Shown here piece after piece: positions 1-64,000 of a stretch of 64,000 bases of DNA (the stretch's first letter is position 1; each line of letters begins with the position of its first letter). Below the pieces are notes generated by a model. It did not search any database, was not told the origin of the DNA, and saw only the letters and a program-made list of their open reading frames with translations. The stretch spans positions 1 to 64,000 of the forward strand of contig NZ_ADGX01000005.1 of NCBI RefSeq assembly GCF_000177675.1. Reading direction: 5' to 3'. This DNA is from Parafrankia sp. EUN1f. GTDB taxonomy: Bacteria; Actinomycetota; Actinomycetes; Frankiales; Frankiaceae. A program made the position numbers and the translations under genes.

Positions 1-291
1 GGCCGCGGCACCGGCCGCGGCCGCGGTCGCGTCGAGACGCCGGCGCAGGCGCCACAGCCCGGTGGCGAGCTCGGCCACCGCCGACGGTCGCAGCGTGCCC
101 GCGGCAGCCGCACCCTCCGACTGCGCCACGGCGGGTAGCTCCGGTGCCGGCTGCTCGGCGGACGCGGGTCCGTCCTGCAGGGAAGCCCACAGCGCGTCGG
201 CCCATTTCTCCGGAATCGACGGCGGGGCGATGCGGAAGGCACGCGGATGGCGCCACTGGCGCAGACCGTCGGGCCACCGACTGTCAGACAT
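1..291 (-). CDS. GrpE-like protein, N-terminal part (cut by window edge)
   Basis: Only about the first 97 codons are inside the window. The frame starts at an ATG at 291, begins MSDSRWPDGLRQWRHPRAFR and stays open to base 1, ending in LATGLWRLRRRLDATAAAAG. The start overlaps the stop of the upstream gene by 8 nt (ATGTCTGA), so it is translationally coupled to that gene and to the kinase before it. In actinobacteria, operons of a soluble kinase and a J-like protein can continue with a GrpE-type exchange factor and an Hsp70. The LWRLRRRL stretch is compatible with the start of such a GrpE domain, but the diagnostic C-terminal part is off the edge. That a gene is present is well supported; the GrpE label is a weak inference. 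Confidence 0.55.
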   Translation of the reverse strand, partial: MSDSRWPDGLRQWRHPRAFRIAPPSIPEKWADALWASLQDGPASAEQPAPELPAVAQSEGAAAAGTLRPSAVAELATGLWRLRRRLDATAAAAGAAA

Positions 292-1903
292 TGCCAATCC
301 CCAGAGGTTTCTCGCCGCGGTTCCAGCCGCGGGCAGCCAGGTCCTTCAGAGCGGGATAGGAGTCCAGCCGCGCTTTCTCCCGGCGCCCGGCGGGCGCGAC
401 GGCGGCGAGCACGTCGACGAGGAGCGCGGCGAAGGCGGCGAACACGGCGAGGGCGATGAACCCGCCGCCGGAGCCGGGGAACAGCATGGTGGGAATGCTG
501 ATCGCGACCACGAAGTAGAGGGCGCAGCGCAGCACGGCCGCTCCCTGCCGACGCACCGTCCGGCTCTCGCAGGACGAGCAACGCGGCACCGTGACCTTCG
601 TGTTGCGCCAGCTCACCCGGGGATAGGTCCGGGTGATGTCGCCGTGCATCCAGATCTCCATCGCCGCGGAGACGCCCGGCTCCTTCTCGCAGAACCAGCA
701 CGTGAGCGACTGCGTGGCCGCCTCCAGGATCCGGCGGTTCTCGGCCAGCCGTTCCCGGACCGTCTCCGACGCCGCCACCCCCTCGGCGCGGACCGTCGCC
801 GCGGACATCCGCTGCTGGTCGCGGACAGAGGCCTCCGTCGGGGGCTCCGGCCGGTCCCGGGCCTGGTCGAACGCGAGCAGGCAGGTCAGGGTCTCGACAG
901 CCACCCGGTCGCGGGTGCGCACCCGCGTCGACTCGTCGGCGGGCAGCAGCAGGTCCAGTCGCTCGAGTGCACCCGTGGACTCGGTGAGGATGCGCTCCGC
1001 CTGTGCCAGGCCCTCCCTGCGGGTGCCGTTGGCCACCCCCACGGCGCTGTCGCACAACCGGTCGATCTCGTCGGCCCACGGTGCGCCGGCCGTGCGCAGG
1101 GCGGCACCCAGGGTCTCCTCGGCGTCGCTTCCCAGCCGCGCGCCGCGCATGGCCGCCAGCTGCCGCTCAGCCCGGTCACGCTCACCGGCGGCGATGGCCT
1201 CCGCCGCCAGCCCGGCACCGATCGACAGCAGCGCGGCGGGCAGCCCGCTGCGGATGGTGTCGGCCAGGCCGGGGTCGAGCCGGGCGTCCGCGGCGCGGCG
1301 GATGCGCTCCTCAAGGCCGCTCCATACCTGGTGGTCACGCAGGACGTCCCCCCAGCGCCGGTAGACCAGGACCCAGTCGGGTGGTTCCGAGCCCGGGGTC
1401 AGCTCGGCGTCCAGCGCCTGCAGGTGACCGAGCACCGCTACGTTGTGCAGCGCGTTCGCGGCGTCCGGTGCGGGTACCTGTCGATCACTGTTCTCGGCCG
1501 TGGCGGCCCACAACCTGGCCGCCTCCTGCGTGTCACCGGCGGCCAGCGCGGCCAGCGCCGGGTCCTCGCCGGTGCCGGTGCCGGTGCCGTCGCTGGAGCT
1601 GCTGCTGCCGCCGCCGACCGGCCAGAACCAGAAGAACTCGTCGACAAGCCGCTGACGCGGATCACCGAGCCGGTCGAGAGCGGCCCGGATGTCCGCACTG
1701 GACGGCTCGGGCCGCAGCGGCAGAAGGTCCGGTACCGGCAGCGGTGCCCCGGTCTTCTCCAGGATGGCGAGCATGTCCGACTGCCGTCTGATGTCGCGGG
1801 CCGTGGCCGACAGCGGGACGCCGGTGAGGCGGAACGCGTTCTGGCGGTAGAGCTGGGCGGACACCCGCCGCAGCGGGGCGAGGTCGGTGCCGTGCGTGGT
1901 CAA
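284..1903 (-). CDS. J-like N-terminal, zinc-ribbon and membrane-anchored protein of unknown function
   Basis: About 539 aa from a TTG at 1903, which lies 4 nt after the kinase stop and has a GGGGG ribosome site 8 nt upstream. A GTG at 2014 would overlap the kinase by more than 100 nt and is less likely. The N-terminus (LYRQNAFRLTGVPLSATARD then LVDEFFWFWP) looks like a degenerate J-domain-like module. The middle is Ala/Arg-rich and helical, possibly TPR-like. Near the C-terminus are two Cys pairs (CWFC and CSSC), suggesting a zinc ribbon, followed by about two hydrophobic segments (LYFVVAISIPTMLF and FIALAVFAAFAALLVDVLAA). A low-complexity GGGSSSSS patch sits in the middle. Context (kinase upstream, possible GrpE downstream) suggests a chaperone-linked signalling role; the biochemical function is unknown. 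Confidence 0.75.
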   Translation of the reverse strand: MTTHGTDLAPLRRVSAQLYRQNAFRLTGVPLSATARDIRRQSDMLAILEKTGAPLPVPDLLPLRPEPSSADIRAALDRLGDPRQRLVDEFFWFWPVGGGSSSSSDGTGTGTGEDPALAALAAGDTQEAARLWAATAENSDRQVPAPDAANALHNVAVLGHLQALDAELTPGSEPPDWVLVYRRWGDVLRDHQVWSGLEERIRRAADARLDPGLADTIRSGLPAALLSIGAGLAAEAIAAGERDRAERQLAAMRGARLGSDAEETLGAALRTAGAPWADEIDRLCDSAVGVANGTRREGLAQAERILTESTGALERLDLLLPADESTRVRTRDRVAVETLTCLLAFDQARDRPEPPTEASVRDQQRMSAATVRAEGVAASETVRERLAENRRILEAATQSLTCWFCEKEPGVSAAMEIWMHGDITRTYPRVSWRNTKVTVPRCSSCESRTVRRQGAAVLRCALYFVVAISIPTMLFPGSGGGFIALAVFAAFAALLVDVLAAVAPAGRREKARLDSYPALKDLAARGWNRGEKPLGIGNV

Positions 1904-1907
1904 GGCG

Positions 1908-2969
1908 TCAGCCCCCTGTGTTCTTGCCGGCGGCGATCTCCCCGGCCGGCCCCGGTTCCCGCCCGCGTTGCCGCGGCCGGTCTGTGCGTGGTGTGTCCGC
2001 GCGTCGGCTGTCACGTCCGGTGTCCGCGTGTTCGGTGCCCGTGGATCCGGTGTCCGCGGGAGGCGGGTCCTGGGGCGGCACGTGCCGAGGCCGGTCCTGG
2101 TGGGGCGGGTTCGGGCGCGCTGGCCAGGCCTCCAGGTCGGCGAGCATCTCGGCCGCGGACGGGTAGCGCGTCGCGGTGTCGAAGGACAGCGCCCGGACGA
2201 TGATCGCGTTGAGCAGATCGTCGACCGCGTACCGCACCTGGTTCGGCGGCACGAGCGCCGTGGTGTCCCAGGCGGCCGTGATCGGATCGCCGGCGGCGCG
2301 CCGCGGGTAGGGGAACTCGTCGGTCAGCAGCAGGTAGAACACCGCGCCGAGGGCCCAGACATCGCCCGGCACCGACGCCAGATGGGGGTGCAGCAGTGTT
2401 TCCGGCGCCATGAACGCGATGGTTCCCTGCGAGCTGGCCAGCAGCGTCAGCGCGCTGACCTTCCGGGCGAGCCCGAAATCGCTGATCCGGGCCCGGGGCC
2501 CGTCCCGGTCGTAGCCGACCAGAATGTTCTGCGGGGTGATGTCGCGGTGGACGATCGGTGGTGATTCCCGATGGGCGACAGCCAGCCCACGGGCGACCTG
2601 GCGCATGACGTCGACCGCGACGGGAATGGGCACGAACGCTTCACCGAACGACAGCCGGAAACCGGTCAGTGTGCCGCCGTTGACATATTCCATGGTGAAG
2701 TACGCATGGACGCCGCTGTCCGCCTCGACGGTGTTTGCCTCAAAGACGCGAACGATGTTCGGGTGGCCCAGCCTGGAGAGCAGCATTGCCTCACCGAGCG
2801 CGTCCCGCACCTGCTCCGCGGACATTCCCTCCTGCCGGAACACCTTCATCGCCTGCCGGCCCAGATACCGGTGCTCGACCCGGTAGACCTCGGCGAAGGC
2901 ACCGCGGCCCAGCAGCCGTTCGACGGTGTAGGTATCGCGTATCACTTGCCCGACGCTTAACAGGGCCAT
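1908..2969 (-). CDS. Serine/threonine protein kinase, soluble
   Basis: 353 aa with an intact Hanks-type kinase core: glycine loop LGRGAFAEV (about 20-28), lysine K42, helix-C Glu near 60, catalytic loop HRDITPQN (141-148), DFG at 164-166 and APE at 188-190. The catalytic loop carries T-P-Q where K-P-x is usual, so the Lys that contacts the gamma-phosphate is absent, as in some atypical but active kinases. The domain ends near residue 280. The rest is a Pro/Arg/Asp-rich tail (PPHQDRPRHVPPQDPPPADT) with no transmembrane helix, so the enzyme is probably cytosolic. It leads an operon with the J-like and GrpE-like genes. Start ATG at 2969. Confidence 0.92.
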   Translation of the reverse strand: MALLSVGQVIRDTYTVERLLGRGAFAEVYRVEHRYLGRQAMKVFRQEGMSAEQVRDALGEAMLLSRLGHPNIVRVFEANTVEADSGVHAYFTMEYVNGGTLTGFRLSFGEAFVPIPVAVDVMRQVARGLAVAHRESPPIVHRDITPQNILVGYDRDGPRARISDFGLARKVSALTLLASSQGTIAFMAPETLLHPHLASVPGDVWALGAVFYLLLTDEFPYPRRAAGDPITAAWDTTALVPPNQVRYAVDDLLNAIIVRALSFDTATRYPSAAEMLADLEAWPARPNPPHQDRPRHVPPQDPPPADTGSTGTEHADTGRDSRRADTPRTDRPRQRGREPGPAGEIAAGKNTGG

Positions 2970-3168
2970 ACCGCTGTGACCTCCGAGGGCACTACCACGG
3001 GTGTTCTTCCCCGGCAGGTCGGCGTCGACCGCCGACTCCGGAGAACCTAGAGGACGGGCCTTCGGCCGGGTAGTGGAGCGCTACACCCCACGGCCGCACC
3101 GGGCCCGGGTGTGGGTCCGTGGACCTGTCCGTGCCCTGCGGGCGGCCGCGTGGACAGGATCGCCCGGC

Positions 3169-3201
3169 GTGAGGCCGGCGTGAGGCCGGCGTGCGGCCGG
3201 C
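3169..3201. repeat. Three tandem 11-bp units (GTGAGGCCGGC type)
   Basis: Units at 3169-3179, 3180-3190 and 3191-3201; the third has GTGCGG in place of GTGAGG. They lie just downstream of the FHA gene's stop, between it and the kinase promoter. A simple slipped-strand repeat; no function is evident. Confidence 0.8.
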
Positions 3202-3209
3202 GTGCCTGG

Positions 3210-3917
3210 CTACTTCTGGCCAGGCGGGCCGAGGTCGTGCTCGGTGACCACCCGGTTGAGGATCATCCAGTGCGCCAGAGACTCCCAGTCCGTCAGTTCG
3301 GGGACGCCGCGTCGGCTCAGCTCCTGCCGGATGTCGGTGATGACGTTGCGCACGTACCTTGGGCTGAGGTTCAGCCGTGCGCCGATCTCCTGGTAGGTGG
3401 CCGGGCGGGCGTCGCTTCCGCAGCGGGTCAGCAGCGGCCGGCACAGCTCGACGATGATGTCCCGCTGCGCCGGGGTGAGCTGCAGTGGCCCGCCGATCGT
3501 CGCCCGGCTTTCGGAAAGCGTGCTGGCGCCGAAGAACCGGCGGTCATAGGTGACGGCGGAGGCGTCGACATGGATGGTGGCGGTCGCCCCACCCTGGCGG
3601 GCCAGGACGATGTCGAACTCGGAGAACGGCAGCGATGTGACCGCCGCGCCGGGTTCGATGACCCTGTCCGCCCCGACGGGCGGGCGCAGTGAGAACGGCT
3701 TGGACTGGGACTTGTTGTACACCAGGACGCAGTCGTCGAGAACCCGCAGCGAGGCCATGTGCCGTGACAGGTAGATGTCATCCGGCAGCTTGATGGTGCA
3801 GGCGCTGCTGCGCCCGACCGTGATTTCCGCGCCGCGGCCGGCCCGCCACCGGGTCCCGCCATGTTCGAGTACGACGACGGGCCCTGGCAGCGAACTGCCC
3901 ATGGCGGCGTTGCTCAC
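3210..3917 (-). CDS. FHA-domain protein with C-terminal winged-helix-like domain
   Basis: 235 aa. The N-terminal half is an FHA phosphothreonine-binding domain: GRSSAC (35-40, the conserved Gly-Arg) and SRHMASL (51-57, the conserved Ser and His). The C-terminal part (about 147-219), with LTPAQRDIIVELCRPLL and ATYQEIGARLNLSPRYVRNV, looks like a helix-turn-helix of the kind used in regulators. A plausible role is to bind a phosphorylated partner of the adjacent kinases and pass this to DNA or to a partner protein; this is inference from domains and location. The gene lies upstream of, and in the same direction as, the kinase operon, about 240 bp away, and diverges from the second kinase. Confidence 0.85.
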   Translation of the reverse strand: MSNAAMGSSLPGPVVVLEHGGTRWRAGRGAEITVGRSSACTIKLPDDIYLSRHMASLRVLDDCVLVYNKSQSKPFSLRPPVGADRVIEPGAAVTSLPFSEFDIVLARQGGATATIHVDASAVTYDRRFFGASTLSESRATIGGPLQLTPAQRDIIVELCRPLLTRCGSDARPATYQEIGARLNLSPRYVRNVITDIRQELSRRGVPELTDWESLAHWMILNRVVTEHDLGPPGQK

Positions 3918-4145
3918 CTGCGCGCTCCTGGTCCTCGCCCGGCGGATTCTAATGAAGGAACCGGACCAACTCTAGTCGCCCGCTCGGCCACCCGTCATTG
4001 TAACGGCGGCCGTCGGCGTTCCCGGGGATAGAAGTACCGTGGTCGGCGGTGTTGCACCCGGACTTTAGGCGGAAAGACAGGTGCTCCGTGGGTCGCGGGT
4101 GGGACGACTGCCGCATGATGTGCTTGTGATGCTCTGGGGCGTTCG

Positions 4146-6056
4146 ATGATGATCGACCGGGCACGGGTGGCCGCTGCCGTGCCCAACTACGTTCTCGGCG
4201 AGGATCTCGGTGCGGGCGCGTTCGGGCTGGTGCTGAGGGCGGAGCACCGTCGGATGCGTCGCCCGAGCGCGATCAAGGTGATGCGGGCCCGCGACGCCGG
4301 CGGCGAGTGGATCGACTTCGCGGCCGAGGCCCGGCTGCTGGGCAGCCTTGATCATCCGCATGTGGTCCGGGTGTATGACTACGTCGAGGATGACGATCTC
4401 CGCCTCGTGGTGATGGAGCTGCTGGGCGGAGGCACGCTGAGCCGGCGCCGCAGCCGGCTGACCCCGGAGCAGGCGTGTGCGGTGGGCCTGGCGGTGGCCG
4501 CCGCGCTGAGCCACACCCACGACCACAACGTGCTGCACCGCGATGTCAAGGGCGACAACATCCTGTTCGCCGCGGACGGGACGGTGAAGGTCGTCGACTT
4601 CGGCATCGCGCGGGTGTTCGAGGGCGCGGCGACCACCGCAAGCAAGGTTGTCGGCACACCGATGAACATGGCTCCCGAACAGATCGAACGCGGGCGCCTG
4701 GGCCCGGCGACCGACCTGTACGCGCTGGGCAGCGTCCTCTACCGCCTGTTGACCGGGCGCCCTCCGTTCGACCCCCGGCAGCCGCTGCACGTCCTGTGGC
4801 ACCAGCAGCTGTCGGCGCCACCCCCGCCCATGCCGGGGGTGGCCGGGCCGGTCGCCGAGGTCGTCCTGCACGCACTGGCGAAGGATCCCGCCGCCCGGCC
4901 GCCGGACGCCGTCACGTTCGCCACCGCGCTAGCCCACGCCGCGACCGAGGCCTATGGCGCGGGCTGGACCGTGCGGGCCGGCCTGCCACTGCACCTCGAC
5001 GACGCCGTCCGCCGCGCGGCGGAGGGGATCTCGCTCGGTGGCGTGCGAGCCGCTGGCGCCGTGATCCCCGAGGCCCGGATCCGCGAGGCCGTGATCCCTG
5101 CGGGGGACGAGCCCCCGGCCGCCACCGGTAGCGCCGTCGCCGCTGGTGACCGCGCCCGCCGTGATGCCGGCGCTGACGCCGCTGACGCCGCTGACGCCGC
5201 TGACGGCACTGACGGCACTGACAGCGATGACGGTGATGAGGACCGCGGTGTCGGCGCGACGCGGAAGCTGGCGGAGGGCGGGAAGCCGGACCTGTGGGGC
5301 GGTGCGGAGCCCACCGCCCAGGGGCTCGCGCGGCTGAGGGGGACCCTCGGCCCGGACCATCCCGACACCCTGGCGGCGGCGAACAGCCTGGCCGTTCGGC
5401 TCAGTGCCCGGGGTGACCACCGGGCCGCCCGCGCGCTGGACGAGGACACGCTTGCGCGGCGCGGCCGGGTGCTCGGGCCCGACCACCCCGACACCCTCAC
5501 CTCGGCCCACAACCTCGCGGTCGACCTCGCCGAGCTCGGCGACCAGGCCGCCGCCCGCGACCTGTACCGCGAGACGCTTGCCCGGCGCCGCCGGGCGCTC
5601 GGGCCCGACCACCCGGAGACCCTGGGCACGGCGAACAACCTCGGCATCGTGCTGGGCGCCCTCGGGGACCACCTGGCGGCCTGCGAGCTGGGGGAGGACA
5701 CCCTCATCCGGCGGCGCCGGGTGCTGGGGGAAAGCCATCCCGACAGCCTGACCTCGGCGTACAACCTCGCTGTCCGGCTCAGCGCCCTCGGGGATCACGA
5801 AGCGGCCTGCGAGCTGGGGGAGGACACCTTCACCCGGCGCGGCGCGGTGCTGGGCCCAGGCCACCCGGACACGGTGAAGTCGGCCTACAACCTGGCTGTC
5901 TACCTGGGCAGGCTCGGCCGCTTCCCGCGGGCGCGGGAGATCGGCGCGGACGTCCTGACCAGCCGGCTGCGCGCGCTCGGCCCAGAGCATCCCGAGACCC
6001 GCGAGGTCGAGGAGGCGCTGCAGTGGTGGGCCGATCAGGAGGCCGCCGGCGGGTGA
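4146..6056 (+). CDS. Serine/threonine kinase fused to TPR array
   Basis: 636 aa. The kinase core is intact: LGAGAFGLV (21-29), K44, HRDVKGDN (131-138), DFG 151-153, APE 176-178. After about residue 270 there is a linker with an Ala-Asp/Gly-Thr-Asp low-complexity run (ADAADAADAADGTDGTDSDD) encoded by short tandem repeats. Then come five to six 42-residue tetratricopeptide repeats built on GPDHPDTL...NLAV.L..LGD..AA..L.E.TL.RR, of the TPR_10/TPR_12 type common in Frankia and Streptomyces. No transmembrane helix is seen. TPRs probably recruit the kinase's partner proteins. ATG at 4146 is followed at once by a second ATG, either of which could serve. It diverges from the FHA gene across about 230 bp. 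Confidence 0.93.
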   Translation: MMIDRARVAAAVPNYVLGEDLGAGAFGLVLRAEHRRMRRPSAIKVMRARDAGGEWIDFAAEARLLGSLDHPHVVRVYDYVEDDDLRLVVMELLGGGTLSRRRSRLTPEQACAVGLAVAAALSHTHDHNVLHRDVKGDNILFAADGTVKVVDFGIARVFEGAATTASKVVGTPMNMAPEQIERGRLGPATDLYALGSVLYRLLTGRPPFDPRQPLHVLWHQQLSAPPPPMPGVAGPVAEVVLHALAKDPAARPPDAVTFATALAHAATEAYGAGWTVRAGLPLHLDDAVRRAAEGISLGGVRAAGAVIPEARIREAVIPAGDEPPAATGSAVAAGDRARRDAGADAADAADAADGTDGTDSDDGDEDRGVGATRKLAEGGKPDLWGGAEPTAQGLARLRGTLGPDHPDTLAAANSLAVRLSARGDHRAARALDEDTLARRGRVLGPDHPDTLTSAHNLAVDLAELGDQAAARDLYRETLARRRRALGPDHPETLGTANNLGIVLGALGDHLAACELGEDTLIRRRRVLGESHPDSLTSAYNLAVRLSALGDHEAACELGEDTFTRRGAVLGPGHPDTVKSAYNLAVYLGRLGRFPRAREIGADVLTSRLRALGPEHPETREVEEALQWWADQEAAGG

Positions 6057-6077
6057 CGCGGACGACTGCCCGGTGGC

Positions 6078-7112
6078 TCAGTAGCCGGCGGTGATGTCGA
6101 CGAGGCCGTGCAACGGCTCGCCCGCGCGCCAGCGCCGGAGGTTGTCCGAGAACACATCAAGGCCACGGCTGAAGCCACCGGGAGCCGACCAGGACAGGTG
6201 CGGCATGATCCGCACCCGCGGGTCGTGGCGCAGCGGGTGGTCGGCCGGCAGTGGCTCCGGGTCGGTGACGTCCAGGCTGGCGCGGGAGACGATCCCGGTC
6301 GCCAGCGCACGGACCAGCGCGTCGGTGTCGACGATCCGCCCCCGGGCGATGTTCACCAGATGCAGGCCGGGCTTCGCGAGTGCGAACGCGGCGTCATCGA
6401 GCAGCCGGTTCGTCTGCGGGGTCAGGGCGGCGGCGACCACCAGATGGTCGGCCTGCCCGAGCAGCTCGGCGAGCGTCTGCACGACCGTCACACCCGGGAC
6501 GTCGGAAGGGCGGCCGCTGCGCCGCAGTGCCAGCAGGCGGGTCCCGAAGCCGGCCAGGCGGGGTGCCAGGGCCTGGGCGATCGACCCGAAGCCGAGCAGC
6601 CCGACGGTGCGGCCATCCAGCGTGCCCAGCGGCTCGGCGATGTACGGCTCGTTCGTCTCGGCCTCCCAGATCTCCGGGAAGCGCTTCTCGGCGGCGAGGA
6701 GCAGGCCGACCGTCATCTCCGCGATCGCGACGCTGTTCGCGCCTCGGCCGCAGGTCACCGTGCGGCCGGCCAGCCGGTCGAGGGGGAACCCGTCGACGCC
6801 CGTCGACACGAAATGCACCCATTCCGCCCGTTCGATCGCGTCCAGCGCGGCTGGCGACGGCGAGTTGTTCAGCGACCAGGGCATGGCCAGCGACACCAGC
6901 GGCCCGGCCGGTGTGGCGGGCAGGGGGTCGCCGCCCAGGACGTCGAGAACCTCGACGTCGGTGCCGAGCGCGGTGCGCAGCGGGTCGACGAACGGTTGCG
7001 GCAGCAGCGCCGCGACCACGGCGGCCGCGGCCGGCGGCCGGTCATCGAGGGGCAGGGCGGGGGACGTCTGGGGCACGAAAACACCCAAACACGCTGGCTG
7101 TGCGGGAGCCAA
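6078..7112 (-). CDS. D-isomer-specific 2-hydroxyacid dehydrogenase family protein
   Basis: Up to 344 aa. The NAD-binding fold has LLGFGSIAQALA (a GxGxxA-type nucleotide loop). The catalytic residues of the family follow: Arg in NIARGRIVD, an acid in DVTDPEPLP and His in MPHLSWSAPG. It probably reduces or oxidises a 2-keto/2-hydroxy acid with NAD(P)H in the cytosol; the substrate cannot be read from the sequence. The start is uncertain: TTG at 7112, or a GTG about 30 nt further in that would begin VPQTSPALPLDD. It converges with the kinase-TPR gene (21-nt gap) and lies downstream of the ACP operon terminator, so it probably has its own promoter near 7120. Confidence 0.88.
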   Translation of the reverse strand: MAPAQPACLGVFVPQTSPALPLDDRPPAAAAVVAALLPQPFVDPLRTALGTDVEVLDVLGGDPLPATPAGPLVSLAMPWSLNNSPSPAALDAIERAEWVHFVSTGVDGFPLDRLAGRTVTCGRGANSVAIAEMTVGLLLAAEKRFPEIWEAETNEPYIAEPLGTLDGRTVGLLGFGSIAQALAPRLAGFGTRLLALRRSGRPSDVPGVTVVQTLAELLGQADHLVVAAALTPQTNRLLDDAAFALAKPGLHLVNIARGRIVDTDALVRALATGIVSRASLDVTDPEPLPADHPLRHDPRVRIMPHLSWSAPGGFSRGLDVFSDNLRRWRAGEPLHGLVDITAGY

Positions 7113-7162
7113 CGCCGATTCCGCGTGATCTTCTTCACTTTTCTATCGGTAAGATGAAGAAG

Positions 7163-7192
7163 GCCGTGCCGTACGGCGCCGCACGGCACGGC
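7163..7192 (-). terminator. Hairpin terminator after the ACP gene
   Basis: Inverted repeat with 10-bp arms (GCCGTGCCGT at 7163-7172 and ACGGCACGGC at 7183-7192) around a GC-rich loop, 16 nt past the ACP stop. No clear U-run, which is common in high-GC actinobacteria. Confidence 0.6.
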
Positions 7193-7208
7193 ACTACGCG
7201 GTCGGACG

Positions 7209-7466
7209 TCAGACGGTCGCCGTTTCGAGCGTCGCGAGCACGATGCGGACGACGTCGCTGATGGAGGCGAGGGTGAAGACGTCCTCGTCCTCGATCTCGA
7301 TGTCGTAGGCGCGTTCGATGCGGGAGATCATGACGAGGACCTTCATCGAGTCCGCGCCCTCGGCACTGCGAAGATCAAGGTCTGGGGTGAGCGTGTCGGC
7401 CTGCATCCCGAGCTCGCGGGCGACGATGTCCGTGACGGTGCTCAGAACCTCGGATTCGGACGGCAT
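7209..7466 (-). CDS. Acyl carrier protein
   Basis: 85 aa, the normal ACP length and strongly acidic. The phosphopantetheine attachment Ser is S40 in EGADSMKVLVMISRIE, matching the family's D-S-(M/L) motif, and helix III (EDEDVFTLASISDVV) is also recognisable. It lies 14 nt downstream of the diiron desaturase gene and in the same operon. It therefore probably carries the acyl chain for that enzyme rather than serving housekeeping fatty acid synthesis, which would sit in a fab cluster. The divergent AMP-dependent ligase is a candidate loader. Start ATG at 7466. Confidence 0.93.
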   Translation of the reverse strand: MPSESEVLSTVTDIVARELGMQADTLTPDLDLRSAEGADSMKVLVMISRIERAYDIEIEDEDVFTLASISDVVRIVLATLETATV

Positions 7467-7480
7467 GATCGTCGCTCCGT

Positions 7481-8293
7481 TCAGACCGAGAGCTCGGCCA
7501 TGGCATGGCGGATGGTCGAGTTCCGGGTGAGGTCCCGGCCCACCGCCGTGCCGAGCATGCGCCGCAGCTTCGCCTGCAGCTTCTCCTGCGCGTCGGGCGG
7601 GGAGATCCGCAGGAACACGTCGATCACGTCGTCGACGGTCTCGTGGTCACGCATCTCCTCGACGCGCTGGTGCTTGTAGACGCCGACCGGGTGGTTCAGC
7701 CGCGGACTGGTCACGTAGAAGTGGATCCTCTCCAGGACCGACTTCAGCTCCTCCGGGTGCTGGGCGAGGCGGCGCTTCAGATAGAAGAGGAACTCGCGGG
7801 CGTGGCCCGCCTCGTCGCGGCTGGCGTTCAGGAAGAGGCCGGCGAGAACGGGCTCCTGCACCCATTCCGCCAGCGCCCGGTAGGCCGTGTTGACGATGAT
7901 CTCCGAGATGACGTTGGTGGTCAGCGTCGCGCTCGGCGTGATTCCGGCCTCGTACGGCTCGCGCAGAGCCTCGATCTTGTCCTGGTCGATGTGGACACCG
8001 ACGGCCTTGAGCCAGGCACGGAACGCGTAGTGGTGCTGCAGCTCCTGGTAGGCCCAGATGGCCACGAAGGCCGAGCAGTCGTAGTCGTCGTGGAACTCGC
8101 TGAGGAAGCCGTGCAGCCCGGGAAGGGACGTCGCCTCACCGACGACGACGCCCTTGACGAGGGCCAGGTAAGCCGGCTGGACGAGCTCCTGGTTGATGTT
8201 CTCAAGCCCCAGCTCGCAAACCTTCCACTGGAGCCGTTCGTAGTGTTCGAAGACCTCGAAGCTGTGTGACTTCTCAAACGTGGCGGTCGGCAT
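7481..8293 (-). CDS. Soluble diiron (ferritin-like) acyl-ACP desaturase family protein
   Basis: 270 aa from the ATG at 8293 (MPTATFEKSH), with a GAAGGG ribosome site upstream. Helical, ferritin-like. The full set of diiron ligands is visible: Glu near 53, E84xxH87 in QELQHHYAF, Glu 131 in NVISEIIVN and E161xxH164 in SRDEAGHAREF. This is the E..ExxH..E..ExxH pattern of plant-type stearoyl-ACP desaturases, here somewhat shorter than the 330 or more aa typical of them. It would insert a double bond, or perform another O2-dependent oxidation, on an acyl-ACP. The ACP gene follows 14 nt later, and an AMP-ligase diverges from the same promoter region. An AurF-like N-oxygenase role is a less likely alternative. 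Confidence 0.85.
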   Translation of the reverse strand: MPTATFEKSHSFEVFEHYERLQWKVCELGLENINQELVQPAYLALVKGVVVGEATSLPGLHGFLSEFHDDYDCSAFVAIWAYQELQHHYAFRAWLKAVGVHIDQDKIEALREPYEAGITPSATLTTNVISEIIVNTAYRALAEWVQEPVLAGLFLNASRDEAGHAREFLFYLKRRLAQHPEELKSVLERIHFYVTSPRLNHPVGVYKHQRVEEMRDHETVDDVIDVFLRISPPDAQEKLQAKLRRMLGTAVGRDLTRNSTIRHAMAELSV

Positions 8294-8553
8294 GGATGAA
8301 CCCTTCGGCGAGCTTCCGCGCGAGCCCCGCGCGGGTTCACCATGGAATGCGCGCCCGATCATCACAACCCTGGATTCGATCTCCCAATCGGCTGATCCGC
8401 CCGCGGGGCGATACGCGCGCGGTGCCACGGACAGCCGCCGCGGTGGCATCGTAGGACCGGGCGTAGGACCGGCCCCGACAACACCGACCACTGATCCGTC
8501 CGCTGGCGCGGGCCGTGGCTGATCGAGACCGGCGAGAGGGCGAGGACGAGGAC

Positions 8554-10128
8554 ATGGCGAACCTGGCACAGCTGCTGGAGGACACGGCCGCGACCTACCC
8601 GGGCCGGGAGGCGCTCGTCCTCGGCCCCGCCCGCGTCACCTATGCCCAGCTCGACGGCGCCGCCAGCCAGGTCGCGAACCTGCTGGTGGCCAGCGGCATC
8701 CAGCCCGGCGACAAGGTCGCGCTCAGCTGCGTGAACGTGCCGCACTTCACGATCGTCTACTTCGGCATCCTCAAGGCGGGTGCGGTGGTCGTGCCCCTCA
8801 ACGTGCTGCTGCGAAGCCGGGAGATCGCCTACCACCTCGACGATTCCGACGCCCGCGCGTACTTCTGCTTCCAGGGCACTCCCGATCTGCCCATCGCGGC
8901 CGAGGGGTACGCCGGGTTCGTCGAGACGCCCGGCTGTGAGCACTTCTTCGTCATCACGGTCGACCCGGCCGCCGCCTCGCCGGTGCAGGGAACGCCGCAG
9001 CGCCCGGTGCGGACCCTCGGGCAGGCCGTCGCCGACCAGCCGGCGACCTTCCGCGGCGTCGAGACCGCGGACGACGACACCGCCGTCATCCTCTACACCT
9101 CGGGCACCACCGGCCAGCCCAAGGGAGCGGAGCTGCGCCACCGCAACATGCGCGACAACGCGCTGGTCGCCCGTGATGTGTTCCAGTGTGATCCCACTCG
9201 CCCCGACACCTACCTGTGCGTGCTGCCGCTGTTCCACTCGTTCGGCCAGACGGTCACCCAGAACAGCGCGATCGCGTTCGGGGGACGCTGCGTGCTGCTG
9301 CCGCGGTTCGAGGCGGGCGCGGCGATCCAGACCATGCTGGACGAGCAGGTCACCGTCTTCGCCGGGGTTCCCACGATGTACTGGAGCCTGCTCGACGCGC
9401 TTGCGCGGGACCCGTCGATCGACGTCGAAACACTGGCCGGCAACCTGCGCATCGCCATCTCCGGCGGTGCGGCGCTGCCGGTCGAGGTGCACCGGCAGTT
9501 CGAGAAGCAGTTCGGCGTCACGATCATGGAGGGCTACGGGCTGTCCGAGACATCCCCGGTCGCCTCGTTCTCGCTGTACGGCCAGCCGCCGCGGGTGGGC
9601 TCCATAGGTGTTCCGGTCCGCGGGATCGAGATGAAGCTGCTCGACCCGGCGAGCTGGGACGAGATCACCGAGCCCGGGGGCATCGGCGAGGTCGCCATCC
9701 GCGGGCACAACGTGATGAAGGGGTACTACAAGCGGGCCGAGGCGACCGAGCAGGCGCTGCGGGACGACTGGTTCCGCACCGGTGACCTCGGCCGCAGGGA
9801 CGCCGACGGCTGGTACTACATCGTCGACCGGTCGAAGGACATGATCCTGCGCAACGGGTTCAACGTCTATCCGCGTGAGGTCGAGGAGGTCCTGCTGACC
9901 CATCCCGGCGTCTCGCTCGCGGCGGTCATCGGCATTCCGCATCCGAGTCACGGCGAGGAGATCAAGGCCGTCGTCATCCGGGAGAAGAGCGCCACCGTCA
10001 CCGCCGAGGAACTGATCGCGTGGGCGAAGGAGCAGATGGCCGCCTACAAGTACCCGCGTGTCGTGGAGTTCGTGGACGCGCTGCCCATGACCGCCACCGG
10101 CAAGATCCTCAAGCGCGAGCTTTCCTGA
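8554..10128 (+). CDS. AMP-dependent acyl-CoA/acyl-ACP ligase
   Basis: 524 aa from the ATG at 8554 (MANLAQLLED), preceded by a GAGGACGAGG ribosome site; an ATG-like start 13 codons earlier has no better site. All ANL-superfamily hallmarks are present: P-loop YTSGTTGQPKG, GYGLSETSP, the hinge region DRSKDMILRNGFNVYP and the catalytic Lys in TATGKILKREL. It activates a carboxylate to acyl-AMP and transfers it to CoA, or possibly to the phosphopantetheine of the neighbouring ACP. Divergent from the desaturase-ACP operon with about 260 bp between, which suggests joint regulation. It resembles fatty-acid ligases in length and motifs; chain specificity is unknown. Confidence 0.93.
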   Translation: MANLAQLLEDTAATYPGREALVLGPARVTYAQLDGAASQVANLLVASGIQPGDKVALSCVNVPHFTIVYFGILKAGAVVVPLNVLLRSREIAYHLDDSDARAYFCFQGTPDLPIAAEGYAGFVETPGCEHFFVITVDPAAASPVQGTPQRPVRTLGQAVADQPATFRGVETADDDTAVILYTSGTTGQPKGAELRHRNMRDNALVARDVFQCDPTRPDTYLCVLPLFHSFGQTVTQNSAIAFGGRCVLLPRFEAGAAIQTMLDEQVTVFAGVPTMYWSLLDALARDPSIDVETLAGNLRIAISGGAALPVEVHRQFEKQFGVTIMEGYGLSETSPVASFSLYGQPPRVGSIGVPVRGIEMKLLDPASWDEITEPGGIGEVAIRGHNVMKGYYKRAEATEQALRDDWFRTGDLGRRDADGWYYIVDRSKDMILRNGFNVYPREVEEVLLTHPGVSLAAVIGIPHPSHGEEIKAVVIREKSATVTAEELIAWAKEQMAAYKYPRVVEFVDALPMTATGKILKRELS

Positions 10129-10144
10129 ACGATCAGCATGGGAC

Positions 10145-10186
10145 GCACGCCGCACGCCGCACGCCGCACGCCGCACGCCGCACGCC
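10145..10186. repeat. Six tandem 7-bp units (GCACGCC) followed by a 16-bp palindrome
   Basis: Six perfect copies of GCACGCC, overlapping at the right with a perfect palindrome CGCCTGCGCGCAGGCG at 10183-10198. It sits between the convergent ligase and phytase-like genes. The palindrome could act as a shared transcription terminator; the heptamers look like slipped-strand expansion. Confidence 0.85.
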
Positions 10187-10289
10187 TGCGCGCAGGCGCG
10201 TGAGACGCGTGAGAGCGGAACCGGGTGAGAGCGGAAGCAGGGGGAGCGGAGGCCAGGCGCGGGGTGCAGGGCGCCTGACCTCCGCTGGA

Positions 10290-11936
10290 TCAGTGCCGGC
10301 CGCCGTTCCTGACGGTGATGGTGACGGTCGCGGTGCTGGTGCCGGCGGGGAGCCTGGTCGTGTCGACCACCAGGAACGCCCCGTCGTCCTGCTGGCCGTT
10401 CGGCAGGATCTTGGCCTTCAGCTGGAACGGCGCCGCCGTGTTCGTCACGCCGTTGATGCCGAAGTCGTTGTCGTTGGTGATGACGAGCGTCCGTCCGCCG
10501 TCGGTCGTCGCGACGCCCTCGACCTTGTCGTGGCCGAAGAAGCCACCGGTCGGGTCGAGGGTGCTGACCAGGCCCACGACGTCCACGTCCACCTTCTTGC
10601 TGACCGGGCGGATGCCGGCCGCGGCCAGCGTCGCCGTCGCGGTCGCGGTGTCGGAGCTGCCGACCGTGGCCTCGATGGTCTTCTGGGCGCTGCCCAGCAG
10701 CAGGCCGCCCTTGGCCGCGGTGTACACCGCGCCCGGCACCGACGCCTGCGGGCCGACGTCGGTCGCGCCGAACAGGTCGATCGCGAAGATCTTCTTGACG
10801 GCACCGGGCTCGAAGTTTCCGTCCCGCTCGGTGACCAGGAACCTCGAGTTGCCGATCGCGGTGATCTCACTGACCGCGCCGACGTTGCGCACCGGGTCGT
10901 CCAGCAGGTAGAGGTACTCGTGGGTGGCCTTCGTGCGCAGATCGTAGGTGACGATCCGCAGGGTGGTCACGGTCGCCGGCTTCGGCGTCAGGTCCTTCTG
11001 CGCCAGCGCGGACTGCATCATCCCGACGAGCGTCGTGCCGTCCGGCGTGATGGTCAGGCCCTCCATGCCCCGGTTCGGCATCCGGTTGGCGAGCTCCGCG
11101 GGCAGCGCGCCGTTGAAGGGGGAGAGACGCTCGATCGCCTTGCCGTCACGGTCGAAGTGCGTGATGTACGGTCCGTACTCGTCGGAGATCCAGAACGTGC
11201 CGTCGCGCAGCGCGACCAGGCCCTCGGGGTCGTAGCCGTTCGGATCGGCGGTGAGCGTGTTCCCGTTCAGGTCGAGGATCGTCTCGCCGGTGCTCGCCTC
11301 GGTGCTGACCCGCCCGTTGTAGGGCGTGCCGTCGGCGGCGCGCAGAGGGATGGTCTTCTCCAGCACCGCCCTGCCGTCGACGAGCTTGAACTTCCCGATC
11401 TTCGGGGCGAAGGACGGGATCGGCTCGATCTTCACACCGCCCGGGCCGTCGACATTCGGGCCACGGTCGGTCAGACCGTAGAACTCGTTCCTGGAGCCGG
11501 GCACGGGGTACACGGACGACCCGTAGGCACCGCCTGAGATGGTGACGCCGCCGATGGTGGCGAGCGGGGCGACCTGTGTCTGGTAGACGCTGACCGCGTC
11601 ACTGACGGTGTAGCTGAAGCTGTCGGTACCGGTGAAGCCGGCCTTCGGCGTGTAGCTGAAGAAGCCGTCCGCGGTGAGACTCAGCGTTCCGTTCGTGGGC
11701 GTGGTGTTCGAAACCAGGGTGACGGGCTCGCCGTTGTCGTTACGAAGGATGCCCCCGGCACGTACCGAGAGCGTCTTTCCGGCGGACACGCTGTAGGTGT
11801 CGTCACGAGCCTGCAGCCTTTCGTCGGGACGCGATCCGCCCCCGCTGGCCTGGGCGGCGCCGGCGGCGACACCGGCGCCGAGCAGCGCGACAGCCAGTGC
11901 GCCAGCGGTCACGCTGGTTCGGCTCGGTCGATTCAT
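10290..11936 (-). CDS. Secreted esterase-like/phytase-family protein with N-terminal Ig-like (tandem-95) domain
   Basis: 548 aa from the ATG at 11936, which has a GGGGGGAA ribosome site; an upstream GTG would add 12 residues before the signal peptide. A Sec signal peptide (TAGALAVALLGAGVAAGAAQA) is followed by a cadherin/tandem-95-type repeat (about 50-115, DDTYSVSAGKTL...GFFSYTPKAGFTGTDSFSYT). The large C-terminal region has YGLTDRGPN, DPEGLVALRDGTFWISDEYG and NRGMEGLTITPDG, characteristic of the esterase-like-activity-of-phytase family, a beta-propeller. Probably exported and possibly acting on phosphate or other esters; no activity can be assigned to this copy. Isolated gene, convergent with the ligase. 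Confidence 0.87.
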   Translation of the reverse strand: MNRPSRTSVTAGALAVALLGAGVAAGAAQASGGGSRPDERLQARDDTYSVSAGKTLSVRAGGILRNDNGEPVTLVSNTTPTNGTLSLTADGFFSYTPKAGFTGTDSFSYTVSDAVSVYQTQVAPLATIGGVTISGGAYGSSVYPVPGSRNEFYGLTDRGPNVDGPGGVKIEPIPSFAPKIGKFKLVDGRAVLEKTIPLRAADGTPYNGRVSTEASTGETILDLNGNTLTADPNGYDPEGLVALRDGTFWISDEYGPYITHFDRDGKAIERLSPFNGALPAELANRMPNRGMEGLTITPDGTTLVGMMQSALAQKDLTPKPATVTTLRIVTYDLRTKATHEYLYLLDDPVRNVGAVSEITAIGNSRFLVTERDGNFEPGAVKKIFAIDLFGATDVGPQASVPGAVYTAAKGGLLLGSAQKTIEATVGSSDTATATATLAAAGIRPVSKKVDVDVVGLVSTLDPTGGFFGHDKVEGVATTDGGRTLVITNDNDFGINGVTNTAAPFQLKAKILPNGQQDDGAFLVVDTTRLPAGTSTATVTITVRNGGRH

Positions 11937-12660
11937 ATGTTCCCCCCCTTTTGGCCGCGCGCCCGATGGCACGCGCCGTAGAGCTTCTGCCGCCGTGATG
12001 GACGCCGGGCATCCCGCAAATGGACCATCCGTAAACCGCGCCTGACATGTCGATGATCGGCAATGGGTCTGACCTGCGATGATTCATCTGCTCGGGTGCG
12101 TCTGCGGTGATGGTCCAGTGGCGCTCCGATACGTTCCCGGCGCGGTTCGGTGGGGCCTTGGGGAGGTGTGGGCGTGACCTCGGCCCGGAGGTGCGCTGCG
12201 CTGCGCGGCCGTGCCGGCCGGTGTGGCGGTGCGCCGGTGCCGCGGTGAGGATCTTCGTGGTCTTCCCAGCGGCCGCAGGGAGTCCGTGGTACCTCTAGAT
12301 GATTAAGTTGTTACTTGCGTCTCATCTAATTCGTCTATAGCCTAAAGCAGTCGACTTGTATGACTGGTGGGGGTGCGTGCGGGGTCAGGTTGTGATCCAT
12401 TTCCCGCATGATTCCGACGCGTGACCAGGGGAGCTGTCCCTCGCCTGTCCGCCGTGAACGTCGGGATTCGGGTGTGGAGCCTGCGGCGAGTGAAGTCCGG
12501 TTCCGGTCGATGCGCCTGAGCGGCATCGACCCAACGCCGCGCGGGTCGCCTCTCAACCAGAAACGCGGGCCGGTCGTGCAGTATACGTCGTGACAAATCC
12601 ATGGGCTGGTAGCGCTCGGCCGCACTGCTTTCGAGCGCCTGGAACCGAAGGACTGACCAC
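11937..12660. other. Intergenic region with an AT-rich patch
   Basis: 724 bp with no convincing gene. Around 12296-12360 the base composition drops sharply in GC (TAGATGATTAAGTTGTTACT), unlike everything around it. This may be the regulatory region of the solute-binding protein gene starting at 12661. No clean -35/-10 pair with standard spacing could be made out. Confidence 0.5.
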
Positions 12661-14010
12661 GTGCCTGTGAAGAGGCTTGAACTCCACTTAGGGCGGCTGG
12701 TGGCACTGGTCGCCGCGCTGGGTGTCCTGCTCGTCGCATGCTCCAATTCGTCGGGATCGGACTCGACGGAGAACAAGGGCGGTAGCGGCGGTGCGGTGGT
12801 CGCGAACAGCGCGCCCGGGGTGACCGCGGACGCGATCAACTTCTCCATGCTTGCCACCAAGAGCAACAACCCGACCGGCGCCTGCATATACGACTGCTAC
12901 GCCCAGGGCATCGAGGCCTATTTCGCCTTCCGGAACAGCGAGGGCGGGGTTCACGACCGCAAGCTCGCGCTGACCGAGAAGATCGATGACCAGCTCGGCC
13001 AGAACAAGCAGGGCGCACTTAAGATCATCAACGACAACAACACCTTCGGCACCTTCAGCGCCGCCCAGCTTCCCCTGGGATGGGGTGACCTGGCGGAGGC
13101 GGGTGTTCCGCAGTATGTGTGGGCCATCCAGCCGGCGGCCATGGCCGGCCACGACGACATCTGGGGCAACGCGGGCATCATCTGCCTGGACTGCACGGCA
13201 CGCTACTACCCGTACGCCGCCACGCTGGTCGGCGCGAAGAAGATCGCGGCGCTGGGCTACGGAGTCTCGGACAGCTCGAAGCGGTGCACCCAGTCGGTGC
13301 GCGACTCGATCGAGCTCTACAAGGCGGACACCGGGCAGGAAGTCGTCTACTACAACGAAGGCCTGGCGTTCGGCCTGCCGAACGGAGTCGGCCCCGAGGT
13401 GTCGGCGATAAAGCGCGCCGGGGCCGATATGGTCATTACCTGCTTCGACCTGAACGGTCAGAAGACTCTCGCGCAGGAACTGCAGCGCCAGGGCCTCGCG
13501 GACGTCAAGCTCCTGCACCCGAACTCCTACGACCAGAAGTTCGTGGAGGAGGCCGGTGACCTGTTCGAGGGCGACATCGTGCAGGTGCAGTTCCGCCCCT
13601 TCGAGGCGGACGCCGGTGACAGCGGCCTCGGCGACTTCAAGAAGTGGATGGAGAAGACCGGCGCGGAGATCTCCGAGGTTGCGATGATCGGCTGGATCGA
13701 CGCCGACATCGCCTACCAGGGAATCCTCAAGGCCGGCCCGTCCTTCACGCGCCAGAGCGTGATCGACGCGACGAACAAGATCACCGATTACACCGCCGAC
13801 GGCCTGATCGCGCCCATCGACTGGACACGGATGCACGAGAGTGCGACCCAGAAGGATCCGACGACCCACGGCGCAAAGCAGGAATGCGCGAGTTTCGTCC
13901 AGATCAAGGGCGGGAAGTTCCAGATGGTCGGTGCGACGAAGGAGAAGCCCTGGGTCTGCTGGTCCAACGCGAACCGCGACTGGGCCGACCCGACGAAGAC
14001 CTCCTTCTGA
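12661..14010 (+). CDS. Branched-chain-amino-acid-type ABC substrate-binding lipoprotein
   Basis: 449 aa. The GTG start gives a lipoprotein signal with lipobox LLVAC (Cys about residue 26), then a Ser/Gly/Asn linker and a periplasmic-binding-protein type I fold. The family is that of LivK-like receptors, with ligands from amino acids to aromatic acids, amides and steroid fragments. Several Cys residues (YDCYAQ, CLDCTARYYP, CFDLNG) suggest disulfides. No permease or ATPase gene lies next to it, so it is an orphan receptor that may use a transporter elsewhere, perhaps the fused Liv system at 34.8-38.6 kb. An alternative in-frame GTG lies two codons later. Confidence 0.88.
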   Translation: MPVKRLELHLGRLVALVAALGVLLVACSNSSGSDSTENKGGSGGAVVANSAPGVTADAINFSMLATKSNNPTGACIYDCYAQGIEAYFAFRNSEGGVHDRKLALTEKIDDQLGQNKQGALKIINDNNTFGTFSAAQLPLGWGDLAEAGVPQYVWAIQPAAMAGHDDIWGNAGIICLDCTARYYPYAATLVGAKKIAALGYGVSDSSKRCTQSVRDSIELYKADTGQEVVYYNEGLAFGLPNGVGPEVSAIKRAGADMVITCFDLNGQKTLAQELQRQGLADVKLLHPNSYDQKFVEEAGDLFEGDIVQVQFRPFEADAGDSGLGDFKKWMEKTGAEISEVAMIGWIDADIAYQGILKAGPSFTRQSVIDATNKITDYTADGLIAPIDWTRMHESATQKDPTTHGAKQECASFVQIKGGKFQMVGATKEKPWVCWSNANRDWADPTKTSF

Positions 14011-14070
14011 GATCCGCGGAGTAGTTCCCACGCGGAGTAGTTCCCGCAGACGGTTCCTCCCCTGCACCAC

Positions 14071-14100
14071 GGGCTGGTCGGCAGCGTTGCCGGCCAGCCC
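14071..14100 (+). terminator. Hairpin terminator after the binding-protein gene
   Basis: Arms GGGCTGGTCGGCA (14071-14083) and TGCCGGCCAGCCC (14088-14100) pair over 13 bp with one G-U pair and a 4-nt loop, 60 nt past the stop. Just before it, the string CGCGGAGTAGTTCCC occurs twice (about 14017-14048). Confidence 0.6.
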
Positions 14101-14248
14101 GTCCGCGTCTGGGCCGTCGAGCACTTCCCGATGTCGCCGGCGGCGGTTAGCCCTCCAGGTACGCGCCCGGTCGGCTCTCCTCGCGGATCATGCCGCGCCC
14201 GGGAAGCCGAACGTGCGCGATCCGACCGTTTTTCGATCAGAATGATCT

Positions 14249-14356
14249 GTGGACCCGCGTGCGGTCAGCAACTGGCCGGACTTCGACCCGGCCGGCCGCC
14301 CCCGCGCGGCGACCGTCGTCGTCCGCCGCAAGGACGGCAGGAAGATCGGTTCCTGA
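14249..14356 (+). other. Short coding-like ORF (35 aa), possible gene remnant
   Basis: GTG at 14249, in-frame TGA immediately upstream, stop at 14356. The peptide (VDPRAVSNWPDFDPAGRPRA then ATVVVRRKDGRKIGS) has natural amino-acid usage and strong third-position GC, unlike the flanking DNA. It reads like the C-terminal end of a larger protein, so it may be a leftover gene fragment or a small protein. No ribosome site is obvious. It lies in an otherwise geneless stretch of about 670 bp between the binding-protein and ketosynthase genes. Confidence 0.3.
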
Positions 14357-14377
14357 CCTGTCACACCGCAGCACCGC

Positions 14378-14415
14378 GCGGGTCCACCGGTCGATCGCCT
14401 GACCGGTGGACCCGC
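14378..14415. terminator. Perfect 15-bp hairpin
   Basis: Arms GCGGGTCCACCGGTC (14378-14392) and GACCGGTGGACCCGC (14401-14415) with an 8-nt loop. It follows the short coding-like ORF by 21 nt and may be the terminator of a former gene. The remaining 270 bp up to the ketosynthase show no other feature. Confidence 0.55.
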
Positions 14416-14682
14416 TGTTGTCGGATCGCCCGTTCGAAACATCGAATCGATGGCGGGGAGAAGGCCGGCCGAGGGTTGGAACCGGCGCCCGGATCCTATT
14501 CTGGGCTCTGGCCGGTCAGCGCATTCGTGGGATGGTCTCCGCCGGGCCGGGCCTGGTTTCCGGTGGATGGCATTTCCTGACCGAACGCGGACAGCTCGGA
14601 TCGGCTGGCGTTCCGCCGCGACTTTCGCCGCGCGGGAATGCCCGGATGCGAAACGGTCGGAACGCGGGGAGGAAACCCGGAG

Positions 14683-15975
14683 ATGACGTCCTACAGCCCG
14701 CAGGAAAAGACGAGCTCCGACGAATCCGACGGCACCGGGAACCGCCGCCGTGGCAGCGGGGGCCGACAGGTGGTCGTCACCGGGGTCGGGCTGACGACGC
14801 CGCTCGGCGGTGACGTGGCCGACTCGTGGGCGGGGGTGCTCGCCGGGCGCAGCGGCGTGCGGGCGCTGACCGCGCCCTGGGCGAGCGAGCTGCCGGTCCG
14901 GATCGCCGCGCCGGTCGCCGTCGAGCCTCCCCTTGCCCGGGTCGAGGCGCGCAGCCTGGACCGCGGCCAGCAGCTGGCCGTCGTCGCGGCCCGTGAGGCC
15001 TGGGCGGACGCGGGTGATCCGGCGCTCGAGCCGGAGCGGCTCGCGGTCGTGATCGGTTCCGGGGTCGGGGGCGTCACCACCCTGCTCTCCCAGAGCGACA
15101 TCTTCCGCGACCGTGGGCACCGGCGGGTCTCCCCGTTCCTGGTTCCGATGATCATGCCGAACGGGCCGGCGTCCGCGGTCGGCCTGGCGCTCGGTGCCCG
15201 GGCGGGTGTGCACGCCCCGGTCAGCGCCTGCGCGTCCGGTGCCGAGGCGATCGCCTACGCGCTGGACCTCATCCAGCTCGGCCGGGCGGACGTCGTCGTC
15301 GCCGGTGGCACCGAGGCGGCGGTCCACCCGCTGCCGCTGACCGGGTTCGCCCAGATGCAGGCGCTGTCGCGGCGTAACGACGATCCTGGGTCGGCGTCAC
15401 GGCCGTTCGACAAGTCCCGGGACGGCTTCGTGCTCGGCGAGGGCGCGGGTGTGCTCGTGCTCGAGGCCGCCGAACACGCCGCCGCGCGGGGAGCCAGGGT
15501 CCTCGCGACCCTCGGTGGCGCCGGTATCAGCTCCGACGCGCATCACGTCGCCGCCCCCGACCCGACCGGAGCCGGTGCCGCCCGCGCCATCCGGCATGCC
15601 CTGAACTCCGCCGGGATAGGCCCGGCCGACGTGGTCCACGTGAACGCCCACGCGTCGGCGACACCGGCCGGCGACGTGGCCGAGAGCCGTGGGCTGCGCG
15701 CCGCCCTCGGCCCGGCGCTCGACGGCGTCGCGGTGACCTCGACGAAGTCGATGACCGGCCACCTGCTCGGCGCGTCCGGTGCCGTCGAGGCGGTGTTCGC
15801 GGTCCTGTCACTGCGGGACGGCCTCGCCCCGGCCACCCGCAACCTCACCTCGCTGGACGACGAGATCCACCTCGACGTCGTCGCCGTCGACAACAGGCCG
15901 CTGCGCCCCGGCGCGGTGCTCTCGACGTCCTTCGGCTTCGGTGGCCACGACGTGTGCCTGGTGTTCGTCCGCTGA
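14683..15975 (+). CDS. Beta-ketoacyl-ACP synthase (KAS I/II, FabF-like)
   Basis: 430 aa from the ATG at 14683 (MTSYSPQEKT), with a GGGAGGAAA ribosome site. Thiolase-fold condensing enzyme with the Cys-His-His triad: C183 in SACASGAEA, H323 in NAHASATPAGD, and H360 with K355 in TKSMTGHLLGASG. The first His motif reads HASAT where family members usually have HGTST. It condenses malonyl-ACP with an acyl thioester. It is a lone gene, not in a fab operon or a PKS, so a specialised chain-extension role is likely. Its 3' end converges with the TetR gene (10 bp), and an SDR of the ketoacyl-reductase type lies about 2 kb away. Confidence 0.92.
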   Translation: MTSYSPQEKTSSDESDGTGNRRRGSGGRQVVVTGVGLTTPLGGDVADSWAGVLAGRSGVRALTAPWASELPVRIAAPVAVEPPLARVEARSLDRGQQLAVVAAREAWADAGDPALEPERLAVVIGSGVGGVTTLLSQSDIFRDRGHRRVSPFLVPMIMPNGPASAVGLALGARAGVHAPVSACASGAEAIAYALDLIQLGRADVVVAGGTEAAVHPLPLTGFAQMQALSRRNDDPGSASRPFDKSRDGFVLGEGAGVLVLEAAEHAAARGARVLATLGGAGISSDAHHVAAPDPTGAGAARAIRHALNSAGIGPADVVHVNAHASATPAGDVAESRGLRAALGPALDGVAVTSTKSMTGHLLGASGAVEAVFAVLSLRDGLAPATRNLTSLDDEIHLDVVAVDNRPLRPGAVLSTSFGFGGHDVCLVFVR

Positions 15976-15984
15976 CCGGGTGCG

Positions 15985-16724
15985 TCACCGCCCGCCCGAC
16001 CGGTGACCTGGCCGGTCCGGCGGGTCGTGGCGGTCGTGGCGGTCCCGCAGATGTTGCAGGCCGGCCACGATGAAGTCCAGTTCCAGCTCGAAGGGCTGTG
16101 GGACGCCGTCGCGCAGGATCCGGCGCAGGCGCGGCACCTGCTCGGGGGGAGCTCCGCGAGGGCCCGGCGGACCTCGGTGACCGTGGGATGTTCCCCGAAG
16201 TGCCTGGTGACCAGGATGTCCTTGGCGTTGGAGAAGACCATCCGGGTCACCAGGTTGAGGGCGACCATGGCATCGGCCTCGTCGAAGCCGCCGTCGACGA
16301 GACTGTCGACCAACGCCTCGGCCGGCATCAGGACGCCGGCTCCCGGCAGCCGGGTGATCAGCAGCGACAGCGAGGCCTCACGCAGCAGCACGCGCCGGAC
16401 GCCGCGCGCGTAGACGCGGACGGCGTCACGCCAGTCCTCGGTGGGCAGGGCCAGGTGCTCGAGCTCGTTCGCCAGTGTCTGGGCGGTGATGAGCTCGAGG
16501 AGCTCCTCGCGACCGGACACGTAGTAGCTGACGGCCTTGCGGTCCACGCCGAGCCGGTCGGCGACGGCCTGGATGGTCACGTTCGCGGGGGTGAGGGCGG
16601 CGGCCGCGTCGACGACCATCTGCCGGCTGATCCGTGCCGGTCGACCGGCACGGCGCCGGGAGCTCCCCTCCACGGCGGCCGGGATGACGTTCCGCGGCCC
16701 GGAGCTGGTGCTGTCCGCTGACAC
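15985..16724 (-). pseudogene. TetR-family regulator, frameshifted near its C-terminus
   Basis: Starts at GTG 16724 with a GGGAG ribosome site. An N-terminal extension precedes the HTH (about 40-80, VTIQAVADRLGVDRKAVSYY) and a TetR C-terminal domain. Near 16144-16149 the frame breaks in a run of six G (C on the coding strand). Adding one base restores EQVPRLRRILRDGVPQPFEL, a normal TetR ending, with a stop at 15985-15987. Uncorrected, the frame runs on to 15543, antisense to the ketosynthase, with non-native composition. The defect is either a homopolymer sequencing error or a real recent mutation. Probable targets are the orphan ABC gene behind it and the 28-bp dyad upstream of that gene. Confidence 0.8.
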
Positions 16725-16794
16725 GATTCTCCCAGGCTGTTCGTTCGAGGGTGCGAGGTGCCGTGTGCTCGGTGGGTATGGCGGCCGGGGGCCT

Positions 16795-17796
16795 CTAGGG
16801 CCTCCGGCGACGGCTGCGGCCGTCGGGCCGGCGACTCTGGGGAGGCCTCGTCCGCCGCGCGCCTGGCCGGCTCCCACCGGCGCCGCCGCCACTGGCTCCG
16901 CCGCCGCCGCCGTCGCTGGCACTGCCACCGGCACTGCCGCTGTCGGCGCGCCGCCGCCGCCGTCCCGTGGCCTGTTGGAACTGCTGCCAGCGCGCCGCCT
17001 GATGTGAGGCCGGCGCGATCGGGACCGGATCGGGCCCGGGCTCGGGCCACCGCCACTCGCATCCGAACCGGGGGGCCGGGATGTCACGGCCGCCCTCGCC
17101 GCGGTCGGTGATCCGCCCCTGCTCCAGGAAGGCGATGCGATGCGAGATGCGGCGCACCGCGGCGAGATCGGGGGAGAAGAAGACGTAGGCGGTCCCGGTG
17201 GATTCCTGGACCTCCATGAGCAGTTCGAGCACGGCGTGCCCGGCCCGCGGGTCGAGGGCCGAGAGCGGGTCATCGCAGATGATCAGCTCCGGCGAGAGCG
17301 TGAGGGCGCGGGCGATCGCGATGCGCTGGCGTTGGTCGCCGCTGAGCTCGCCGGGTAACCGCTGGCCGGCCCCGGCCGGGACGCCGACCTGGTTGAGCAG
17401 CTCCCGGACCCGCCGGGCCGCCGCGCCGGCCGGCACATGCTCGGCACGAAGCGGTTCGGTGAGCGCCGCCTCGACCGTGGAGGCGGGGTCGAGCGAGCCG
17501 TGCGCATCCCGGAACACCGCCTGGATCTTCTCGTCGAGGCGGCGCCGCTGGGGGTGCGAGAGCGCCACGATGTCCCGGCCCTTGAAGCGGATGGAGCCGG
17601 AGGCGACCGGGGCCTGCCCGAGCACGGCGCGGCCGAGTGTGGTCTTGCCAGCTCCGTGGCCGCCGACGATCCCGAGGCATTCGCCTGGCTGGACCGTGAT
17701 CGAGACGCCCCGCAGCACCGCTGCTGCCGGGCCGTCGCGATGGTCTTCGGCCGGGTACTCGACGACGAGGTCTTCGATCTCGAGCAGTGCGCTCAT
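16795..17796 (-). CDS. Orphan oligopeptide-type ABC ATPase with degenerate catalytic motifs
   Basis: 333 aa from the ATG at 17796 (MSALLEIEDL). By overall sequence it is of the DppF/OppF type. Walker A is intact (GGHGAGKTT, K51). The other ATPase residues are altered: the Q-loop reads VFRDAHGSLDP (R96 instead of Gln), the signature LSGDQRQR (D154 instead of Gly), Walker B ends CDDP (D176 instead of the catalytic Glu) and the H-loop reads FFSPDL (P209 instead of His). Residues after about 250 form a Gly/Ser- then Arg-rich tail (TGRRRRRADSG...SRRRRP). No permease or binding-protein gene is adjacent. It probably binds ATP but hydrolyses it poorly if at all, so a regulatory or decaying role is possible. 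Confidence 0.85.
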   Translation of the reverse strand: MSALLEIEDLVVEYPAEDHRDGPAAAVLRGVSITVQPGECLGIVGGHGAGKTTLGRAVLGQAPVASGSIRFKGRDIVALSHPQRRRLDEKIQAVFRDAHGSLDPASTVEAALTEPLRAEHVPAGAAARRVRELLNQVGVPAGAGQRLPGELSGDQRQRIAIARALTLSPELIICDDPLSALDPRAGHAVLELLMEVQESTGTAYVFFSPDLAAVRRISHRIAFLEQGRITDRGEGGRDIPAPRFGCEWRWPEPGPDPVPIAPASHQAARWQQFQQATGRRRRRADSGSAGGSASDGGGGGASGGGAGGSRPGARRTRPPQSRRPDGRSRRRRP

Positions 17797-17901
17797 CCTT
17801 CGGCCTTTCAAGGACGTGGGTCCGCGACTGTCGTGGTGGTCTGTCGGGCATGCTGGTGGCCGGTGCCACAGTGGTGCCCGGAGGCTTCGCCGGGATGATG
17901 C

Positions 17902-17929
17902 CTACTTTTTCCCGTCCGGGAAAAAGTAG
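17902..17929. promoter_or_regulatory. 28-bp perfect dyad, probable operator
   Basis: Arms CTACTTTTTCCCG (17902-17914) and CGGGAAAAAGTAG (17917-17929) flank a 2-nt centre. It lies 106 bp upstream of the orphan ABC gene start. Size and symmetry suit a TetR-type regulator, and the nearest candidate is the TetR gene at 15985-16724. It is too long and too centred to look like an ordinary terminator, but a terminator function cannot be excluded. Confidence 0.6.
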
Positions 17930-17965
17930 AGTACCGGTCGTCGAGGGTCAAGCCCGTCCAGAAAC

Positions 17966-18003
17966 GACGATCGCCGCGGCTGGGTGCAGCCGCGGCGATC
18001 GTC
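17966..18003 (-). terminator. Strong 17-bp hairpin terminator after the SDR gene
   Basis: Arms GACGATCGCCGCGGCTG (17966-17982) and CAGCCGCGGCGATCGTC (17987-18003), perfectly paired around GGTG, 28 nt past the SDR stop. It ends the acyl-CoA dehydrogenase/phosphotransferase/SDR operon. Confidence 0.8.
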
Positions 18004-18030
18004 GGGTGCCCCTCCCCAGGGGCGTCGTGC

Positions 18031-18798
18031 TCAGTGGCCGGACATGCCTCCGTCGACCGCGAGGGTCGTTCCGGTGATGTAGGAGGCGCCCGGCCCGGCC
18101 AGGAAGACCACGGCCGCGTCCAGCTCGCGCTGCTCACCGAGACGGCCCAGCGGGGTCGTGTTCGTGATGAACCTCATCAGCTGGTCCCGGGGGATCTCGT
18201 CCGTCATGTCGCTGGCGAAGTAGCCGGGGGCGATGGCGTTGACCCGGATGCCGCGGCGGCCCGACCACTGCTGGGACAGGTCGCGGGTCAGCCCGATCAG
18301 CCCGGCCTTGCTCGCCGAGTAGGCCGCCTGCGGTGCGTACGACTTGACCAGGCCGAGAACACTCGCGATGTTGACGATGCTCGACCCCGGCTGCATGACC
18401 CGGGCGCAGGCCTGTGCCGCCCAGTAGGCGCCGTTGAGGTTGATGTCGAGCACCCGGCGGAACTCGTCGGGCTGCTCGCGCAGGGCCGGCACCGCGGTAC
18501 CGAGGCCGGCGTTGTTGATCAGGATGTCGATCCGGCCGAACTCGGCCATCGCGGCGTCGGCCAGCGCGGTGCACTGCTCGGGGCTGGACACGTCGGTGGC
18601 GACGGTGAGCGCCCGCCGGCCGGTCTCCCGCACCGACTTCGCCACCACCTCCAGCCGGTCGGCGCGGCGGGCGGCGAGCACGATGTCGGCGCCGGCCTCG
18701 GCCAGCGCCCGGGCGAACCCGGCCCCCAGACCGGAGCTCGCGCCGGTGACCACGGCCACCCGGCCATCCAGCCGGAACAGATCAAGAATCTCGCTCAT
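18031..18798 (-). CDS. Short-chain dehydrogenase/reductase (classical SDR)
   Basis: 255 aa, the usual classical SDR length. N-terminal cofactor loop TGASSGLGAGFARA, NNAGLG structural motif, catalytic Ser in IASVLGL, Tyr-Lys in YSASK, and the C-terminal TGTTLAVDGGMSGH typical of 3-oxoacyl-ACP-reductase-like and 3-hydroxyacyl-CoA-dehydrogenase-like members. An Arg (AARRADR) after beta-2 favours NADPH, although SDRs of this group vary. It is the last gene of an operon with the phosphotransferase (6-nt gap) and the acyl-CoA dehydrogenase, so it probably oxidises or reduces a CoA-bound intermediate in that pathway. Confidence 0.92.
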   Translation of the reverse strand: MSEILDLFRLDGRVAVVTGASSGLGAGFARALAEAGADIVLAARRADRLEVVAKSVRETGRRALTVATDVSSPEQCTALADAAMAEFGRIDILINNAGLGTAVPALREQPDEFRRVLDINLNGAYWAAQACARVMQPGSSIVNIASVLGLVKSYAPQAAYSASKAGLIGLTRDLSQQWSGRRGIRVNAIAPGYFASDMTDEIPRDQLMRFITNTTPLGRLGEQRELDAAVVFLAGPGASYITGTTLAVDGGMSGH

Positions 18799-18804
18799 CG
18801 CTCT

Positions 18805-19836
18805 CTATCGCCTCTCCAGATTTCCGCTCAGGGCCCGCAGCCCGGCGGCGGCCAGCGGGGCCGTGGCCGCACCGGCGCCCTCGAAGCCGTCACCCCGGGT
18901 CACCCCGGCCAGGAACCGCGCGTAGATACCCTCGGCGATCACGGCCACCTTGAAGTAGCCCAGCGCAAGATAGAACGGGAAGTCGCTCAGATCACGGCCG
19001 GTCGTCTCGGCGTACCGGCGCGCGGTCGCCTCGGTGCCGGGCAGCCGCGGGCTCGTCGACGCCGCCGACCCGGCCAGCACGTGGGCGAAGGCCGGATCCG
19101 AATAGACGATGTGCACGCCCAGGTCGGCGAGCGGGTCGCCGAGCGTGGACATCTCCCAGTCGACGACCGCCCGGATGGTCCCGGGGTCCTCCGGTGCCAG
19201 GATCACGTTGTCGATGCGGAAGTCGCCGTGCACGATCGACGCGTCGCCCTCGGCCGGCTGGGCCGCGGCGAGCCCGGCGTGCAGGGCGTCGATGTCGGGC
19301 AGGTCCCGGGTGTGCACCCGCTGCCACTGGTCGTACCACCGCCGGATCTGGCGGCCCACATAGCCCTGCGGGCGGCCGAAGTCGCCGAGCCCGACCTTCT
19401 CCGGTGCGAGGGCGTGCAGCCGGGCCAGGACGTCCACCAGCGCGTGCGCGCAGCGGTCGATGTCGTCCTGCGCCAGCGCGTGCAACTGCTCCTCGGTGCG
19501 GATGACCGGGCCGGCCACATGCTCGACCAGCGAGAACGGAGCACCGATCACCGCGCCGGAGTCGTGGGCGATCGCCCGCGCCACCGGCACCTCACTGCCG
19601 GAGAGGGCCTCGACCACCCGATGCTCGCGCAGCACGTCGTGCGCCGACGGGGTGAGTCCGCCCAGCGGCGGACGGCGCAGCACCCACCGGCCCTGTCCGT
19701 CCGTCAGCAGATAGGTCAGGTTCGACCGGCCGCCCGCGAGCAGGGTGGCGGTGAGCCCGCCTGCGAATCCGGGTACCCGCTCGGCGAAGAACCGCTCGAG
19801 CGCAGGCAGGTCCAGGCCTTCGATCGGGGTGCTCAC
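18805..19836 (-). CDS. Phosphotransferase-family protein (ACAD10/11-type APH domain)
   Basis: 343 aa from GTG 19836, overlapping the dehydrogenase stop by GTGA. Aminoglycoside-phosphotransferase/choline-kinase fold: GGRSNLTYLL loop, Brenner motif VHGDFRIDNVI with catalytic Asp and metal-binding Asn, and DWEMSTLGDPLADLG. In mammals the same domain is fused to an acyl-CoA dehydrogenase (ACAD10/11), where it phosphorylates 4-hydroxyacyl-CoAs so that they can be isomerised for beta-oxidation. Here the kinase-like gene is immediately followed in the operon by an SDR and preceded by an ACAD. It therefore probably acts on a hydroxyacyl-CoA rather than on an antibiotic. Confidence 0.9.
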   Translation of the reverse strand: MSTPIEGLDLPALERFFAERVPGFAGGLTATLLAGGRSNLTYLLTDGQGRWVLRRPPLGGLTPSAHDVLREHRVVEALSGSEVPVARAIAHDSGAVIGAPFSLVEHVAGPVIRTEEQLHALAQDDIDRCAHALVDVLARLHALAPEKVGLGDFGRPQGYVGRQIRRWYDQWQRVHTRDLPDIDALHAGLAAAQPAEGDASIVHGDFRIDNVILAPEDPGTIRAVVDWEMSTLGDPLADLGVHIVYSDPAFAHVLAGSAASTSPRLPGTEATARRYAETTGRDLSDFPFYLALGYFKVAVIAEGIYARFLAGVTRGDGFEGAGAATAPLAAAGLRALSGNLERR

Positions 19837-21086
19837 TGGGCCGGCGCCCCAGCCTGCGCCTCGGCCTGGGTGGCTGCCGTGGCCTGCGCGCCTGCCTCGG
19901 CCTGCGCGGCCGTGTGCCGCCGCAGCGTCCGCCGCGCGATCGCCCAGCGGTGCGTCTCCGAAGGGCCGTCGTAGATGCGGAAGGGGCGTACCTCCCGCAG
20001 GAACCGGCTCAGCGCGATGTCGCCGGAGACACCGAGCGCCCCGCAGATCTGCAGGGAGCGGTCGACGACCCGCCACACCGCCTCGGCGCAGAAGGTCTTG
20101 GCGATCGCGGTGGACTGCCCGGCCGAGCGGCCCTGGTCGAGCTCCCAGCAGGCCTGCAGGATGAGGCCGCGGGACGCGGCGATGTCGATCTCGCTGTCGG
20201 CGATCGCCTGCTGGGTCATGCCGAGGTCGCCGAGGCGGGAGCCGAACAGCTCGCGCTCGGCGGAGCGGCGCACGGCGAGGTCCTGGGCGTGGCGGGCGAT
20301 GCCGAGCCAGCGCATGCAGTGCGTCATCCGGGCCGGGCCGAGCCGGACCTGGGCGTACTGGAAGCCCTGGTCCACCGCGCCGAGGACGGCCTCGTCGGGC
20401 ACCTCGCAGTTCTCGAAGACCATCTCGACGTGCCCGCCGAACAGGCTCTCGTCCAGCGTCTCGATGTGGCGCACGATCTTCATGCCCGGGTTGTCGGCGT
20501 CGACGAGGAACATGGTCGCGCCGCCGGCGTCCCCGGGCGTGCCGGAGGTGCGGGCCATGCAGATCGCGAAGCCGGCGCCGTCGGCGCCGGTGATGAACCA
20601 CTTGTGCCCCTGGATGCGCCAGCCGCCGTCGATCCGCTCCGCGCGGGTGGTCAGGGCCCGGGGGTCCGACCCGGCGCCGGGGGCGGGCTCGGTCATCGCG
20701 AAGCAGGAGCGGATCTCGCCGGTGGCCAGCGGCCGCAGGTAGCGCTCCTTCTGCGCCTCGGTGGCGACCGCCTCCAGCAGGTGCATGTTGCCCTCGTCGG
20801 GGGCGGCGATGTTCAGCGCCAGCGGGCCGAGCAGGGAGTAGCCGGCCTCCTCGAACACCGCGGCCCGGCCGCGCATGTCCAGGCCGTGGCCGCCGTACTC
20901 GGCGCTGACGTGCGGGGCGAACACGCCCGCGGCGCGGGCGGCGTCCTGCAGCTCCCGCCGCAGGGCCTCCGACGGCACCGCGGCACGGTTGCGCTCCTCG
21001 GCCGGGAGCACCACCTCGCGGACGAACTGGGCGGTGCGCCGGGCCAGGTCGGCGACGTGGGGCGGATGGGCGAGATCGACAGCCAT
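19833..21086 (-). CDS. Acyl-CoA dehydrogenase (ACAD10/11-like)
   Basis: 417 aa from the ATG at 21086 (MAVDLAHPPH), with GGAGG 5 nt upstream. ACAD fold with the FAD/substrate signature CFAMTEPAPGAGSDP, the GHKWFITGA stretch and the C-terminal QICGALGVSGDIAL...RIYDGPSETHRWAI. The D-G-P-S-E-T-H segment matches the catalytic-base loop of ACAD10/11-type enzymes. The last ~25 residues are an Ala/Gln/Glu-rich tail (AQAEAGAQATAATQAEAQAG) not needed for the fold. First gene of a three-gene operon with the phosphotransferase and SDR. Two TetR-type dyads in the 617 bp upstream suggest control by the regulator at 24.6 kb. Confidence 0.92.
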   Translation of the reverse strand: MAVDLAHPPHVADLARRTAQFVREVVLPAEERNRAAVPSEALRRELQDAARAAGVFAPHVSAEYGGHGLDMRGRAAVFEEAGYSLLGPLALNIAAPDEGNMHLLEAVATEAQKERYLRPLATGEIRSCFAMTEPAPGAGSDPRALTTRAERIDGGWRIQGHKWFITGADGAGFAICMARTSGTPGDAGGATMFLVDADNPGMKIVRHIETLDESLFGGHVEMVFENCEVPDEAVLGAVDQGFQYAQVRLGPARMTHCMRWLGIARHAQDLAVRRSAERELFGSRLGDLGMTQQAIADSEIDIAASRGLILQACWELDQGRSAGQSTAIAKTFCAEAVWRVVDRSLQICGALGVSGDIALSRFLREVRPFRIYDGPSETHRWAIARRTLRRHTAAQAEAGAQATAATQAEAQAGAPAQ

Positions 21087-21209
21087 CGGACCTCCAGGGT
21101 CTGGTCGGTGGGTAACCCGGCAGGCCTGTCTGGCGGCCGGCCGCCGGTCGGCCGGTCGCCAGACAGGCCGTCGCCATCGCCACCGCGTTCTGGTCGGCGG
21201 GAAGCGTTG

Positions 21210-21225
21210 GCTAACAGCTATTAGC
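21210..21225. promoter_or_regulatory. TetR-type operator A (GCTAACAG/CTATTAGC)
   Basis: 16-bp dyad with one mismatch between arms, 124 bp upstream of the acyl-CoA dehydrogenase start. The same motif recurs at 21308, 24481 and 24569 around the LuxE/LuxC/TetR block. Confidence 0.65.
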
Positions 21226-21307
21226 TGGATCGTAGCGGCGATCTTGTTCCTGTCGCAAGACATGTGAACTGCGAGGTGGGATGACCACTGTGGGCCAGAC
21301 GGATCAG

Positions 21308-21323
21308 GCTACTGGCTGTTAGC
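21308..21323. promoter_or_regulatory. TetR-type operator B (half-conserved)
   Basis: GCTACTGGCTGTTAGC: the right half CTGTTAGC is perfect, the left half has three changes. It lies 98 bp from site A in the divergent promoter region. The rest of 21087-21703 contains no gene. Confidence 0.5.
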
Positions 21324-21703
21324 GAGAGGCCGAGCGGCTCCGCCCGGCCTGGCCAGCTCAGCCCAGCCCGGCCTGGCGCCGCCGAGCGCCCTCGCGTGCC
21401 TGCCGACCCGGCCGTCACGCCAGGAGGCGCGCGGATCCGGTCGCGGCTTGTTACGCTGGGGAATCTCGCGTTGTCGCCCCGGCGGATTTCTTCCGTTAAT
21501 GCGGCCCGGTGATTCGCCCGGATCGCGGTGATGTCGCGGCCGGTGGCGGGGGTGTGGGCCGCGGCCGTTGTCAAGGATCCCGGGGTGTGAACGGCTTCAT
21601 GTGATCGGGCTATTGGATTTCCGGTGCCGGGGTGGCGGGGATTTCGAACCTGGCGAGGATTGGTCGTGCCGAGGTTCACGACCGCATGCAGCGGAGGCCA
21701 ACA

Positions 21704-22894
21704 ATGTTTCCCGCCATTCTCGACCTCACCTCGACACAATTAGCGGCCGCCGAACCCGACGAATACATCCGGGCCCTGATGCGCTGGCATTTCGGGGAGG
21801 AGACCGGCAGCCCCTTCTGGCTGCGCCGGGCCCGGGCGCTGGACTTCGACCCGATCTCCGATGTCCGCACCTACGCGGACCTGTCCCTCTTCCCGAACGT
21901 CGTCGACGAGTTCCGCGAGGTCGCGGTGGAGGACCTGATCCCGCGCGGCCTGCGCGGCGAGGACCGGGCCGTCGCCGGCGTCTTCGAGAGCGGCGGGACG
22001 ACCGGGCCGCCGAAGAGGTTCGTGATGTTCGAGCGCTGGGCCGAGTTCGCGTTGGGCTGGGACGAGTTCCACTACTCCGGCCTCGGAACGGCGAACCTGC
22101 TGGCGGTCGCGCCGAGCGGGCCGCACATGTTCGGCGACTTCGCGCAGCGGCGGGCCCGCCGCCAGGGCGGCCTGAAGTTCACCGTCGACCTCGACCCCCG
22201 CTGGATCAAGCAGCTCATCGGCCGGGGCGCCATGGACGAGGTCGAGCGCTACACCGAGCATCTCGTCGACCAGGCGGCGCACATCATGACGACCCAGTCC
22301 GTCGGCATTCTCGTCACGACCCCGCCGCTGCTCGAACGCATCGCCCGCCGCGAGGAGCTGGTCGAGCGGATTCGCAAGGACGTCCGGTTCATCTGCTGGA
22401 GCGGCGCGCACATGGACGCCGACTCGCGGGACATCTTCCGCCGGGAGATCTTCCCCGGAATCCCGCTCAAGGGCCTGTACGGGAGCACCACCGTCCTCGG
22501 GATGTCGCGTGAGCGCCCGTGGCAGGACGCGGATGGCCTGGACGGCACGAATGGCCCGGACGGCACGGTTGTCCGGGACGGCGCGGTTGTCCCGGACGGC
22601 ACGGTTGTCCGGGACGGCGCGGCGGAGCTGGACTCCCCGGCCGTGTTCGACCCGCCGAGCCCCTACATCACCTTCCAGGTCGTGGATCCCGAGACCCGCG
22701 CCGAGGTCGCGGTCGGCGAACGGGGCCAGGTCGTGATGAACCACCTCACCAAGTACGCGCTCATCCCCAACAACCTCGAACGCGACCTGGCGCGCCGCGT
22801 CGCGCCGCTGCCGGGTGCACTCGGCAGCGCCGTGTCCGATGTGGCCCCTGTGTCGACCTTCGGCAGCCGGACCGTCATCGAGGGGGTCTACTGA
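21704..22894 (+). CDS. LuxE/PaaK-like acyl-protein synthetase (AMP-forming)
   Basis: 396 aa from the ATG at 21704 (MFPAILDLTS), with a GGAGG ribosome site 6 nt upstream. The ATP loop FESGGTTGPPKRFVM is that of the LuxE/phenylacetate-CoA-ligase branch of adenylating enzymes, and the short length fits LuxE. In luminous bacteria LuxE activates a fatty acid and passes it to the LuxC reductase; the next gene here is LuxC-like and overlaps by one base (TGATG), so the pair probably reduces a carboxylate to an aldehyde. An insertion of Asp-Gly-(T/A)-Val-Val repeats (about residues 280-303) lies between the two halves and is coded by an 18-bp tandem repeat. Confidence 0.85.
   Translation: MFPAILDLTSTQLAAAEPDEYIRALMRWHFGEETGSPFWLRRARALDFDPISDVRTYADLSLFPNVVDEFREVAVEDLIPRGLRGEDRAVAGVFESGGTTGPPKRFVMFERWAEFALGWDEFHYSGLGTANLLAVAPSGPHMFGDFAQRRARRQGGLKFTVDLDPRWIKQLIGRGAMDEVERYTEHLVDQAAHIMTTQSVGILVTTPPLLERIARREELVERIRKDVRFICWSGAHMDADSRDIFRREIFPGIPLKGLYGSTTVLGMSRERPWQDADGLDGTNGPDGTVVRDGAVVPDGTVVRDGAAELDSPAVFDPPSPYITFQVVDPETRAEVAVGERGQVVMNHLTKYALIPNNLERDLARRVAPLPGALGSAVSDVAPVSTFGSRTVIEGVY
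22541..22612. repeat. Four 18-bp tandem units inside the LuxE-like gene
   Basis: Units at 22541, 22559, 22577 and 22595, with consensus GACGGCRCGGTTGTCCSG. They keep the frame and encode DGTNGP, DGTVVR, DGAVVP and DGTVVR. Flanking sequence contains decayed partial units. Confidence 0.85.
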
Positions 22895-24309
22895 TGGGAG
22901 CCGTACCCGCCGGCCAGCCGGTGTACATCGACGCGCTCGGCCCCACCGGCACGGAGCCCTTCCGCTCCCGGGAACGCCGGCCCCTGACAACCCTGGCCGG
23001 CGAGCCCGTCGGCGAGATCAGCCAGGTACCGGCGCTGTACGTGCGCCGGGCGATCAGCGCCATGCGCGCCGCCCCGACCACACCGGCCGCCCAGCGGTTC
23101 GCCGCGCTGGAGAAGGCCGCCGACCTGTTCGAGGGCGCCGCGGTGGCGGGGCTCCATCCCGACGACTACGCCCACCTCGTGTCGCGGGCGTCGGGCGTGC
23201 CGCTCGGTGTGGTCCGCGCGTCCATCGCCTGGGTCGCGGACGTCCTGCGGACCCAGCGCCGCACGGTCGAGCTGGCGATGCCACGGGGAGTGGTCGCCGA
23301 CTGGCGTGACCCGGCCACCACGGCGGGCGCGGCGGTCTGGACGCGCCGCGGCGAGGTCTTCGCGGTCCACGCCGCCGGTAACACCCCGGCGGTGCACGGG
23401 CTGTGGCCCGAGGCGCTCGCGCTTGGCTACAAGGTCGCGCTGCGGCCGTCGACCCGCGAGCCGTTCACCGCGTTCCGGCTGGTGAGCGCGCTGCGCGACG
23501 CCGGGATCCCGCCGGCGACGCTGACCCTGCTGCCCACCGACCACACCGTCGCGGACGTCATCATCGCGGAGGCCGACCAGGCGATCGTGTACGGCGGGCA
23601 GGACGTCGTCGCGAAGTACGAGGCGAACCCGCGCGTTCTCACCCAGGGCCCGGGGCGCTCGAAGATCCTCGTCACCGCCGACGTCGACTGGCGTGAGAAG
23701 ATCGACATCATCGCCGGTTCCGTCAGCCATCTCGGCGGCACCGCGTGCACCTGCGCCACCGCCGTCCTCGTCGAGGGCGACCCGGAGCCGCTCGCACGGG
23801 CGCTCGCCGACCGGCTGAGCCTGATCCCCAGCCTGCCACCGGAGCACCCCGACGCGACCCTGACCGTGCAGCCGACCGACGTGTCCGCCGGGATCGACCG
23901 CTACCTGCACACTGTCGCCGGGGACGCCCGGGCGCTGCTCGGCGGCGCCACGATCGTGGACGAGCTTCCGTCCGGTGGCTCGGTCCTGCGGCCGGCGGTG
24001 CACCTCGTCGCCTCGAGCACGGCCCCGCAGCTGGGCGTCGAGCTGCCGTTCCCGTGCGTCTGGGTCGGGCCCTGGCACGAGTGGGACGGCATCGCCCCGC
24101 TGCGCGACTCCCTCGTACTCACCGCGATGACGACGCGGGAGAAGCTCATCGAAGCGCTGCTGAACGAGCCCTCGATCACGAACCTCTACCTCGGCGACAA
24201 TCCCACGACGTGGCTGCGCCCGGGAATCCCGCACGACGGCTACCTCGGGGAGTTCCTCATGCGCACCAAGGCGATGATCCGCTCCGTGCCGGCGGTCGGC
24301 AGTCCGTGA
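22894..24309 (+). CDS. LuxC-like acyl-CoA/acyl-protein reductase (aldehyde dehydrogenase superfamily)
   Basis: 471 aa from the ATG at 22894, which overlaps the previous stop. The aldehyde-dehydrogenase fold is visible: AVHAAGNTPAVHGLWPEALA, the YGGQDVVAKYEA nucleotide-site region, and a probable catalytic Cys in GGTACTCATAVLVEG. LuxC enzymes accept an acyl group on this Cys and reduce it with NADPH to a fatty aldehyde. Paired with the LuxE-like ligase, the likely product is an aldehyde for further reduction, wax or alkane chemistry, or signalling; no luciferase genes luxAB are adjacent. A CoA-acylating aldehyde dehydrogenase working in the degradative direction is an alternative. Confidence 0.85.
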   Translation: MGAVPAGQPVYIDALGPTGTEPFRSRERRPLTTLAGEPVGEISQVPALYVRRAISAMRAAPTTPAAQRFAALEKAADLFEGAAVAGLHPDDYAHLVSRASGVPLGVVRASIAWVADVLRTQRRTVELAMPRGVVADWRDPATTAGAAVWTRRGEVFAVHAAGNTPAVHGLWPEALALGYKVALRPSTREPFTAFRLVSALRDAGIPPATLTLLPTDHTVADVIIAEADQAIVYGGQDVVAKYEANPRVLTQGPGRSKILVTADVDWREKIDIIAGSVSHLGGTACTCATAVLVEGDPEPLARALADRLSLIPSLPPEHPDATLTVQPTDVSAGIDRYLHTVAGDARALLGGATIVDELPSGGSVLRPAVHLVASSTAPQLGVELPFPCVWVGPWHEWDGIAPLRDSLVLTAMTTREKLIEALLNEPSITNLYLGDNPTTWLRPGIPHDGYLGEFLMRTKAMIRSVPAVGSP

Positions 24310-24480
24310 GCGAGGCGGGCCGGTGGTTTCCGGCGGCCGCGGGACTCCGCGACGTCGCCCCCACCGGCCCGCTCCGCCGTACCCACCGGGCCCGCTCTTC
24401 GGCCCGCCTCGGCCGGCGCACCTCAACCGGCCCGCCTCGCCGGGACGCATCCGTCGCCGGGCCACCGCATCGGCCGTTCC

Positions 24481-24496
24481 GCTAACGGCTGTTAGT
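24481..24496. promoter_or_regulatory. TetR-type operator C (GCTAACGG/CTGTTAGT)
   Basis: Dyad of the same family as the sites at 21210 and 24569, 102 bp upstream of the TetR start. The 288-bp gap between the LuxC-like gene and the TetR gene holds no other feature. Confidence 0.6.
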
Positions 24497-24568
24497 CCCG
24501 CCAGTGGACACTTCCATCCTGGCCGCAGGGAACTCGCGTATCATCCGGCTGAGTCGCTGCCGAGATCG

Positions 24569-24584
24569 GCTATCAGTTGTTAGC
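24569..24584. promoter_or_regulatory. TetR-type operator D (GCTATCAG/TTGTTAGC), autoregulatory position
   Basis: Ends 13 nt before the TetR start codon and just 5' of its ribosome site, where bound repressor would block transcription or initiation. Same motif as the other three sites. Confidence 0.65.
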
Positions 24585-24597
24585 TAGCGGGGGAGAT

Positions 24598-25179
24598 GTG
24601 GTCCGGGCCAGTTCGCCGCGTTCCGCGGAGATCCGCGCCGCCGCCCTCGACCTGTTCACCCGCCTCGGCTACGAGGCGACCACGATGGCCGACCTCGGCG
24701 CTGCCGTGGGCATGCGCGGCCCCAGCCTCTACAAGCACGTGGCCTCCAAGCAGGACGTGCTGGTGGAGATCATGACGGGAACCATGGAGGCGCTGCTCGC
24801 GGCGCACCGGTCCGCGGTCGCCAGCACCGACGACCCGGTGGAGCGGCTGCGGCGGGCGACCGAGGCCCACGTGCGCTACCACGCCCGGCACCGCCAGGAG
24901 GCGTTCGTCGGCAACCGCGAGCTGCGCAGCCTCGTCCAGCCGCACCGCGACCGTGTGCTGGGCCTGCGCGCCGAGTACGAGCGGTGCTTCCGGGAGCTGA
25001 TCGAGGCGGGGGCGCAGGCGGGGCACTTCACGGTCGGCTCCGCGTCGCTGGCCTCGTTCGCCATCCTCGACCTCGGGATGGGCCTCGCCGCGTGGTACCG
25101 CGAGGACGGTGAGCTGACGGAGGACGCCGTCGTCTGGCAGTACAGCCAGTTCGCCCTGCGCATCGTCGGCCTGCGGTAG
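24598..25179 (+). CDS. TetR-family transcriptional regulator
   Basis: 193 aa from GTG 24598, chosen for the GGGGGAGA ribosome site directly before it; a TTG at 24577 would lie inside the operator. HTH at about 22-52 (TTMADLGAAVGMRGPSLYKH), then a TetR C-terminal ligand domain with YHARHRQEAFVGNRELR of the type found in fatty-acid and acyl-CoA responsive regulators. Four related dyads lie before the divergent ACAD operon, before the LuxE-like gene and before its own start. A local repressor responding to an acyl-CoA or acid is therefore the simplest reading (inference). Confidence 0.93.
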   Translation: MVRASSPRSAEIRAAALDLFTRLGYEATTMADLGAAVGMRGPSLYKHVASKQDVLVEIMTGTMEALLAAHRSAVASTDDPVERLRRATEAHVRYHARHRQEAFVGNRELRSLVQPHRDRVLGLRAEYERCFRELIEAGAQAGHFTVGSASLASFAILDLGMGLAAWYREDGELTEDAVVWQYSQFALRIVGLR

Positions 25180-25514
25180 CCGCGAGCGGCCTGTCTCCGC
25201 GGGCCGGGTCGCCTTGGCCGTCGTCTCGAGCCGCCACTGTGACCGCCGCCGCCGCTGATTCGGGCTTCGGGCTGCTTGTTGCTGGTGAGTAAGAGTCGAG
25301 GATGATGGCTGCCGGAGAGCGCGTAGTGAAATCCTGAGAAGTGGCGGATCCGGCCCCCGATATTGACCGGGCGGTCCGTGTCCACTCCGCGCCACCCGCC
25401 ACCCGCCACCCGCCACCCGTCGCACGGCGACCCGCCGGGGATCCGGCGTCACCGCGCAGCGCCAGCAATTCACGCCAATAGGTGCAAACCGCGCAGCAAG
25501 CCGCTTGGCGATCC

Positions 25515-25566
25515 GCAAGAAGTGAGGATTTCGGTTGCTGCAGCAGCCAAAATCCTCACTTCTTGC
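25515..25566. repeat. 52-nt near-perfect cruciform
   Basis: Outer arms of 17 bp (GCAAGAAGTGAGGATTT at 25515-25531 and its complement at 25550-25566) enclose an inner 8+8 stem GGTTGCTG/CAGCAGCC with one G-U pair. AT-richer than its surroundings. It may double as a bidirectional terminator between the convergent TetR and CoA-transferase genes. Confidence 0.8.
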
Positions 25567-25584
25567 TCAGGAGCAGCGGCGGTA

Positions 25585-25611
25585 GCGGAAGCCCGAAGCT
25601 CGGGCTTCCGC
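25585..25611 (-). terminator. 12-bp hairpin with 3-nt loop
   Basis: GCGGAAGCCCGA / TCGGGCTTCCGC around AGC, about 80 nt past the CoA-transferase stop. Probable terminator for that gene. Confidence 0.6.
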
Positions 25612-25688
25612 GACGGGCTCTGGAACGACCGAAATCCTCAACTCTTCGAACGGTCGCCTCGAGCCGCCACCGCGGTTGCTGCCGATGG

Positions 25689-26903
25689 CTACGCCACGAC
25701 GCCCTTGATCTTCAGGTTGAGGATCGCGTCCCAGTCGAGGCCGAGGCTCTGCAGGATCTCGTCGCCGTGCTCGTTCAGGTCGGGGGCGCGGCCGGCGGGC
25801 GCGGGCTGCTCGTCGTACTGCACCGGGGCCGCCACCAGCCGGAACGGCGTGCCGGCAGAGGTCTGGACGTCCTGCAGGTAGCCGTTGTCGGTCGCCTGCG
25901 GGTCTGTCGTGATCTCCAGCGTGGTCTGGGAGACCGCCCACTGGCCGCTGAAGTCGCGCAGCGTCTCGCGCCACTGCTCCAACGTCCGCTGGGCGAACAC
26001 CTCGCCGAGGATGTCGAAGGCCGCGTCGGTGTTCGCGCTGATCGCCGCGTGGTCGACGAAACGGGGGTCGGTGACCAGGTCGGGGCGGCCCACCAGCGTG
26101 CAGAGTTCCGGCCAGTAGCGGGCGGCCTGCAGGCAGGAGAAGACCAGGAACCGGTCGTCGCCGGTCCGGTACGTCCCGACCAGCGGGTTGCCGGAGCGGC
26201 CGGTCGGCGGCTGCCCGAGGGGGCGCTGGAGCTGGTCGGCGAGCGCGATGCCCTGGCCCATCGACCACATGCCCGCCCCCAGCAGGGAGACGTCGACGAT
26301 CGTCGCCTCCCCGGTGCGCTCCCGGTGGAACAGGGCGCCCATGAGGCCTCCGGCGATGGTCATCGCACCGATCGAGTCACCGAAGCCGGGGGCGGGCGGG
26401 AAGCGGATCTGTTCGTCGCCCGCGTTCATCAGGGCGGCGGCGATGCCGGCACGGGCCCAGAAGGCGAGGAAGTCGTACGAGCCGCGGTCGGCGTCCGCGC
26501 CGCGCTCGCCCTGGCCCGTCCCGCGGGCGTAGATGATTTTCGGGTTGTGGGCGCGGATGTGCTCCACGTCGATCTTCAGCTTCGCCCGCACCCTGGGCAG
26601 CTTGTTGGTCAGGAAGATGTCGCACGTCGCGGCGAGGCGGTAGACGATGTCGAGCCCCTCGTCGCTGGTGAGGTCCAGCGCGAGGCTCTTCTTGTGCCGG
26701 TTGGAGTGCTCGAGCAGCACGTGGACCGAGCCGGAGACGGGGCTGGTGCCGGTCGAGGCCAGGCCGCGCATCGCGTCGCCGCGCTCGACGTGCTCGATCT
26801 TGATGACCTCGGCGCCCCAGTCGGCCAGCAGCGCCGACGCCGCGGGGACGAAGGTGTGCTCCGCCACCTCGAGGACACGAACACCTTTCATCACTGCGGT
26901 CAT
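25689..26903 (-). CDS. CaiB/BaiF-family (class III) CoA-transferase
   Basis: 404 aa from the ATG at 26903, with GGAGG 9 nt upstream; the ATG four codons on (MKGVRVLEVA) is an alternative. Typical family opening VRVLEVAEHTFVPAASALLADWGAEVIKIEHVERGDAMRG is seen in pieces, then SNRHKKSLALDL and SGNPLVGTYRTGDDRF. The enzyme moves CoA from one acyl-CoA to a free acid, so it would activate the substrate of the adjacent catabolic genes. It diverges from two acyl-CoA dehydrogenase genes across 243 bp, with a dyad between them, which suggests that both sides are induced together. Confidence 0.92.
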   Translation of the reverse strand: MTAVMKGVRVLEVAEHTFVPAASALLADWGAEVIKIEHVERGDAMRGLASTGTSPVSGSVHVLLEHSNRHKKSLALDLTSDEGLDIVYRLAATCDIFLTNKLPRVRAKLKIDVEHIRAHNPKIIYARGTGQGERGADADRGSYDFLAFWARAGIAAALMNAGDEQIRFPPAPGFGDSIGAMTIAGGLMGALFHRERTGEATIVDVSLLGAGMWSMGQGIALADQLQRPLGQPPTGRSGNPLVGTYRTGDDRFLVFSCLQAARYWPELCTLVGRPDLVTDPRFVDHAAISANTDAAFDILGEVFAQRTLEQWRETLRDFSGQWAVSQTTLEITTDPQATDNGYLQDVQTSAGTPFRLVAAPVQYDEQPAPAGRAPDLNEHGDEILQSLGLDWDAILNLKIKGVVA

Positions 26904-26992
26904 AGCGGTGCTTCCTCCGACGGTGGACGCCCTGCGCCGGCGAAGTGTCCTGTGCCGACGATGTGGTCTATGCTCACGATGTCCAAGTTGAC

Positions 26993-27010
26993 GTCGACAT
27001 CGATTTTTAG
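26993..27010. promoter_or_regulatory. Probable operator, motif TCGACATCGAT
   Basis: GTCGACATCGATTTTTAG lies midway between the divergent CoA-transferase and dehydrogenase starts. The core TCGACATCGAT recurs at 29679 before the P450 operon. The surroundings are AT-richer, as expected of a promoter. Confidence 0.5.
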
Positions 27011-27146
27011 ACCCTAGCCGGACGGTGGCGCGGCTGGCAAGATCCGACGATTCTGGACGATGTTCGCCGCTGCCGCCAGGGGGCGACCCCGCGGCCGCGG
27101 TCCCGGCAGGCTCGCCGTCGCAGAGATGACCCACCGGAGGGCATGG

Positions 27147-28358
27147 ATGGAAGTGGGACTCAGTGCTGACCAGGAGCTCCTGGTCAGCACGACCCGGAAG
27201 TACCTGCGGGCCAGCGTGCCCCCCGAGGTGCTGCGCGAGCTGCGCGACAGCCCCGTCGGCTACGAGCCGGACTTCTGGCGGACCGGAGCCGAGCTGGGCT
27301 GGACGTCGCTGCTCGTCGCCGAGGAGCACGGTGGCGGCAGCGTCAGTGACGCGGGGCTGCGTGATCTCGCCCTGGTCGCCTACGAGTTCGGCCGCCACGC
27401 CGCCCCCGGCCCGCTGCTGACATCCAACGTCGTCGCCTCGGCCCTGTCGGGCGCGTTGTCGGCGACCGGCGGCGAGGCGGGCGACGATGTGCTCGAGCGG
27501 ATCTGCGCGGGGGAGGCGGTCGCGGCGTGGTGCTTCGGCGAGCCGGTGCCGCACGACGGGCTGGGCGAGATCACCGCGACGGCGCTGGCCGCCGGCTCCG
27601 ACCTGGTGCTCTCCGGGGTGAAGGCGCCGGTGGAGCACGGCGCCCAGGCGGACTACTTCCTGGTCACGGCACGCGGGGCCGACGGCGGCCTGGCGCAGCT
27701 GCTCGTGCCCGCCGACGCGCCCGGCGTGACGGTGACACCGCTGCGCACGCTCGACCTGACCCGCCGGTTCGCGCGGGTGGAGTTCTCCGACGTCCGGCTG
27801 CCCGCGGCGGCACTCGTCGGTGACCTGGGCGGGGCGGCCGCGGCCGTCGAACGCCAGCTGTCGATCGCACTGGTCATCCAGACCGCCGAGATGGTCGGCG
27901 CGATGGACCGGGCGTTCGAGCTGACGGTCGCCTGGGCGGCGGACCGCTACTCGTTCGGCCGGCCACTGGCCTCCTACCAGGCGCTGAAGCACCGCTTCGC
28001 CGACCTGAAGATGTGGCTGGAGGCCAGCCACGCCCTCGCCGACGCCGCGGCCGTCGCCGTGCAGGACGAGGACGAGCGGGCGGCGGAGCTGGCCAGCGTG
28101 GCGAAGGCGTACATCGGGCACTACGGCCCCGAGCTCTGCCAGGACTGCGTCCAGCTGCACGGTGGTATCGGTGTGACGTTCGAGCACGACCTGCACCTCT
28201 ACCTGCGGCGGACGGTCGTCGGCAGCGCGCTGCTGGGCACGCCGCGCGAACATCGGCTACGGATCGCCAGCATCCTCGAAGCACGTGGCGGCGATGCCGG
28301 CGCGGGCGAGTCAGGCACGGGTGAGGCCGGCGACGGCGCGCGGGAGGCGGCGGCGTGA
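27147..28358 (+). CDS. Acyl-CoA dehydrogenase subunit (alpha-like of a heteromeric pair)
   Basis: 403 aa from the ATG at 27147 (MEVGLSADQE), with GGAGG 6 nt upstream. C-terminal signature YSFGRPLASYQALKHRFADL and LHGGIGVTFEHDLHLYLRR, typical of one partner of two-subunit FadE enzymes known from sterol side-chain degradation. It lacks the usual N-terminal active-site signature in strong form (WCFGEPVPHDGLGEI). The next gene overlaps it by GTGA and encodes the complementary type of subunit. A heterotetramer is therefore likely, each half supplying part of the FAD site. The last ~25 residues are Gly/Ala/Glu-rich. Confidence 0.9.
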   Translation: MEVGLSADQELLVSTTRKYLRASVPPEVLRELRDSPVGYEPDFWRTGAELGWTSLLVAEEHGGGSVSDAGLRDLALVAYEFGRHAAPGPLLTSNVVASALSGALSATGGEAGDDVLERICAGEAVAAWCFGEPVPHDGLGEITATALAAGSDLVLSGVKAPVEHGAQADYFLVTARGADGGLAQLLVPADAPGVTVTPLRTLDLTRRFARVEFSDVRLPAAALVGDLGGAAAAVERQLSIALVIQTAEMVGAMDRAFELTVAWAADRYSFGRPLASYQALKHRFADLKMWLEASHALADAAAVAVQDEDERAAELASVAKAYIGHYGPELCQDCVQLHGGIGVTFEHDLHLYLRRTVVGSALLGTPREHRLRIASILEARGGDAGAGESGTGEAGDGAREAAA

Positions 28359-29638
28359 GCAGCGACGAGATCGAGTCGGTCGAGGAATTCCGCCTGCGGG
28401 CACGCACCTGGCTGCGGGAGAACATGCCGCGCCTCGAGCCGGGCGGCGGCCGGCGGCTCGCCGTGCGGCCCGACGAGGAGGAGCTCGCCGAGGTCGCCGA
28501 GGACCGTCGCCTGCAGCGGCTGCTCTTCGACGGCGGTTTCGCCGGGCTGTGCTTCCCGAAGGAGTACGGCGGCCAGGGGCTCACCCCCGCGCATGCCGAG
28601 GCGTTCAACACCGAGCTCGTCGGCTACCGCTATCCGTCGCGGCTGCAGGTCCCGACCATGACGCCGTGCGCGGCGGTGATCGCGGAGTTCGGGACCGAAG
28701 AGCAGAAGCGCCGGCACCTCCCCGCGATCCTGCGCGGCGAGGAGCTGTGGATGCAGTTCCTGTCCGAGCCCGGGGCGGGGTCGGACGTCGCCGGGGCGAA
28801 GACGAGTGCCGTGCGCGAGGGCGACGAGTGGGTGCTCAACGGCTCCAAGATCTGGACGACGGGCGCCTGGTGGTCCGACTGGGGGCTGTGCCTGGCGCGC
28901 ACGAACTGGGATGTGCCCAAACACCGTGGGCTCACCGTGTTCATGCTGCCGATCCACCAGGAGGGCGTCGAGGTCTCCCGGATCGAGATGCTCGACGGCA
29001 ACAAGGAGTTCTGCCAGGAGTTCCTGACCGACGTCCGGGTGCCTGACAGCGCCCGGATCGGTGCCGTCGACGACGGGTGGACGGTGGCGACCCGCTGGCT
29101 GTTCTACGAGCGGTCGTTCAGCTCGTCCCCGTTCGCGCTTCGGCCCGCCGGTGACGTGGAGACCTTCGGAGACCCGGGCACCGGCCTGCTGCAGATCGCC
29201 GAGCGGGCCGGGCGCCTGCACGACCCGGCGGCGCGCGAGCTGGTGGGGGAGGCGCACATGCTGCGGACGGCGATGCGCGAGCTCGACGGACGCCTGCACG
29301 CCCTCATCGCGACGGGCAGGTCCTCGGACCAGATCGCCGCGGTCGGCCGGCTCATGCACGGCGTCACGATGAGCCGGCTGGCGACGATCGGGTTCGAGCT
29401 GGCCGGCGCGAGCGCGGCGGCGGCCGGCGACGACGACGAGCAGGCCGGCGCGCTGGGGACGAGCTATCTGCTGCGCCAGATCGGCTCGATCGGCGGCGGG
29501 ACCACGGAGATCGCCCGCAACGTGATCAGCGAGCGGGTGCTGGGGATGCCGCGGGAGCTGGCCCTGGACCGCAACGTGCCGTACCGGGAGGTGCGCACGG
29601 CGCCCTCCTCCGGAGGCGGGGCGGCGTCCCGCTCCTGA
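28355..29638 (+). CDS. Acyl-CoA dehydrogenase subunit (beta-like of a heteromeric pair)
   Basis: 427 aa, GTG start inside the previous stop (GTGA). Active-site region QFLSEPGAGSDVAGAKTSA and WVLNGSKIWTTGAWWSDWGL. C-terminal GSIGGGTTEIARNVISERVL, the hallmark of FadE partners whose mates carry HGGIG..EHDLHLY. A large helical domain follows RLFYERSFSS-type residues. With the upstream gene it would oxidise an acyl-CoA to the 2-enoyl-CoA, passing electrons to ETF. Substrates of such pairs are often branched or ring-attached acyl chains; for this copy that is an inference from family resemblance. Confidence 0.92.
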   Translation: MSSDEIESVEEFRLRARTWLRENMPRLEPGGGRRLAVRPDEEELAEVAEDRRLQRLLFDGGFAGLCFPKEYGGQGLTPAHAEAFNTELVGYRYPSRLQVPTMTPCAAVIAEFGTEEQKRRHLPAILRGEELWMQFLSEPGAGSDVAGAKTSAVREGDEWVLNGSKIWTTGAWWSDWGLCLARTNWDVPKHRGLTVFMLPIHQEGVEVSRIEMLDGNKEFCQEFLTDVRVPDSARIGAVDDGWTVATRWLFYERSFSSSPFALRPAGDVETFGDPGTGLLQIAERAGRLHDPAARELVGEAHMLRTAMRELDGRLHALIATGRSSDQIAAVGRLMHGVTMSRLATIGFELAGASAAAAGDDDEQAGALGTSYLLRQIGSIGGGTTEIARNVISERVLGMPRELALDRNVPYREVRTAPSSGGGAASRS

Positions 29639-29678
29639 CTGCCGCTGGCCGCACCCGCCCGCACCCCTGTTGTTGAAC

Positions 29679-29694
29679 TCGACATCGATGTTAA
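29679..29694. promoter_or_regulatory. Probable operator, TCGACATCGATGTTAA
   Basis: Imperfect dyad centred on ATCGAT, 97 bp upstream of the P450 start. Shares TCGACATCGAT with the site at 26993, implying common control of the two transcription units. Confidence 0.5.
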
Positions 29695-29790
29695 TGTCCG
29701 AGATGAGGCGCAGCCGGGAGCGGGCGGGCCGGGAGTCGAGGGGTGCTGCCGTGGTCGGCTGGCCCGGTAGAGGATTGCGAAGGGACCAGC

Positions 29791-31016
29791 ATGGACATCG
29801 CGGCCGCGGCCAGTGTCTTCACCGATCCACGGGCGTACGCGGATGACGCGCGGTTCCACGCGGCGGCCGCGCTGCTGCGGCGGGAGTCGCCGGTGCATCT
29901 CGTCGAGCACGAGAAGTTCCACCCGTTCTACGCGATCACCAAGCACGAGGACGTCATGTCCATCTCGCGGGCGTCCGACATCTGGCTGAACGCCCCCGCC
30001 CGGCGCTCGGCCCCAAGTCGAAGGACGCGGATCGGGAGAACATCCCGATCCGCTCCCTGGTCCAGATGGACGACCCGGACCACACGGTCTACCGCCACGT
30101 GAGCGCGGACTGGTTCAAGCCGGCCGGTGTCCGCCGGCTGCGCGACCGCATCGCGGCGCTGGCGAAGCGCTATGTCGACCACATGGCCGACCTGGGCGGT
30201 GAATGCGACTTCTTCGTCGACGTCACCTCGCACTATCCGCTTTATGTGATCCTGTCGCTGCTCGGCCTGCCCGAGGAGGACTTCCCGCGGATGCTGAAGC
30301 TCACCCAGGAGCTCTTCGGCGCCGACGACGAGGAACTCGCCCGCGACGGCGACAAGCACGCCCAGATGGGCGCGCTGATCGACTTCTTCAACTACTTCCA
30401 GGCACTGATCGCCGAACGCCGCAAGAACCCGACCGACGACCTCGGCTCGGTCATCGCGAACGCGATGATCCGTGACGTGCAGATCGGCGAGCTGGAAGCC
30501 GCCGGCTACTACACCCTGATCGCGACGGCGGGGCACGACACCACCAGCGCGGCGCTCGCCGGCGGGCTGCACGCCATGCTGGAGAGCCCCGAGCAGTGGC
30601 GGCGCCTGGCCGCGGACCCGTCCCTGGTGCCGACCGCGGTCGACGAGGCCATCCGCTGGGTCTCGCCGGTCAAGCAGTTCATGCGCACCACCACCGAGGA
30701 CACGGTGGTTCGTGGTGTGCCCATCGCCGCCGGCGAATCGGTGCTGCTTTCCTACCCCTCGGCCAACCGTGACGAGGACGTCTTCGACAACCCGAACACC
30801 TTCGATGTCGGCCGGTCCCCGAACCGGCACGTCGCCTTCGGTTTCGGCGCGCACTACTGCCTGGGCACCCACCTGGCCCGGCTGGAGGGCCAGGCGCTCT
30901 ACGCCGAGCTGAGATCGCGGGTGCGCTCGATCGAGCTCGCCGGGACGCCGGAATACATGGAGGCGTTGTTCGTCGGTGGCCCGAAGCGTGTTCCCATCCG
31001 CTACGAGATGGCCTGA
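29791..31016 (+). pseudogene. Cytochrome P450, interrupted by one missing base
   Basis: ATG 29791 after a GAAGGGA ribosome site. The N-terminal frame reads normally to IWLNAP, then breaks in the five-C run at 29993-29997. In the next frame the protein resumes as RPALGPKSKDADRENIPIRS and is complete to 31016. All P450 landmarks are present in that frame: I-helix TAGHDTTSAA, ExxR in DEAIRWVSP, and heme loop FGFGAHYCLGTHLAR with the axial Cys. One extra C gives a continuous 408-409-aa enzyme. It would hydroxylate a hydrophobic substrate with ferredoxin partners encoded elsewhere. First gene of the six-gene catabolic run; either an error or a real null. Confidence 0.85.
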
Positions 31017-31026
31017 CTGGACTGAC

Positions 31027-31443
31027 ATGAGCGAATTCGCGGAGAACATGGCCGCCGGTATCGACGTGCTCGCGGTCCAGTCGGTGCTGGCCCGCTACTG
31101 CCACCGCTGCGACGACGGCGACTTCGCCGGGCTCGTCGACCTGTTCACCCCGGACGGCGTCTTCACCTACGGCGACCGCACGGCGCACGGCCGCTCCGAG
31201 CTGCTCGCGTTCTTCCAGGGCACCCAGGGGCGACCCGGCCAGCGCGGCAAACACCTGACGTTCAACCTCGACGTCCGCCCGGACGGAGACACCGCCCGCA
31301 GCGTCTCGGACTACGTCTTCCTGCGCACCGGCGCGGACGGCCCGGTCCTCAGGCTCGCCGGGCGCTACCACGACGAGCTGCGCCGGCTCGACGGCCAGTG
31401 GCGCATCGCCCGGCGAGACGTGATCAACCTGGAGGTGCCCTGA
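31027..31443 (+). CDS. SnoaL-like/NTF2-fold protein 1
   Basis: 138 aa, ATG 31027, 10 nt after the P450 stop. Cone-shaped NTF2-fold pattern: VQSVLARYCHRCDDGDFAGL, LFTPDGVFTYGDRTAHGRSE, and a C-terminal GRYHDELRRLDGQWRIARR strand pair. Family members act as small dehydratases, isomerases, cyclases or oxidative helper proteins, and catalytic residues differ too much to name a reaction. Overlap with a second copy suggests that the two may form a heteromer. Confidence 0.87.
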   Translation: MSEFAENMAAGIDVLAVQSVLARYCHRCDDGDFAGLVDLFTPDGVFTYGDRTAHGRSELLAFFQGTQGRPGQRGKHLTFNLDVRPDGDTARSVSDYVFLRTGADGPVLRLAGRYHDELRRLDGQWRIARRDVINLEVP

Positions 31444-31844
31444 TGCTTCCCTCCCCGGCGGACCAGGTGGCCATCGGCGACCTGCTGGCCCGGTACTGCC
31501 TGACCCTCGACCTCGACGACGTCGAGGGCTGGGTCGCGCTGTTCACCGAGGACGCCAGCTACCAGGTGTACGGGCGTTCCTTCGACGGCCACGCGGGGCT
31601 GCGCAAGATGATGGGCGCGGCACCGGGCGGGCTGCACCTCGGCGGCCCGCCCGTCATCGAGATGGACGGCGCCGACACCGCGCGCACCCGGCGCAACCTG
31701 CTGTTCGTCGACCGCACCGACGGCGTCTCCCGCAGCGCGGTGTACACCGACGAACTCGTCCGCACGGCCGACGGCTGGCGGATCAGGAACACCAGATGCC
31801 GATTCATCACCGCGGAAGGCCTCGCCGACCGGCCGGCGCGCTGA
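31443..31844 (+). CDS. SnoaL-like/NTF2-fold protein 2
   Basis: 133 aa, ATG overlapping the stop of the first copy by one base (TGATG). Same fold: AIGDLLARYCLTLDLDDVEG, LFTEDASYQVYGRSFDGHAG and YTDELVRTADGWRIRNTRCR. Clearly a divergent paralogue of its neighbour. Tight coupling argues for equimolar production and joint action on a product of the P450 or acyl-CoA dehydrogenase step. Confidence 0.87.
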   Translation: MLPSPADQVAIGDLLARYCLTLDLDDVEGWVALFTEDASYQVYGRSFDGHAGLRKMMGAAPGGLHLGGPPVIEMDGADTARTRRNLLFVDRTDGVSRSAVYTDELVRTADGWRIRNTRCRFITAEGLADRPAR

Positions 31845-31959
31845 ATCCGGGCCCGGGCGACCGGCCATGGAGCACAGTGTGCAGCGGTGAGATGTCCGCG
31901 CCGAGTCCGTGGCCGCAGCCCGGCACCGGATGGCGGCGGGCAACGGAGAGGGGTTTCCT

Positions 31960-32826
31960 GTGCAGTTCCACCTGTACCTGCCGCAGATGCGGTTAAGTCC
32001 CGCGCAGCTGGTCGAACGCGCCCAGGCGGCCGAAGCCGCCGGCTTCGACGGCATCGCCGGGATGGACCACATGGCGCCACCGCTCGCGGAGAACCAGCCG
32101 ATGTTCTCCGCTTCCGTCACGAACACCTGGCTGGCGGCACACACGACCCGGATGACCGTCGGATCGCTGGTGCTGTGCGACGTCTTCCGCAACCCGGCGC
32201 TGCTCGCCCAGGAGTCCGTGTCGCTCGACCACCTCTCGGGCGGGCGCTACGAGCTCGGCCTCGGGACGGGCTCGGTTCCCCGCGAGATCGTCTCCTACGG
32301 CCTGGCGCTGCCCGAGGGCCGGCTGCGGGTGCGGCGGCTGCGCGAGACGCTGGAGATCCTGCGGGCGCTGTGGACCGGTGAACCTGTCGACTACACCGGG
32401 GAGTTCTTCCAGCTGCGCGGCGCCCGGCAGGCGCCGACGCCGCTGGGGAGCATCCCGATCCAGATCGGGGGCGCCGGCCCGAAGACGATGGAGCTCGTCG
32501 CCGCGTACGCCGACTGGTGGAACATCCACATCGGCATCCTCGACAGGCTCGACGAGATGCGCCCGCGCGCCGGGCGGGCCCGGGTGTCGATCCAGGAGCG
32601 GATCGCCTTCGTCCCGTCGGAGGACCAGCGCGCGGCGGTGGCGGAACTGGCGCGGCGGCGGTTCGGCACGACCGGTGTGGTCGTGGGCGACGCCGAACAG
32701 CTCGTCGAGCACTTCGGGACGCTTGCGGAACGCGGCATCGACCGCTCCTACACCTGGTTCTGCGACTTCGCGCAGCCGGCGACGCTCGCCGCGTTCGGCG
32801 AGTCCGTCATCGCGAAGCTGCGCTGA
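31960..32826 (+). CDS. Luciferase-like monooxygenase-family (LLM) flavin/F420 oxidoreductase
   Basis: 288 aa from GTG 31960, chosen for the GGAGAGGGG ribosome site; an ATG 17 codons earlier lacks one. TIM-barrel LLM family: FHLYLPQMRLSPAQLVERAQ at the N-terminus, SVSLDHLSGGRYELGLGTG and IPIQIGGAGPKTMELVAAYA, the last a common F420/FMN phosphate-binding segment. Actinobacterial members of this kind mostly use F420 and reduce or oxidise hydride-accepting substrates. It is not a true light-producing luciferase, as no LuxA/LuxB pair is present. It lies within the P450-led operon. Confidence 0.9.
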   Translation: MQFHLYLPQMRLSPAQLVERAQAAEAAGFDGIAGMDHMAPPLAENQPMFSASVTNTWLAAHTTRMTVGSLVLCDVFRNPALLAQESVSLDHLSGGRYELGLGTGSVPREIVSYGLALPEGRLRVRRLRETLEILRALWTGEPVDYTGEFFQLRGARQAPTPLGSIPIQIGGAGPKTMELVAAYADWWNIHIGILDRLDEMRPRAGRARVSIQERIAFVPSEDQRAAVAELARRRFGTTGVVVGDAEQLVEHFGTLAERGIDRSYTWFCDFAQPATLAAFGESVIAKLR

Positions 32827-32832
32827 ACGCCG

Positions 32833-33744
32833 GTGAACCTGGACGCGATCGGAACAGTCGCCGGCCCGGTGGAACGGAGCTGGTCCGCCAGGGACACCAT
32901 GCTCTACGCGGTCGGGGTGGGCGCCGGGTACCCCGACCCCGGCGAGGAGCTCGCCTTCACCACCGAGAACTCCGCCGGCGTCGAGCCGCGGGTGCTGCCG
33001 ACCTTCGCGCTGCTGTTCACCGCGGAGGGCCCGCTCGACCTGGGCGTGGTCGGGCCACACGACCCGGCGATGGTCGTGCACGGCGAACAGCGCATCGAGT
33101 GGTTCCAGCCGTTGCGACCGGACGGGCGGGTGCTGCTCACCGGCCGGATCGTCGACATCCTCGACAAGCGCTCCGGCGCCCTCGTGGTGACTGAGACGAC
33201 GGCCAGTGATCCCGAGTCGGGCGCCGCCGTCCTGCGCACCCGCACCGGGGTCTTCATCCGCGGCGCCGGCGGCTTCGACACCCGGCCGCCCGCCGCCGCG
33301 CCGGCTGTACCGCCCGCACCGGCTGTGCTGCCCGCGCCGCCTGTACCGGCTGGACGGGCGCCGGATCACTCGGTGACCTACCAGACCCTGCCGAACCAGG
33401 CCCTGCTCTACCGACTCTCGGGTGACCGCAACCCGCTGCACTCCGATCCGGTGTTCGCGGCCAACGGCGGCTACGATCGGCCCATCCTGCACGGCCTGTG
33501 CACCTACGGATATACCTGCCGGGCTCTGCTGCACACGCTCTGCGGCTCCGACCCGAGCCGGTTGCGTTCCATGTACGGCCGGTTCAGCCGGCCGGTCCTG
33601 CCCGGCCAGGCGCTTACGATCGACATCTGGGTCGACGACCCCGACCCCGATGCCGACGGCGGAGCGGCCACCTTCCGGACCACCGCCGACGGAACGGCGG
33701 TCCTCGAGCGCGGCCGGTGCACGTTCACCGCGGCCAGCGCATGA
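32833..33744 (+). CDS. MaoC-type enoyl-CoA hydratase 2
   Basis: 303 aa, GTG start 6 nt after the previous stop. Two hotdog halves: a degenerate N-terminal one and an active C-terminal one with the hydratase-2 motif YRLSGDRNPLHSDPVFA and GYDRPILHGLC (catalytic Asp and His). A Pro/Ala linker (PAAAPAVPPAPAVLPAPP) joins them. It hydrates a trans-2-enoyl-CoA to the (R)-3-hydroxyacyl-CoA, the step after the paired acyl-CoA dehydrogenases at 27.1-29.6 kb. Double-hotdog MaoC enzymes are typical of bulky-substrate beta-oxidation. Confidence 0.93.
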   Translation: MNLDAIGTVAGPVERSWSARDTMLYAVGVGAGYPDPGEELAFTTENSAGVEPRVLPTFALLFTAEGPLDLGVVGPHDPAMVVHGEQRIEWFQPLRPDGRVLLTGRIVDILDKRSGALVVTETTASDPESGAAVLRTRTGVFIRGAGGFDTRPPAAAPAVPPAPAVLPAPPVPAGRAPDHSVTYQTLPNQALLYRLSGDRNPLHSDPVFAANGGYDRPILHGLCTYGYTCRALLHTLCGSDPSRLRSMYGRFSRPVLPGQALTIDIWVDDPDPDADGGAATFRTTADGTAVLERGRCTFTAASA

Positions 33745-34700
33745 CGGCGCCCGGGGTGACCGGAGCCGAGGCGACGGCGCCGCGCTCGTCGGCACTGGCG
33801 GACCTCGGGATTCTGATCGAGGAGCAGGGCGCGGTTCTGAAGGCGACCATGCCCGCGGTGGCGAACCTGGCGGTGCCCGGCACCACCGCGATGCGGATCT
33901 GTGCGCTCTGCGCGCTGGCCGACACCCAGCTGGGCCTGCTGGCGGTGCGGGAGCTCGGGCCCCGCGTCCCGGTGACGCTCGCGCTTGACGTCCACCTGTT
34001 CCAGCCGGTGCCGGTCTCACCGCCGCCGGCGCGTGCCGAGGGGTCGGCGGGCGCGGCGGGCACAGCGGGGCCGGCGGGCACAGCGGGGCCGGCGGGCACA
34101 GCCGGGCCGGTGAGCAAGGTGCACGCGATCGGCCGGGTGGTGAAGGCGGGGCGGGCCGTGCTCGTGACCGCCATCGAGTTCGCCGACGACACCGGCCGCC
34201 CACTGGGCGTCGGGACGGCGCTGTTCATGGCCGCGCCGGACCCGATGCTGCTGATGCCGCCGGGCATGCGCCCCCTCGACCTGTTCGCCACGACGAGTGG
34301 GGAGCTGGCACAGCCGTACGCACAGCGGCTTGGCTGCCGGCGGGTCGGGGTGGGGGTGGCGTCCCTGCCGTTCACCGACGACGTCGTGAACGCCTCGGGG
34401 ACGCTCAACGGCGGCATCCTGCCGCTCGCCGTCGAGGAGGCGGTGCTGTCAGCGGCACCCGGGTCGTACCTGACCTCGCTGAGCCTGCAGTACCTTCGCC
34501 CGGTGCGCCGCGGCCCGGCGGTGGCGCGGGCCGAGGTCCGCGGCGACGTCGGCACCGTCGAGGTGCGTGACGCCGGCACCGACGCGCTCGCGGTCGTCGC
34601 GACGGCCCGGACGTCGCCCGCCCACACCCTCCCGCTGACCTCCGCGGACGCGGCCGGCGGCGCCTCTTCCTGGGCGCCCGAAGAACGACCTCGCGGGTAG
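33741..34700 (+). CDS. Double-hotdog thioesterase-family protein
   Basis: 319 aa, ATG overlapping the MaoC stop (ATGA). Two PaaI-like hotdog domains, each beginning with a central helix region (PGTTAMRICALCALADTQLG and ASGTLNGGILPLAVEEAVLS). Between them is a spacer with three GTAGPA repeats coded by GGCACAGCGGGGCCG units (about 34062-34106). Probable acyl-CoA thioesterase that ends the pathway or frees CoA, or a non-catalytic partner. Last gene of the catabolic operon, followed by a bidirectional hairpin. Confidence 0.85.
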   Translation: MTAPGVTGAEATAPRSSALADLGILIEEQGAVLKATMPAVANLAVPGTTAMRICALCALADTQLGLLAVRELGPRVPVTLALDVHLFQPVPVSPPPARAEGSAGAAGTAGPAGTAGPAGTAGPVSKVHAIGRVVKAGRAVLVTAIEFADDTGRPLGVGTALFMAAPDPMLLMPPGMRPLDLFATTSGELAQPYAQRLGCRRVGVGVASLPFTDDVVNASGTLNGGILPLAVEEAVLSAAPGSYLTSLSLQYLRPVRRGPAVARAEVRGDVGTVEVRDAGTDALAVVATARTSPAHTLPLTSADAAGGASSWAPEERPRG

Positions 34701-34735
34701 CCGGTGTCCCGGTCAGCAGGACCGGGACACCGGCG
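34701..34735. terminator. Bidirectional 15-bp hairpin between convergent operons
   Basis: GCCGGTGTCCCGGTC (34701-34715) and GACCGGGACACCGGC (34721-34735) pair perfectly around AGCAG, immediately after the thioesterase stop and 18 nt from the LivF stop. Confidence 0.85.
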
Positions 34736-34752
34736 GACACCGCGACTATGCG

Positions 34753-35487
34753 TCAGGACGCGGAGGCTCCCGCGACCTCCTCCTGGAGAATGCCGAGGTA
34801 GGCGCCTTCCAGGAGCTCGGGGGAGGCAGCCAGTTCGTCGGCCGCCCCCCGCAGCACGATGCGGCCGCGGTTGAGCACGGCCGCGTTGTCGGCGACCTCG
34901 AGGGCCAGGTTGACGTGCTGCTCGACCAGGATCACCGCGCACTTGTGGTCGGCGGCGATAGCGCTGACGGTCTTGAACAGATCCTCGACGATCAGGGGTG
35001 CGAGACCCATGCTGAGCTCGTCGATCAGCAGCACCCGGGGCTGCTGGACCAGGGCTCGCGCCATCACCAGCATCTGCTGCTCACCGCCGGAGAGCGCACC
35101 CGCGGGCAGGGTCCACCGCTTCTCGAGTGCCGGGAAGGTCTCGAGAAGGCTCTTCGGCTTCGGGCCGTTGCGCCGGGCCGCGACCCGGATGTTCTCCTCG
35201 ACGGTCAGGGTGGTGAACAGGGCGCGGTTGTCGGGGACGAGAACCACCCCGGCCGCGTTCGCGGCGGCAGGCCGGCCGCTGCGCAGCCGGGTGCCGTCCA
35301 CGCTGATGGTGCCGCCCTGGGCCGGCAGCAGACCGGCCAGAGTCAGCAACAGCGTGGTCTTGCCGGCGCCGTTCGGTCCGAGCAGAGCCAGCACGTTGCC
35401 GGCCTCGACGGTGAGATCGACGTTGCGGAACGCGGTGGCGCTGCCGCGGCCGCCGCTGAGGTCGGTGCATTCCAGCCGGGTGCTCAC
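34753..35487 (-). CDS. livF: Branched-chain-type ABC transporter ATPase
   Basis: 244 aa, GTG 35487 inside the stop of the fused permease/ATPase gene (GTGA). Complete ATPase: Walker A GPNGAGKT (37-44), signature LSGGEQQM (132-139), Walker B LLIDELSMGLAP with the catalytic Glu, H-loop His about 191 (VEQHVNLALEVAD). LivF-type length and motifs. It would form the nucleotide-binding pair with the LivG domain at the C-terminus of the upstream fusion, powering import of the ligand bound by the 38.8-40.1 kb lipoprotein. Confidence 0.95.
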   Translation of the reverse strand: MSTRLECTDLSGGRGSATAFRNVDLTVEAGNVLALLGPNGAGKTTLLLTLAGLLPAQGGTISVDGTRLRSGRPAAANAAGVVLVPDNRALFTTLTVEENIRVAARRNGPKPKSLLETFPALEKRWTLPAGALSGGEQQMLVMARALVQQPRVLLIDELSMGLAPLIVEDLFKTVSAIAADHKCAVILVEQHVNLALEVADNAAVLNRGRIVLRGAADELAASPELLEGAYLGILQEEVAGASAS

Positions 35488-38400
35488 TTCGTCACCGCCG
35501 AGGAGGTCGTCACGGTCGCAGAGGTGGTCGTGGCCGCGGTCGCGGACGCCGTCAGCGGCTCGGCGATCTCCGGTGCCGCCGGGTCCTGGGGCGTTGCGAG
35601 GTCGGCGGGTGCCGTCACGTCCACTGGTGTTGCCGCGTCCACCGGTGTCGCTGGGTCGGCTGGTGTTGCCGGGTCCGCCGGTGGCGGCGGGTCGGTCGGT
35701 GCCGCCAGGTCGGCTGCGGGTTCCGGGTCGGCTGCGGGTGCCGGGTCGGTCGGTGCCGCGTCCGTCGCCGGTGGCTCGTCCGCCAGAGCGTCGTGCACGG
35801 AGCCGAGGTAGGCGTCGGCGACGGCGCGGTTCGCGCGGATCGCCGCCGGGTCCCCCTCGGCGATGACCTTGCCGAAGTCGAGGACGTAGATGTAGTCGCA
35901 CACGGACAGCACGAGCGAGACGTCGTGGTCCACGAGAATCACGCCGACGCCGGTGGCGCTGATGGAGCGGATGCGTTCACCGAGCCAGACCGACTCGGTG
36001 GTGTCCAGCCCGGCGGCGGGTTCGTCCAGGAGCAGGGCCTTCGGCCCGGTGGCACACGCCCGCGCGATCGACACCAGCTGTCGTTCGCCCTGGCTCAGCT
36101 CGCCGGCGTGCCGGCCGGCCCGGTCGGCCAGCCCGACCAGGCCGAGCGCGGACGCCAGGGCACGGTGGCGTTCGTCGCCGCTGGCGCCGAACAGGGCCGC
36201 GCTGACGTTCTCCTCGACGGTGAGGTCGTCGTAGAGCTCCAGGGACTGGAACGTGCGGGCCAGGCCGCGGCGCACGCGGCTGTGCGTGGGCAGTCCCTCG
36301 ACGTGGGCGCCGGCGAGCCTGACGGTGCCGTCGGCCCGGGTGAAACCGGTCGTCGCGTCGATCACGCTGGTCTTGCCCGCGCCGTTCGGCCCGATGAGGC
36401 CGACGATCTGGCCGGCGTCCACCCGCATCGAGACCTCGGACACCGCGGTCACACCGCCGTAGCGGACGGTCAGCCCGTCGATCTCGAGCACCGTGCCTGC
36501 CGGCAGCGGCTGCGCCGCCGGCTCCGCCCCGTCGGCCTCCGCGGCCGCGTCGGGCTTGGCCAGCCCCGCCGGTTCGGCCGGCTCTGCTGGTTCGGTCACT
36601 CCGCCCGCTGCCGGCGCCTCGACCTGCTCCGCGGGGCTCTGGCCGGCGCGGCGGCGGCGTAGTCGATCCAGCCGGTCGGCGAGGTCGTGCCCGCCGCTGG
36701 CGAATCCTTCGGGGTGGCCGATGAGGGCGACGAGCAGGAGGACACCGGTGATGACGGGGAACCAGTCACCGAGGTGGACCCAGCGGTCCATCGCGATGAA
36801 GGTGATGCCGGTCGAGGCCATCACACCGGCGAGGATGCCGCCGTAGACGGAGGTGACGCCGGCGAGGTAGGCGGTGGAGAGCAGGGCGAGCCCACCGAGC
36901 GCGGTGAACGAGGCGAAGGTGACGGTGTTGAGCCGGTAGGCCAGCAGGCTGCCGCCGAGGCCGGCGATGAACGACGCGATCGCGAAGCTGGCGACCTTGA
37001 CCGCGACGACGTTGATCCCGATGCCGGCGGCGGACTGCTCGTTGGCGCGGACGGCGAGCATGGCCGAGCCGAGCGCGCTGGTCCGGAGCTTGGCGACGCC
37101 GAAGGCCACCGCGACCAGCACGGCCAGGCACAGCAGGCCGAAGGGGAGGCGTGGGAAGGCGTGGCCGGTGCCGATGCTGAGGTCGAGGCCGAACAGCTTC
37201 GGCTGGGTGACCTGGGCGCCATCGCTGTCGACGATGTCGGTGTTGCGGAACCACACGGCCTCGATCGTGTAGGCCAGTGCGAGGGTGACGATGCCGAGCG
37301 TCAGGCCTTTGAGCCGCAGTGCGGGCAGCCCGATCACCACGCCGAGGACGGTGGCCACGAGGGCGGCGAGCAGCGGCGCGAACGGGAACGGGACGTGCCA
37401 GCTCTGGGTCAGGCCGCTCAGCGTGAACGCGGCGCTGCCGGCGAGCGCCAGCTGGGCGAGAGAGACCTGGCCGGCGTAGCCCGTCACGACGACGAGCGAC
37501 AGGCCGATGATCGCGGCGATGAAGGTGCCGATGACGGCGCTGCGCCAGGTTCCGGTGGTGACCAGCAGGCCGAGCACACCGAGGGCGGTGCCGGACACTG
37601 TCGGCAGCGTCAGGGAACGCGGCCGGGGTGCCCGGCCCAGCGGCTGGCGGAGCAGGCCGCCGCGGACCGTCAGGCCCCGTCCGGTGATCAGCAGGGCGAC
37701 CAGGATGACGATCAGGGGAATGAGCTCGGACGAGCCGGTCTTCGGCAGCCAGGAGACGTCCCTGGAGACCAGGGACTGGGCTTCGGCCTGGAGCATGCCG
37801 ATCACGATGCCGGCCGCGACCGTCGGGATGAGGTTCTTGAACCCGCCGACCACGGCGGCGGCCAGCGCCGGCACGACGAACAGCGTGTACGTGGTCGGGG
37901 ACAGTGGGCTCAGCGGCGCGATGAGGATGCCGGCGGCACCGGCGGTCACCCCGCTGATCATCCAGTTGAACAGGGCGATCCGGTCCGGTGAGACGCCGCT
38001 GACGTAGGCGCCGGTCTGGGACTCCGCCACCGCCCTGGTGAGCAGGCCGAACCGGGTGAAGCGGTAGACCGCGGTCAGCACCAGGGTCAGCGCCACCACG
38101 GCGACGACCAGGTAGAAGCGGTCGGACAGGAGCTTCGCGTCGCCGAACTCCCATCGCTCCGAGGGGAAGATCGCGCTGACGCTGACGGGAGAGGTGCCGA
38201 GCCGGATCGCCATCGTCGACTGGATGACGACCAGGACGCCGAGGGAGGCCACCGCCCGTGCGAGTGGGGGTGCCTCACGCAACGGCCGGAAGACCGCCAG
38301 ATACAGGATCGCTCCCAGCAGGGCGCCGAGAAGCAGGGAGAGCGCGGCCGCCGGGGCAAGTGGCCAGGATCCGCCGATGTCGACCGACTCGGGCAGGCCC

Positions 38401-38588
38401 GGTAACAGGACGAGGAACTGCCCGTCACGTAAGTAGGCGTAGGAGTAGGCGACGTAGAGCGCCACGGCTCCGGTCGCGAAGTTGATGACTCCCGAGCTCC
38501 GATAGGTGAGCACGAGGGCCAGGCCCAACGCCGCGTACACCCCGCCGTTTCCCAGGCCGAGAAGCAGCGAACCTATATGTTCCATCAC
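35484..38588 (-). CDS. LivH-LivM-LivG fusion: two permease domains and an ATPase in one polypeptide
   Basis: 1034 aa. Residues ~1-300 are a LivH-type permease (MEHIGSLLLGLGNGGVYAAL, GVINFATGA). ~330-640 are a LivM-type permease (VVTGYAGQVSLAQLALAGSA, GLGGSLLAYR). ~690-935 are a LivG ATPase with Walker A GPNGAGKT, signature LSQGERQL, Walker B LLLDEPAAGLD and H-loop DHD. Loss of the three stop codons fixes subunit stoichiometry. After the ATPase comes a ~100-residue Pro/Ala/Asp/Thr tail (PPPPADPATPADPATPVDAA) coded by repetitive DNA. Followed by livF (GTGA overlap) and preceded by its binding protein. Confidence 0.93.
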   Translation of the reverse strand: MMEHIGSLLLGLGNGGVYAALGLALVLTYRSSGVINFATGAVALYVAYSYAYLRDGQFLVLLPGLPESVDIGGSWPLAPAAALSLLLGALLGAILYLAVFRPLREAPPLARAVASLGVLVVIQSTMAIRLGTSPVSVSAIFPSERWEFGDAKLLSDRFYLVVAVVALTLVLTAVYRFTRFGLLTRAVAESQTGAYVSGVSPDRIALFNWMISGVTAGAAGILIAPLSPLSPTTYTLFVVPALAAAVVGGFKNLIPTVAAGIVIGMLQAEAQSLVSRDVSWLPKTGSSELIPLIVILVALLITGRGLTVRGGLLRQPLGRAPRPRSLTLPTVSGTALGVLGLLVTTGTWRSAVIGTFIAAIIGLSLVVVTGYAGQVSLAQLALAGSAAFTLSGLTQSWHVPFPFAPLLAALVATVLGVVIGLPALRLKGLTLGIVTLALAYTIEAVWFRNTDIVDSDGAQVTQPKLFGLDLSIGTGHAFPRLPFGLLCLAVLVAVAFGVAKLRTSALGSAMLAVRANEQSAAGIGINVVAVKVASFAIASFIAGLGGSLLAYRLNTVTFASFTALGGLALLSTAYLAGVTSVYGGILAGVMASTGITFIAMDRWVHLGDWFPVITGVLLLVALIGHPEGFASGGHDLADRLDRLRRRRAGQSPAEQVEAPAAGGVTEPAEPAEPAGLAKPDAAAEADGAEPAAQPLPAGTVLEIDGLTVRYGGVTAVSEVSMRVDAGQIVGLIGPNGAGKTSVIDATTGFTRADGTVRLAGAHVEGLPTHSRVRRGLARTFQSLELYDDLTVEENVSAALFGASGDERHRALASALGLVGLADRAGRHAGELSQGERQLVSIARACATGPKALLLDEPAAGLDTTESVWLGERIRSISATGVGVILVDHDVSLVLSVCDYIYVLDFGKVIAEGDPAAIRANRAVADAYLGSVHDALADEPPATDAAPTDPAPAADPEPAADLAAPTDPPPPADPATPADPATPVDAATPVDVTAPADLATPQDPAAPEIAEPLTASATAATTTSATVTTSSAVTK

Positions 38589-38707
38589 GATCTCCCGGCA
38601 TCTTCCGGATCAGTTCTGCGAGCCATCAGGCTGGTAAGGCCCTCGGCGGAGGAGTTTCTTGCTCGTTATCGGTCCCCGCCGACGTGTCGACGCCGGACGG
38701 AGCGGCC

Positions 38708-38744
38708 GAACCGGCCGTCGAGGAGGCTCCTCGACGGCCGGTTC
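38708..38744 (-). terminator. 17-bp hairpin between binding-protein and permease genes
   Basis: Arms GAACCGGCCGTCGAGGA (38708-38724) and TCCTCGACGGCCGGTTC (38728-38744) with a 3-nt loop, 31 nt after the binding-protein stop and before the permease start. No U-run follows. It probably attenuates read-through so that the receptor is made in excess of the transporter, or protects the upstream mRNA. Confidence 0.75.
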
Positions 38745-38774
38745 GTTTGCTGGATCATCTCATCGGTTCGAGAT

Positions 38775-40058
38775 CTAGGAGTTCCCTCGCACCGTGTACG
38801 CCGTCGGCTCACCCTTGCTGTCGAGCTCGGTCGTCAGCCCACCCTGCACACAGGCGGCCGGGGACTCCGGGTAGGCCTTGCCGTCGCAGCGGAACTTCAG
38901 TCCGCCGGCGCCCGGCAGCTCCTTCTCCGGCATCGCCTTGATGGCCGCGGTGACCGTCGCCGGGGTGATCTCACCGGTGATGTCCTCGAGGGACGCCGCA
39001 AGGCCGGCGAACGTCACGAACATGCCCCGGCCCGCGGACGAGTCGGGCTCGATGTCCTTCCCGTAGGTCTCGACCACCGAGTTGTAGAGAAGGCTGGACG
39101 CATCGTCTCCGCCGACCGGGACGGAGGCACCGATGGTCATCCCCTCAAGCGCGTCTCCCGGCACCGCCTTGCGGGTGGCGTCGGTGATGCACTGCGAGAT
39201 GGCGCTGACCTTGCCGTCGTACCCGACGGACCGCAGACCGTTGATCGCGCTGATGCAGAACGAGTCGTTGCCGATGATGAACACCAGCCCGGACTTGTTG
39301 CTCACGACGCTCTGCATCTGCGGCGTCATGTCGGCGGTGCCCGGAGCGATGCGGATCAGCTGGTACTCGAGACCCGCCTTCTTCATCAGGCCGGGTGCGA
39401 CCTCCTCCGCGCTGTGCAGCGCGGCCGGCACGTCGATGACCACCGTCGTGACCTTCTTGACGCCCTCGTCCTTCGCCAGGCTGATGGGCAGGTTCAGCAC
39501 TGCGAAGTTCGGGTCGCCCACGGTGAAGCTCGTGGGATCGGACAGGATCGACGGGCTGCCGGCACCGAAGAACATCGTCGGGATGTGCGCGTCGGACAAC
39601 GGCTTCCAGACAGCCTCGGCGACGGCGGACTCGCCGACCGCGACCGCGACGACGTTCTTCTCGACCAGCTGGTTGCCGCAGTCGGTGCCCTTCGCCGGGT
39701 CCGCCTGTGTCTCACAGGTGACCACTTCGACGGGCCGGCCGCCGATGCCCCCGCGGTGCTCGTTCAGGTACTTGACGGTGGCGTCCGCGACGGCGAACTG
39801 CACCGAGTTGTCGATGCCGGCGGACTTGCCGTCCGAGACGATGCCGATCTTGACGGGCTCGCCCGCGGCCTTGTCGACCGGGCCGAGCGCGCCCGCGGCC
39901 GCGCTCGCGTCCGCCGGGCTGGGCGTGGTCTCCTCGTCCGAGCCGCAGGCGGCGACGAACAGGAGCGCGGCCAGGGGGGCGGCTAAGCCCGCCCGCACCA
40001 ACCGCCGCCGCGCCCGTCTCTGTGTCGGCCGGCCGCCGGGGGCCACCGTGTGCTGCAT
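38775..40058 (-). CDS. ABC substrate-binding lipoprotein of the Liv-type importer
   Basis: 427 aa from the ATG at 40058 (MQHTVAPGGR), with GGAGAGG upstream. An Arg-rich n-region precedes the hydrophobic signal with lipobox LFVAAC, then type I periplasmic-binding fold: VKIGIVSDGKSAGIDNSVQF, VEVVTCETQADPAKGTDCGN, GNDSFCISAINGLRSVGYDG. First gene of the transporter operon. The ligand is unknown. Co-location with CoA-transferase, P450 and dehydrogenase genes suggests a carboxylic acid broken down by them, since LivK-like receptors can bind aromatic and steroidal acids as well as amino acids. Confidence 0.93.
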   Translation of the reverse strand: MQHTVAPGGRPTQRRARRRLVRAGLAAPLAALLFVAACGSDEETTPSPADASAAAGALGPVDKAAGEPVKIGIVSDGKSAGIDNSVQFAVADATVKYLNEHRGGIGGRPVEVVTCETQADPAKGTDCGNQLVEKNVVAVAVGESAVAEAVWKPLSDAHIPTMFFGAGSPSILSDPTSFTVGDPNFAVLNLPISLAKDEGVKKVTTVVIDVPAALHSAEEVAPGLMKKAGLEYQLIRIAPGTADMTPQMQSVVSNKSGLVFIIGNDSFCISAINGLRSVGYDGKVSAISQCITDATRKAVPGDALEGMTIGASVPVGGDDASSLLYNSVVETYGKDIEPDSSAGRGMFVTFAGLAASLEDITGEITPATVTAAIKAMPEKELPGAGGLKFRCDGKAYPESPAACVQGGLTTELDSKGEPTAYTVRGNS

Positions 40059-40901
40059 ATACCTCTCCTCAAAGTCGTCGGAACCGCCGCACCATGGAGC
40101 ATGAAAAATACATACCTGTGGGGACCGGCCGGTCTCACAAGCCCGCATTCAGATTGACTGAACATTGTCCGGGGCGAAGGTGGGCACATGCTCCCAACTT
40201 TTGACGTGGGCGTCAACGTGTCGGTCGCTCTCGACGAATACCCAGGTGTTGGAACTCGCCGAGGGTGCCTCCGGCAGGAGGTCCCGGTCGCCTCCACCGG
40301 CCCGCAACATCCCGCCCAGGGGGGTCGAGATGGTATCTGCACCGGCGGTGTCGACATGGCCGGCCGGGCGGACATCGAGACTTTGCGCCATGAACCCGCC
40401 CCTGGTGTGGAACAGGTTTCAGGCCTTCCGGCGGCCCGGACCTCCCGGCCCGAGAGTGCTTTCCTGTTTTTGGCGGATGCACAGATCTTTGGCGTACGCA
40501 CGGTCGCGTTCGGGTGCGTAAGGGAGGCACCTTTGTGCTCCGGCACAAGGTCTGCCCGCCGTATCCGCCGCCGCCGCGGTTCGCGCGGATCCGCGGATGC
40601 GCGTGCCACGAGGAGGTCCGGCGAACACGCGGCCCCGGTGCGGGCACGGGGCGCGGGTACGGCGTGCGGGCGGGGAACGCGGGTGCGGCATGCGGGGTGC
40701 GGGTGTGTCACGCGGGCCGCGAGTGACGGCCCGCGTCCTGCCGGGGGGACGCGGGTACCACCGCTGTCCGCCCCGGCAGGAGCACTGCATGCCGGCAGGC
40801 GTCGCTCATCAGCCGCGACGCCGCTCGGTGTCGGTCACATCGGTGTCGGTCGGCGACTCCGGTCGACGGCGACGGTCAGCGACTACGGCCGACGGTGACG
40901 G
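40059..40901. other. Long intergenic region with small dyads
   Basis: 843 bp with no supportable gene. The ~150 bp nearest the binding-protein start are AT-richer and carry two small dyads: TTCAG-N5-CTGAA (40148-40162) and TTGACG-TGGG-CGTCAA (40201-40216), possible regulator sites for the transporter operon. The remainder (about 40560-40900) is GC-rich low-complexity sequence with short repeats such as GCGGGTRCGGC and CGGTCAGCG. Confidence 0.5.
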
Positions 40902-41924
40902 TCAGCGGCGGCGCAGCGCGGAGTCGGCGAGGGCCGGCGGGACGTAGCCGGCGTCCTCCGGGTTGACGTTGACGCCGGGCGGGACGATCTCGTCGATCCG
41001 GTCCAGGGTCGCGGTGTCCAGGGTGATGTCGGCAGCCGTGAGCTGGCTTTCCAGGTGATCCATCGTGCGCGGGCCGATGATCGCCGAGGTCACCGCCGGA
41101 TGGCGCAGCACGAACGCCAGCGCCAGCTCGATCAGGCTGATGCCGACCTCGGCGGCGAGGTCCCCGAAGGCGATCGCGGCCTCGACCTTGCGCTGGTTCG
41201 CCGGGACGGACAGATCGAACCGGCCCGGCACCCGCGCTATCCGCGTGCTCGTGACCTCACCGCCGTCGCGGGTGTAGCGCCCGGAGAGGAAGCCGCCGGC
41301 GAGCGGGCTCCACGGCAGCACCCCGAGTCCGTACCGCTGCGCCACCGGCAGCAGGTCGGCCTCGATGCCGCGCACCAGCAGCGAGTACGGCGGCTGCTCG
41401 GTGACGAACCGCTCGCGGTTGCGGCGCTCGGCGACCCACTGCGCCTCGACGACCTCGTGCGCGGGGAATGTCGAGCTGCCGAAGTAGCGGATCTTGCCGG
41501 CACGGACCAGGTCGGTCAGCGCGCTGAGCGTCTCGTCGATGTCGGTGGACGGGTCGGGGCGGTGCACCTGGTAGAGGTCGATCCAGTCGGTGCCGAGGCG
41601 CCGCAGGCTGTTCTCCACCTCGGTGACGATCCAGCGCCGCGACAGCCCGCGCTGGTTGGTGTCCGGCCCCATCGGCATGAACAGCTTGGTCGCGAGCACC
41701 ACGTCGTCGCGGCGGCCGGCGAGTGCCTTGCCGACGATCTGCTCCGACTCGCCGTTCGAGTAGATGTCGGCGGTGTCGACGAAGTTGACCCCGGCGTCCA
41801 GCGCCCGGTGGATGATCTTTATGGAGTCGTCATGGTCCTGGTTGCCCCAGGCGCCGAACATCATCGCGCCCAGGCAGAGCGGGGAGACCCGCACGCCGGT
41901 GCGGCCAAGTACTCGGTAGTCCAT
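40902..41924 (-). CDS. Aldo/keto reductase
   Basis: 340 aa from the ATG at 41924 (MDYRVLGRTG). Complete AKR tetrad: D50, Y55 (TADIYSNGES), K80 (ATKLFMP) and H121 (LYQVHRPD). The C-terminal NADPH-binding SAIIGPRTMDHLESQL is also present. Belongs to the YajO/Tas-like beta-subunit group of AKRs acting on small aldehydes and ketones. Apparently a single-gene unit, 126 bp from the end of the TetR gene, which runs in the same direction; it may be co-transcribed with it. Confidence 0.93.
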   Translation of the reverse strand: MDYRVLGRTGVRVSPLCLGAMMFGAWGNQDHDDSIKIIHRALDAGVNFVDTADIYSNGESEQIVGKALAGRRDDVVLATKLFMPMGPDTNQRGLSRRWIVTEVENSLRRLGTDWIDLYQVHRPDPSTDIDETLSALTDLVRAGKIRYFGSSTFPAHEVVEAQWVAERRNRERFVTEQPPYSLLVRGIEADLLPVAQRYGLGVLPWSPLAGGFLSGRYTRDGGEVTSTRIARVPGRFDLSVPANQRKVEAAIAFGDLAAEVGISLIELALAFVLRHPAVTSAIIGPRTMDHLESQLTAADITLDTATLDRIDEIVPPGVNVNPEDAGYVPPALADSALRRR

Positions 41925-42050
41925 GTCGACGAGCTTTCGCCGTTGATCAACAGGGCGCAATCCCTCTGGTGAAAATTTCACCATGTCGATCGGGAAATGT
42001 CGGTTATCGGTGTTGGTCGCCCTCCGACACCGCTCGGCGATCTCGTCGAG

Positions 42051-42695
42051 CTAGGGGGCGGCGTTCGGAGTAACCGTGCCGAGCAGGTGGTCGAGGTGAT
42101 CGAGGATGCCGTCGCGCACGTCCCGGTAGGGCTCGATGCCGCCGGCGGCCCGGCAGAGCACGACCGCGCCCTCGACCGCCGCCACGGTCATCGCGGCGAA
42201 GCGGGCGGCGCGTGCGGCGGCCACACCATCGCTGGTGAGGCAGCCGGCGATCGCCGTCCGCCACCGGTCGAAGGCGTTGTTGGCGACAGCACGCAGCGTG
42301 CCGTCGGTGTCCTCGGCGCTCAGGGCGACCGCGGCCACCGGGCACCCGGCCGGCCCACCACCGCCGATCAGGATCTGCTCGGCGAGGTCGAGCACGGCGC
42401 GGACGGCGTCGACGGGCGCGGCGTCGGCGCAGGCGGCCTCGATGCGCTGCGCGACCCGGTCGCCAGCCCAGCGTGCGGCGTCCACCCCGATCTGGGTCTT
42501 GCCGCCGGGGAAGTGGTGGTAGATCGCACCACGGGCGGCATGGGCGCGGGCCACGACATCCCGGCACCCGGTGCCGTCGTAGCCGCGTTCGCGGAACAGC
42601 TCCGCCGCCGCCACGACCATCCGCGCCCTGGTGTCCCGGCGGCCGGCGGGAGGTGCGCCGCCGCTGCCGACCGGCTGCCCCGTGCGGTCTGCCAT
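42051..42695 (-). CDS. TetR-family regulator
   Basis: 214 aa from the ATG at 42695 (MADRTGQPVG). HTH at about 30-65 with ELFRERGYDGTGCRDVVARA and GAIYHHFPGGKTQI, the tight HFPGGKxQ turn of the LmrA/YxaF subgroup (TetR_C_6-like), which often respond to lipophilic compounds. Diverges from the thioesterase gene over 198 bp that contain two tandem operators, so it probably represses both that gene and itself. Confidence 0.92.
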   Translation of the reverse strand: MADRTGQPVGSGGAPPAGRRDTRARMVVAAAELFRERGYDGTGCRDVVARAHAARGAIYHHFPGGKTQIGVDAARWAGDRVAQRIEAACADAAPVDAVRAVLDLAEQILIGGGGPAGCPVAAVALSAEDTDGTLRAVANNAFDRWRTAIAGCLTSDGVAAARAARFAAMTVAAVEGAVVLCRAAGGIEPYRDVRDGILDHLDHLLGTVTPNAAP

Positions 42696-42804
42696 CCGTT
42701 CCGTCCTCTCCGGTACGCGAGCGTGCGGCTGGGCCCTGGTCGACGCCGACGATCCGCCGGCTCTCACATGTGCCCCGCGGCGCATCGGCGCCGCTCCAGC
42801 TTGA

Positions 42805-42822
42805 CTAGGACAAGCGTCCTCG
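42805..42822. promoter_or_regulatory. Operator 1, CTAGGAC-N4-GTCCTCG
   Basis: Dyad with one mismatch. Centre lies 25 bp from operator 2, so two dimers could bind at about 2.4 helical turns. Located between the TetR and thioesterase starts. Confidence 0.75.
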
Positions 42823-42829
42823 ACAAGCT

Positions 42830-42847
42830 CTAGGACAACTGTCCTAG
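42830..42847. promoter_or_regulatory. Operator 2, CTAGGAC-N4-GTCCTAG
   Basis: Perfect 7+4+7 dyad, 46 bp before the thioesterase start, where a bound repressor would cover the promoter. This motif fits the TetR subgroup of the adjacent regulator. Confidence 0.8.
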
Positions 42848-42893
42848 AACCTGCTTCGTCGTCACCGGACGGACGGGGCTATCGAGGTGATCC

Positions 42894-43727
42894 GTGAACA
42901 CGTCGGACCAGGCCTTCTTCCTCCCCGTCGGCACGGTGCCCGCCGGCGCCGCGGCGGTCCTGCACGCGACCCCCACGAGTCACGGCCCCTGGTCGGAGCG
43001 GCAACAGCACGGCGGGGCGACCAGCGCCGTGCTCACCCGGGCTCTCGAACAGGCAGCGGACGAGGCCGGCCTGGTGGGCGGCCACCTGGCCAGGATCGCG
43101 GTCGATTTCCTGGCACCCGTCCCCGTCGGGGACGTCCAGGTCAAGGCGGCCGTGGTTCGGCCCGGCCGGAAGGTGGCGCTGCTGCGGGCCGAGGTGGGCG
43201 ACGGTGAGCGGACCTGGGCGAGCGCCCAGGCCTGGTGGCGACGGGTCGCCCCGGGAACCGTGCCGGATCTCGGCCTCACCCAGCTCGAGCCCCTGCCGGC
43301 ACCCGAGACTGTGCCTTCGGCCACCCCGGACAGTGACATCGCCCGGTTCCTCGCCCGCGGCTACATCGCCGCCGTGGACTGGCGCCCCGTGGACGGGCAC
43401 GTCGTCGAACCCGGCCCGTGCACGGTCTGGGCTCGTCCGCAGGTCCCGCTGGTGGCCGGGGAGACCATCAGCCCGACCCAGCTGACGATGCTCCTCGCCG
43501 ACGCGGGCAGCGGGGTGAGCGCCGTGCTCGACCCCCGCACCCACCTGTTCACGAACGTCGACCTCGTCGCCAGCCTGCTGCGCCAGCCCGAGGGCGAGTG
43601 GATCAGCATGCGCGCGACAACCATGGTCGACAACGCCGGCGGCGGCACCACCACGACCGTGCTCGGAGACGTGAAAGGAACGTTCGGCCAGACGCTGCAC
43701 ACCCTGTTCGTCGCACCGCATGGCTGA
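42894..43727 (+). CDS. Acyl-CoA thioesterase (TesB-like double hotdog)
   Basis: 277 aa from GTG 42894. Two hotdog halves: GPWSERQQHGGATSAVLTRA with the characteristic QHGG, VDFLAPVPVGDVQVKAAVVR, and C-terminal SPTQLTMLLADAGSGVSAVL...WISMRATTMVDNAGGG. The family cleaves acyl-CoA to free acid and CoA in the cytosol. Its divergent TetR and the two operators point to induction by a lipophilic ligand. The product ends with FGQTLHTLFVAP, normal for the family. Convergent with the cholesterol-oxidase-like gene. Confidence 0.9.
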   Translation: MNTSDQAFFLPVGTVPAGAAAVLHATPTSHGPWSERQQHGGATSAVLTRALEQAADEAGLVGGHLARIAVDFLAPVPVGDVQVKAAVVRPGRKVALLRAEVGDGERTWASAQAWWRRVAPGTVPDLGLTQLEPLPAPETVPSATPDSDIARFLARGYIAAVDWRPVDGHVVEPGPCTVWARPQVPLVAGETISPTQLTMLLADAGSGVSAVLDPRTHLFTNVDLVASLLRQPEGEWISMRATTMVDNAGGGTTTTVLGDVKGTFGQTLHTLFVAPHG

Positions 43728-43802
43728 GTACGCCGCACCGTGCGGCCGACGCCGGATCGCACGGCTGGCGCCGCACCGCACCGCACGGCTGGCGCCTTCC
43801 CG

Positions 43803-45602
43803 CTATGGGAGGAGGGCGTCGAGCAGGGGGCTGGTGAAGATGCGGTGTGGGTCGAAGGAGTTGAGCGTGGTGCGGGCGGTGTCCCAGTTGTCGGCGGCGG
43901 GCTGGCCGGCGCGGTAGGCGTTTGGGATGGCCGTGCCGATCGTCGGGCCGTCGGCCCAGGCGGCCGTGGTGGTGTAGGCCCAGCCCTTCGACCATTCGGG
44001 GCGCACGGCGGCGTAGTTCCCGCTGAAGGTGCCGAAGATCCAGGCCTCGACCTCGCGGAAGAACTGGTGTGAGTACGGAGTGCCGGGCACCGTGAGAATG
44101 TCGAGCCAGACGGCGACATCCCAGTCGGAGTGGTCCGGCCGTGGCCGGACCGCGGACAGCTGTGGTGAACCGGCCGAGGTGACCCCGACGTCACCGGTGG
44201 CGTCCAGCCCGGTGACCCGGATCTCGACCGGGCCGTTCATGGGATAACGCCCCTGATCCTGGTAGGCCGTGAGCCGGGACCGGTAGTACGTGCAGAACTC
44301 GTTGACCACCCGCTGGATGTTCGCGCGGTTGGTGAGAATGGCGTAGCCGTTCGCGGTGACCTGCAGCGTCGTCGGGCGCACGTACAACAGCAGGTTCTTC
44401 GACCAGCCCCAGATGTCATAGGTCGCGGTCGTGATGAGGCCGGTGCCGACGAGCGCGATCTGGGTCTGCCCGAACGTCGGCGTGAGTGACCCGTTTCCGG
44501 CGATGATCTGTGCGATCAGGTCGGTGGCCTGCTTCGGCAGACTGTCGGAGAACCCGTAGTTGTAAGGGCTGTTCACCGTGCGGGAAAGCAGCGGCCGGGA
44601 CGGGCTGCGGCTCCAGACCTTGAGCCACGGATTGTCGGTGAACGGGAACCAGATGGCCTCGACCCGGCCGGCGCTCTCCACGTAGCCGGCGAACGTCCGC
44701 GTCGCCCCGGAGCCGGGAGCGGCGAACAGCTGCGTCCACGGAATATCGAACCAGCTCTGGCAGCGTAACCGCTGGTTGGCGCCGACCTGCAGCACGACCT
44801 CGGTGAGGAACGCCCGGCCAAGGTGGGTGAGGAACGCCTTCGACGCCGCCTCGGAGCGGCCGAAGGTGCGCAGCGCGTACGCGTTCGCCGACGAATCCCA
44901 GACGACCGCGGTGAACGAGACGATCAGATTGCTCAGTGAGCCGTAGGTCGTGCCCGGCACCGGGGTCTCGCCGGTGGCCGGAATGGCTGTGCCATGGCCA
45001 CCGATGGCCAGCACGCCGCCGACGGTCAGATCTCCGGGCGCGGGGGCGGCGGTCAGGCCGTAGCCGGCGGTCTCCAGCCGGGTGAGCAGGGTTTCCATGG
45101 TCACACCGGTCTGGGTGCGCACGGTGGCGGGGGAACCGGCGGTGACGGTGACGGCGGTGAGATGCTCGGTGGTGTCCACGAGGACGACACCGGCTCCCTG
45201 CGAGCCGGCGGGCAGGATCAGCGGCGACCAGTTGTGGCCGCTGGCCCGGGCGCGGATGCGGTAGCCGTTGGCATGGGCCCAGTTGGCGATCGTGACGACG
45301 TCCGCCGGGGACGCCGGTGCCGCGGTCCACACGTCATCGACGGCGATCTCGCCGGACCAGTTCTCGTAGGCCTGCCGGTAAAGCGGTATCGCGGCGGGGA
45401 AGTTCGGCGGGGTCGGGGTCGCCGCGGCGGCGGCGGAGATCCGGGACAGCGGTGTCCAACCCGCGAAACCGGCCGCCGCGGCGGCGAGCACCGACCGGCG
45501 AGACGTCTTCCTGGCCCGCGGGGCTGCCGCGGGCTCCGCCGCCGGCCCGAATTCGGCCACGTGGTCCTCATGGTCCTCGTGCGCAACATGACGCGATTCC
45601 AT
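43803..45602 (-). CDS. Tat-exported FAD oxidase resembling type II cholesterol oxidase
   Basis: 599 aa from the ATG at 45602 (MESRHVAHED), with GGGAG 7 nt upstream; an ATG six codons earlier is poorer. Twin-arginine signal RKTSRRSVLAAAAAGFAGW (RR about 35-36). VAO-type FAD domain with the covalent-flavin His region ARASGHNWSPL (H123), PGDLTVGGVLAIGGHGTA, then a large substrate-binding domain (NPWLKVWSRSPSRP, NSPYNYGFSDSLPKQATDLI) as in the Brevibacterium-type flavin-linked cholesterol oxidase. It would oxidise a 3-hydroxysteroid or similar alcohol outside the cell, making H2O2. Steroid as substrate is inferred from the family. Stand-alone gene. Confidence 0.87.
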   Translation of the reverse strand: MESRHVAHEDHEDHVAEFGPAAEPAAAPRARKTSRRSVLAAAAAGFAGWTPLSRISAAAAATPTPPNFPAAIPLYRQAYENWSGEIAVDDVWTAAPASPADVVTIANWAHANGYRIRARASGHNWSPLILPAGSQGAGVVLVDTTEHLTAVTVTAGSPATVRTQTGVTMETLLTRLETAGYGLTAAPAPGDLTVGGVLAIGGHGTAIPATGETPVPGTTYGSLSNLIVSFTAVVWDSSANAYALRTFGRSEAASKAFLTHLGRAFLTEVVLQVGANQRLRCQSWFDIPWTQLFAAPGSGATRTFAGYVESAGRVEAIWFPFTDNPWLKVWSRSPSRPLLSRTVNSPYNYGFSDSLPKQATDLIAQIIAGNGSLTPTFGQTQIALVGTGLITTATYDIWGWSKNLLLYVRPTTLQVTANGYAILTNRANIQRVVNEFCTYYRSRLTAYQDQGRYPMNGPVEIRVTGLDATGDVGVTSAGSPQLSAVRPRPDHSDWDVAVWLDILTVPGTPYSHQFFREVEAWIFGTFSGNYAAVRPEWSKGWAYTTTAAWADGPTIGTAIPNAYRAGQPAADNWDTARTTLNSFDPHRIFTSPLLDALLP

Positions 45603-45888
45603 CGCAGGCTCCCTTTGCATGCGGACGAAATGAGGCGTGTCGATGCGCCGACACGCCGTCCGAATATCTGCTGGCCCTGGGAAATGGTCGCGTTGCCAGT
45701 GTTCCGAGTGTAAGGAATGTGGTCAAAGAAAACCAGAGTGAAGTAGTGGGTGAGGGTAAGTCGGCGGCTGCCCGCAGCGGTGTTCCGGCGGTGATCGATC
45801 CGGCCGAATTCTTGACTTGATGTGGAGTGGTGTCAATTGTCGGATATGCCCGGCCCCGGGCTGGGGAACGGGTCCGCTGCGGCTGTGC

Positions 45889-46692
45889 TCAGCCGATGAG
45901 GGAACGGACCAGCGGGGTGTAGCCGCTGGCGTAGCCCGCACGGGTGGGGTGGTAGGACTCGCCGAGGGCCGAAATCATCAGGCCGTTGGTGAAAGGCGTG
46001 CTGGCGCATACATCGTGCCCGGCCCAGGCGGGATTCGGGTTCCCGTAGGCGAACCCGGCGGCCTGGGCCCGGTCCGCCAGGACTGCGTCGAGGTTGTCCA
46101 CCAGGTTGTTGAGAGCGGTCTGCTTCGCAACGGTCACCCCGGGCGCCGCGGAGCACGTACGGTCCGCGAACGGCCGTGGATATCCGAGCACGGCGACGGT
46201 GGCGGACGGCGCCTTCGACCTGATGGCCGCGAACGTGGTGTCGAGCTTCGCCGGAAGCTCGTCGGTGATCCGTGCGTTCGAGGTGTCGACCGTGGACGTG
46301 CAGTCGGAAAGCGTGCAGCTGCGCACCAGGTCGCCGAACCCGATGTCGTTTCCGCCGATGGTGATGGTGACGTACTTCGTCTCCGGGGTGAGGGCGTTCA
46401 CCTGTGAGTCAGTCACGTCCGAGGTGACCGCCCCGCCGCACGCGGCGAGGGTGAGCTCGGTGTCGGGCCGCTGACTGGCGACGAGATAGGGGTAGGAATA
46501 GGTGCTGCGGGCGCAGTCGGCGTCGAGATCGCTGCTTCCCGCTCCACTTCCCGAGGAGTAGGAGTCCCCGAGGGCCACGTACCGGTCAGGCGTCGCGGCC
46601 TGCGCGGGAGCGGTGCTCACGGACCCCGAGAACGCCGCGACGAGGGTGGTGACGGCGGGCGCGAGCACACGACGACGAAAGAAGTTCTCCAC
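45889..46692 (-). CDS. Secreted SGNH/GDSL lipase-esterase
   Basis: 267 aa with a Sec signal peptide (APAVTTLVAAFSGSVSTAPA) and probable AQA-A cleavage near 32. All SGNH blocks are present: GDSYSSG (Ser44), the Gly in AACGG, GGNDIG (Asn) and SYHPTRAGY (catalytic His). Six Cys in the mature part suggest three disulfides, as in Streptomyces SGNH lipases. An extracellular acyl-ester hydrolase. Same direction as the cholesterol-oxidase-like gene, 286 bp away, so the two could serve breakdown of steryl or fatty esters; this is speculative. Confidence 0.94.
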   Translation of the reverse strand: MENFFRRRVLAPAVTTLVAAFSGSVSTAPAQAATPDRYVALGDSYSSGSGAGSSDLDADCARSTYSYPYLVASQRPDTELTLAACGGAVTSDVTDSQVNALTPETKYVTITIGGNDIGFGDLVRSCTLSDCTSTVDTSNARITDELPAKLDTTFAAIRSKAPSATVAVLGYPRPFADRTCSAAPGVTVAKQTALNNLVDNLDAVLADRAQAAGFAYGNPNPAWAGHDVCASTPFTNGLMISALGESYHPTRAGYASGYTPLVRSLIG

Positions 46693-47238
46693 GTCTTTCC
46701 CTTCGTCCTGGTGATGCCTGATGCCTGGCGAAAGGAAAATCCAGCGTGCGGGTGCGGGTGCGGGGAGGGGTCCTCAGCGCGAGACCGATGGCCCCGGACC
46801 GGCTGTCGTCAGCCCCCGCGGTGGCGGCGTCGAGGAGCCGTCGGCCGTCTGTTCCGGAGCACGCGACCAGCCCGCTCCGACCGACGGCTCGCCCGGTAGA
46901 TCGTATGCGAGCGCGACGCCTGCCGGGCCGGTGCCGTCGCCGTCGGTCAGGTTCAGTATGGCGGCTCGATCTCGAGGCGTCGGGCCCAGAACGTGCCTCG
47001 TCTCGATCGACCCCGCGGTCAGGGCACGGGGCGCGGCCTGCCCGTGGCCGGGGAATCAGGCCTCGATGGCGCCGGAGGACCCGGCCACCACCCGGCCGGC
47101 CACCGTTCGCGGGCCAGCGCGCGCCCGCGCCGCGGGCGGTGACCCGGCCGGCGGCGCGCCGGTGCCGTGGTGTACCGGCCGCCCACCGGCGCGACGGTGT
47201 GGGGGAGAGGCCCGCCGCGCCTCGTGGTGGGGCCGCCG
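46693..47238. other. Intergenic region, nothing recognised
   Basis: 546 bp, very GC-rich. Several open frames exist but all have Arg/Pro-rich, non-native composition. No strong hairpin or operator was identified. It would contain the promoter of the SGNH hydrolase and the 3' end of the lipoprotein transcript. Confidence 0.5.
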
Positions 47239-49236
47239 CTACGTGTGGTTCATCGGCTGCCGGTAGGCCTTGCCGTCGATGGTGCTGGTCAGGGTGCCGG
47301 TCGCCTCGAAGATGTTGGTCAGGACGTCGATCGTCAGGTGGAACCCGTCCGGGCTGCTCTTCTTCGTGTTCGTCGTCGCGGTCCCGTCCTTCGCCCGGAC
47401 GGTCTGGGTCAGGTCGGAGAACCAGTCGACCTTCGACGTCGTCAGCGCCGGCACGGTCACCGTCACCTTCTCGGTGCCGTTGAGGGTGCTGACACCGTCG
47501 TCGGTGAAGTCGGTGTAGGTCACGGCGACGGTCTCGACCGCGACCTTGTCGGAGCTCTCGGTGACCTCGACCTTCGCCGAGCCGCCCCTGGCCCCGGTGA
47601 CGGTGTAGGTGCCCGCCGGAACGTGCGGCCGGCTCGGGATCGCGCTGCCCGGGACGTACTTCACGCCCCACGGGACGTCGTCCGAGATCAGCGCCACCTT
47701 CGGTGCCGGCGCGGGCTTGCGGCTGGTCAGCTCGGCGATCATCATCCGGTACGTGCGGCCGCCCTGAGCGGTGGACGTCTCGCACGGCAGCGGGTTCGCA
47801 CCCCCACAGGCGGGGGAGGTGGCCAACGCCTGCCAGTAGACGATGGCCGTGCCGTCAGGTGACCACCTCGGGTCGGCCATGCCGTTCCAGTTCGGGTCGT
47901 TGACGCTGCCCGGGCTGCCGTCACCCGCGGCGTTGACCCGCTGGCCCTGGTAGTCGCCGCGGTCGCCGTAGCGGTCGATGAGGATCGGCTGGAAGAACCG
48001 TCGCATCCCGTTGTTGCGGGTCGACGAGGTCGCGCTGGTGGTGACCATGTCGGTGATCGGTGGGACGTCCCGCATGGCCGCCAGGAACATCTGGCGGTCG
48101 GAGCCGCGGGTGTCCATCGCGACAGTCCAGTTGCCGTCGGGGGAGAGGTCGATCGGGTCGACGTACTCCGGGTTCGAGGTCAGCCGGCGGACCTTGCCCG
48201 TGGTCAGGTCGGCGGCGAACACGTCGATGTTGGACGACTCCTCGGGATACCCGATGTAGGTGACCTCCTTCCCGTCGGCGCTGAAACCGCGCAGCTCGCC
48301 GACGGACAGCGCGTCGCGGTCGTAGACCAGCGTGGCGGGGTCCGACGCGTCGACGGACATCGGCTGCGTGTCGGTCGGGTCGAAAAGCCGGGTCACGTTG
48401 ACGACGTCGTAGCGCGGTGCCAGCGGTGTGCCGGTCGTCGGGGCCGGGTCGAACTCCAGCCGCCCCAGGTAGGCGAACTGGCCGAACCGGCCGTTGCCGA
48501 TCGTGAAGCTGCTGAACCCGAGGTGGACGTCGTCCGGGTGGATGCGCAGCTCGCGCAGGCTGCCGCCCTTGCCGGAGCCGTCCGCGGTGTTCTCCCACCG
48601 GATCGGGTAGACGTGGGTCTCGGCCGGGGTGCACCCCTCGTCGGCGAGCGGATGGTCCCCGCAGTCGAGGATGTTGGTGCCGAACAGCACGCGCTTTCCG
48701 TCGCGGAACGGCTGCGGGTAGTCCATCGCCTGGTTGGTGCTCACCGTGTTCGCCGCCGGCACCCCGCAGGTGAGGCATTTCCAGGCGTCACCGCCCGCGA
48801 AGGTCTTCCCGTCCGTCCGCACGATGATCAGCTGGCTGCCGCTGTAGACGCTCGCTGGATCGGGCGCGGCGGGCGCGCCGGCGAAGGTGACCCGGGCGGT
48901 GACGTTCTTCCCGTCCGGTAGATAGCCACCGGACTGGAAGCCGCCGCGTTCGGCGAGGCAGCCCGTGTGATGCGGGTTCACGGCTGCGGTGCAGGCGCCC
49001 GGATCATCGCTGGGCGCGACCGGTGGCAGCGGCAGCTCGCGCACGGAAATCGGTTCGGCCCTGGGCGGCGCGGGAATCCCGCCGGTCGCGTTCTCGGTGC
49101 CGGCCGGCTTTTCCGGCTCGTGCGGCTTCGAGTCCGAACAGGCCGGAACGGCGAGCAGGACCGCGGCCAGCCCCAGCGGTAACCACCGCGACCATCGCCT
49201 TCGTGGTCCCGGTGATAAGGACATCGTTTTCTGCAT
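47239..49236 (-). CDS. Large lipoprotein with TolB/PD40-like beta-propeller
   Basis: 665 aa from the ATG at 49236 (MQKTMSLSPG), with AAGGAG 8 nt upstream. Signal peptide ends in LLAVPACSDS (probable lipidated Cys). Cys-rich near the N-terminus of the mature part (CTAAVNPHHTGC, WKCLTCGVP, ILDCGDHPLADEGC). Propeller-like repeats follow: IDLSPDGNWTVAMDTRGSDR, GMADPRWSPDGTAIVYWQAL, GELRGFSADGKEVTYIGYPE. The C-terminal ~170 residues form Ig-like or carbohydrate-type strands (YTVTGARGGSAKVEVTESSD). Exported and membrane-anchored, function unknown. It precedes the two-component genes but is separated from them by 174 bp. Confidence 0.85.
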   Translation of the reverse strand: MQKTMSLSPGPRRRWSRWLPLGLAAVLLAVPACSDSKPHEPEKPAGTENATGGIPAPPRAEPISVRELPLPPVAPSDDPGACTAAVNPHHTGCLAERGGFQSGGYLPDGKNVTARVTFAGAPAAPDPASVYSGSQLIIVRTDGKTFAGGDAWKCLTCGVPAANTVSTNQAMDYPQPFRDGKRVLFGTNILDCGDHPLADEGCTPAETHVYPIRWENTADGSGKGGSLRELRIHPDDVHLGFSSFTIGNGRFGQFAYLGRLEFDPAPTTGTPLAPRYDVVNVTRLFDPTDTQPMSVDASDPATLVYDRDALSVGELRGFSADGKEVTYIGYPEESSNIDVFAADLTTGKVRRLTSNPEYVDPIDLSPDGNWTVAMDTRGSDRQMFLAAMRDVPPITDMVTTSATSSTRNNGMRRFFQPILIDRYGDRGDYQGQRVNAAGDGSPGSVNDPNWNGMADPRWSPDGTAIVYWQALATSPACGGANPLPCETSTAQGGRTYRMMIAELTSRKPAPAPKVALISDDVPWGVKYVPGSAIPSRPHVPAGTYTVTGARGGSAKVEVTESSDKVAVETVAVTYTDFTDDGVSTLNGTEKVTVTVPALTTSKVDWFSDLTQTVRAKDGTATTNTKKSSPDGFHLTIDVLTNIFEATGTLTSTIDGKAYRQPMNHT

Positions 49237-49410
49237 CGGCGCGCTCCTTGGAGAAAACGCCCTGCGCACCCGGGGAATCACGGCGGGGACGGCCCACGGA
49301 CTCCGATGTCGCCAACGCGAGTGGTACGGCCCCCGCCGTCCTCCAGCCGATCGGGCAGGACTACTGGACGGAATCGGCGGAAACCTACCGAGCGCCGCGT
49401 TAGCTGGGCA

Positions 49411-50823
49411 TTAGCTCGCCAGCTCGCCGCTCGCCCCGTGGCCGGCCATCGCGAGGGCGGCCGGCCGGGCGCTGGTGGCGGACGGGAGCCGGACGAGGGC
49501 CGTCACCTCGCCGGGGCCGCGGCTCCAGGTGATGGTTCCGCCGTGTGCCTGCAGGACCGCGTTGACGATGGACAGCCCCGTACCCGCCGGCCCGGGCAGG
49601 GCAGCCGGCTCCACGGCGGGTAGGGCAGCCGGGGTGCTTCCGCCGTCCAGGGTGGGTTCGGCGGCCTGGGTGAGCTCGGCGTCTTGGGCGGGTTCGGCGT
49701 CTTGGGCGGGTTCGGCGACCGAGTTGGCGATGCGAAGGCACGCGACGGCGGAGTCGGTGCCGCCGGTGCCGGTGCCGGTGCCGGTGGCAGTGGCGGTGCC
49801 GGTGGCAGTGGCAGTGTCGGGGGCGGCGGCGCCGATGCCAGGGTCCGTGGACTGTTCGCCACGCGCTGTGCCGACGCTGACCCGGACCCAGCCGTCGGGC
49901 CGGTTGTGTCGCGCGCTGTTGTCGAGCAGGTTGCGCACGAGGCTTTCCAGCAGCGCACGGTCGCATTCGACGTCCGCGCTGTGCAGGTCGACGTCCAGGC
50001 GCAGCCGGGAGAAGGCCGGCCCCTCCACGACCCGCCCCAGGACGTTGCCGACCAGCTCGTCGAGCGCGAACCGTGACGTCTCCAGCGCCTGCGGGTCGGT
50101 GCGGGAGAGCACGAGCAGCCGTGACACGAGCCGTTCGCCGCGGTCGACGGCGTCGGAGACGGCCCGCAGCCGGGCGGTGACGTCGCGATCGGCCGTGCCG
50201 TCGAGCAGCATCGCGATCTCGGTCCGGGTGGTGGACAGCGGTGTGCGCAGCTCATGGGCGACCTGGGCGGCGAACCGGCGTTGCGCGTCGAACGCGACCG
50301 CGAGTCGGTCGAGCATGGCGTCGAAGGTGTCGGCCAGCTCCTTGATCTCGTCGTTCGGACCGATGGCGGCCACCCTGTCCCCGAGGTCGGATGCGGATGC
50401 CGACCGGGCGCGGGCGGTCATCTTCCGTATCGGCCGAAGGATGCCGCCGGCCAGCGCCCAGGCCGCCCCCACCGCGCCCACGAGCACCACCAGCAGGCCC
50501 ACGAACGACCAGCGCCGCGCGCTCGCGAGTGCCTCGTCGAGCGGGCGCTGCTGGATCGCGCGGCCCACCTCACCGACGGTCCGGCCATCCGGGAGGGGCT
50601 GTTCGTCGAACCGCGAGGCGAAAAGGTCCTCCGGATGCTGGCGAATGTACTCGACCACTGTGGGCCGCGATATGTTCAGCTCTTCCAGCAGGGAACCGTT
50701 GAACGAGTACACCGACGGATACCTGACGTTTCTCAGCACGATCGTGTTGACCACCAGCGTGAAGGAGCCGGCGACGACCAGCGCGATCGAGATCATGACG
50801 GTGATACGGATTCTGAACGTCAT
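49411..50823 (-). CDS. Sensor histidine kinase with disrupted ATP-lid region
   Basis: 470 aa, ATG 50823 overlapping the regulator's stop (ATGA). Two TM helices (about 8-30 and 105-128) frame a short extracellular sensor, then HAMP (125-178), HisKA with phospho-acceptor H190 in FAAQVAHELRTPLS, and an HATPase whose N-box LVRNLLDNSARHN (~295-307) and G2-box GTGLSIV (~414-420) are normal. Between them the DxGxG G1-box and F-box are not recognisable. The space is filled by Ala/Thr/Gly (TATATGTATATGTGTG) and EPAQDA-type repeats coded by simple-sequence DNA. ATP binding may be impaired; the phosphatase function could remain. Confidence 0.87.
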   Translation of the reverse strand: MTFRIRITVMISIALVVAGSFTLVVNTIVLRNVRYPSVYSFNGSLLEELNISRPTVVEYIRQHPEDLFASRFDEQPLPDGRTVGEVGRAIQQRPLDEALASARRWSFVGLLVVLVGAVGAAWALAGGILRPIRKMTARARSASASDLGDRVAAIGPNDEIKELADTFDAMLDRLAVAFDAQRRFAAQVAHELRTPLSTTRTEIAMLLDGTADRDVTARLRAVSDAVDRGERLVSRLLVLSRTDPQALETSRFALDELVGNVLGRVVEGPAFSRLRLDVDLHSADVECDRALLESLVRNLLDNSARHNRPDGWVRVSVGTARGEQSTDPGIGAAAPDTATATGTATATGTGTGTGGTDSAVACLRIANSVAEPAQDAEPAQDAELTQAAEPTLDGGSTPAALPAVEPAALPGPAGTGLSIVNAVLQAHGGTITWSRGPGEVTALVRLPSATSARPAALAMAGHGASGELAS

Positions 50824-51476
50824 GAGAGGCGGTACCCCGCCGCCGGAATGGTCATGATGACGGGCGGATCCCCGAGTTTGCGGCGCAGGGTCAGGACGGT
50901 GACGCGAACCGCGTTGCTGAACGCGTCGAGCCGGTCGTCCCACACGCTCTCCATCAGCTGTTCCGCGCTGAGCACGGCGCCGTCGGCGAGCATCAGCGTC
51001 TCGAGAAGTGCGAACTCGCGGTTTGTCAGCCGCAGGTCGCGGTCCGCGCGCAGAGCTGTTCGCCGGGCGGAGTCCAGGGTGATGTCCCGCCATCGCAGCA
51101 CCGGTGGTGCGGCACGGTGGGCGCGTCGGCCGAGTGCCCGGATCCGTGCCACCAGCTCCCGCATGTCGAACGGCTTCGGGAGATAGTCATCCGCCCCGAG
51201 CATGAGGCCTTCGACCCGCTCGGAGACGTCGTCCGACGCTGTCAGCATGAGGATGCGCGCCGGCCGCCGCTCACCGACGATCCGTTCGCACACGGCGTCG
51301 CCCGGCAGACCGGGGAGGTTGCGGTCGAGGACCACGATCTCGTAGTCGACGACCCCGAGCCGATCGAGCGCGCCCTCGCCGTCATGGACCACGTCGACCG
51401 CGAACCGCTCCCGCCGCAGACCACGGGCGACAGCGTCGGCGAGCGGCGCGTCGTCCTCCACCAGCAGTACCCGCAC
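50820..51476 (-). CDS. OmpR/PhoB-family response regulator
   Basis: 218 aa, GTG 51476 with a GGGAGGGG ribosome site. Receiver domain with acidic pair E7-D8-D9, phospho-acceptor D51 (VVLDRNLPG) and Lys in YLPKPFD. DNA-binding winged helix with LRLTNREFALLETLM and VRVTVLTLRRKLGDPPVIMT. Cotranscribed with the kinase behind it. Upstream of its start, 19-bp direct repeats (51531-51568) resemble the tandem half-sites used by this family and may be its own binding site. Confidence 0.94.
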   Translation of the reverse strand: MRVLLVEDDAPLADAVARGLRRERFAVDVVHDGEGALDRLGVVDYEIVVLDRNLPGLPGDAVCERIVGERRPARILMLTASDDVSERVEGLMLGADDYLPKPFDMRELVARIRALGRRAHRAAPPVLRWRDITLDSARRTALRADRDLRLTNREFALLETLMLADGAVLSAEQLMESVWDDRLDAFSNAVRVTVLTLRRKLGDPPVIMTIPAAGYRLS

Positions 51477-51503
51477 AACCCCTCCCGGACCCGCTCACCA
51501 CAG

Positions 51504-51568
51504 CCAACGAGCATCCATGGCACGACCTGCGGATGCTCGTTGGGATTACGGATGCTCGTTGGGATTAC
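51504..51568. repeat. Tandem 19-bp direct repeats plus inverted copy
   Basis: GGATGCTCGTTGGGATTAC at 51531-51549 and again at 51550-51568, perfect and abutting. CCAACGAGCATCC at 51504-51516 is the inverted complement of the first 13 bp. They lie 28-92 bp upstream of the response regulator start. Candidate autoregulatory site, or remnant of a rearrangement next to the truncated SDR. Confidence 0.8.
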
Positions 51569-51670
51569 AGTCCTCGACCGTGGCTGTCGTCCATCGGGTT
51601 CCCTGCGCAAGCCAGTCCCCCTCGCCGGAGCTGGCCGGGGAGCGAGCGGATCCACCGGTCAAGGACATGA

Positions 51671-52087
51671 TCCAGCCTGGCACCGCTGGACCTGTTCATG
51701 GTTGGCGCTCTGGTGCCGGCAATGGTGGAGCGTGGGAGCGGTGTGGTTGTGAACATCTCGACGATGGTCGCCGGATTCGGCACCGCTGGCTCGTCCGTTT
51801 ATGCCTCCAGTAAGGCTGCACTCAACGCGCTGACCAGGTGCTGGGCGGCCGAGTACGGACCCCGCGGTGTACGCGTCAACTCTGTCGCTCCGGGTCCGAC
51901 GTACACCGAAGGAACGCAGGAACAGTACGGCGTGCGAGCGCTGGAAAGCCTTGCATCTCAGGCTCCGGCGCGTCGCGTTGCCGACGCCACGGAAATCGCG
52001 CGCGCCGTCGCCTACATCGCCAGCGACGAGGCCAGTTTTCTGCACGGCGTCATCCTCAACGCGGACGGTGGTCGCAGCGCGGTCTGA
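51671..52087 (+). pseudogene. 5'-truncated short-chain dehydrogenase
   Basis: The reading frame begins inside an SDR (SSLAPLDLFMVGALVPAMVE), just after an in-frame TGA at 51668-51670. It continues with GVVVNISTMVAG, YASSK catalytic Tyr-Lys, RVNSVAPGPTYTEG, and ends ASFLHGVILNADGGRSAV. The N-terminal half with the TGxxxGxG cofactor loop is missing, and nothing resembling it is found upstream. The ATG at 51698 could express a 129-residue fragment without the cofactor site. A gene remnant bordering the 19-bp repeats; a deletion or recombination is likely. Confidence 0.85.
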
Positions 52088-52128
52088 CCGCAGGCAGGCG
52101 ACGAGACCAAACCGCATGCCGAGGAGAT

Positions 52129-52162
52129 CGCGGCCGCGGTGGTCTCTCCCACCGCGGCCGCG
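52129..52162 (+). terminator. 14-bp hairpin terminator after the SDR remnant
   Basis: CGCGGCCGCGGTGG (52129-52142) and CCACCGCGGCCGCG (52149-52162), perfect, 6-nt loop, 41 nt past the stop. Confidence 0.75.
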
Positions 52163-52293
52163 GGTGAGTGATTCCGTGCGCCTGTTCCGGCGATGCGGGA
52201 TTCTGCTCGGGCGCTGGGCCGCGGCCGGTCTCGGGTGCTCCGGCCGGGTCGCGGCGGTCAGACAGTCCGGTCAGACGATCAAGGAGGCTCCGC

Positions 52294-52698
52294 ATGAGTG
52301 ACATCGAGGAGATCAGGCAGCTCAAGGCCCGGTACTGCCGCTTACTCGACACGAAGAGCTGGGACGAGTTCCGCGCGCTGTTCACCGACGACGCGGTGCT
52401 GGACTCGACCGACTCCGGCGGTGAAGTCATCACCGGTGCCGACGCGTTCCTGGAGTTCCTGCGGCCGGCGCTGTCGGAGAGCGTGACCGTGCACCACTGC
52501 CACACCCCGGAGATCGCGGTGACCGCGCCGTCCACGGCGACCGGCATCTGGGCGATGGAGGACCGCATCCGCTTCCCGGACGGCTCCGAGCTGATCGGCT
52601 TCGGGCACTACCACGAGACGTACGAGAAGGCCGACGGAGCCTGGCGGATCAGGTCGCAGAAGCTGACCCGCCTGCGGATGGACTTCACCAAGCCCTGA
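52294..52698 (+). CDS. SnoaL-like/NTF2-fold protein 3
   Basis: 134 aa, ATG 52294 after AAGGAGG at ideal spacing. IEEIRQLKARYCRLLDTKSW, LFTDDAVLDSTDSGGEVITG, TVHHCHTPEIAV and GFGHYHETYEKADGAWRIRS follow the nuclear-transport-factor-2/SnoaL pattern, as in proteins annotated as nuclear transport factor 2 family or bile-acid 7-alpha-dehydratase-like. A hydrating, dehydrating or isomerising role on a small ring compound is possible, but the residues shown do not decide it. It has its own hairpin terminator region behind it and no obvious operon partner. Confidence 0.87.
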   Translation: MSDIEEIRQLKARYCRLLDTKSWDEFRALFTDDAVLDSTDSGGEVITGADAFLEFLRPALSESVTVHHCHTPEIAVTAPSTATGIWAMEDRIRFPDGSELIGFGHYHETYEKADGAWRIRSQKLTRLRMDFTKP

Positions 52699-52800
52699 CT
52701 CGCCGCGGACCGGGCAGTACCGCCGGAGGCCCGGAGGTCCGGTGACCCGGTGACGGGGCCGGGGCCGGGCCCGGGCCCGGGTGACCCGATGACCGCTGGC

Positions 52801-52849
52801 GGCGGGGCGCTCGGGCGGCGCTTCTGCCCGGGTAGCCGGGCGCCCCGCC
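52801..52849. terminator. Long GC-rich hairpin
   Basis: Outer arms GGCGGGGCG (52801-52809) and CGCCCCGCC (52841-52849), inner CGGGC/GCCCG. About 100 nt downstream of the SnoaL-like gene. The rest of 52699-53026 is a GGGCCGGGGCCGGG-type simple sequence plus the amidohydrolase leader. Confidence 0.55.
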
Positions 52850-53026
52850 GAGGTAGGACTTTCGTCCGGTGCCAAGGTGTGAAAATCTGATGCTCTCAAG
52901 CTGAGAACCTGGTTTCTGCTGGCGGTGGCGCTGTGGTGCGGCCGCGGGGTCGGCCGGCGACGAGGCGCGACGGCGCTGCGACGAGGCAGCACCGCGACGA
53001 CGAGGCACTGCGACGAGGAGGACGCG

Positions 53027-54238
53027 ATGTTGACGCTCAAGGCCGCTGGCCTGCTCGATGTCGACACCGGGGAGATCATCCGGCCCGGGATCGTGAAGAT
53101 CGAGGGCGAGCGGATCGTCGGCCTCGGCGGCAAGCCGGAGGGCGAGGTCCTGGACCTCGGTGACCTGACCCTGCTGCCCGGTCTGATGGACATGGAGCTC
53201 AACCTGCTGATGGGCGGGCCCGGTGAGCACCACCTCACCAGCCAGACCCGGGACGACCCGCCGACCCGGATGATGCGGGCCACCCAGAATGCCCGGCGCA
53301 CCCTGCGGGCCGGTTTCACCACCGTTCGCAACCTGGGCCTGTTCTGCAAGACCGGCGGCTATCTGCTCGACGTCGCGCTGAAGAACGCGATCGACGTCGG
53401 CTGGATCGACGGCCCGCGCATCGTCCCCGCCGGCCACGCCATTACGCCGACCGGCGGCCACCTCGACCCGACGATGTTCGGCAAGTTCGCCCCGCACGTG
53501 CTGCAGCTGAGTGTCGAGGAGGGCCTGGCGAACGGGGTGGAGGAGGTCCGCAAGGCCGTCCGCCACCAGATCAAGCACGGCGCCGAGGTCATCAAGATGT
53601 GCGGTTCCGGCGGGGCGATGTCCCACACGGGCCCGTCCGGCGCCCGGCACTACTCCGACGAGGAGGTGCGGGCGATCACCGACGAGGCGCACCGGCGCGG
53701 GCTGCGGGTCGCGGCGCACACCCACGGCTCGGTGGCCGTCCGCCAGATGGTCGAATGCGGCGTCGACTGCATCGAGCACGCCTTCATGATCGACGACGAC
53801 ACGATCAACCTCCTGGTCAAGGAGGGCACCTGGGTCGTCGCGACGCAGGCCCTGATCGACGACATGCCGGTGCTGCGCAGCTCGGAGCCGGAGATCCAGG
53901 CCAAGGCGGCGCTGATCTTCCCGAAGGCCAAGATCTCGATCCGCAACGCGATCGAGGCCGGGGTGAAGATCGCGGTCGGCAGTGACGCGCCGGCGATCCC
54001 GCACGGGAAGAACGCCCTGGAGCTGGTCGCCCTGGTCGACCGCGGGATGACCCCGCTGCAGGCGATCCAGGCGGCGACGATCGTGGGCGCGGACCTGATC
54101 GACGTCACCGACCGCGGGCGCCTGGCCGAGGGCCTGCTCGCGGACATCATCGGCGTGGCGGGCAACCCGCTGGAGGACATCAACGTGCTGCGCCGGGTGC
54201 CGTTCGTGATGAAGGGCGGCAAGCAGTTCATCTACTGA
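53027..54238 (+). CDS. Amidohydrolase-superfamily protein lacking the N-terminal HxH metal motif
   Basis: 403 aa from the ATG at 53027 (MLTLKAAGLL), with GAGGAGG upstream. TIM-barrel amidohydrolase of the imidazolonepropionase/prolidase-like group: LTLLPGLMDME, then K190 (GAEVIKMCGSGG, normally carboxylated), H231/H233 (AAHTHG), H251 (CIEHAF) and D320 (AVGSDAP). Where the family has D-x-H-x-H after beta-strand 1, this protein has D55-M-E57-L-N59, so two metal ligands are changed. The other ligands remain, so a mononuclear site is conceivable. Substrate unknown. Single gene between a SnoaL-like protein and a hydroxyacid dehydrogenase. Confidence 0.88.
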   Translation: MLTLKAAGLLDVDTGEIIRPGIVKIEGERIVGLGGKPEGEVLDLGDLTLLPGLMDMELNLLMGGPGEHHLTSQTRDDPPTRMMRATQNARRTLRAGFTTVRNLGLFCKTGGYLLDVALKNAIDVGWIDGPRIVPAGHAITPTGGHLDPTMFGKFAPHVLQLSVEEGLANGVEEVRKAVRHQIKHGAEVIKMCGSGGAMSHTGPSGARHYSDEEVRAITDEAHRRGLRVAAHTHGSVAVRQMVECGVDCIEHAFMIDDDTINLLVKEGTWVVATQALIDDMPVLRSSEPEIQAKAALIFPKAKISIRNAIEAGVKIAVGSDAPAIPHGKNALELVALVDRGMTPLQAIQAATIVGADLIDVTDRGRLAEGLLADIIGVAGNPLEDINVLRRVPFVMKGGKQFIY

Positions 54239-54429
54239 CCCGCCACGGATCGCCCGCCGACCCGGCACCAACCGCCCACTGACCTGCTCACGGACCGTTC
54301 GCCGACCCGTCACCGGGTCGCCACCCGCCGCGCAGCCACCGCCGTCGAGTCGTCCCGAACCCGCCTGGACTAGGGTTCGCTGCGGACGGAGGAAGCCGTG
54401 GCGGCGGGTGGACGAAGGCGGGATGCCAG

Positions 54430-55428
54430 GTGCGGGTGGCGGTTTTCTCGGCCAAGGACTACGACCGTCGTTTCCTCGGCGCGGCCCGGCCGGTGGGCGT
54501 CGATCTGGACTTCCTCGAACACCGCCTCACCGCGCGGACGGCCGGCCTCGCCCGGGGGTTCGACGCGGTCTGCGTGTTCGTCGAGGACGACGTCTCGGCA
54601 CCGGTGCTCGACGCGCTGGCCGCGGGCGGGGTCCGGCTGGTCGTGCTGCGGTCGGCCGGCTACGACAACGTGGACCTCGCCCACGCCGGGGAGGTCGGTG
54701 TCGCCGTCGCGCGGGTTCCCGCCTACAGCCCGCACGCGGTGGCGGAACACGCGGTCGCGCTCATCCTGGCCCTGAACCGGCACCTGTGCCGGGCCTACAA
54801 CCGGGTCCGGGAATACAACTTCGCGCTGACCGGCCTGCTCGGCTTCGACCTGCACGGACGCACCGTCGGCGTGGTCGGCACCGGCGAGATCGGCACGGTC
54901 TTCACCCGCATCATGACCGGCTTCGGGTGCCGCGTGCTCGCGCACGACATCCGCGTGAACCCGGTCTGCGCCGAGCTGGGAGCCGAGTACGTCGACCTCG
55001 ACCGGCTGCTGGCCGACGCGGACATCATCTCGCTGCACTGCCCGCTCACCCAGGACACCCACCACCTCCTGGACTCCGCGGCGCTCGCGCGGACGAAACA
55101 GGGCGTCATGGTGATCAACACCAGTCGCGGCGCGCTGCTCGACACCGCCGCGGTCATCGCCGCCCTCAAGAAGGGCCGGATCGGTGCACTCGGCATCGAT
55201 GTCTACGAAGAAGAGAGCGCGCTTTTCTTCGAGGATCGCTCCGAGCACGGAGCGTTCGACGACGACGTGTTCGCACGGCTGCTCACCTTTCCGAACGTTC
55301 TGGTGACCGGCCATCAGGGCTTCTTCACCGTGGACGCGCTCACCCGCATCGCCGAGGTGACGATGGCCAACCTCAGCGGTTTCGCCGGCGGCACCGGCCC
55401 TGTACACCCGGTGACCGCCGCCGGCTGA
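54430..55428 (+). CDS. 2-hydroxyacid dehydrogenase (D-lactate dehydrogenase/LdhA-like)
   Basis: 332 aa, GTG 54430. NAD loop GVVGTGEIGTVFTRIMTGFG. Catalytic Arg in INTSRGALLD, Glu in GIDVYEEESALFFEDRS (the extended EEE..LFFEDRS loop is typical of fermentative D-lactate dehydrogenases) and His in VTGHQGFFT. It converts pyruvate or a related 2-keto acid to the D-hydroxy acid with NADH. Only 191 bp separate it from the amidohydrolase, in the same direction. It converges with the anti-sigma gene, with a 103-bp gap. Confidence 0.93.
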   Translation: MRVAVFSAKDYDRRFLGAARPVGVDLDFLEHRLTARTAGLARGFDAVCVFVEDDVSAPVLDALAAGGVRLVVLRSAGYDNVDLAHAGEVGVAVARVPAYSPHAVAEHAVALILALNRHLCRAYNRVREYNFALTGLLGFDLHGRTVGVVGTGEIGTVFTRIMTGFGCRVLAHDIRVNPVCAELGAEYVDLDRLLADADIISLHCPLTQDTHHLLDSAALARTKQGVMVINTSRGALLDTAAVIAALKKGRIGALGIDVYEEESALFFEDRSEHGAFDDDVFARLLTFPNVLVTGHQGFFTVDALTRIAEVTMANLSGFAGGTGPVHPVTAAG

Positions 55429-55531
55429 CCCGAGCCGTCCCGTTCGGGAACGGTCCTCGGATCGGAGGCCTCCCGGATCAGGGTGGCGTCCCAGATCGGG
55501 GTGGCGGCCCCAGATGGGGAGCCGGCCCGGA

Positions 55532-56860
55532 TCAGGGGCGGGCGAGGCTGGGAGCCAGCGCGAGCAGGCCGGCGGCGAGTCGCTCGTCGCCCCCGACCCG
55601 GGCGGTGATCGCGCTCGCGGGCCTGCGGTCGCCGACGAGCAGGCAGAACTCGACGATCTCGACGGTCAGGGTGCCCGAGGCCGGGCGCGGATCGGCTGGT
55701 ACCGCGCGCGGATCGGACCGGGCCTGGTGTACCTGCGCGCCGTCCGGCCCGAGTGACCAGGTGCCGCCGCCCGGCCCCGTCAACGTCACCGTGAGCGTCC
55801 CTTCCGGCGGGGCCGCGGTCGCTGCGGCTGCCGAGGCTGCCCAGGGCACGGACAGCAGACGCAGGGCGAGATCGGCCATCGCGTGCAGGTCGTCCGCGCC
55901 GGGGTTCGGCACCGTGATTCCCGCAGCCGTGGCGATGTCCCGCGTGTGGATCCACGTCTCGAACGCGCGGGACGTCAGATGATCGCCGGGCGCGGCCGTC
56001 CAGCCATCCACCGTCACGGTGAGGGGTGCCTGGCTCCGTTCGGCCCGTTCGGTGGCTGCGCAGAGCTGTTCCGCCTGCTCGTACCAGCGTTGCCGCACTG
56101 CCTCGACCGGCCAGTCCCGGGCGGCGTCCAGGACGACGCCGGTCCGGGTCAGGGCGTCTCCCTCCACGTCCTCCGTGTTTCCGTCCTCCGCGTGTTCGTC
56201 CCTGCCACCGGCGCCGTCGGGTGCCCCGGTGGGGGCGGGTCGGGCGCCAGGGGGGATGAGGGCGGCGAGCAGCAGGCCGTCGACGGCGTGGAGGTGCAGG
56301 ACGAGCTCACGGACCGACCAGCCGGACGCGGCGGGCAGGTGCCAGTGCTTCGCCTCGAGCTCGATCAGCAGCCGGTCCAGCGCGCCGACCCGGTTGCCAT
56401 AGCAGGGGACGCCCGCGGCGCCTGCCAGGGCCGGCCGGTGCCCTGGCTCTGTCGAGGCCGCTCCCGGCATACGCGCACCCGGCGCCGCCTGGCGGGCCCC
56501 GGGCGCGGCCGGGCGGACCGCGAGCGCCGCGGTGAGGATGGCGGCGAGCGAGCCGGGGCCGTCGGCCGGCGGGGTGAGGTTGCCCTCCGACGTGCCGGGT
56601 AGCACCGGGGCCCGCGGTGCCGGGGTCTGTCGCACCGGGGCCTGCCGTACCGGGGCCTGCCGTACCGGGGCCTGCCGTACCGGGGCCTGTGGGGCTCCCG
56701 GGAGGAGGGCCGCGGCGTCGGTGGAGCAGGCCGCGCAGCTGCCGAGGTGCTTCTCGACGGCGTCGGCCTCGGCCGGGGTGCAGCTGCCCAGCAGGTAGGC
56801 GCCCAACAGGTCGCCCACACAGGTGCCGGACGTCCGCGCGACCGGCGGTTCGATCGTCAC
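55532..56860 (-). CDS. Zinc-finger anti-sigma factor fused to DinB/mycothiol maleylpyruvate-isomerase-like domain
   Basis: 442 aa, ATG 56860 overlapping the sigma stop (ATGA). Residues ~13-48 hold the anti-sigma zinc-binding signature (CVGDLLGAYLLG...VEKHLGSCAACS, H-x3-C-x2-C). Then an APVRQ repeat linker (4 copies), and from ~155 a MDMPI/DinB-like four-helix domain (GNRVGALDRLLIELEAKHWH, SVRELVLHLHAVDGLLL, AFETWIHTRDIATAAG with metal-binding His) and its C-terminal MDMPI_C-like part. No transmembrane helix, so it is a soluble anti-sigma. The fused domain may sense mycothiol, redox state or a metal and release the sigma factor (inference). Confidence 0.9.
   Translation of the reverse strand: MTIEPPVARTSGTCVGDLLGAYLLGSCTPAEADAVEKHLGSCAACSTDAAALLPGAPQAPVRQAPVRQAPVRQAPVRQTPAPRAPVLPGTSEGNLTPPADGPGSLAAILTAALAVRPAAPGARQAAPGARMPGAASTEPGHRPALAGAAGVPCYGNRVGALDRLLIELEAKHWHLPAASGWSVRELVLHLHAVDGLLLAALIPPGARPAPTGAPDGAGGRDEHAEDGNTEDVEGDALTRTGVVLDAARDWPVEAVRQRWYEQAEQLCAATERAERSQAPLTVTVDGWTAAPGDHLTSRAFETWIHTRDIATAAGITVPNPGADDLHAMADLALRLLSVPWAASAAAATAAPPEGTLTVTLTGPGGGTWSLGPDGAQVHQARSDPRAVPADPRPASGTLTVEIVEFCLLVGDRRPASAITARVGGDERLAAGLLALAPSLARP
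56626..56685. repeat. 15-bp tandem repeat coding APVRQ
   Basis: Units CCTGCCGTACCGGGG at 56641, 56656 and 56671, with a diverged copy at 56626. Lies in the linker of the anti-sigma fusion and keeps frame; the copy number could vary between strains. Confidence 0.85.
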
Positions 56861-57513
56861 GGCGCGACTCCCTGGTGGGCGAGGGTACGGGCGAGGGTGG
56901 CGAGAGCGGCGCGCATCCGCGACTTCGCGGTCCCCTCGGGGATCGCGAGTTTGGTCGCGATGTCACGGTAGGTCAGCTCTGTGTAGTACGCCAGCTCCAC
57001 GACCTCGCGCTGTTTCGGTGGCAGCGCGGCCACGGCGGCCCGCACCGCGTCCGAGTCCTCGCGAGCGAGCAGGTCGTCGCCGGGCGCGGCCTCGTCGACG
57101 TGCTGGACGAGGCCACGGGCGACCCGTTCGGTGGTGCGCCGAGAGGACTCCCGGCGCACCCAGTCGACGGCCCGCCGGTGTGCCAGCACAGCGAGCCAGG
57201 TGCGCAGCTCACCCCGGTTTGGATCGAACCGGAGCGGATGCTGCCAGAAGGTGACCAGCACCTCCTGCAGGACGTCTCGGGCGGCGTCGGCGTCACCGGT
57301 CACCCGCACGGCGACCGCCAGCAGGTAGTGGGCATACCGCTGATGCACTTCGGCGAGCGCGGCCGGATCACCGGAGACGACCCGACCGTGCAGGTCGACG
57401 ATGTCGCGGTCGGGATGGGGAGTGGGCGTGGGCGCCGAACCCCTGTGCGGCCGGTCGGCCGCCCTGTCCGGGCTGTGCACGATGGGCATGGTAGCGCACA
57501 CACTCCGCATCAT
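56857..57513 (-). CDS. ECF-family RNA polymerase sigma factor
   Basis: Up to 218 aa. Sigma-2 region: YLLAVAVRVTGDADAARDVL and QEVLVTFWQHPLRFDPNRGE, RTWLAVLAHRRAVDWVRRE. Sigma-4 region: LPPKQREVVELAYYTELTYR and TKLAIPEGTAKSRMRAALA. Closest in style to SigK/SigL-type ECF factors that pair with soluble or membrane anti-sigmas. Start uncertain: ATGs at 57513, 57510 and 57489. Third gene of the TPR-NicO-sigma-antisigma operon, coupled to its anti-sigma by an ATGA overlap. Likely directs its own operon and the divergent DUF4331 gene (inference). Confidence 0.93.
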   Translation of the reverse strand: MMRSVCATMPIVHSPDRAADRPHRGSAPTPTPHPDRDIVDLHGRVVSGDPAALAEVHQRYAHYLLAVAVRVTGDADAARDVLQEVLVTFWQHPLRFDPNRGELRTWLAVLAHRRAVDWVRRESSRRTTERVARGLVQHVDEAAPGDDLLAREDSDAVRAAVAALPPKQREVVELAYYTELTYRDIATKLAIPEGTAKSRMRAALATLARTLAHQGVAP

Positions 57514-57552
57514 CCGGTCCCGCTCGCCCGGTCTCGTCGCTCGCCGTACCCT

Positions 57553-57600
57553 CTGCTCACGAGATGACCCGGACGCCTGCTCACGAGATGACCTGGACGC
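57553..57600. repeat. 24-bp tandem duplication across the NicO stop codon
   Basis: CTGCTCACGAGATGACCCGG plus ACGC at 57553-57576, and again at 57577-57600 with one change. The copy holding the stop codon is followed by a duplicate with a second in-phase TGA. Confidence 0.85.
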
Positions 57601-59230
57601 CGGCGCGCAGGGCCACCGTCGCGCCGACGACGACGATCAGCGCCGCGCTCGCCACCGGCGCCCAGTACAGGCCCGCGGTAAGCCCCGGAGCCGCGGCGCG
57701 CACCCGGTGCAGCAGGGGGACGAGCGTGCGGTCGAGCAGGAAACCCGCCCCGATCAGGGTCAGCGCCATGCCCGCGCCGTAGGCGAGGACGAGCAGAAGC
57801 CCGAACCACGCCCGTCCCAGCGCGACCGCGCCGAGCAGTACGACGATCGCCGACGGTGTCGGCACCATCCCGCCGGCGAATCCGGCGGCGAGCAGGCTCC
57901 GCAGCTGTGACCCGTCGGCCGCCGGATGTGGATGCGCATGCCAGCGCCCCCCGTGCCCGTGCCCGTGCCCGTGCGGGTGCGCGTGCGCGTGCGCGTTTGC
58001 ATCGCTGTGGCTGTGGCGATGGTGGGTGTGATCGGGGACCAGGGCCTGGTGGTCCAGGCCGGCCACCGACGGGCTGAGCAGCCCGGATGCGCCGGCGAGT
58101 CTCGATCGCAGCAGGCTCGCGCCGATCCCGGCTATCAGCAGGCCGCTCGCGACGCCGAGCCAGGGGTATATCCGCTCCGGAGCGAAGCCGCTTGACGCTG
58201 ACAGCACGATCGCGAGGATCAGCACACCGCAGGTGTGGGTGAGCGTCACCGCCGTCGCGGTGGCGGCCAGCTGCCGCCCGGTCACCGAGCCTCCGACGAT
58301 CCGGGCCGCCATGACCGTCTTGCCATGCCCTGGGGCGAACGCATGGGCGGTGCCCAGCACGAATGCGGCGAGCAGGGCGAGCAGGCCCACCCCGACGGTG
58401 AGCGAATCCCGCCTGACCAGGCCGTCGACCCAGCCGGTGAGGCCGTCCCCGCCCCGTGCCCGCCGCGCCTGTTCGGCCGCACCGGTTCCGGATGTGCCGG
58501 TTCCGGGTGTTCCGGCGCCGGCCGCGGGGCCTGTCAGCGGGTCCGTTGCCGCGGGCCCGCCGGGACGCACGGTCAGGGTGGCGCTGGTGACGTCCGACGG
58601 CCCGCGCAGAGGATCGTCCGGGTATCGGGTGAGCAGATCGGTGGGCGAGCGGTCGGGTACGTCCGAGGCGAGCAGTGTCGTGCCGTCCCCGACGGCGACC
58701 GTCTCCCGCCACCCGATCCGGTCGGTGTAGGTGGCCAGCCGGTACTGGACCGCGCTCACCGGCCCACCGGTCTGGGCGGAGTACCGGCAGACCAGTCGCA
58801 TCGTCGCCAGCCCGCCGGACCCGGGCGGGAACGTCACCGAGCCGCCGGTGCCGACGAGCGGGCTGACCCGGCTGTCGAGCACGAGCCTGGTCTGCCTGGA
58901 CGTCCGGGCGCATTCGGCCTCCTGCCAGCGTGCGGGGCCCAGCGCGTCCACATCGGGCCGCAGCTGCGCGGTCGGGATCTCGGCGAAGTCGACGATCACG
59001 TCGATGTGGACCGTCTCGACGCCGACCCGCAGCACACTGGCGCTGTTGACCGTGAAGTTGCCCAGCGGATGCGCTGATGCGGCGCCGCCGCCCGCCAGTA
59101 CCAGCGCGACCACGGCCGTGGCGAGGGCGGCCGCCCGGCGCGGCCAAGTCCAGGTCCAGGTCCGGGCCCAGGAGCGGGGATGGGGGCGGGGAGGGATCCA
59201 GGTCCGGGTCGGGGCCTCGGTGCGGGTCAT
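57581..59230 (-). CDS. NicO/RcnA-type nickel-cobalt transporter with large extracytoplasmic domain
   Basis: 549 aa, ATG 59230 overlapping the TPR gene stop (ATGA). A Trp/Arg-rich leader precedes a signal/TM segment (ALATAVVALVLAGGGAASA). Then ~200 residues of extracytoplasmic domain (HPLGNFTVNSASVL...), and a six-to-seven-helix core with the family motif LGTAHAFAPGHGKTVMAA and GGMVPTPSAIVVLL. A His-rich cytoplasmic loop lies between (HTHHRHSHSDANAHAHAHPH), a probable metal buffer or sensor. The family exports or imports Ni2+/Co2+; the direction here is unknown. Operon with an ECF sigma factor suggests that metal level controls the module. Confidence 0.9.
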   Translation of the reverse strand: MTRTEAPTRTWIPPRPHPRSWARTWTWTWPRRAAALATAVVALVLAGGGAASAHPLGNFTVNSASVLRVGVETVHIDVIVDFAEIPTAQLRPDVDALGPARWQEAECARTSRQTRLVLDSRVSPLVGTGGSVTFPPGSGGLATMRLVCRYSAQTGGPVSAVQYRLATYTDRIGWRETVAVGDGTTLLASDVPDRSPTDLLTRYPDDPLRGPSDVTSATLTVRPGGPAATDPLTGPAAGAGTPGTGTSGTGAAEQARRARGGDGLTGWVDGLVRRDSLTVGVGLLALLAAFVLGTAHAFAPGHGKTVMAARIVGGSVTGRQLAATATAVTLTHTCGVLILAIVLSASSGFAPERIYPWLGVASGLLIAGIGASLLRSRLAGASGLLSPSVAGLDHQALVPDHTHHRHSHSDANAHAHAHPHGHGHGHGGRWHAHPHPAADGSQLRSLLAAGFAGGMVPTPSAIVVLLGAVALGRAWFGLLLVLAYGAGMALTLIGAGFLLDRTLVPLLHRVRAAAPGLTAGLYWAPVASAALIVVVGATVALRAGVQVIS

Positions 59231-60642
59231 CGGGTGCCGCCTTCGAGGGAGGTGAGCAGGGTGCGTGCCCGGGGCGCGTGCAGCGGCGAGAAATGCGGGT
59301 CGGTCTCCAGCGCCGTGCGCAGGTCGCTGATCGCGGCGTCGGTCTGCCCGAGCGCCGCCCGCACGACGCCACGGTGATAGAGGAACAGCGCGCGACGCAG
59401 GCCGAGTCCGAGTGCCGAGTCCGCGCTGGCCAGGGCCTCGTCATCGCGTCCGAGCCGGTGCAGCACCCAGCCGCGGGCGTCGTCGACGAACACGCCGGCC
59501 CGTCGCGGCTCCGCGCCGAGGCCCGTGTCGGGCGCGGTGCTGGAGGCCGGTGGCGCCCACGCGGTGGCCGGGTCACCGTGGTCGGCCTCGAACAGGGCCA
59601 GCTCGACGTCCACCTCGACGCCCTGGGCGCGCAGCAGCGCCGCGGTCGAGCGCACCAGGTCGTACTGGCGCCGCGCCTCGTTCATCCGGCCGACCGCTTC
59701 GAGTAGCTCGCCGTGCTCGGCGACGATCCACGGCTGCGGGCTGCGGGTGGTGGCGACGCGGTAGTCGGCCAGCGCGGCCTCGATCTCACCGCGAGCGGCG
59801 GCGACCCGGGCACGGCCGACGAGCAGCTGCACCGACGACGGGTCCTGGACGAGCCCGCGCCGGTAGGCGTCGGCCGCGCCGTCGAGATCGCCGCGGTTGC
59901 GGGACAGCTCTCCGAGGTGGAAGTAGGCGAACGCGGCGTCGGCGGGGGATGTCGCGTCGGCGATGACCCGCCGCAGTGTCTCGGCCGCGGGCTCCGGCTG
60001 CCCACGCAGCTCGTACGCGTAGGCGACCCGGGCCAGCGACGCCACATCGGGACGCAGATCGACCGCGGTCTGTGCCGCCGGCCAGGCCTCGGGGTAGCGC
60101 CCGAGCTCGACGAGGGCGTCGAACCGCACCCCGTGAGCTGTCGCGTTGAACGGATTGACGGCAATGGCGGCGTCCGCGGCACGCAGCGCGCCGGGGAAGT
60201 CGTGACGCGCGGCGGCGAGCGCGGCCCGCCCGGCGAGCGCGGTGTCGTTGCCCTCGGGCCGCAGTGCCAGCGAGTGGGCGAAGGCGCTCTCGGCCCGGGG
60301 GTAGGACGTCGGGTCGGCGGTGCGTCGGGCCAGCTCGACATAGGCGAGGCCGAGCTCGGCCCAGGCCGGCCAGTCTCCGGGCACCCGGCCCAGCCGGTCC
60401 TGCAGGCGTGCGACGGAAGCGTCCTGCGCACCTGTCACCGCTCGGGCCGTTCTGGGTGCCCCGGCTGCTCGGGGTTTCGGCGGTGCGGAGCCGGTGCCTT
60501 CGCCTGCCTGTATGCCCGCCGTCCCGCCGATCGCTGTCAGGGCCCCCGCCGTCAGGACGACCGCACAGACCAGGCCGGTGAGCGTCAACGCCCTGCTCGG
60601 CCCCGCCCTTTTCGCAGCCCTTGTTGCGTGCCGCCACCACAT
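59227..60642 (-). CDS. TPR-repeat protein with N-terminal membrane anchor/signal
   Basis: 471 aa, ATG 60642 after GGAGG. An N-terminal hydrophobic segment (ALTLTGLVCAVVLTAGALTA) follows a basic start, so it is membrane-anchored or secreted. Then about eight TPRs: DWPAWAELGLAYVELARRTA, ALAGRAALAAARHDFPGALR, FAYFHLGELSRNRGDLDGAA, RGWVLHRLGRDDEALASADS. First gene of the TPR-NicO-sigma-antisigma operon, divergent from the DUF4331 gene over 215 bp. TPRs probably scaffold an extracytoplasmic complex with the DUF4331 protein or the NicO external domain; this is inferred from location only. Confidence 0.9.
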   Translation of the reverse strand: MWWRHATRAAKRAGPSRALTLTGLVCAVVLTAGALTAIGGTAGIQAGEGTGSAPPKPRAAGAPRTARAVTGAQDASVARLQDRLGRVPGDWPAWAELGLAYVELARRTADPTSYPRAESAFAHSLALRPEGNDTALAGRAALAAARHDFPGALRAADAAIAVNPFNATAHGVRFDALVELGRYPEAWPAAQTAVDLRPDVASLARVAYAYELRGQPEPAAETLRRVIADATSPADAAFAYFHLGELSRNRGDLDGAADAYRRGLVQDPSSVQLLVGRARVAAARGEIEAALADYRVATTRSPQPWIVAEHGELLEAVGRMNEARRQYDLVRSTAALLRAQGVEVDVELALFEADHGDPATAWAPPASSTAPDTGLGAEPRRAGVFVDDARGWVLHRLGRDDEALASADSALGLGLRRALFLYHRGVVRAALGQTDAAISDLRTALETDPHFSPLHAPRARTLLTSLEGGTR

Positions 60643-60857
60643 GGCCGTCCTCCCCGCGTCCGCGTCCGCCGTCCAGGCGCCCGGCGGTGCAGCCAGGCGT
60701 CCGGCAGCGGTTCGGCGCGGTCAGGCCCGCGGACCGGTGCGGGCGGCGACCAAAAACGTCGGGTAGCCGACACGATCCGCGCGGTCTCCACCGCCGAACC
60801 ACCGGCGTTGATCGGACCGGCGCTCAGGACCGGTCCCGCGATCCCCCAGGGGGAAGC

Positions 60858-62318
60858 ATGAGCAGGCAGAAGGCTGCCCGCGCCGGCGCAGGCGTCCGCC
60901 ATCCGCGGCGGGCGCGGCTGTTCCGGCGGCGCCGTGGCGTCGTCGGCGTGGCCGCGCTCGTCGTCGGCGCGACGGCCGCCGCGCTGGTGGTCCCACCGAT
61001 CGCCGCCGAGGCGTCGAGCCACCGGGAGGCACCGCTGATCAGCGGCGACCCGGCGGTCGACAACACCGACACCTACGCCTTCGTCAGCCCCGACGACCCG
61101 AACACGGTGACGCTCGTCGCCAACTGGCTGCCCTTCCAGGAACCGGCTGGCGGGCCGAACTTCTACCCGTTCTCCACCGATGCCCGGTACGACATCAACG
61201 TCGACAACAACGGTGACGCGAAGCCCGACATCACCTACCGCTGGACCTTCGCCAGCAGCTACCGCAACCAGAACACGTTCCTCTACAACACCGGGCCGGT
61301 GACCTCCCTCGACGACCCGGACCTGAACTTCCGCCAGACCTACCGGCTGGAACGGATCAGCGGCGGGAAGTCCACGGTGGTCGCCGACAAGGTGCCGGTC
61401 GCGCCGTCGTATGTCGGCAACGCGTCGATGCCGGACTACCTCGCGCTGCGCACGGCGTCGCTCACCCAGCTGCCGGGCGGCGGCAAGACGTTCGCCGGAC
61501 AGGCCGACGACCCGTTCTTCCTGGACCTGAGGGTGTTCGACCTGCTGTACGGGGGCGACCTCTCCGAGGTCGGCCAGGACAGCCTCGCCGGGTTCAACGT
61601 GAACTCGATCGTGCTGCAGGTGCCGAAGGCCGAGCTCGCGCTCAGGGGCGACCCGGCGCGGAACCCGGTGATCGGGGTGTGGAGCAGCACCGAGCGGCGC
61701 AGCGCCTCGTTGTACGGGCCGACCGACGGCTCCGGCCAGCAGCTGTCCTTCGGTGGCTGGTCGCAGGTCTCGCGGCTCGGCGCGCCGCTGGTCAACGAGG
61801 TGGTCGTGCCGCTGGGGCAGAAGGACCGGTTCAACGCCTCCACCCCGGCCCGCGACGCCCAGTTCCTGAAGTTCGTCACCGACCCCGAGCTGCCGAAGCT
61901 CATCCAGGCGATCTACAAGATCCCCGCACCACCGACGCCGCGCAAGGATCTGGTCGCGGTCTTCCTGACCGGTGTCAGCAAGGACAACCTCGGGGTCGAC
62001 CTGAACGCTCACGCGCTGAACGCCGATGTCGACCGGGCGAAGATCGCACCGTCGGAACAGCTGCGGCTGAACATGTCCATCCCGGCGACCGCGACGCCGA
62101 ACCGGCTTGGCGTCCTCGGCGGTGACACGGCCGGCTACCCGAACGGCCGCCGGCTCGGTGACGACGTCGTCGACATCTCGCTGCAGGCCGTGGAAGGTGC
62201 TCTGCTGCCGAAGCCGCCGGCCGCGGTCACCGGCCTCGGTGACGGTGTCGACGGGCCCGATGTGCGCTTCCGGGGCTGGTTCCCCTATGTCGGCCTGCCC
62301 ACCTCGGGCTCGAGCTGA
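60858..62318 (+). CDS. DUF4331-family secreted protein
   Basis: 486 aa, ATG 60858 after GGGGGAAGC. An Arg-rich n-region and hydrophobic stretch (GVVGVAALVVGATAAALVVP) form a signal peptide. The mature protein begins ASSHREAPLISGDPAVDNTD, the hallmark opening of DUF4331 (SHREAP..., then DTYAFVSPDD). Later DPFFLDLRVFDLLYG, NVNSIVLQVPKAEL and RNPVIGVWSSTERR are family-typical. The biochemical role of DUF4331 is not established. It is divergent from the TPR-metal transporter-sigma operon and followed by two lipoprotein genes, which suggests a surface complex under sigma control. Confidence 0.93.
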   Translation: MSRQKAARAGAGVRHPRRARLFRRRRGVVGVAALVVGATAAALVVPPIAAEASSHREAPLISGDPAVDNTDTYAFVSPDDPNTVTLVANWLPFQEPAGGPNFYPFSTDARYDINVDNNGDAKPDITYRWTFASSYRNQNTFLYNTGPVTSLDDPDLNFRQTYRLERISGGKSTVVADKVPVAPSYVGNASMPDYLALRTASLTQLPGGGKTFAGQADDPFFLDLRVFDLLYGGDLSEVGQDSLAGFNVNSIVLQVPKAELALRGDPARNPVIGVWSSTERRSASLYGPTDGSGQQLSFGGWSQVSRLGAPLVNEVVVPLGQKDRFNASTPARDAQFLKFVTDPELPKLIQAIYKIPAPPTPRKDLVAVFLTGVSKDNLGVDLNAHALNADVDRAKIAPSEQLRLNMSIPATATPNRLGVLGGDTAGYPNGRRLGDDVVDISLQAVEGALLPKPPAAVTGLGDGVDGPDVRFRGWFPYVGLPTSGSS

Positions 62319-62332
62319 CGGGCGGCGACGAC

Positions 62333-62764
62333 ATGAGCGCAATTCTGCGCGGTGGCCACCGCGGCCGCCACGCATCCTTACTCGCCGCCGTCCTCGCTCT
62401 CGGCGTCGTCGTCGCCGGAACGACGGCCTGCTCGGATGACGGCCCACCGCCGTTGCCCGAGGCCGGTGCGTTCGCCGCCGGCGTCTGCCGGGACCTGGCC
62501 CCGGACCTGATCGAGACGCTGCGGCTCACCCAGTCGGTGCCCGGCGCCGCGGACGGGATCGCGACGCTCGCCCGTGACCTCGTCCCATCCCAGGAGAAGC
62601 TCTACAACCAGATCGGGGCCGCGGGGGAGTACGCCGGCGATCTGGAGCGGGTCACCACCGCGGTCGGTTTCCTTCGGCTGCGGGTGGACGCCGGAACCTA
62701 CGAACCGGCCCTGCTCACGGAGGTGATGACGAGCACCCGGCAGCTGGTGGAGCGCTGTACCTGA
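62333..62764 (+). CDS. Small lipoprotein of unknown function
   Basis: 143 aa, ATG 62333, 14 nt after the DUF4331 stop. Signal peptide with lipobox AGTTACSDD (Cys about 33), then a helical domain (FAAGVCRDLAPDLIETLRLT, TLARDLVPSQEKLYNQIGAA) with two further Cys that may pair (VCRD and ERCT at the C-terminus). Not recognised as a named family. Probably cotranscribed with the DUF4331 gene and anchored outside the membrane next to it. Confidence 0.85.
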   Translation: MSAILRGGHRGRHASLLAAVLALGVVVAGTTACSDDGPPPLPEAGAFAAGVCRDLAPDLIETLRLTQSVPGAADGIATLARDLVPSQEKLYNQIGAAGEYAGDLERVTTAVGFLRLRVDAGTYEPALLTEVMTSTRQLVERCT

Positions 62765-62944
62765 CCGGCGATCACGGGCACTCGGCAGAGCCACTGGTTC
62801 CCCGTCCGGCCGCTGCGCGGTGCGGGGAACCAGCCGAGCCCAGGCCATGGGAACACCGGCCAGGGCGCCGGCGTGTTGTCGAGAAGCGGACAGAAGGCGC
62901 GCAGATCCGGCATCGATCCCGTGGTGGTCGCTAGGGTCGTCACT

Positions 62945-63565
62945 GTGAGTGGTCGGGGATTTCTTGGTCTGTCCAGAGGTATTGCTCTGTCCAGCAGGCT
63001 TGGCCTGGCGGTAGTCGCGTGTGTCGCCTTCGCGGGATGCTCCGGGGAATCCGATCGGGAAAGCGCGCCGGACTCCCGCGCGACGGTGTCGAACGCGCCC
63101 GACGCGAGCGCGACCGGCGAGGCGTCGCCAACGCCGCCGCCGTCGCCGTCGCAGGCGCCGCAGGCTCTTCCGCCGTCACCATTGCCGACCACGGCCTACC
63201 CGCCGTTGCCCGGCTTCGGTACGGCGCACGATTTCGGCAGCGTGACGGCTGTCTCCGGCACCGACGCCGCCGGTGGTGCCACGCTGACTCTCGACCGGTT
63301 GGCCTACATCCACTGCACACCGCAGCCCAACCAGCTGGAGGAGTGCCTCGACGGTTACCGCGTCGAGCCGGTGGACGGGGGCCGGCGCCAGTACCCGGTG
63401 GCATCGACCGTCAAGGTCACCCTGGTCGTGCAACCCGAGATGTACCGGGACGGCACCCTCGCCGACCTGCGGACGTTCGTCGCCGACCGACCGTCCAACC
63501 TGATGCTGCTGCGGCTCGACGAGGCGGGCCGGGTCGTCGCCGTCGGCCAGCCCTGGGTGCCCTGA
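62945..63565 (+). CDS. Lipoprotein of unknown function
   Basis: 206 aa from GTG 62945 (VSGRGFLGLSRG). Signal peptide with lipobox VAFAGCSGE (Cys about 33), a Ser/Pro/Ala low-complexity stalk (ASPTPPPSPSQAPQALPPSP), then a small beta-rich domain (AHDFGSVTAVSGTDAAGGAT, LTLDRLAYIHCTPQPNQLEE, YPVASTVKVTLVVQPEMYRD). Not recognised as a named family; the beta domain resembles small extracellular DUFs in actinobacteria. Monocistronic, converging with the phosphatase gene. Confidence 0.8.
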   Translation: MSGRGFLGLSRGIALSSRLGLAVVACVAFAGCSGESDRESAPDSRATVSNAPDASATGEASPTPPPSPSQAPQALPPSPLPTTAYPPLPGFGTAHDFGSVTAVSGTDAAGGATLTLDRLAYIHCTPQPNQLEECLDGYRVEPVDGGRRQYPVASTVKVTLVVQPEMYRDGTLADLRTFVADRPSNLMLLRLDEAGRVVAVGQPWVP

Positions 63566-63595
63566 CCTGGCCGAGGGTCGAGTACCCACCGGCGC

Positions 63596-64000
63596 TCAGC
63601 TGCGGAGCTCCCTGCTGGGACGGATCAGGTGGAAGCCGCTGACAGCTCCGTGCAGAACGAGCGACCATCTGGTGTCCCCGGCCGAGGACCACCGAAGGGA
63701 CCACCAGGTCAGCGAGGCGTGGGCGACGGAGAAACCGAAAGGCATGCGCACGCCTGAAGGGATGCCCAGGTGGAGCCGATGGGCCGCCTCCACCGTCTCG
63801 CCGTGTGCGATGACGAGGACACGCTGGCCCTCGTGCCGGCTGATCATCTCCTGCAGGCAACCGCCGGCCCGGATGAGGAACTGGCTCCAGCTCTCCGACC
63901 CCGGGGCGAAGGGCTCCTCGGGCCGGTCGGAGGGATGCCCGCCGAACTCGGCGATGATGTCGGCCCACGGTCGGCCGTCCGCCTCGCCGTGATCGGGCCC
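63596..64000 (-). CDS. Histidine-phosphatase-family protein, C-terminal part (cut by window edge)
   Basis: Open from base 64000 to a stop at 63596, 134 residues. It includes ESWSQFLIRAGGCLQEMISR and HEGQRVLVIAHGETVEAAHR, in which VIAHGETVEA carries the second catalytic His of the phosphoglycerate-mutase-like superfamily. The LIRHGE-type N-terminal motif would lie beyond the window. A general phosphatase of the broad-specificity type or a cobalamin/sugar-phosphate enzyme; it cannot be narrowed. Confidence 0.85.
   Translation of the reverse strand, partial: GPDHGEADGRPWADIIAEFGGHPSDRPEEPFAPGSESWSQFLIRAGGCLQEMISRHEGQRVLVIAHGETVEAAHRLHLGIPSGVRMPFGFSVAHASLTWWSLRWSSAGDTRWSLVLHGAVSGFHLIRPSRELRS

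Follow-up and report, generated by a model that had tools for sequence, protein, structure and literature searches.

Introduction

The described systems closest to the locus reported here are the anglerase-HupE/UreJ-2 permeases, the secreted DUF4198 proteins, the RcnA/NiCoT transporters and the SigK-RskA regulators of mycobacteria. Anglerases bind copper with a Kd of about 70 nM and nickel with a Kd of 220 nM, and they are proposed to act in metal capture and uptake (PMC12537917). The same paper treats DUF4198 as a separate family and makes no mention of DUF4331, TPR, NicO or a sigma factor (PMC12537917). Relatives of SigK are under redox control through cysteines; Cys133 and Cys183 are found in 94% of ECF18 and 56% of ECF19 sigmas, and SigK proteins without these cysteines more often lack a normal RskA (PMC7509140). 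DUF4331 has no assigned function, and no paper on it was found in the literature searched.

We analysed a window of 64,000 nucleotides from Parafrankia sp. EUN1f (genome G000, 9.35 Mb), in which a first-pass annotation had proposed a metal- or redox-responsive surface module made up of five protein families. The Frankiaceae genomes used for comparison include Parafrankia soli, P. colletiae, Frankia canadensis (G002) and Pseudofrankia.

Results and Discussion

Layout of the locus

The genes for the TPR protein, NicO, the sigma factor and the anti-sigma follow one another on the minus strand and face divergent plus-strand genes for DUF4331 and a lipoprotein-like protein (Table 1). All six genes were found where the first-pass annotation had placed them, with the domains it had named (window open reading frames and Pfam). 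It had also read two ATGA overlaps; the one between TPR and NicO is correct, whereas sigma and anti-sigma overlap by GTGA, the start codon of the anti-sigma being GTG. The lipoprotein gave no family in a Pfam search and was dropped as a core member, as it is confined to Frankiaceae loci.

Table 1. Features of the DUF4331 locus, in coordinates of the window.
Feature	Position	Strand	Basis
Soluble anti-sigma, 442 aa, zf-HC2 + MDMPI/DinB	55532..56860	-	Pfam; His189/Glu301/His305 invariant in 12 sequences
Anti-sigma MDMPI_N domain, mycothiol-type DinB	55931..56383	-	Pfam, residues 160-310
Anti-sigma zf-HC2 zinc motif H-x3-C-x2-C	56726..56812	-	Pfam, residues 17-45
ECF sigma, SigK-related, without SigK Cys133/Cys183 pair	56857..57513	-	Pfam, NCBIfam, alignment
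NicO permease + N-terminal extracytoplasmic domain	57581..59230	-	Pfam, NCBIfam, fold search
NicO His-rich loop	57923..58033	-	Sequence; low-confidence loop in structure model
NicO anglerase-like N-terminal domain; predicted mature N-terminus His54 (ASA/HPLGNFTVN)	58565..59071	-	N-termini reading, 9gce match, hhalign
Membrane-anchored extracytoplasmic TPR protein	59227..60642	-	Pfam; hydrophobic N-terminus
SigK-type promoter, TPR side, GTCC-N16-CGAAC	60710..60734	-	Motif in 10/10 family loci
Inverted repeat GTCGG-GTAG-CCGAC, directly 5' of DUF4331 -35	60758..60771		Alignment
SigK-type promoter, DUF4331 side, ATCC-N16-CGAAC	60775..60799	+	Motif in 10/10 family loci, expected 0.42
Secreted DUF4331 protein, 486 aa	60858..62318	+	PF14224 E 8e-166
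Codons Ser53-Ser54-His55, predicted mature NH2-Ser-Ser-His (ATCUN form)	61014..61022	+	N-termini reading
Lipoprotein-like protein, Frankiaceae loci only	62333..62764	+	Neighbourhood comparison

Conserved neighbourhood

DUF4331 occurs in 11 of the 35 Frankiaceae genomes and in 68 of 396 sampled Actinomycetota genomes. Of 55 DUF4331 loci of Actinomycetota, 48 have a TPR gene within 6.5 kb and 39 a NicO gene, NicO not being detected in the other 16; for these three genes the clustering is more than accidental. A conserved neighbourhood in other actinobacteria, as had been expected, therefore exists for DUF4331-TPR-NicO but not for the five families together; the zf-HC2-MDMPI anti-sigma and its sigma are part of the locus in G000, G019 and Frankia canadensis alone. 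The five-gene conserved module was dropped; in other genomes SigK-RskA is the regulator, either next to the locus or at another place in the genome. The conserved unit is the operon DUF4331-TPR-NicO across Actinomycetota, with the sigma pair of the window as an addition.

Plasmids of Proteobacteria repeatedly show the order DUF4331 - TPR-like - HupE/UreJ (Marinobacter, Comamonadaceae, Lichenicola and Pseudoalteromonas), and in Pseudoalteromonas an ECF sigma with an RskA_C anti-sigma stands directly upstream of DUF4331-TPR-HupE. Divergent DUF4331 genes adjoin a Ni/Co transporter of NixA type in Rhizobium bangladeshense and HupE in R. leguminosarum. Another divergent copy belongs to a Pseudomonas plasmid operon (L206:3911-6854) that runs DUF4331 - cytochrome c - DUF4198 - HupE and so unites two families with N-terminal His motifs (DUF4331 and DUF4198). 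No neighbour of these kinds was found beside the other divergent copies.

Several further arrangements were observed. On plasmids of Sulfitobacter, Jannaschia and Paracoccus (L141, L178 and L180), DUF4331 has an A24 prepilin peptidase on one side and type II secretion genes on the other, with neither TPR nor NicO, and may there be a type II secretion substrate. Downstream of DUF4331-TPR-NicO on a Streptomyces anulatus plasmid is a fasciclin-domain gene (L144:12253-12906); the mycobacterial SigK targets MPT70 and MPT83 are fasciclin proteins. In locus L056, two DUF4331 genes stand in tandem and each has the SSH start.

Divergent SigK-type promoters

The motif ATCC-N16/17-CGAA was found 5' of DUF4331 in all ten Frankiaceae loci (expected 0.42), and permuted motifs, searched on this side only, gave 0 matches. 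On the opposite strand, RTCC-N16-CGAA precedes TPR in 10/10 Frankiaceae loci (expected 0.65). The DUF4331-side motif is also present in 21 of 46 other loci (expected 1.16) and 5' of nearly all the Frankiaceae sigK-rskA pairs read; 'SigK-type' here refers to this motif common to sigK-rskA genes within the family and not to the published SigK consensus. Genome-wide, RTCCG-N15-CGAAC gave 180 sites against 24 for the reversed pattern, a control that does not keep dinucleotides; the sites are not assigned to genes and we claim no regulon. A common -35/-10 had been predicted before the TPR, sigma and DUF4331 genes: it is present before TPR and DUF4331 (10/10 relatives), but none was found directly before the window sigma, whose transcription would start at the TPR promoter or at one not seen. 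The inverted repeat next to the DUF4331 promoter is kept in the closest relatives and is a possible operator.

Exchange of the sigma and anti-sigma pair

Pfam recognises ECF sigma regions 2 and 4 in the window sigma, which scores 132 bits with NF007228, below the cut-off of 226, and lacks both Cys133 and Cys183 in the alignment. Its partner contains zf-HC2 (E 2e-8) and MDMPI_N (E 1.5e-7) and is not a membrane RskA with RskA_C, the type present in relatives. As had been proposed, the anti-sigma is soluble, with no clear transmembrane-like stretch (maximum 19-residue hydropathy 1.65 vs 2.11 for an RskA). An H-x3-C-x2-C motif after an N-terminal helix, beside an ECF sigma, agrees with the zinc anti-sigmas (ASDI, zf-HC2).

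Seven DUF4331-bearing Frankiaceae have a SigK orthologue (68% or more) and four lack it (G000, G019, G002 and G025). G000, G019 and G002 alone have a window-type sigma behind NicO, which makes three of the four SigK-less and none of the seven SigK-bearing DUF4331 genomes, a distribution that represents few independent events among related genomes, G000 and G019 being close relatives. The window-type sigma lies on another contig in G025 and away from the DUF4331 locus in G017, G020, G024, G030 and G032. Because the promoters are kept where SigK is missing, the window sigma may recognise their motif, and SigK-RskA control appears to have been exchanged here for a sigma with a soluble zf-HC2-MDMPI anti-sigma.

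The pair could instead be merely adjacent, with a different ECF sigma of the genome directing transcription of DUF4331 and TPR-NicO. This class of sigma and anti-sigma does occur without DUF4331 in Actinomadura, Streptomyces, other Frankiaceae genomes and elsewhere, and ATCC-N16-CGAA is absent from the upstream region of the MDMPI-type sigma itself at most unlinked sites. We nevertheless consider this somewhat unlikely, since no other sigma of G000 comes near the window sigma in similarity to SigK (E 1e-26 vs 3e-13 for the next), the promoters are intact despite the missing SigK, and linkage to NicO is seen in SigK-less genomes only.

Two observations concern these sigma genes individually. 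A long conserved block (CATGGGACACTTCG...TTTCCGCGGCCG) lies 5' of the MDMPI-type sigma in one genus (L074, L075 and L076) and is possibly its own promoter. In Frankia canadensis (L006/L101), the NicO-adjacent sigma gene has an in-frame TAG and the rest of the operon is open, a point against the model given below.

A further reading, about as doubtful as mere adjacency, is that the MDMPI domain works as a mycothiol-dependent enzyme or as a sensor of mycothiol and that the module answers to thiol or redox state, metals being secondary. The residues H189, E301 and H305 (His, Glu-x3-His), which we take to be the MDMPI metal triad, are invariant in 12/12 sequences. The host genome has mshC, and in SigK relatives cysteines mediate redox control (PMC7509140). 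The domain match is weak, however (32.6 bits with MDMPI_N vs a cut-off of 24.2; 40 with TIGR03083 vs a cut-off of 50), and a mycothiol enzyme as the main function was considered and dropped. In the exchanged pair as we read it, the anti-sigma may sense mycothiol or a metal.

NicO and its outer domain

NicO belongs to PF03824 (E 9e-9). The His-rich loop and external domain that had been described were both found, but the domain has about 170 and not 200 residues. It opens with HPLGNFTVN after A-S-A; AHPLG is present in nearly all NicO relatives and proteobacterial HupE proteins have A/H at the predicted cleavage site. By the rule-based prediction of cleavage, the His would directly follow the signal peptide in NicO as it does in anglerases. 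Among solved structures, the best match to the model of the outer domain is 9GCE (Foldseek E 5e-4, probability 1.0, TMt 0.47), the Ang-1 domain of a HupE/UreJ-2 protein with copper bound, followed by PA4063 and then the zinc protein ZrgA. The match points to the beta-sandwich fold of 9GCE in the NicO domain, and an hhalign comparison with HupE from DUF4331 operons (probability 82%, E 1e-5) supports distant homology between NicO and HupE across signal peptide and domain. The permease fused to this domain is NicO (PF03824) and not HupE/UreJ-2.

In NCBIfam, NicO scores best with the Ni/Co efflux family NF007454 (79 bits, E 3e-22), and it has an RcnA-like PGHGKT stretch besides its His-rich loop, features that would suit detoxification, with DUF4331 buffering excess external metal and NicO exporting Ni/Co or another metal like RcnA of E. 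coli. We judge this unlikely: the score is below the family cut-off of 195 bits, the HupE and NixA partners at other loci are of uptake type, judged by their known relatives, and an outer-face capture domain with an N-terminal His is easier to reconcile with uptake, the role proposed for anglerases (PMC12537917).

The N-terminus of DUF4331

All 69 main-family DUF4331 sequences, selected by a His-centred pattern with missed ones then read directly, carry [S/A]-S-H-R-E-A at the predicted processed N-terminus, equivalent to NH2-[S/A]-X-His. The motif directly follows a predicted signal cleavage point or Met; Ala stands at the predicted cleavage point in 54 of 60 sequences, and two proteins without a signal peptide start Met-Ser-Ser-His. 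In the divergent branch, 25 of 26 sequences start Met-[S/A/P]-X-His or carry X-X-His after a predicted signal peptide, although L187, L193 and L205 hinge on the chosen start or cleavage site; the lone exception is L200, a short copy that has Tyr. By comparison, His at +3 was found in only 2 of 59 other predicted secreted proteins from the same loci. The NH2-X-X-His arrangement is that of ATCUN motifs, which bind Cu(II) and Ni(II) at a free N-terminus. With the predicted processing, the DUF4331 N-terminus has the form of a putative ATCUN Cu(II)/Ni(II) motif.

The structure model of DUF4331 (pLDDT 83.7, pTM 0.84) has low confidence at residues 1-56, which would fit a free tail and an uncut signal peptide alike and are no evidence either way. 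A fold search of solved structures with the DUF4331 core gave no match under E 0.001, and a PDB sequence search with DUF4331, NicO, HupE and the anti-sigma returned nothing useful. Since the core has no fold match, the conserved His could serve the fold or an enzyme; that DUF4331 is some other surface or adhesion protein or an enzyme, with the SSHREAP start used in folding or catalysis and TPR/NicO in export or assembly, also draws on the Rhodobacterales copies that adjoin type II secretion genes and have neither NicO nor TPR, but is distinctly unlikely, as folding hardly explains a constant spacing between processing point and His with a signal peptide or Met alone, nor the recurrent pairing with metal permeases of three families.

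A model for the locus

The conserved operon, N-terminal motifs, fold match, promoters and regulator distribution are read from sequence; from them we infer processing, metal binding, transport direction, promoter recognition by the sigma and the signal. On balance, we lean towards a surface metal-capture module, for copper first and nickel second, under an exchanged regulator. Copper is preferred because both N-terminal motifs prefer Cu(II), and nickel stays possible because of the permease families. The metal theme of the first-pass annotation has gained strength, as both exported proteins, DUF4331 and NicO, have N-terminal metal-binding sequence features.

In the proposed mechanism, secreted DUF4331 would chelate metal through its free NH2-Ser-Ser-His, the membrane-anchored TPR protein would keep the parts together, and the anglerase-like domain of NicO, with its N-terminal His, would receive the metal for transport by the membrane part. 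One ECF sigma may activate DUF4331 and TPR-NicO jointly at the two divergent SigK-type promoters. The ancestral redox-switched SigK with its membrane RskA would have been lost in the window lineage, and the sigma with its cytoplasmic zf-HC2-MDMPI anti-sigma placed behind NicO, so that the TPR promoter would drive positive feedback. Under this arrangement a cytoplasmic signal, a metal or a thiol acting at the zinc motif or DinB site, would replace a transmembrane one.

A broader proposal, which we make tentatively, is that DUF4331 is an unrecognised ATCUN family spanning several phyla and that, together with TPR and anglerase-type permeases, it makes up a Cu/Ni capture system not described before, with control of the SigK type; in Frankiaceae, a cytoplasmic zinc/DinB anti-sigma would have taken the place of the transmembrane redox switch at the same promoters. 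DUF4331 is widespread in bacteria, and its N-terminal motif and permease partner make its function a simple binding question. If true, the replacement of SigK-RskA by a soluble zinc/DinB anti-sigma, at promoters that look unchanged, would be a natural rewiring of a regulon's input with its output kept, and it bears on the signal of SigK.

Comparison with described systems

NicO shares with the anglerase-HupE/UreJ-2 permeases (Ang-1, Ang-2; 9GCE) a signal peptide, a predicted mature N-terminal His, a beta-sandwich and fusion to a metal permease, and homologous HupE proteins occur in proteobacterial DUF4331 operons. In NicO, however, the permease part is not HupE. With the RcnA/NiCoT transporters, it has PF03824, the His-rich loop and the RcnA-like PGHGKT stretch in common, but it carries an additional N-terminal domain and scores far below the RcnA family cut-off. 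DUF4198, secreted and Ni-binding with an N-terminal His, resembles DUF4331 in the proposed N-terminal chelation by an exported protein near HupE-type permeases; the motif is NH2-His in DUF4198 and NH2-X-X-His in DUF4331. The SigK-RskA systems (ECF18/19, mycobacteria) are matched by a SigK-related sigma, by the motif of the family's sigK genes at DUF4331 and TPR, and by true RskA partners in DUF4331 loci of other genera, whereas the window differs from them in lacking the Cys133/183 pair and RskA_C, in its soluble MDMPI anti-sigma and in its target genes.
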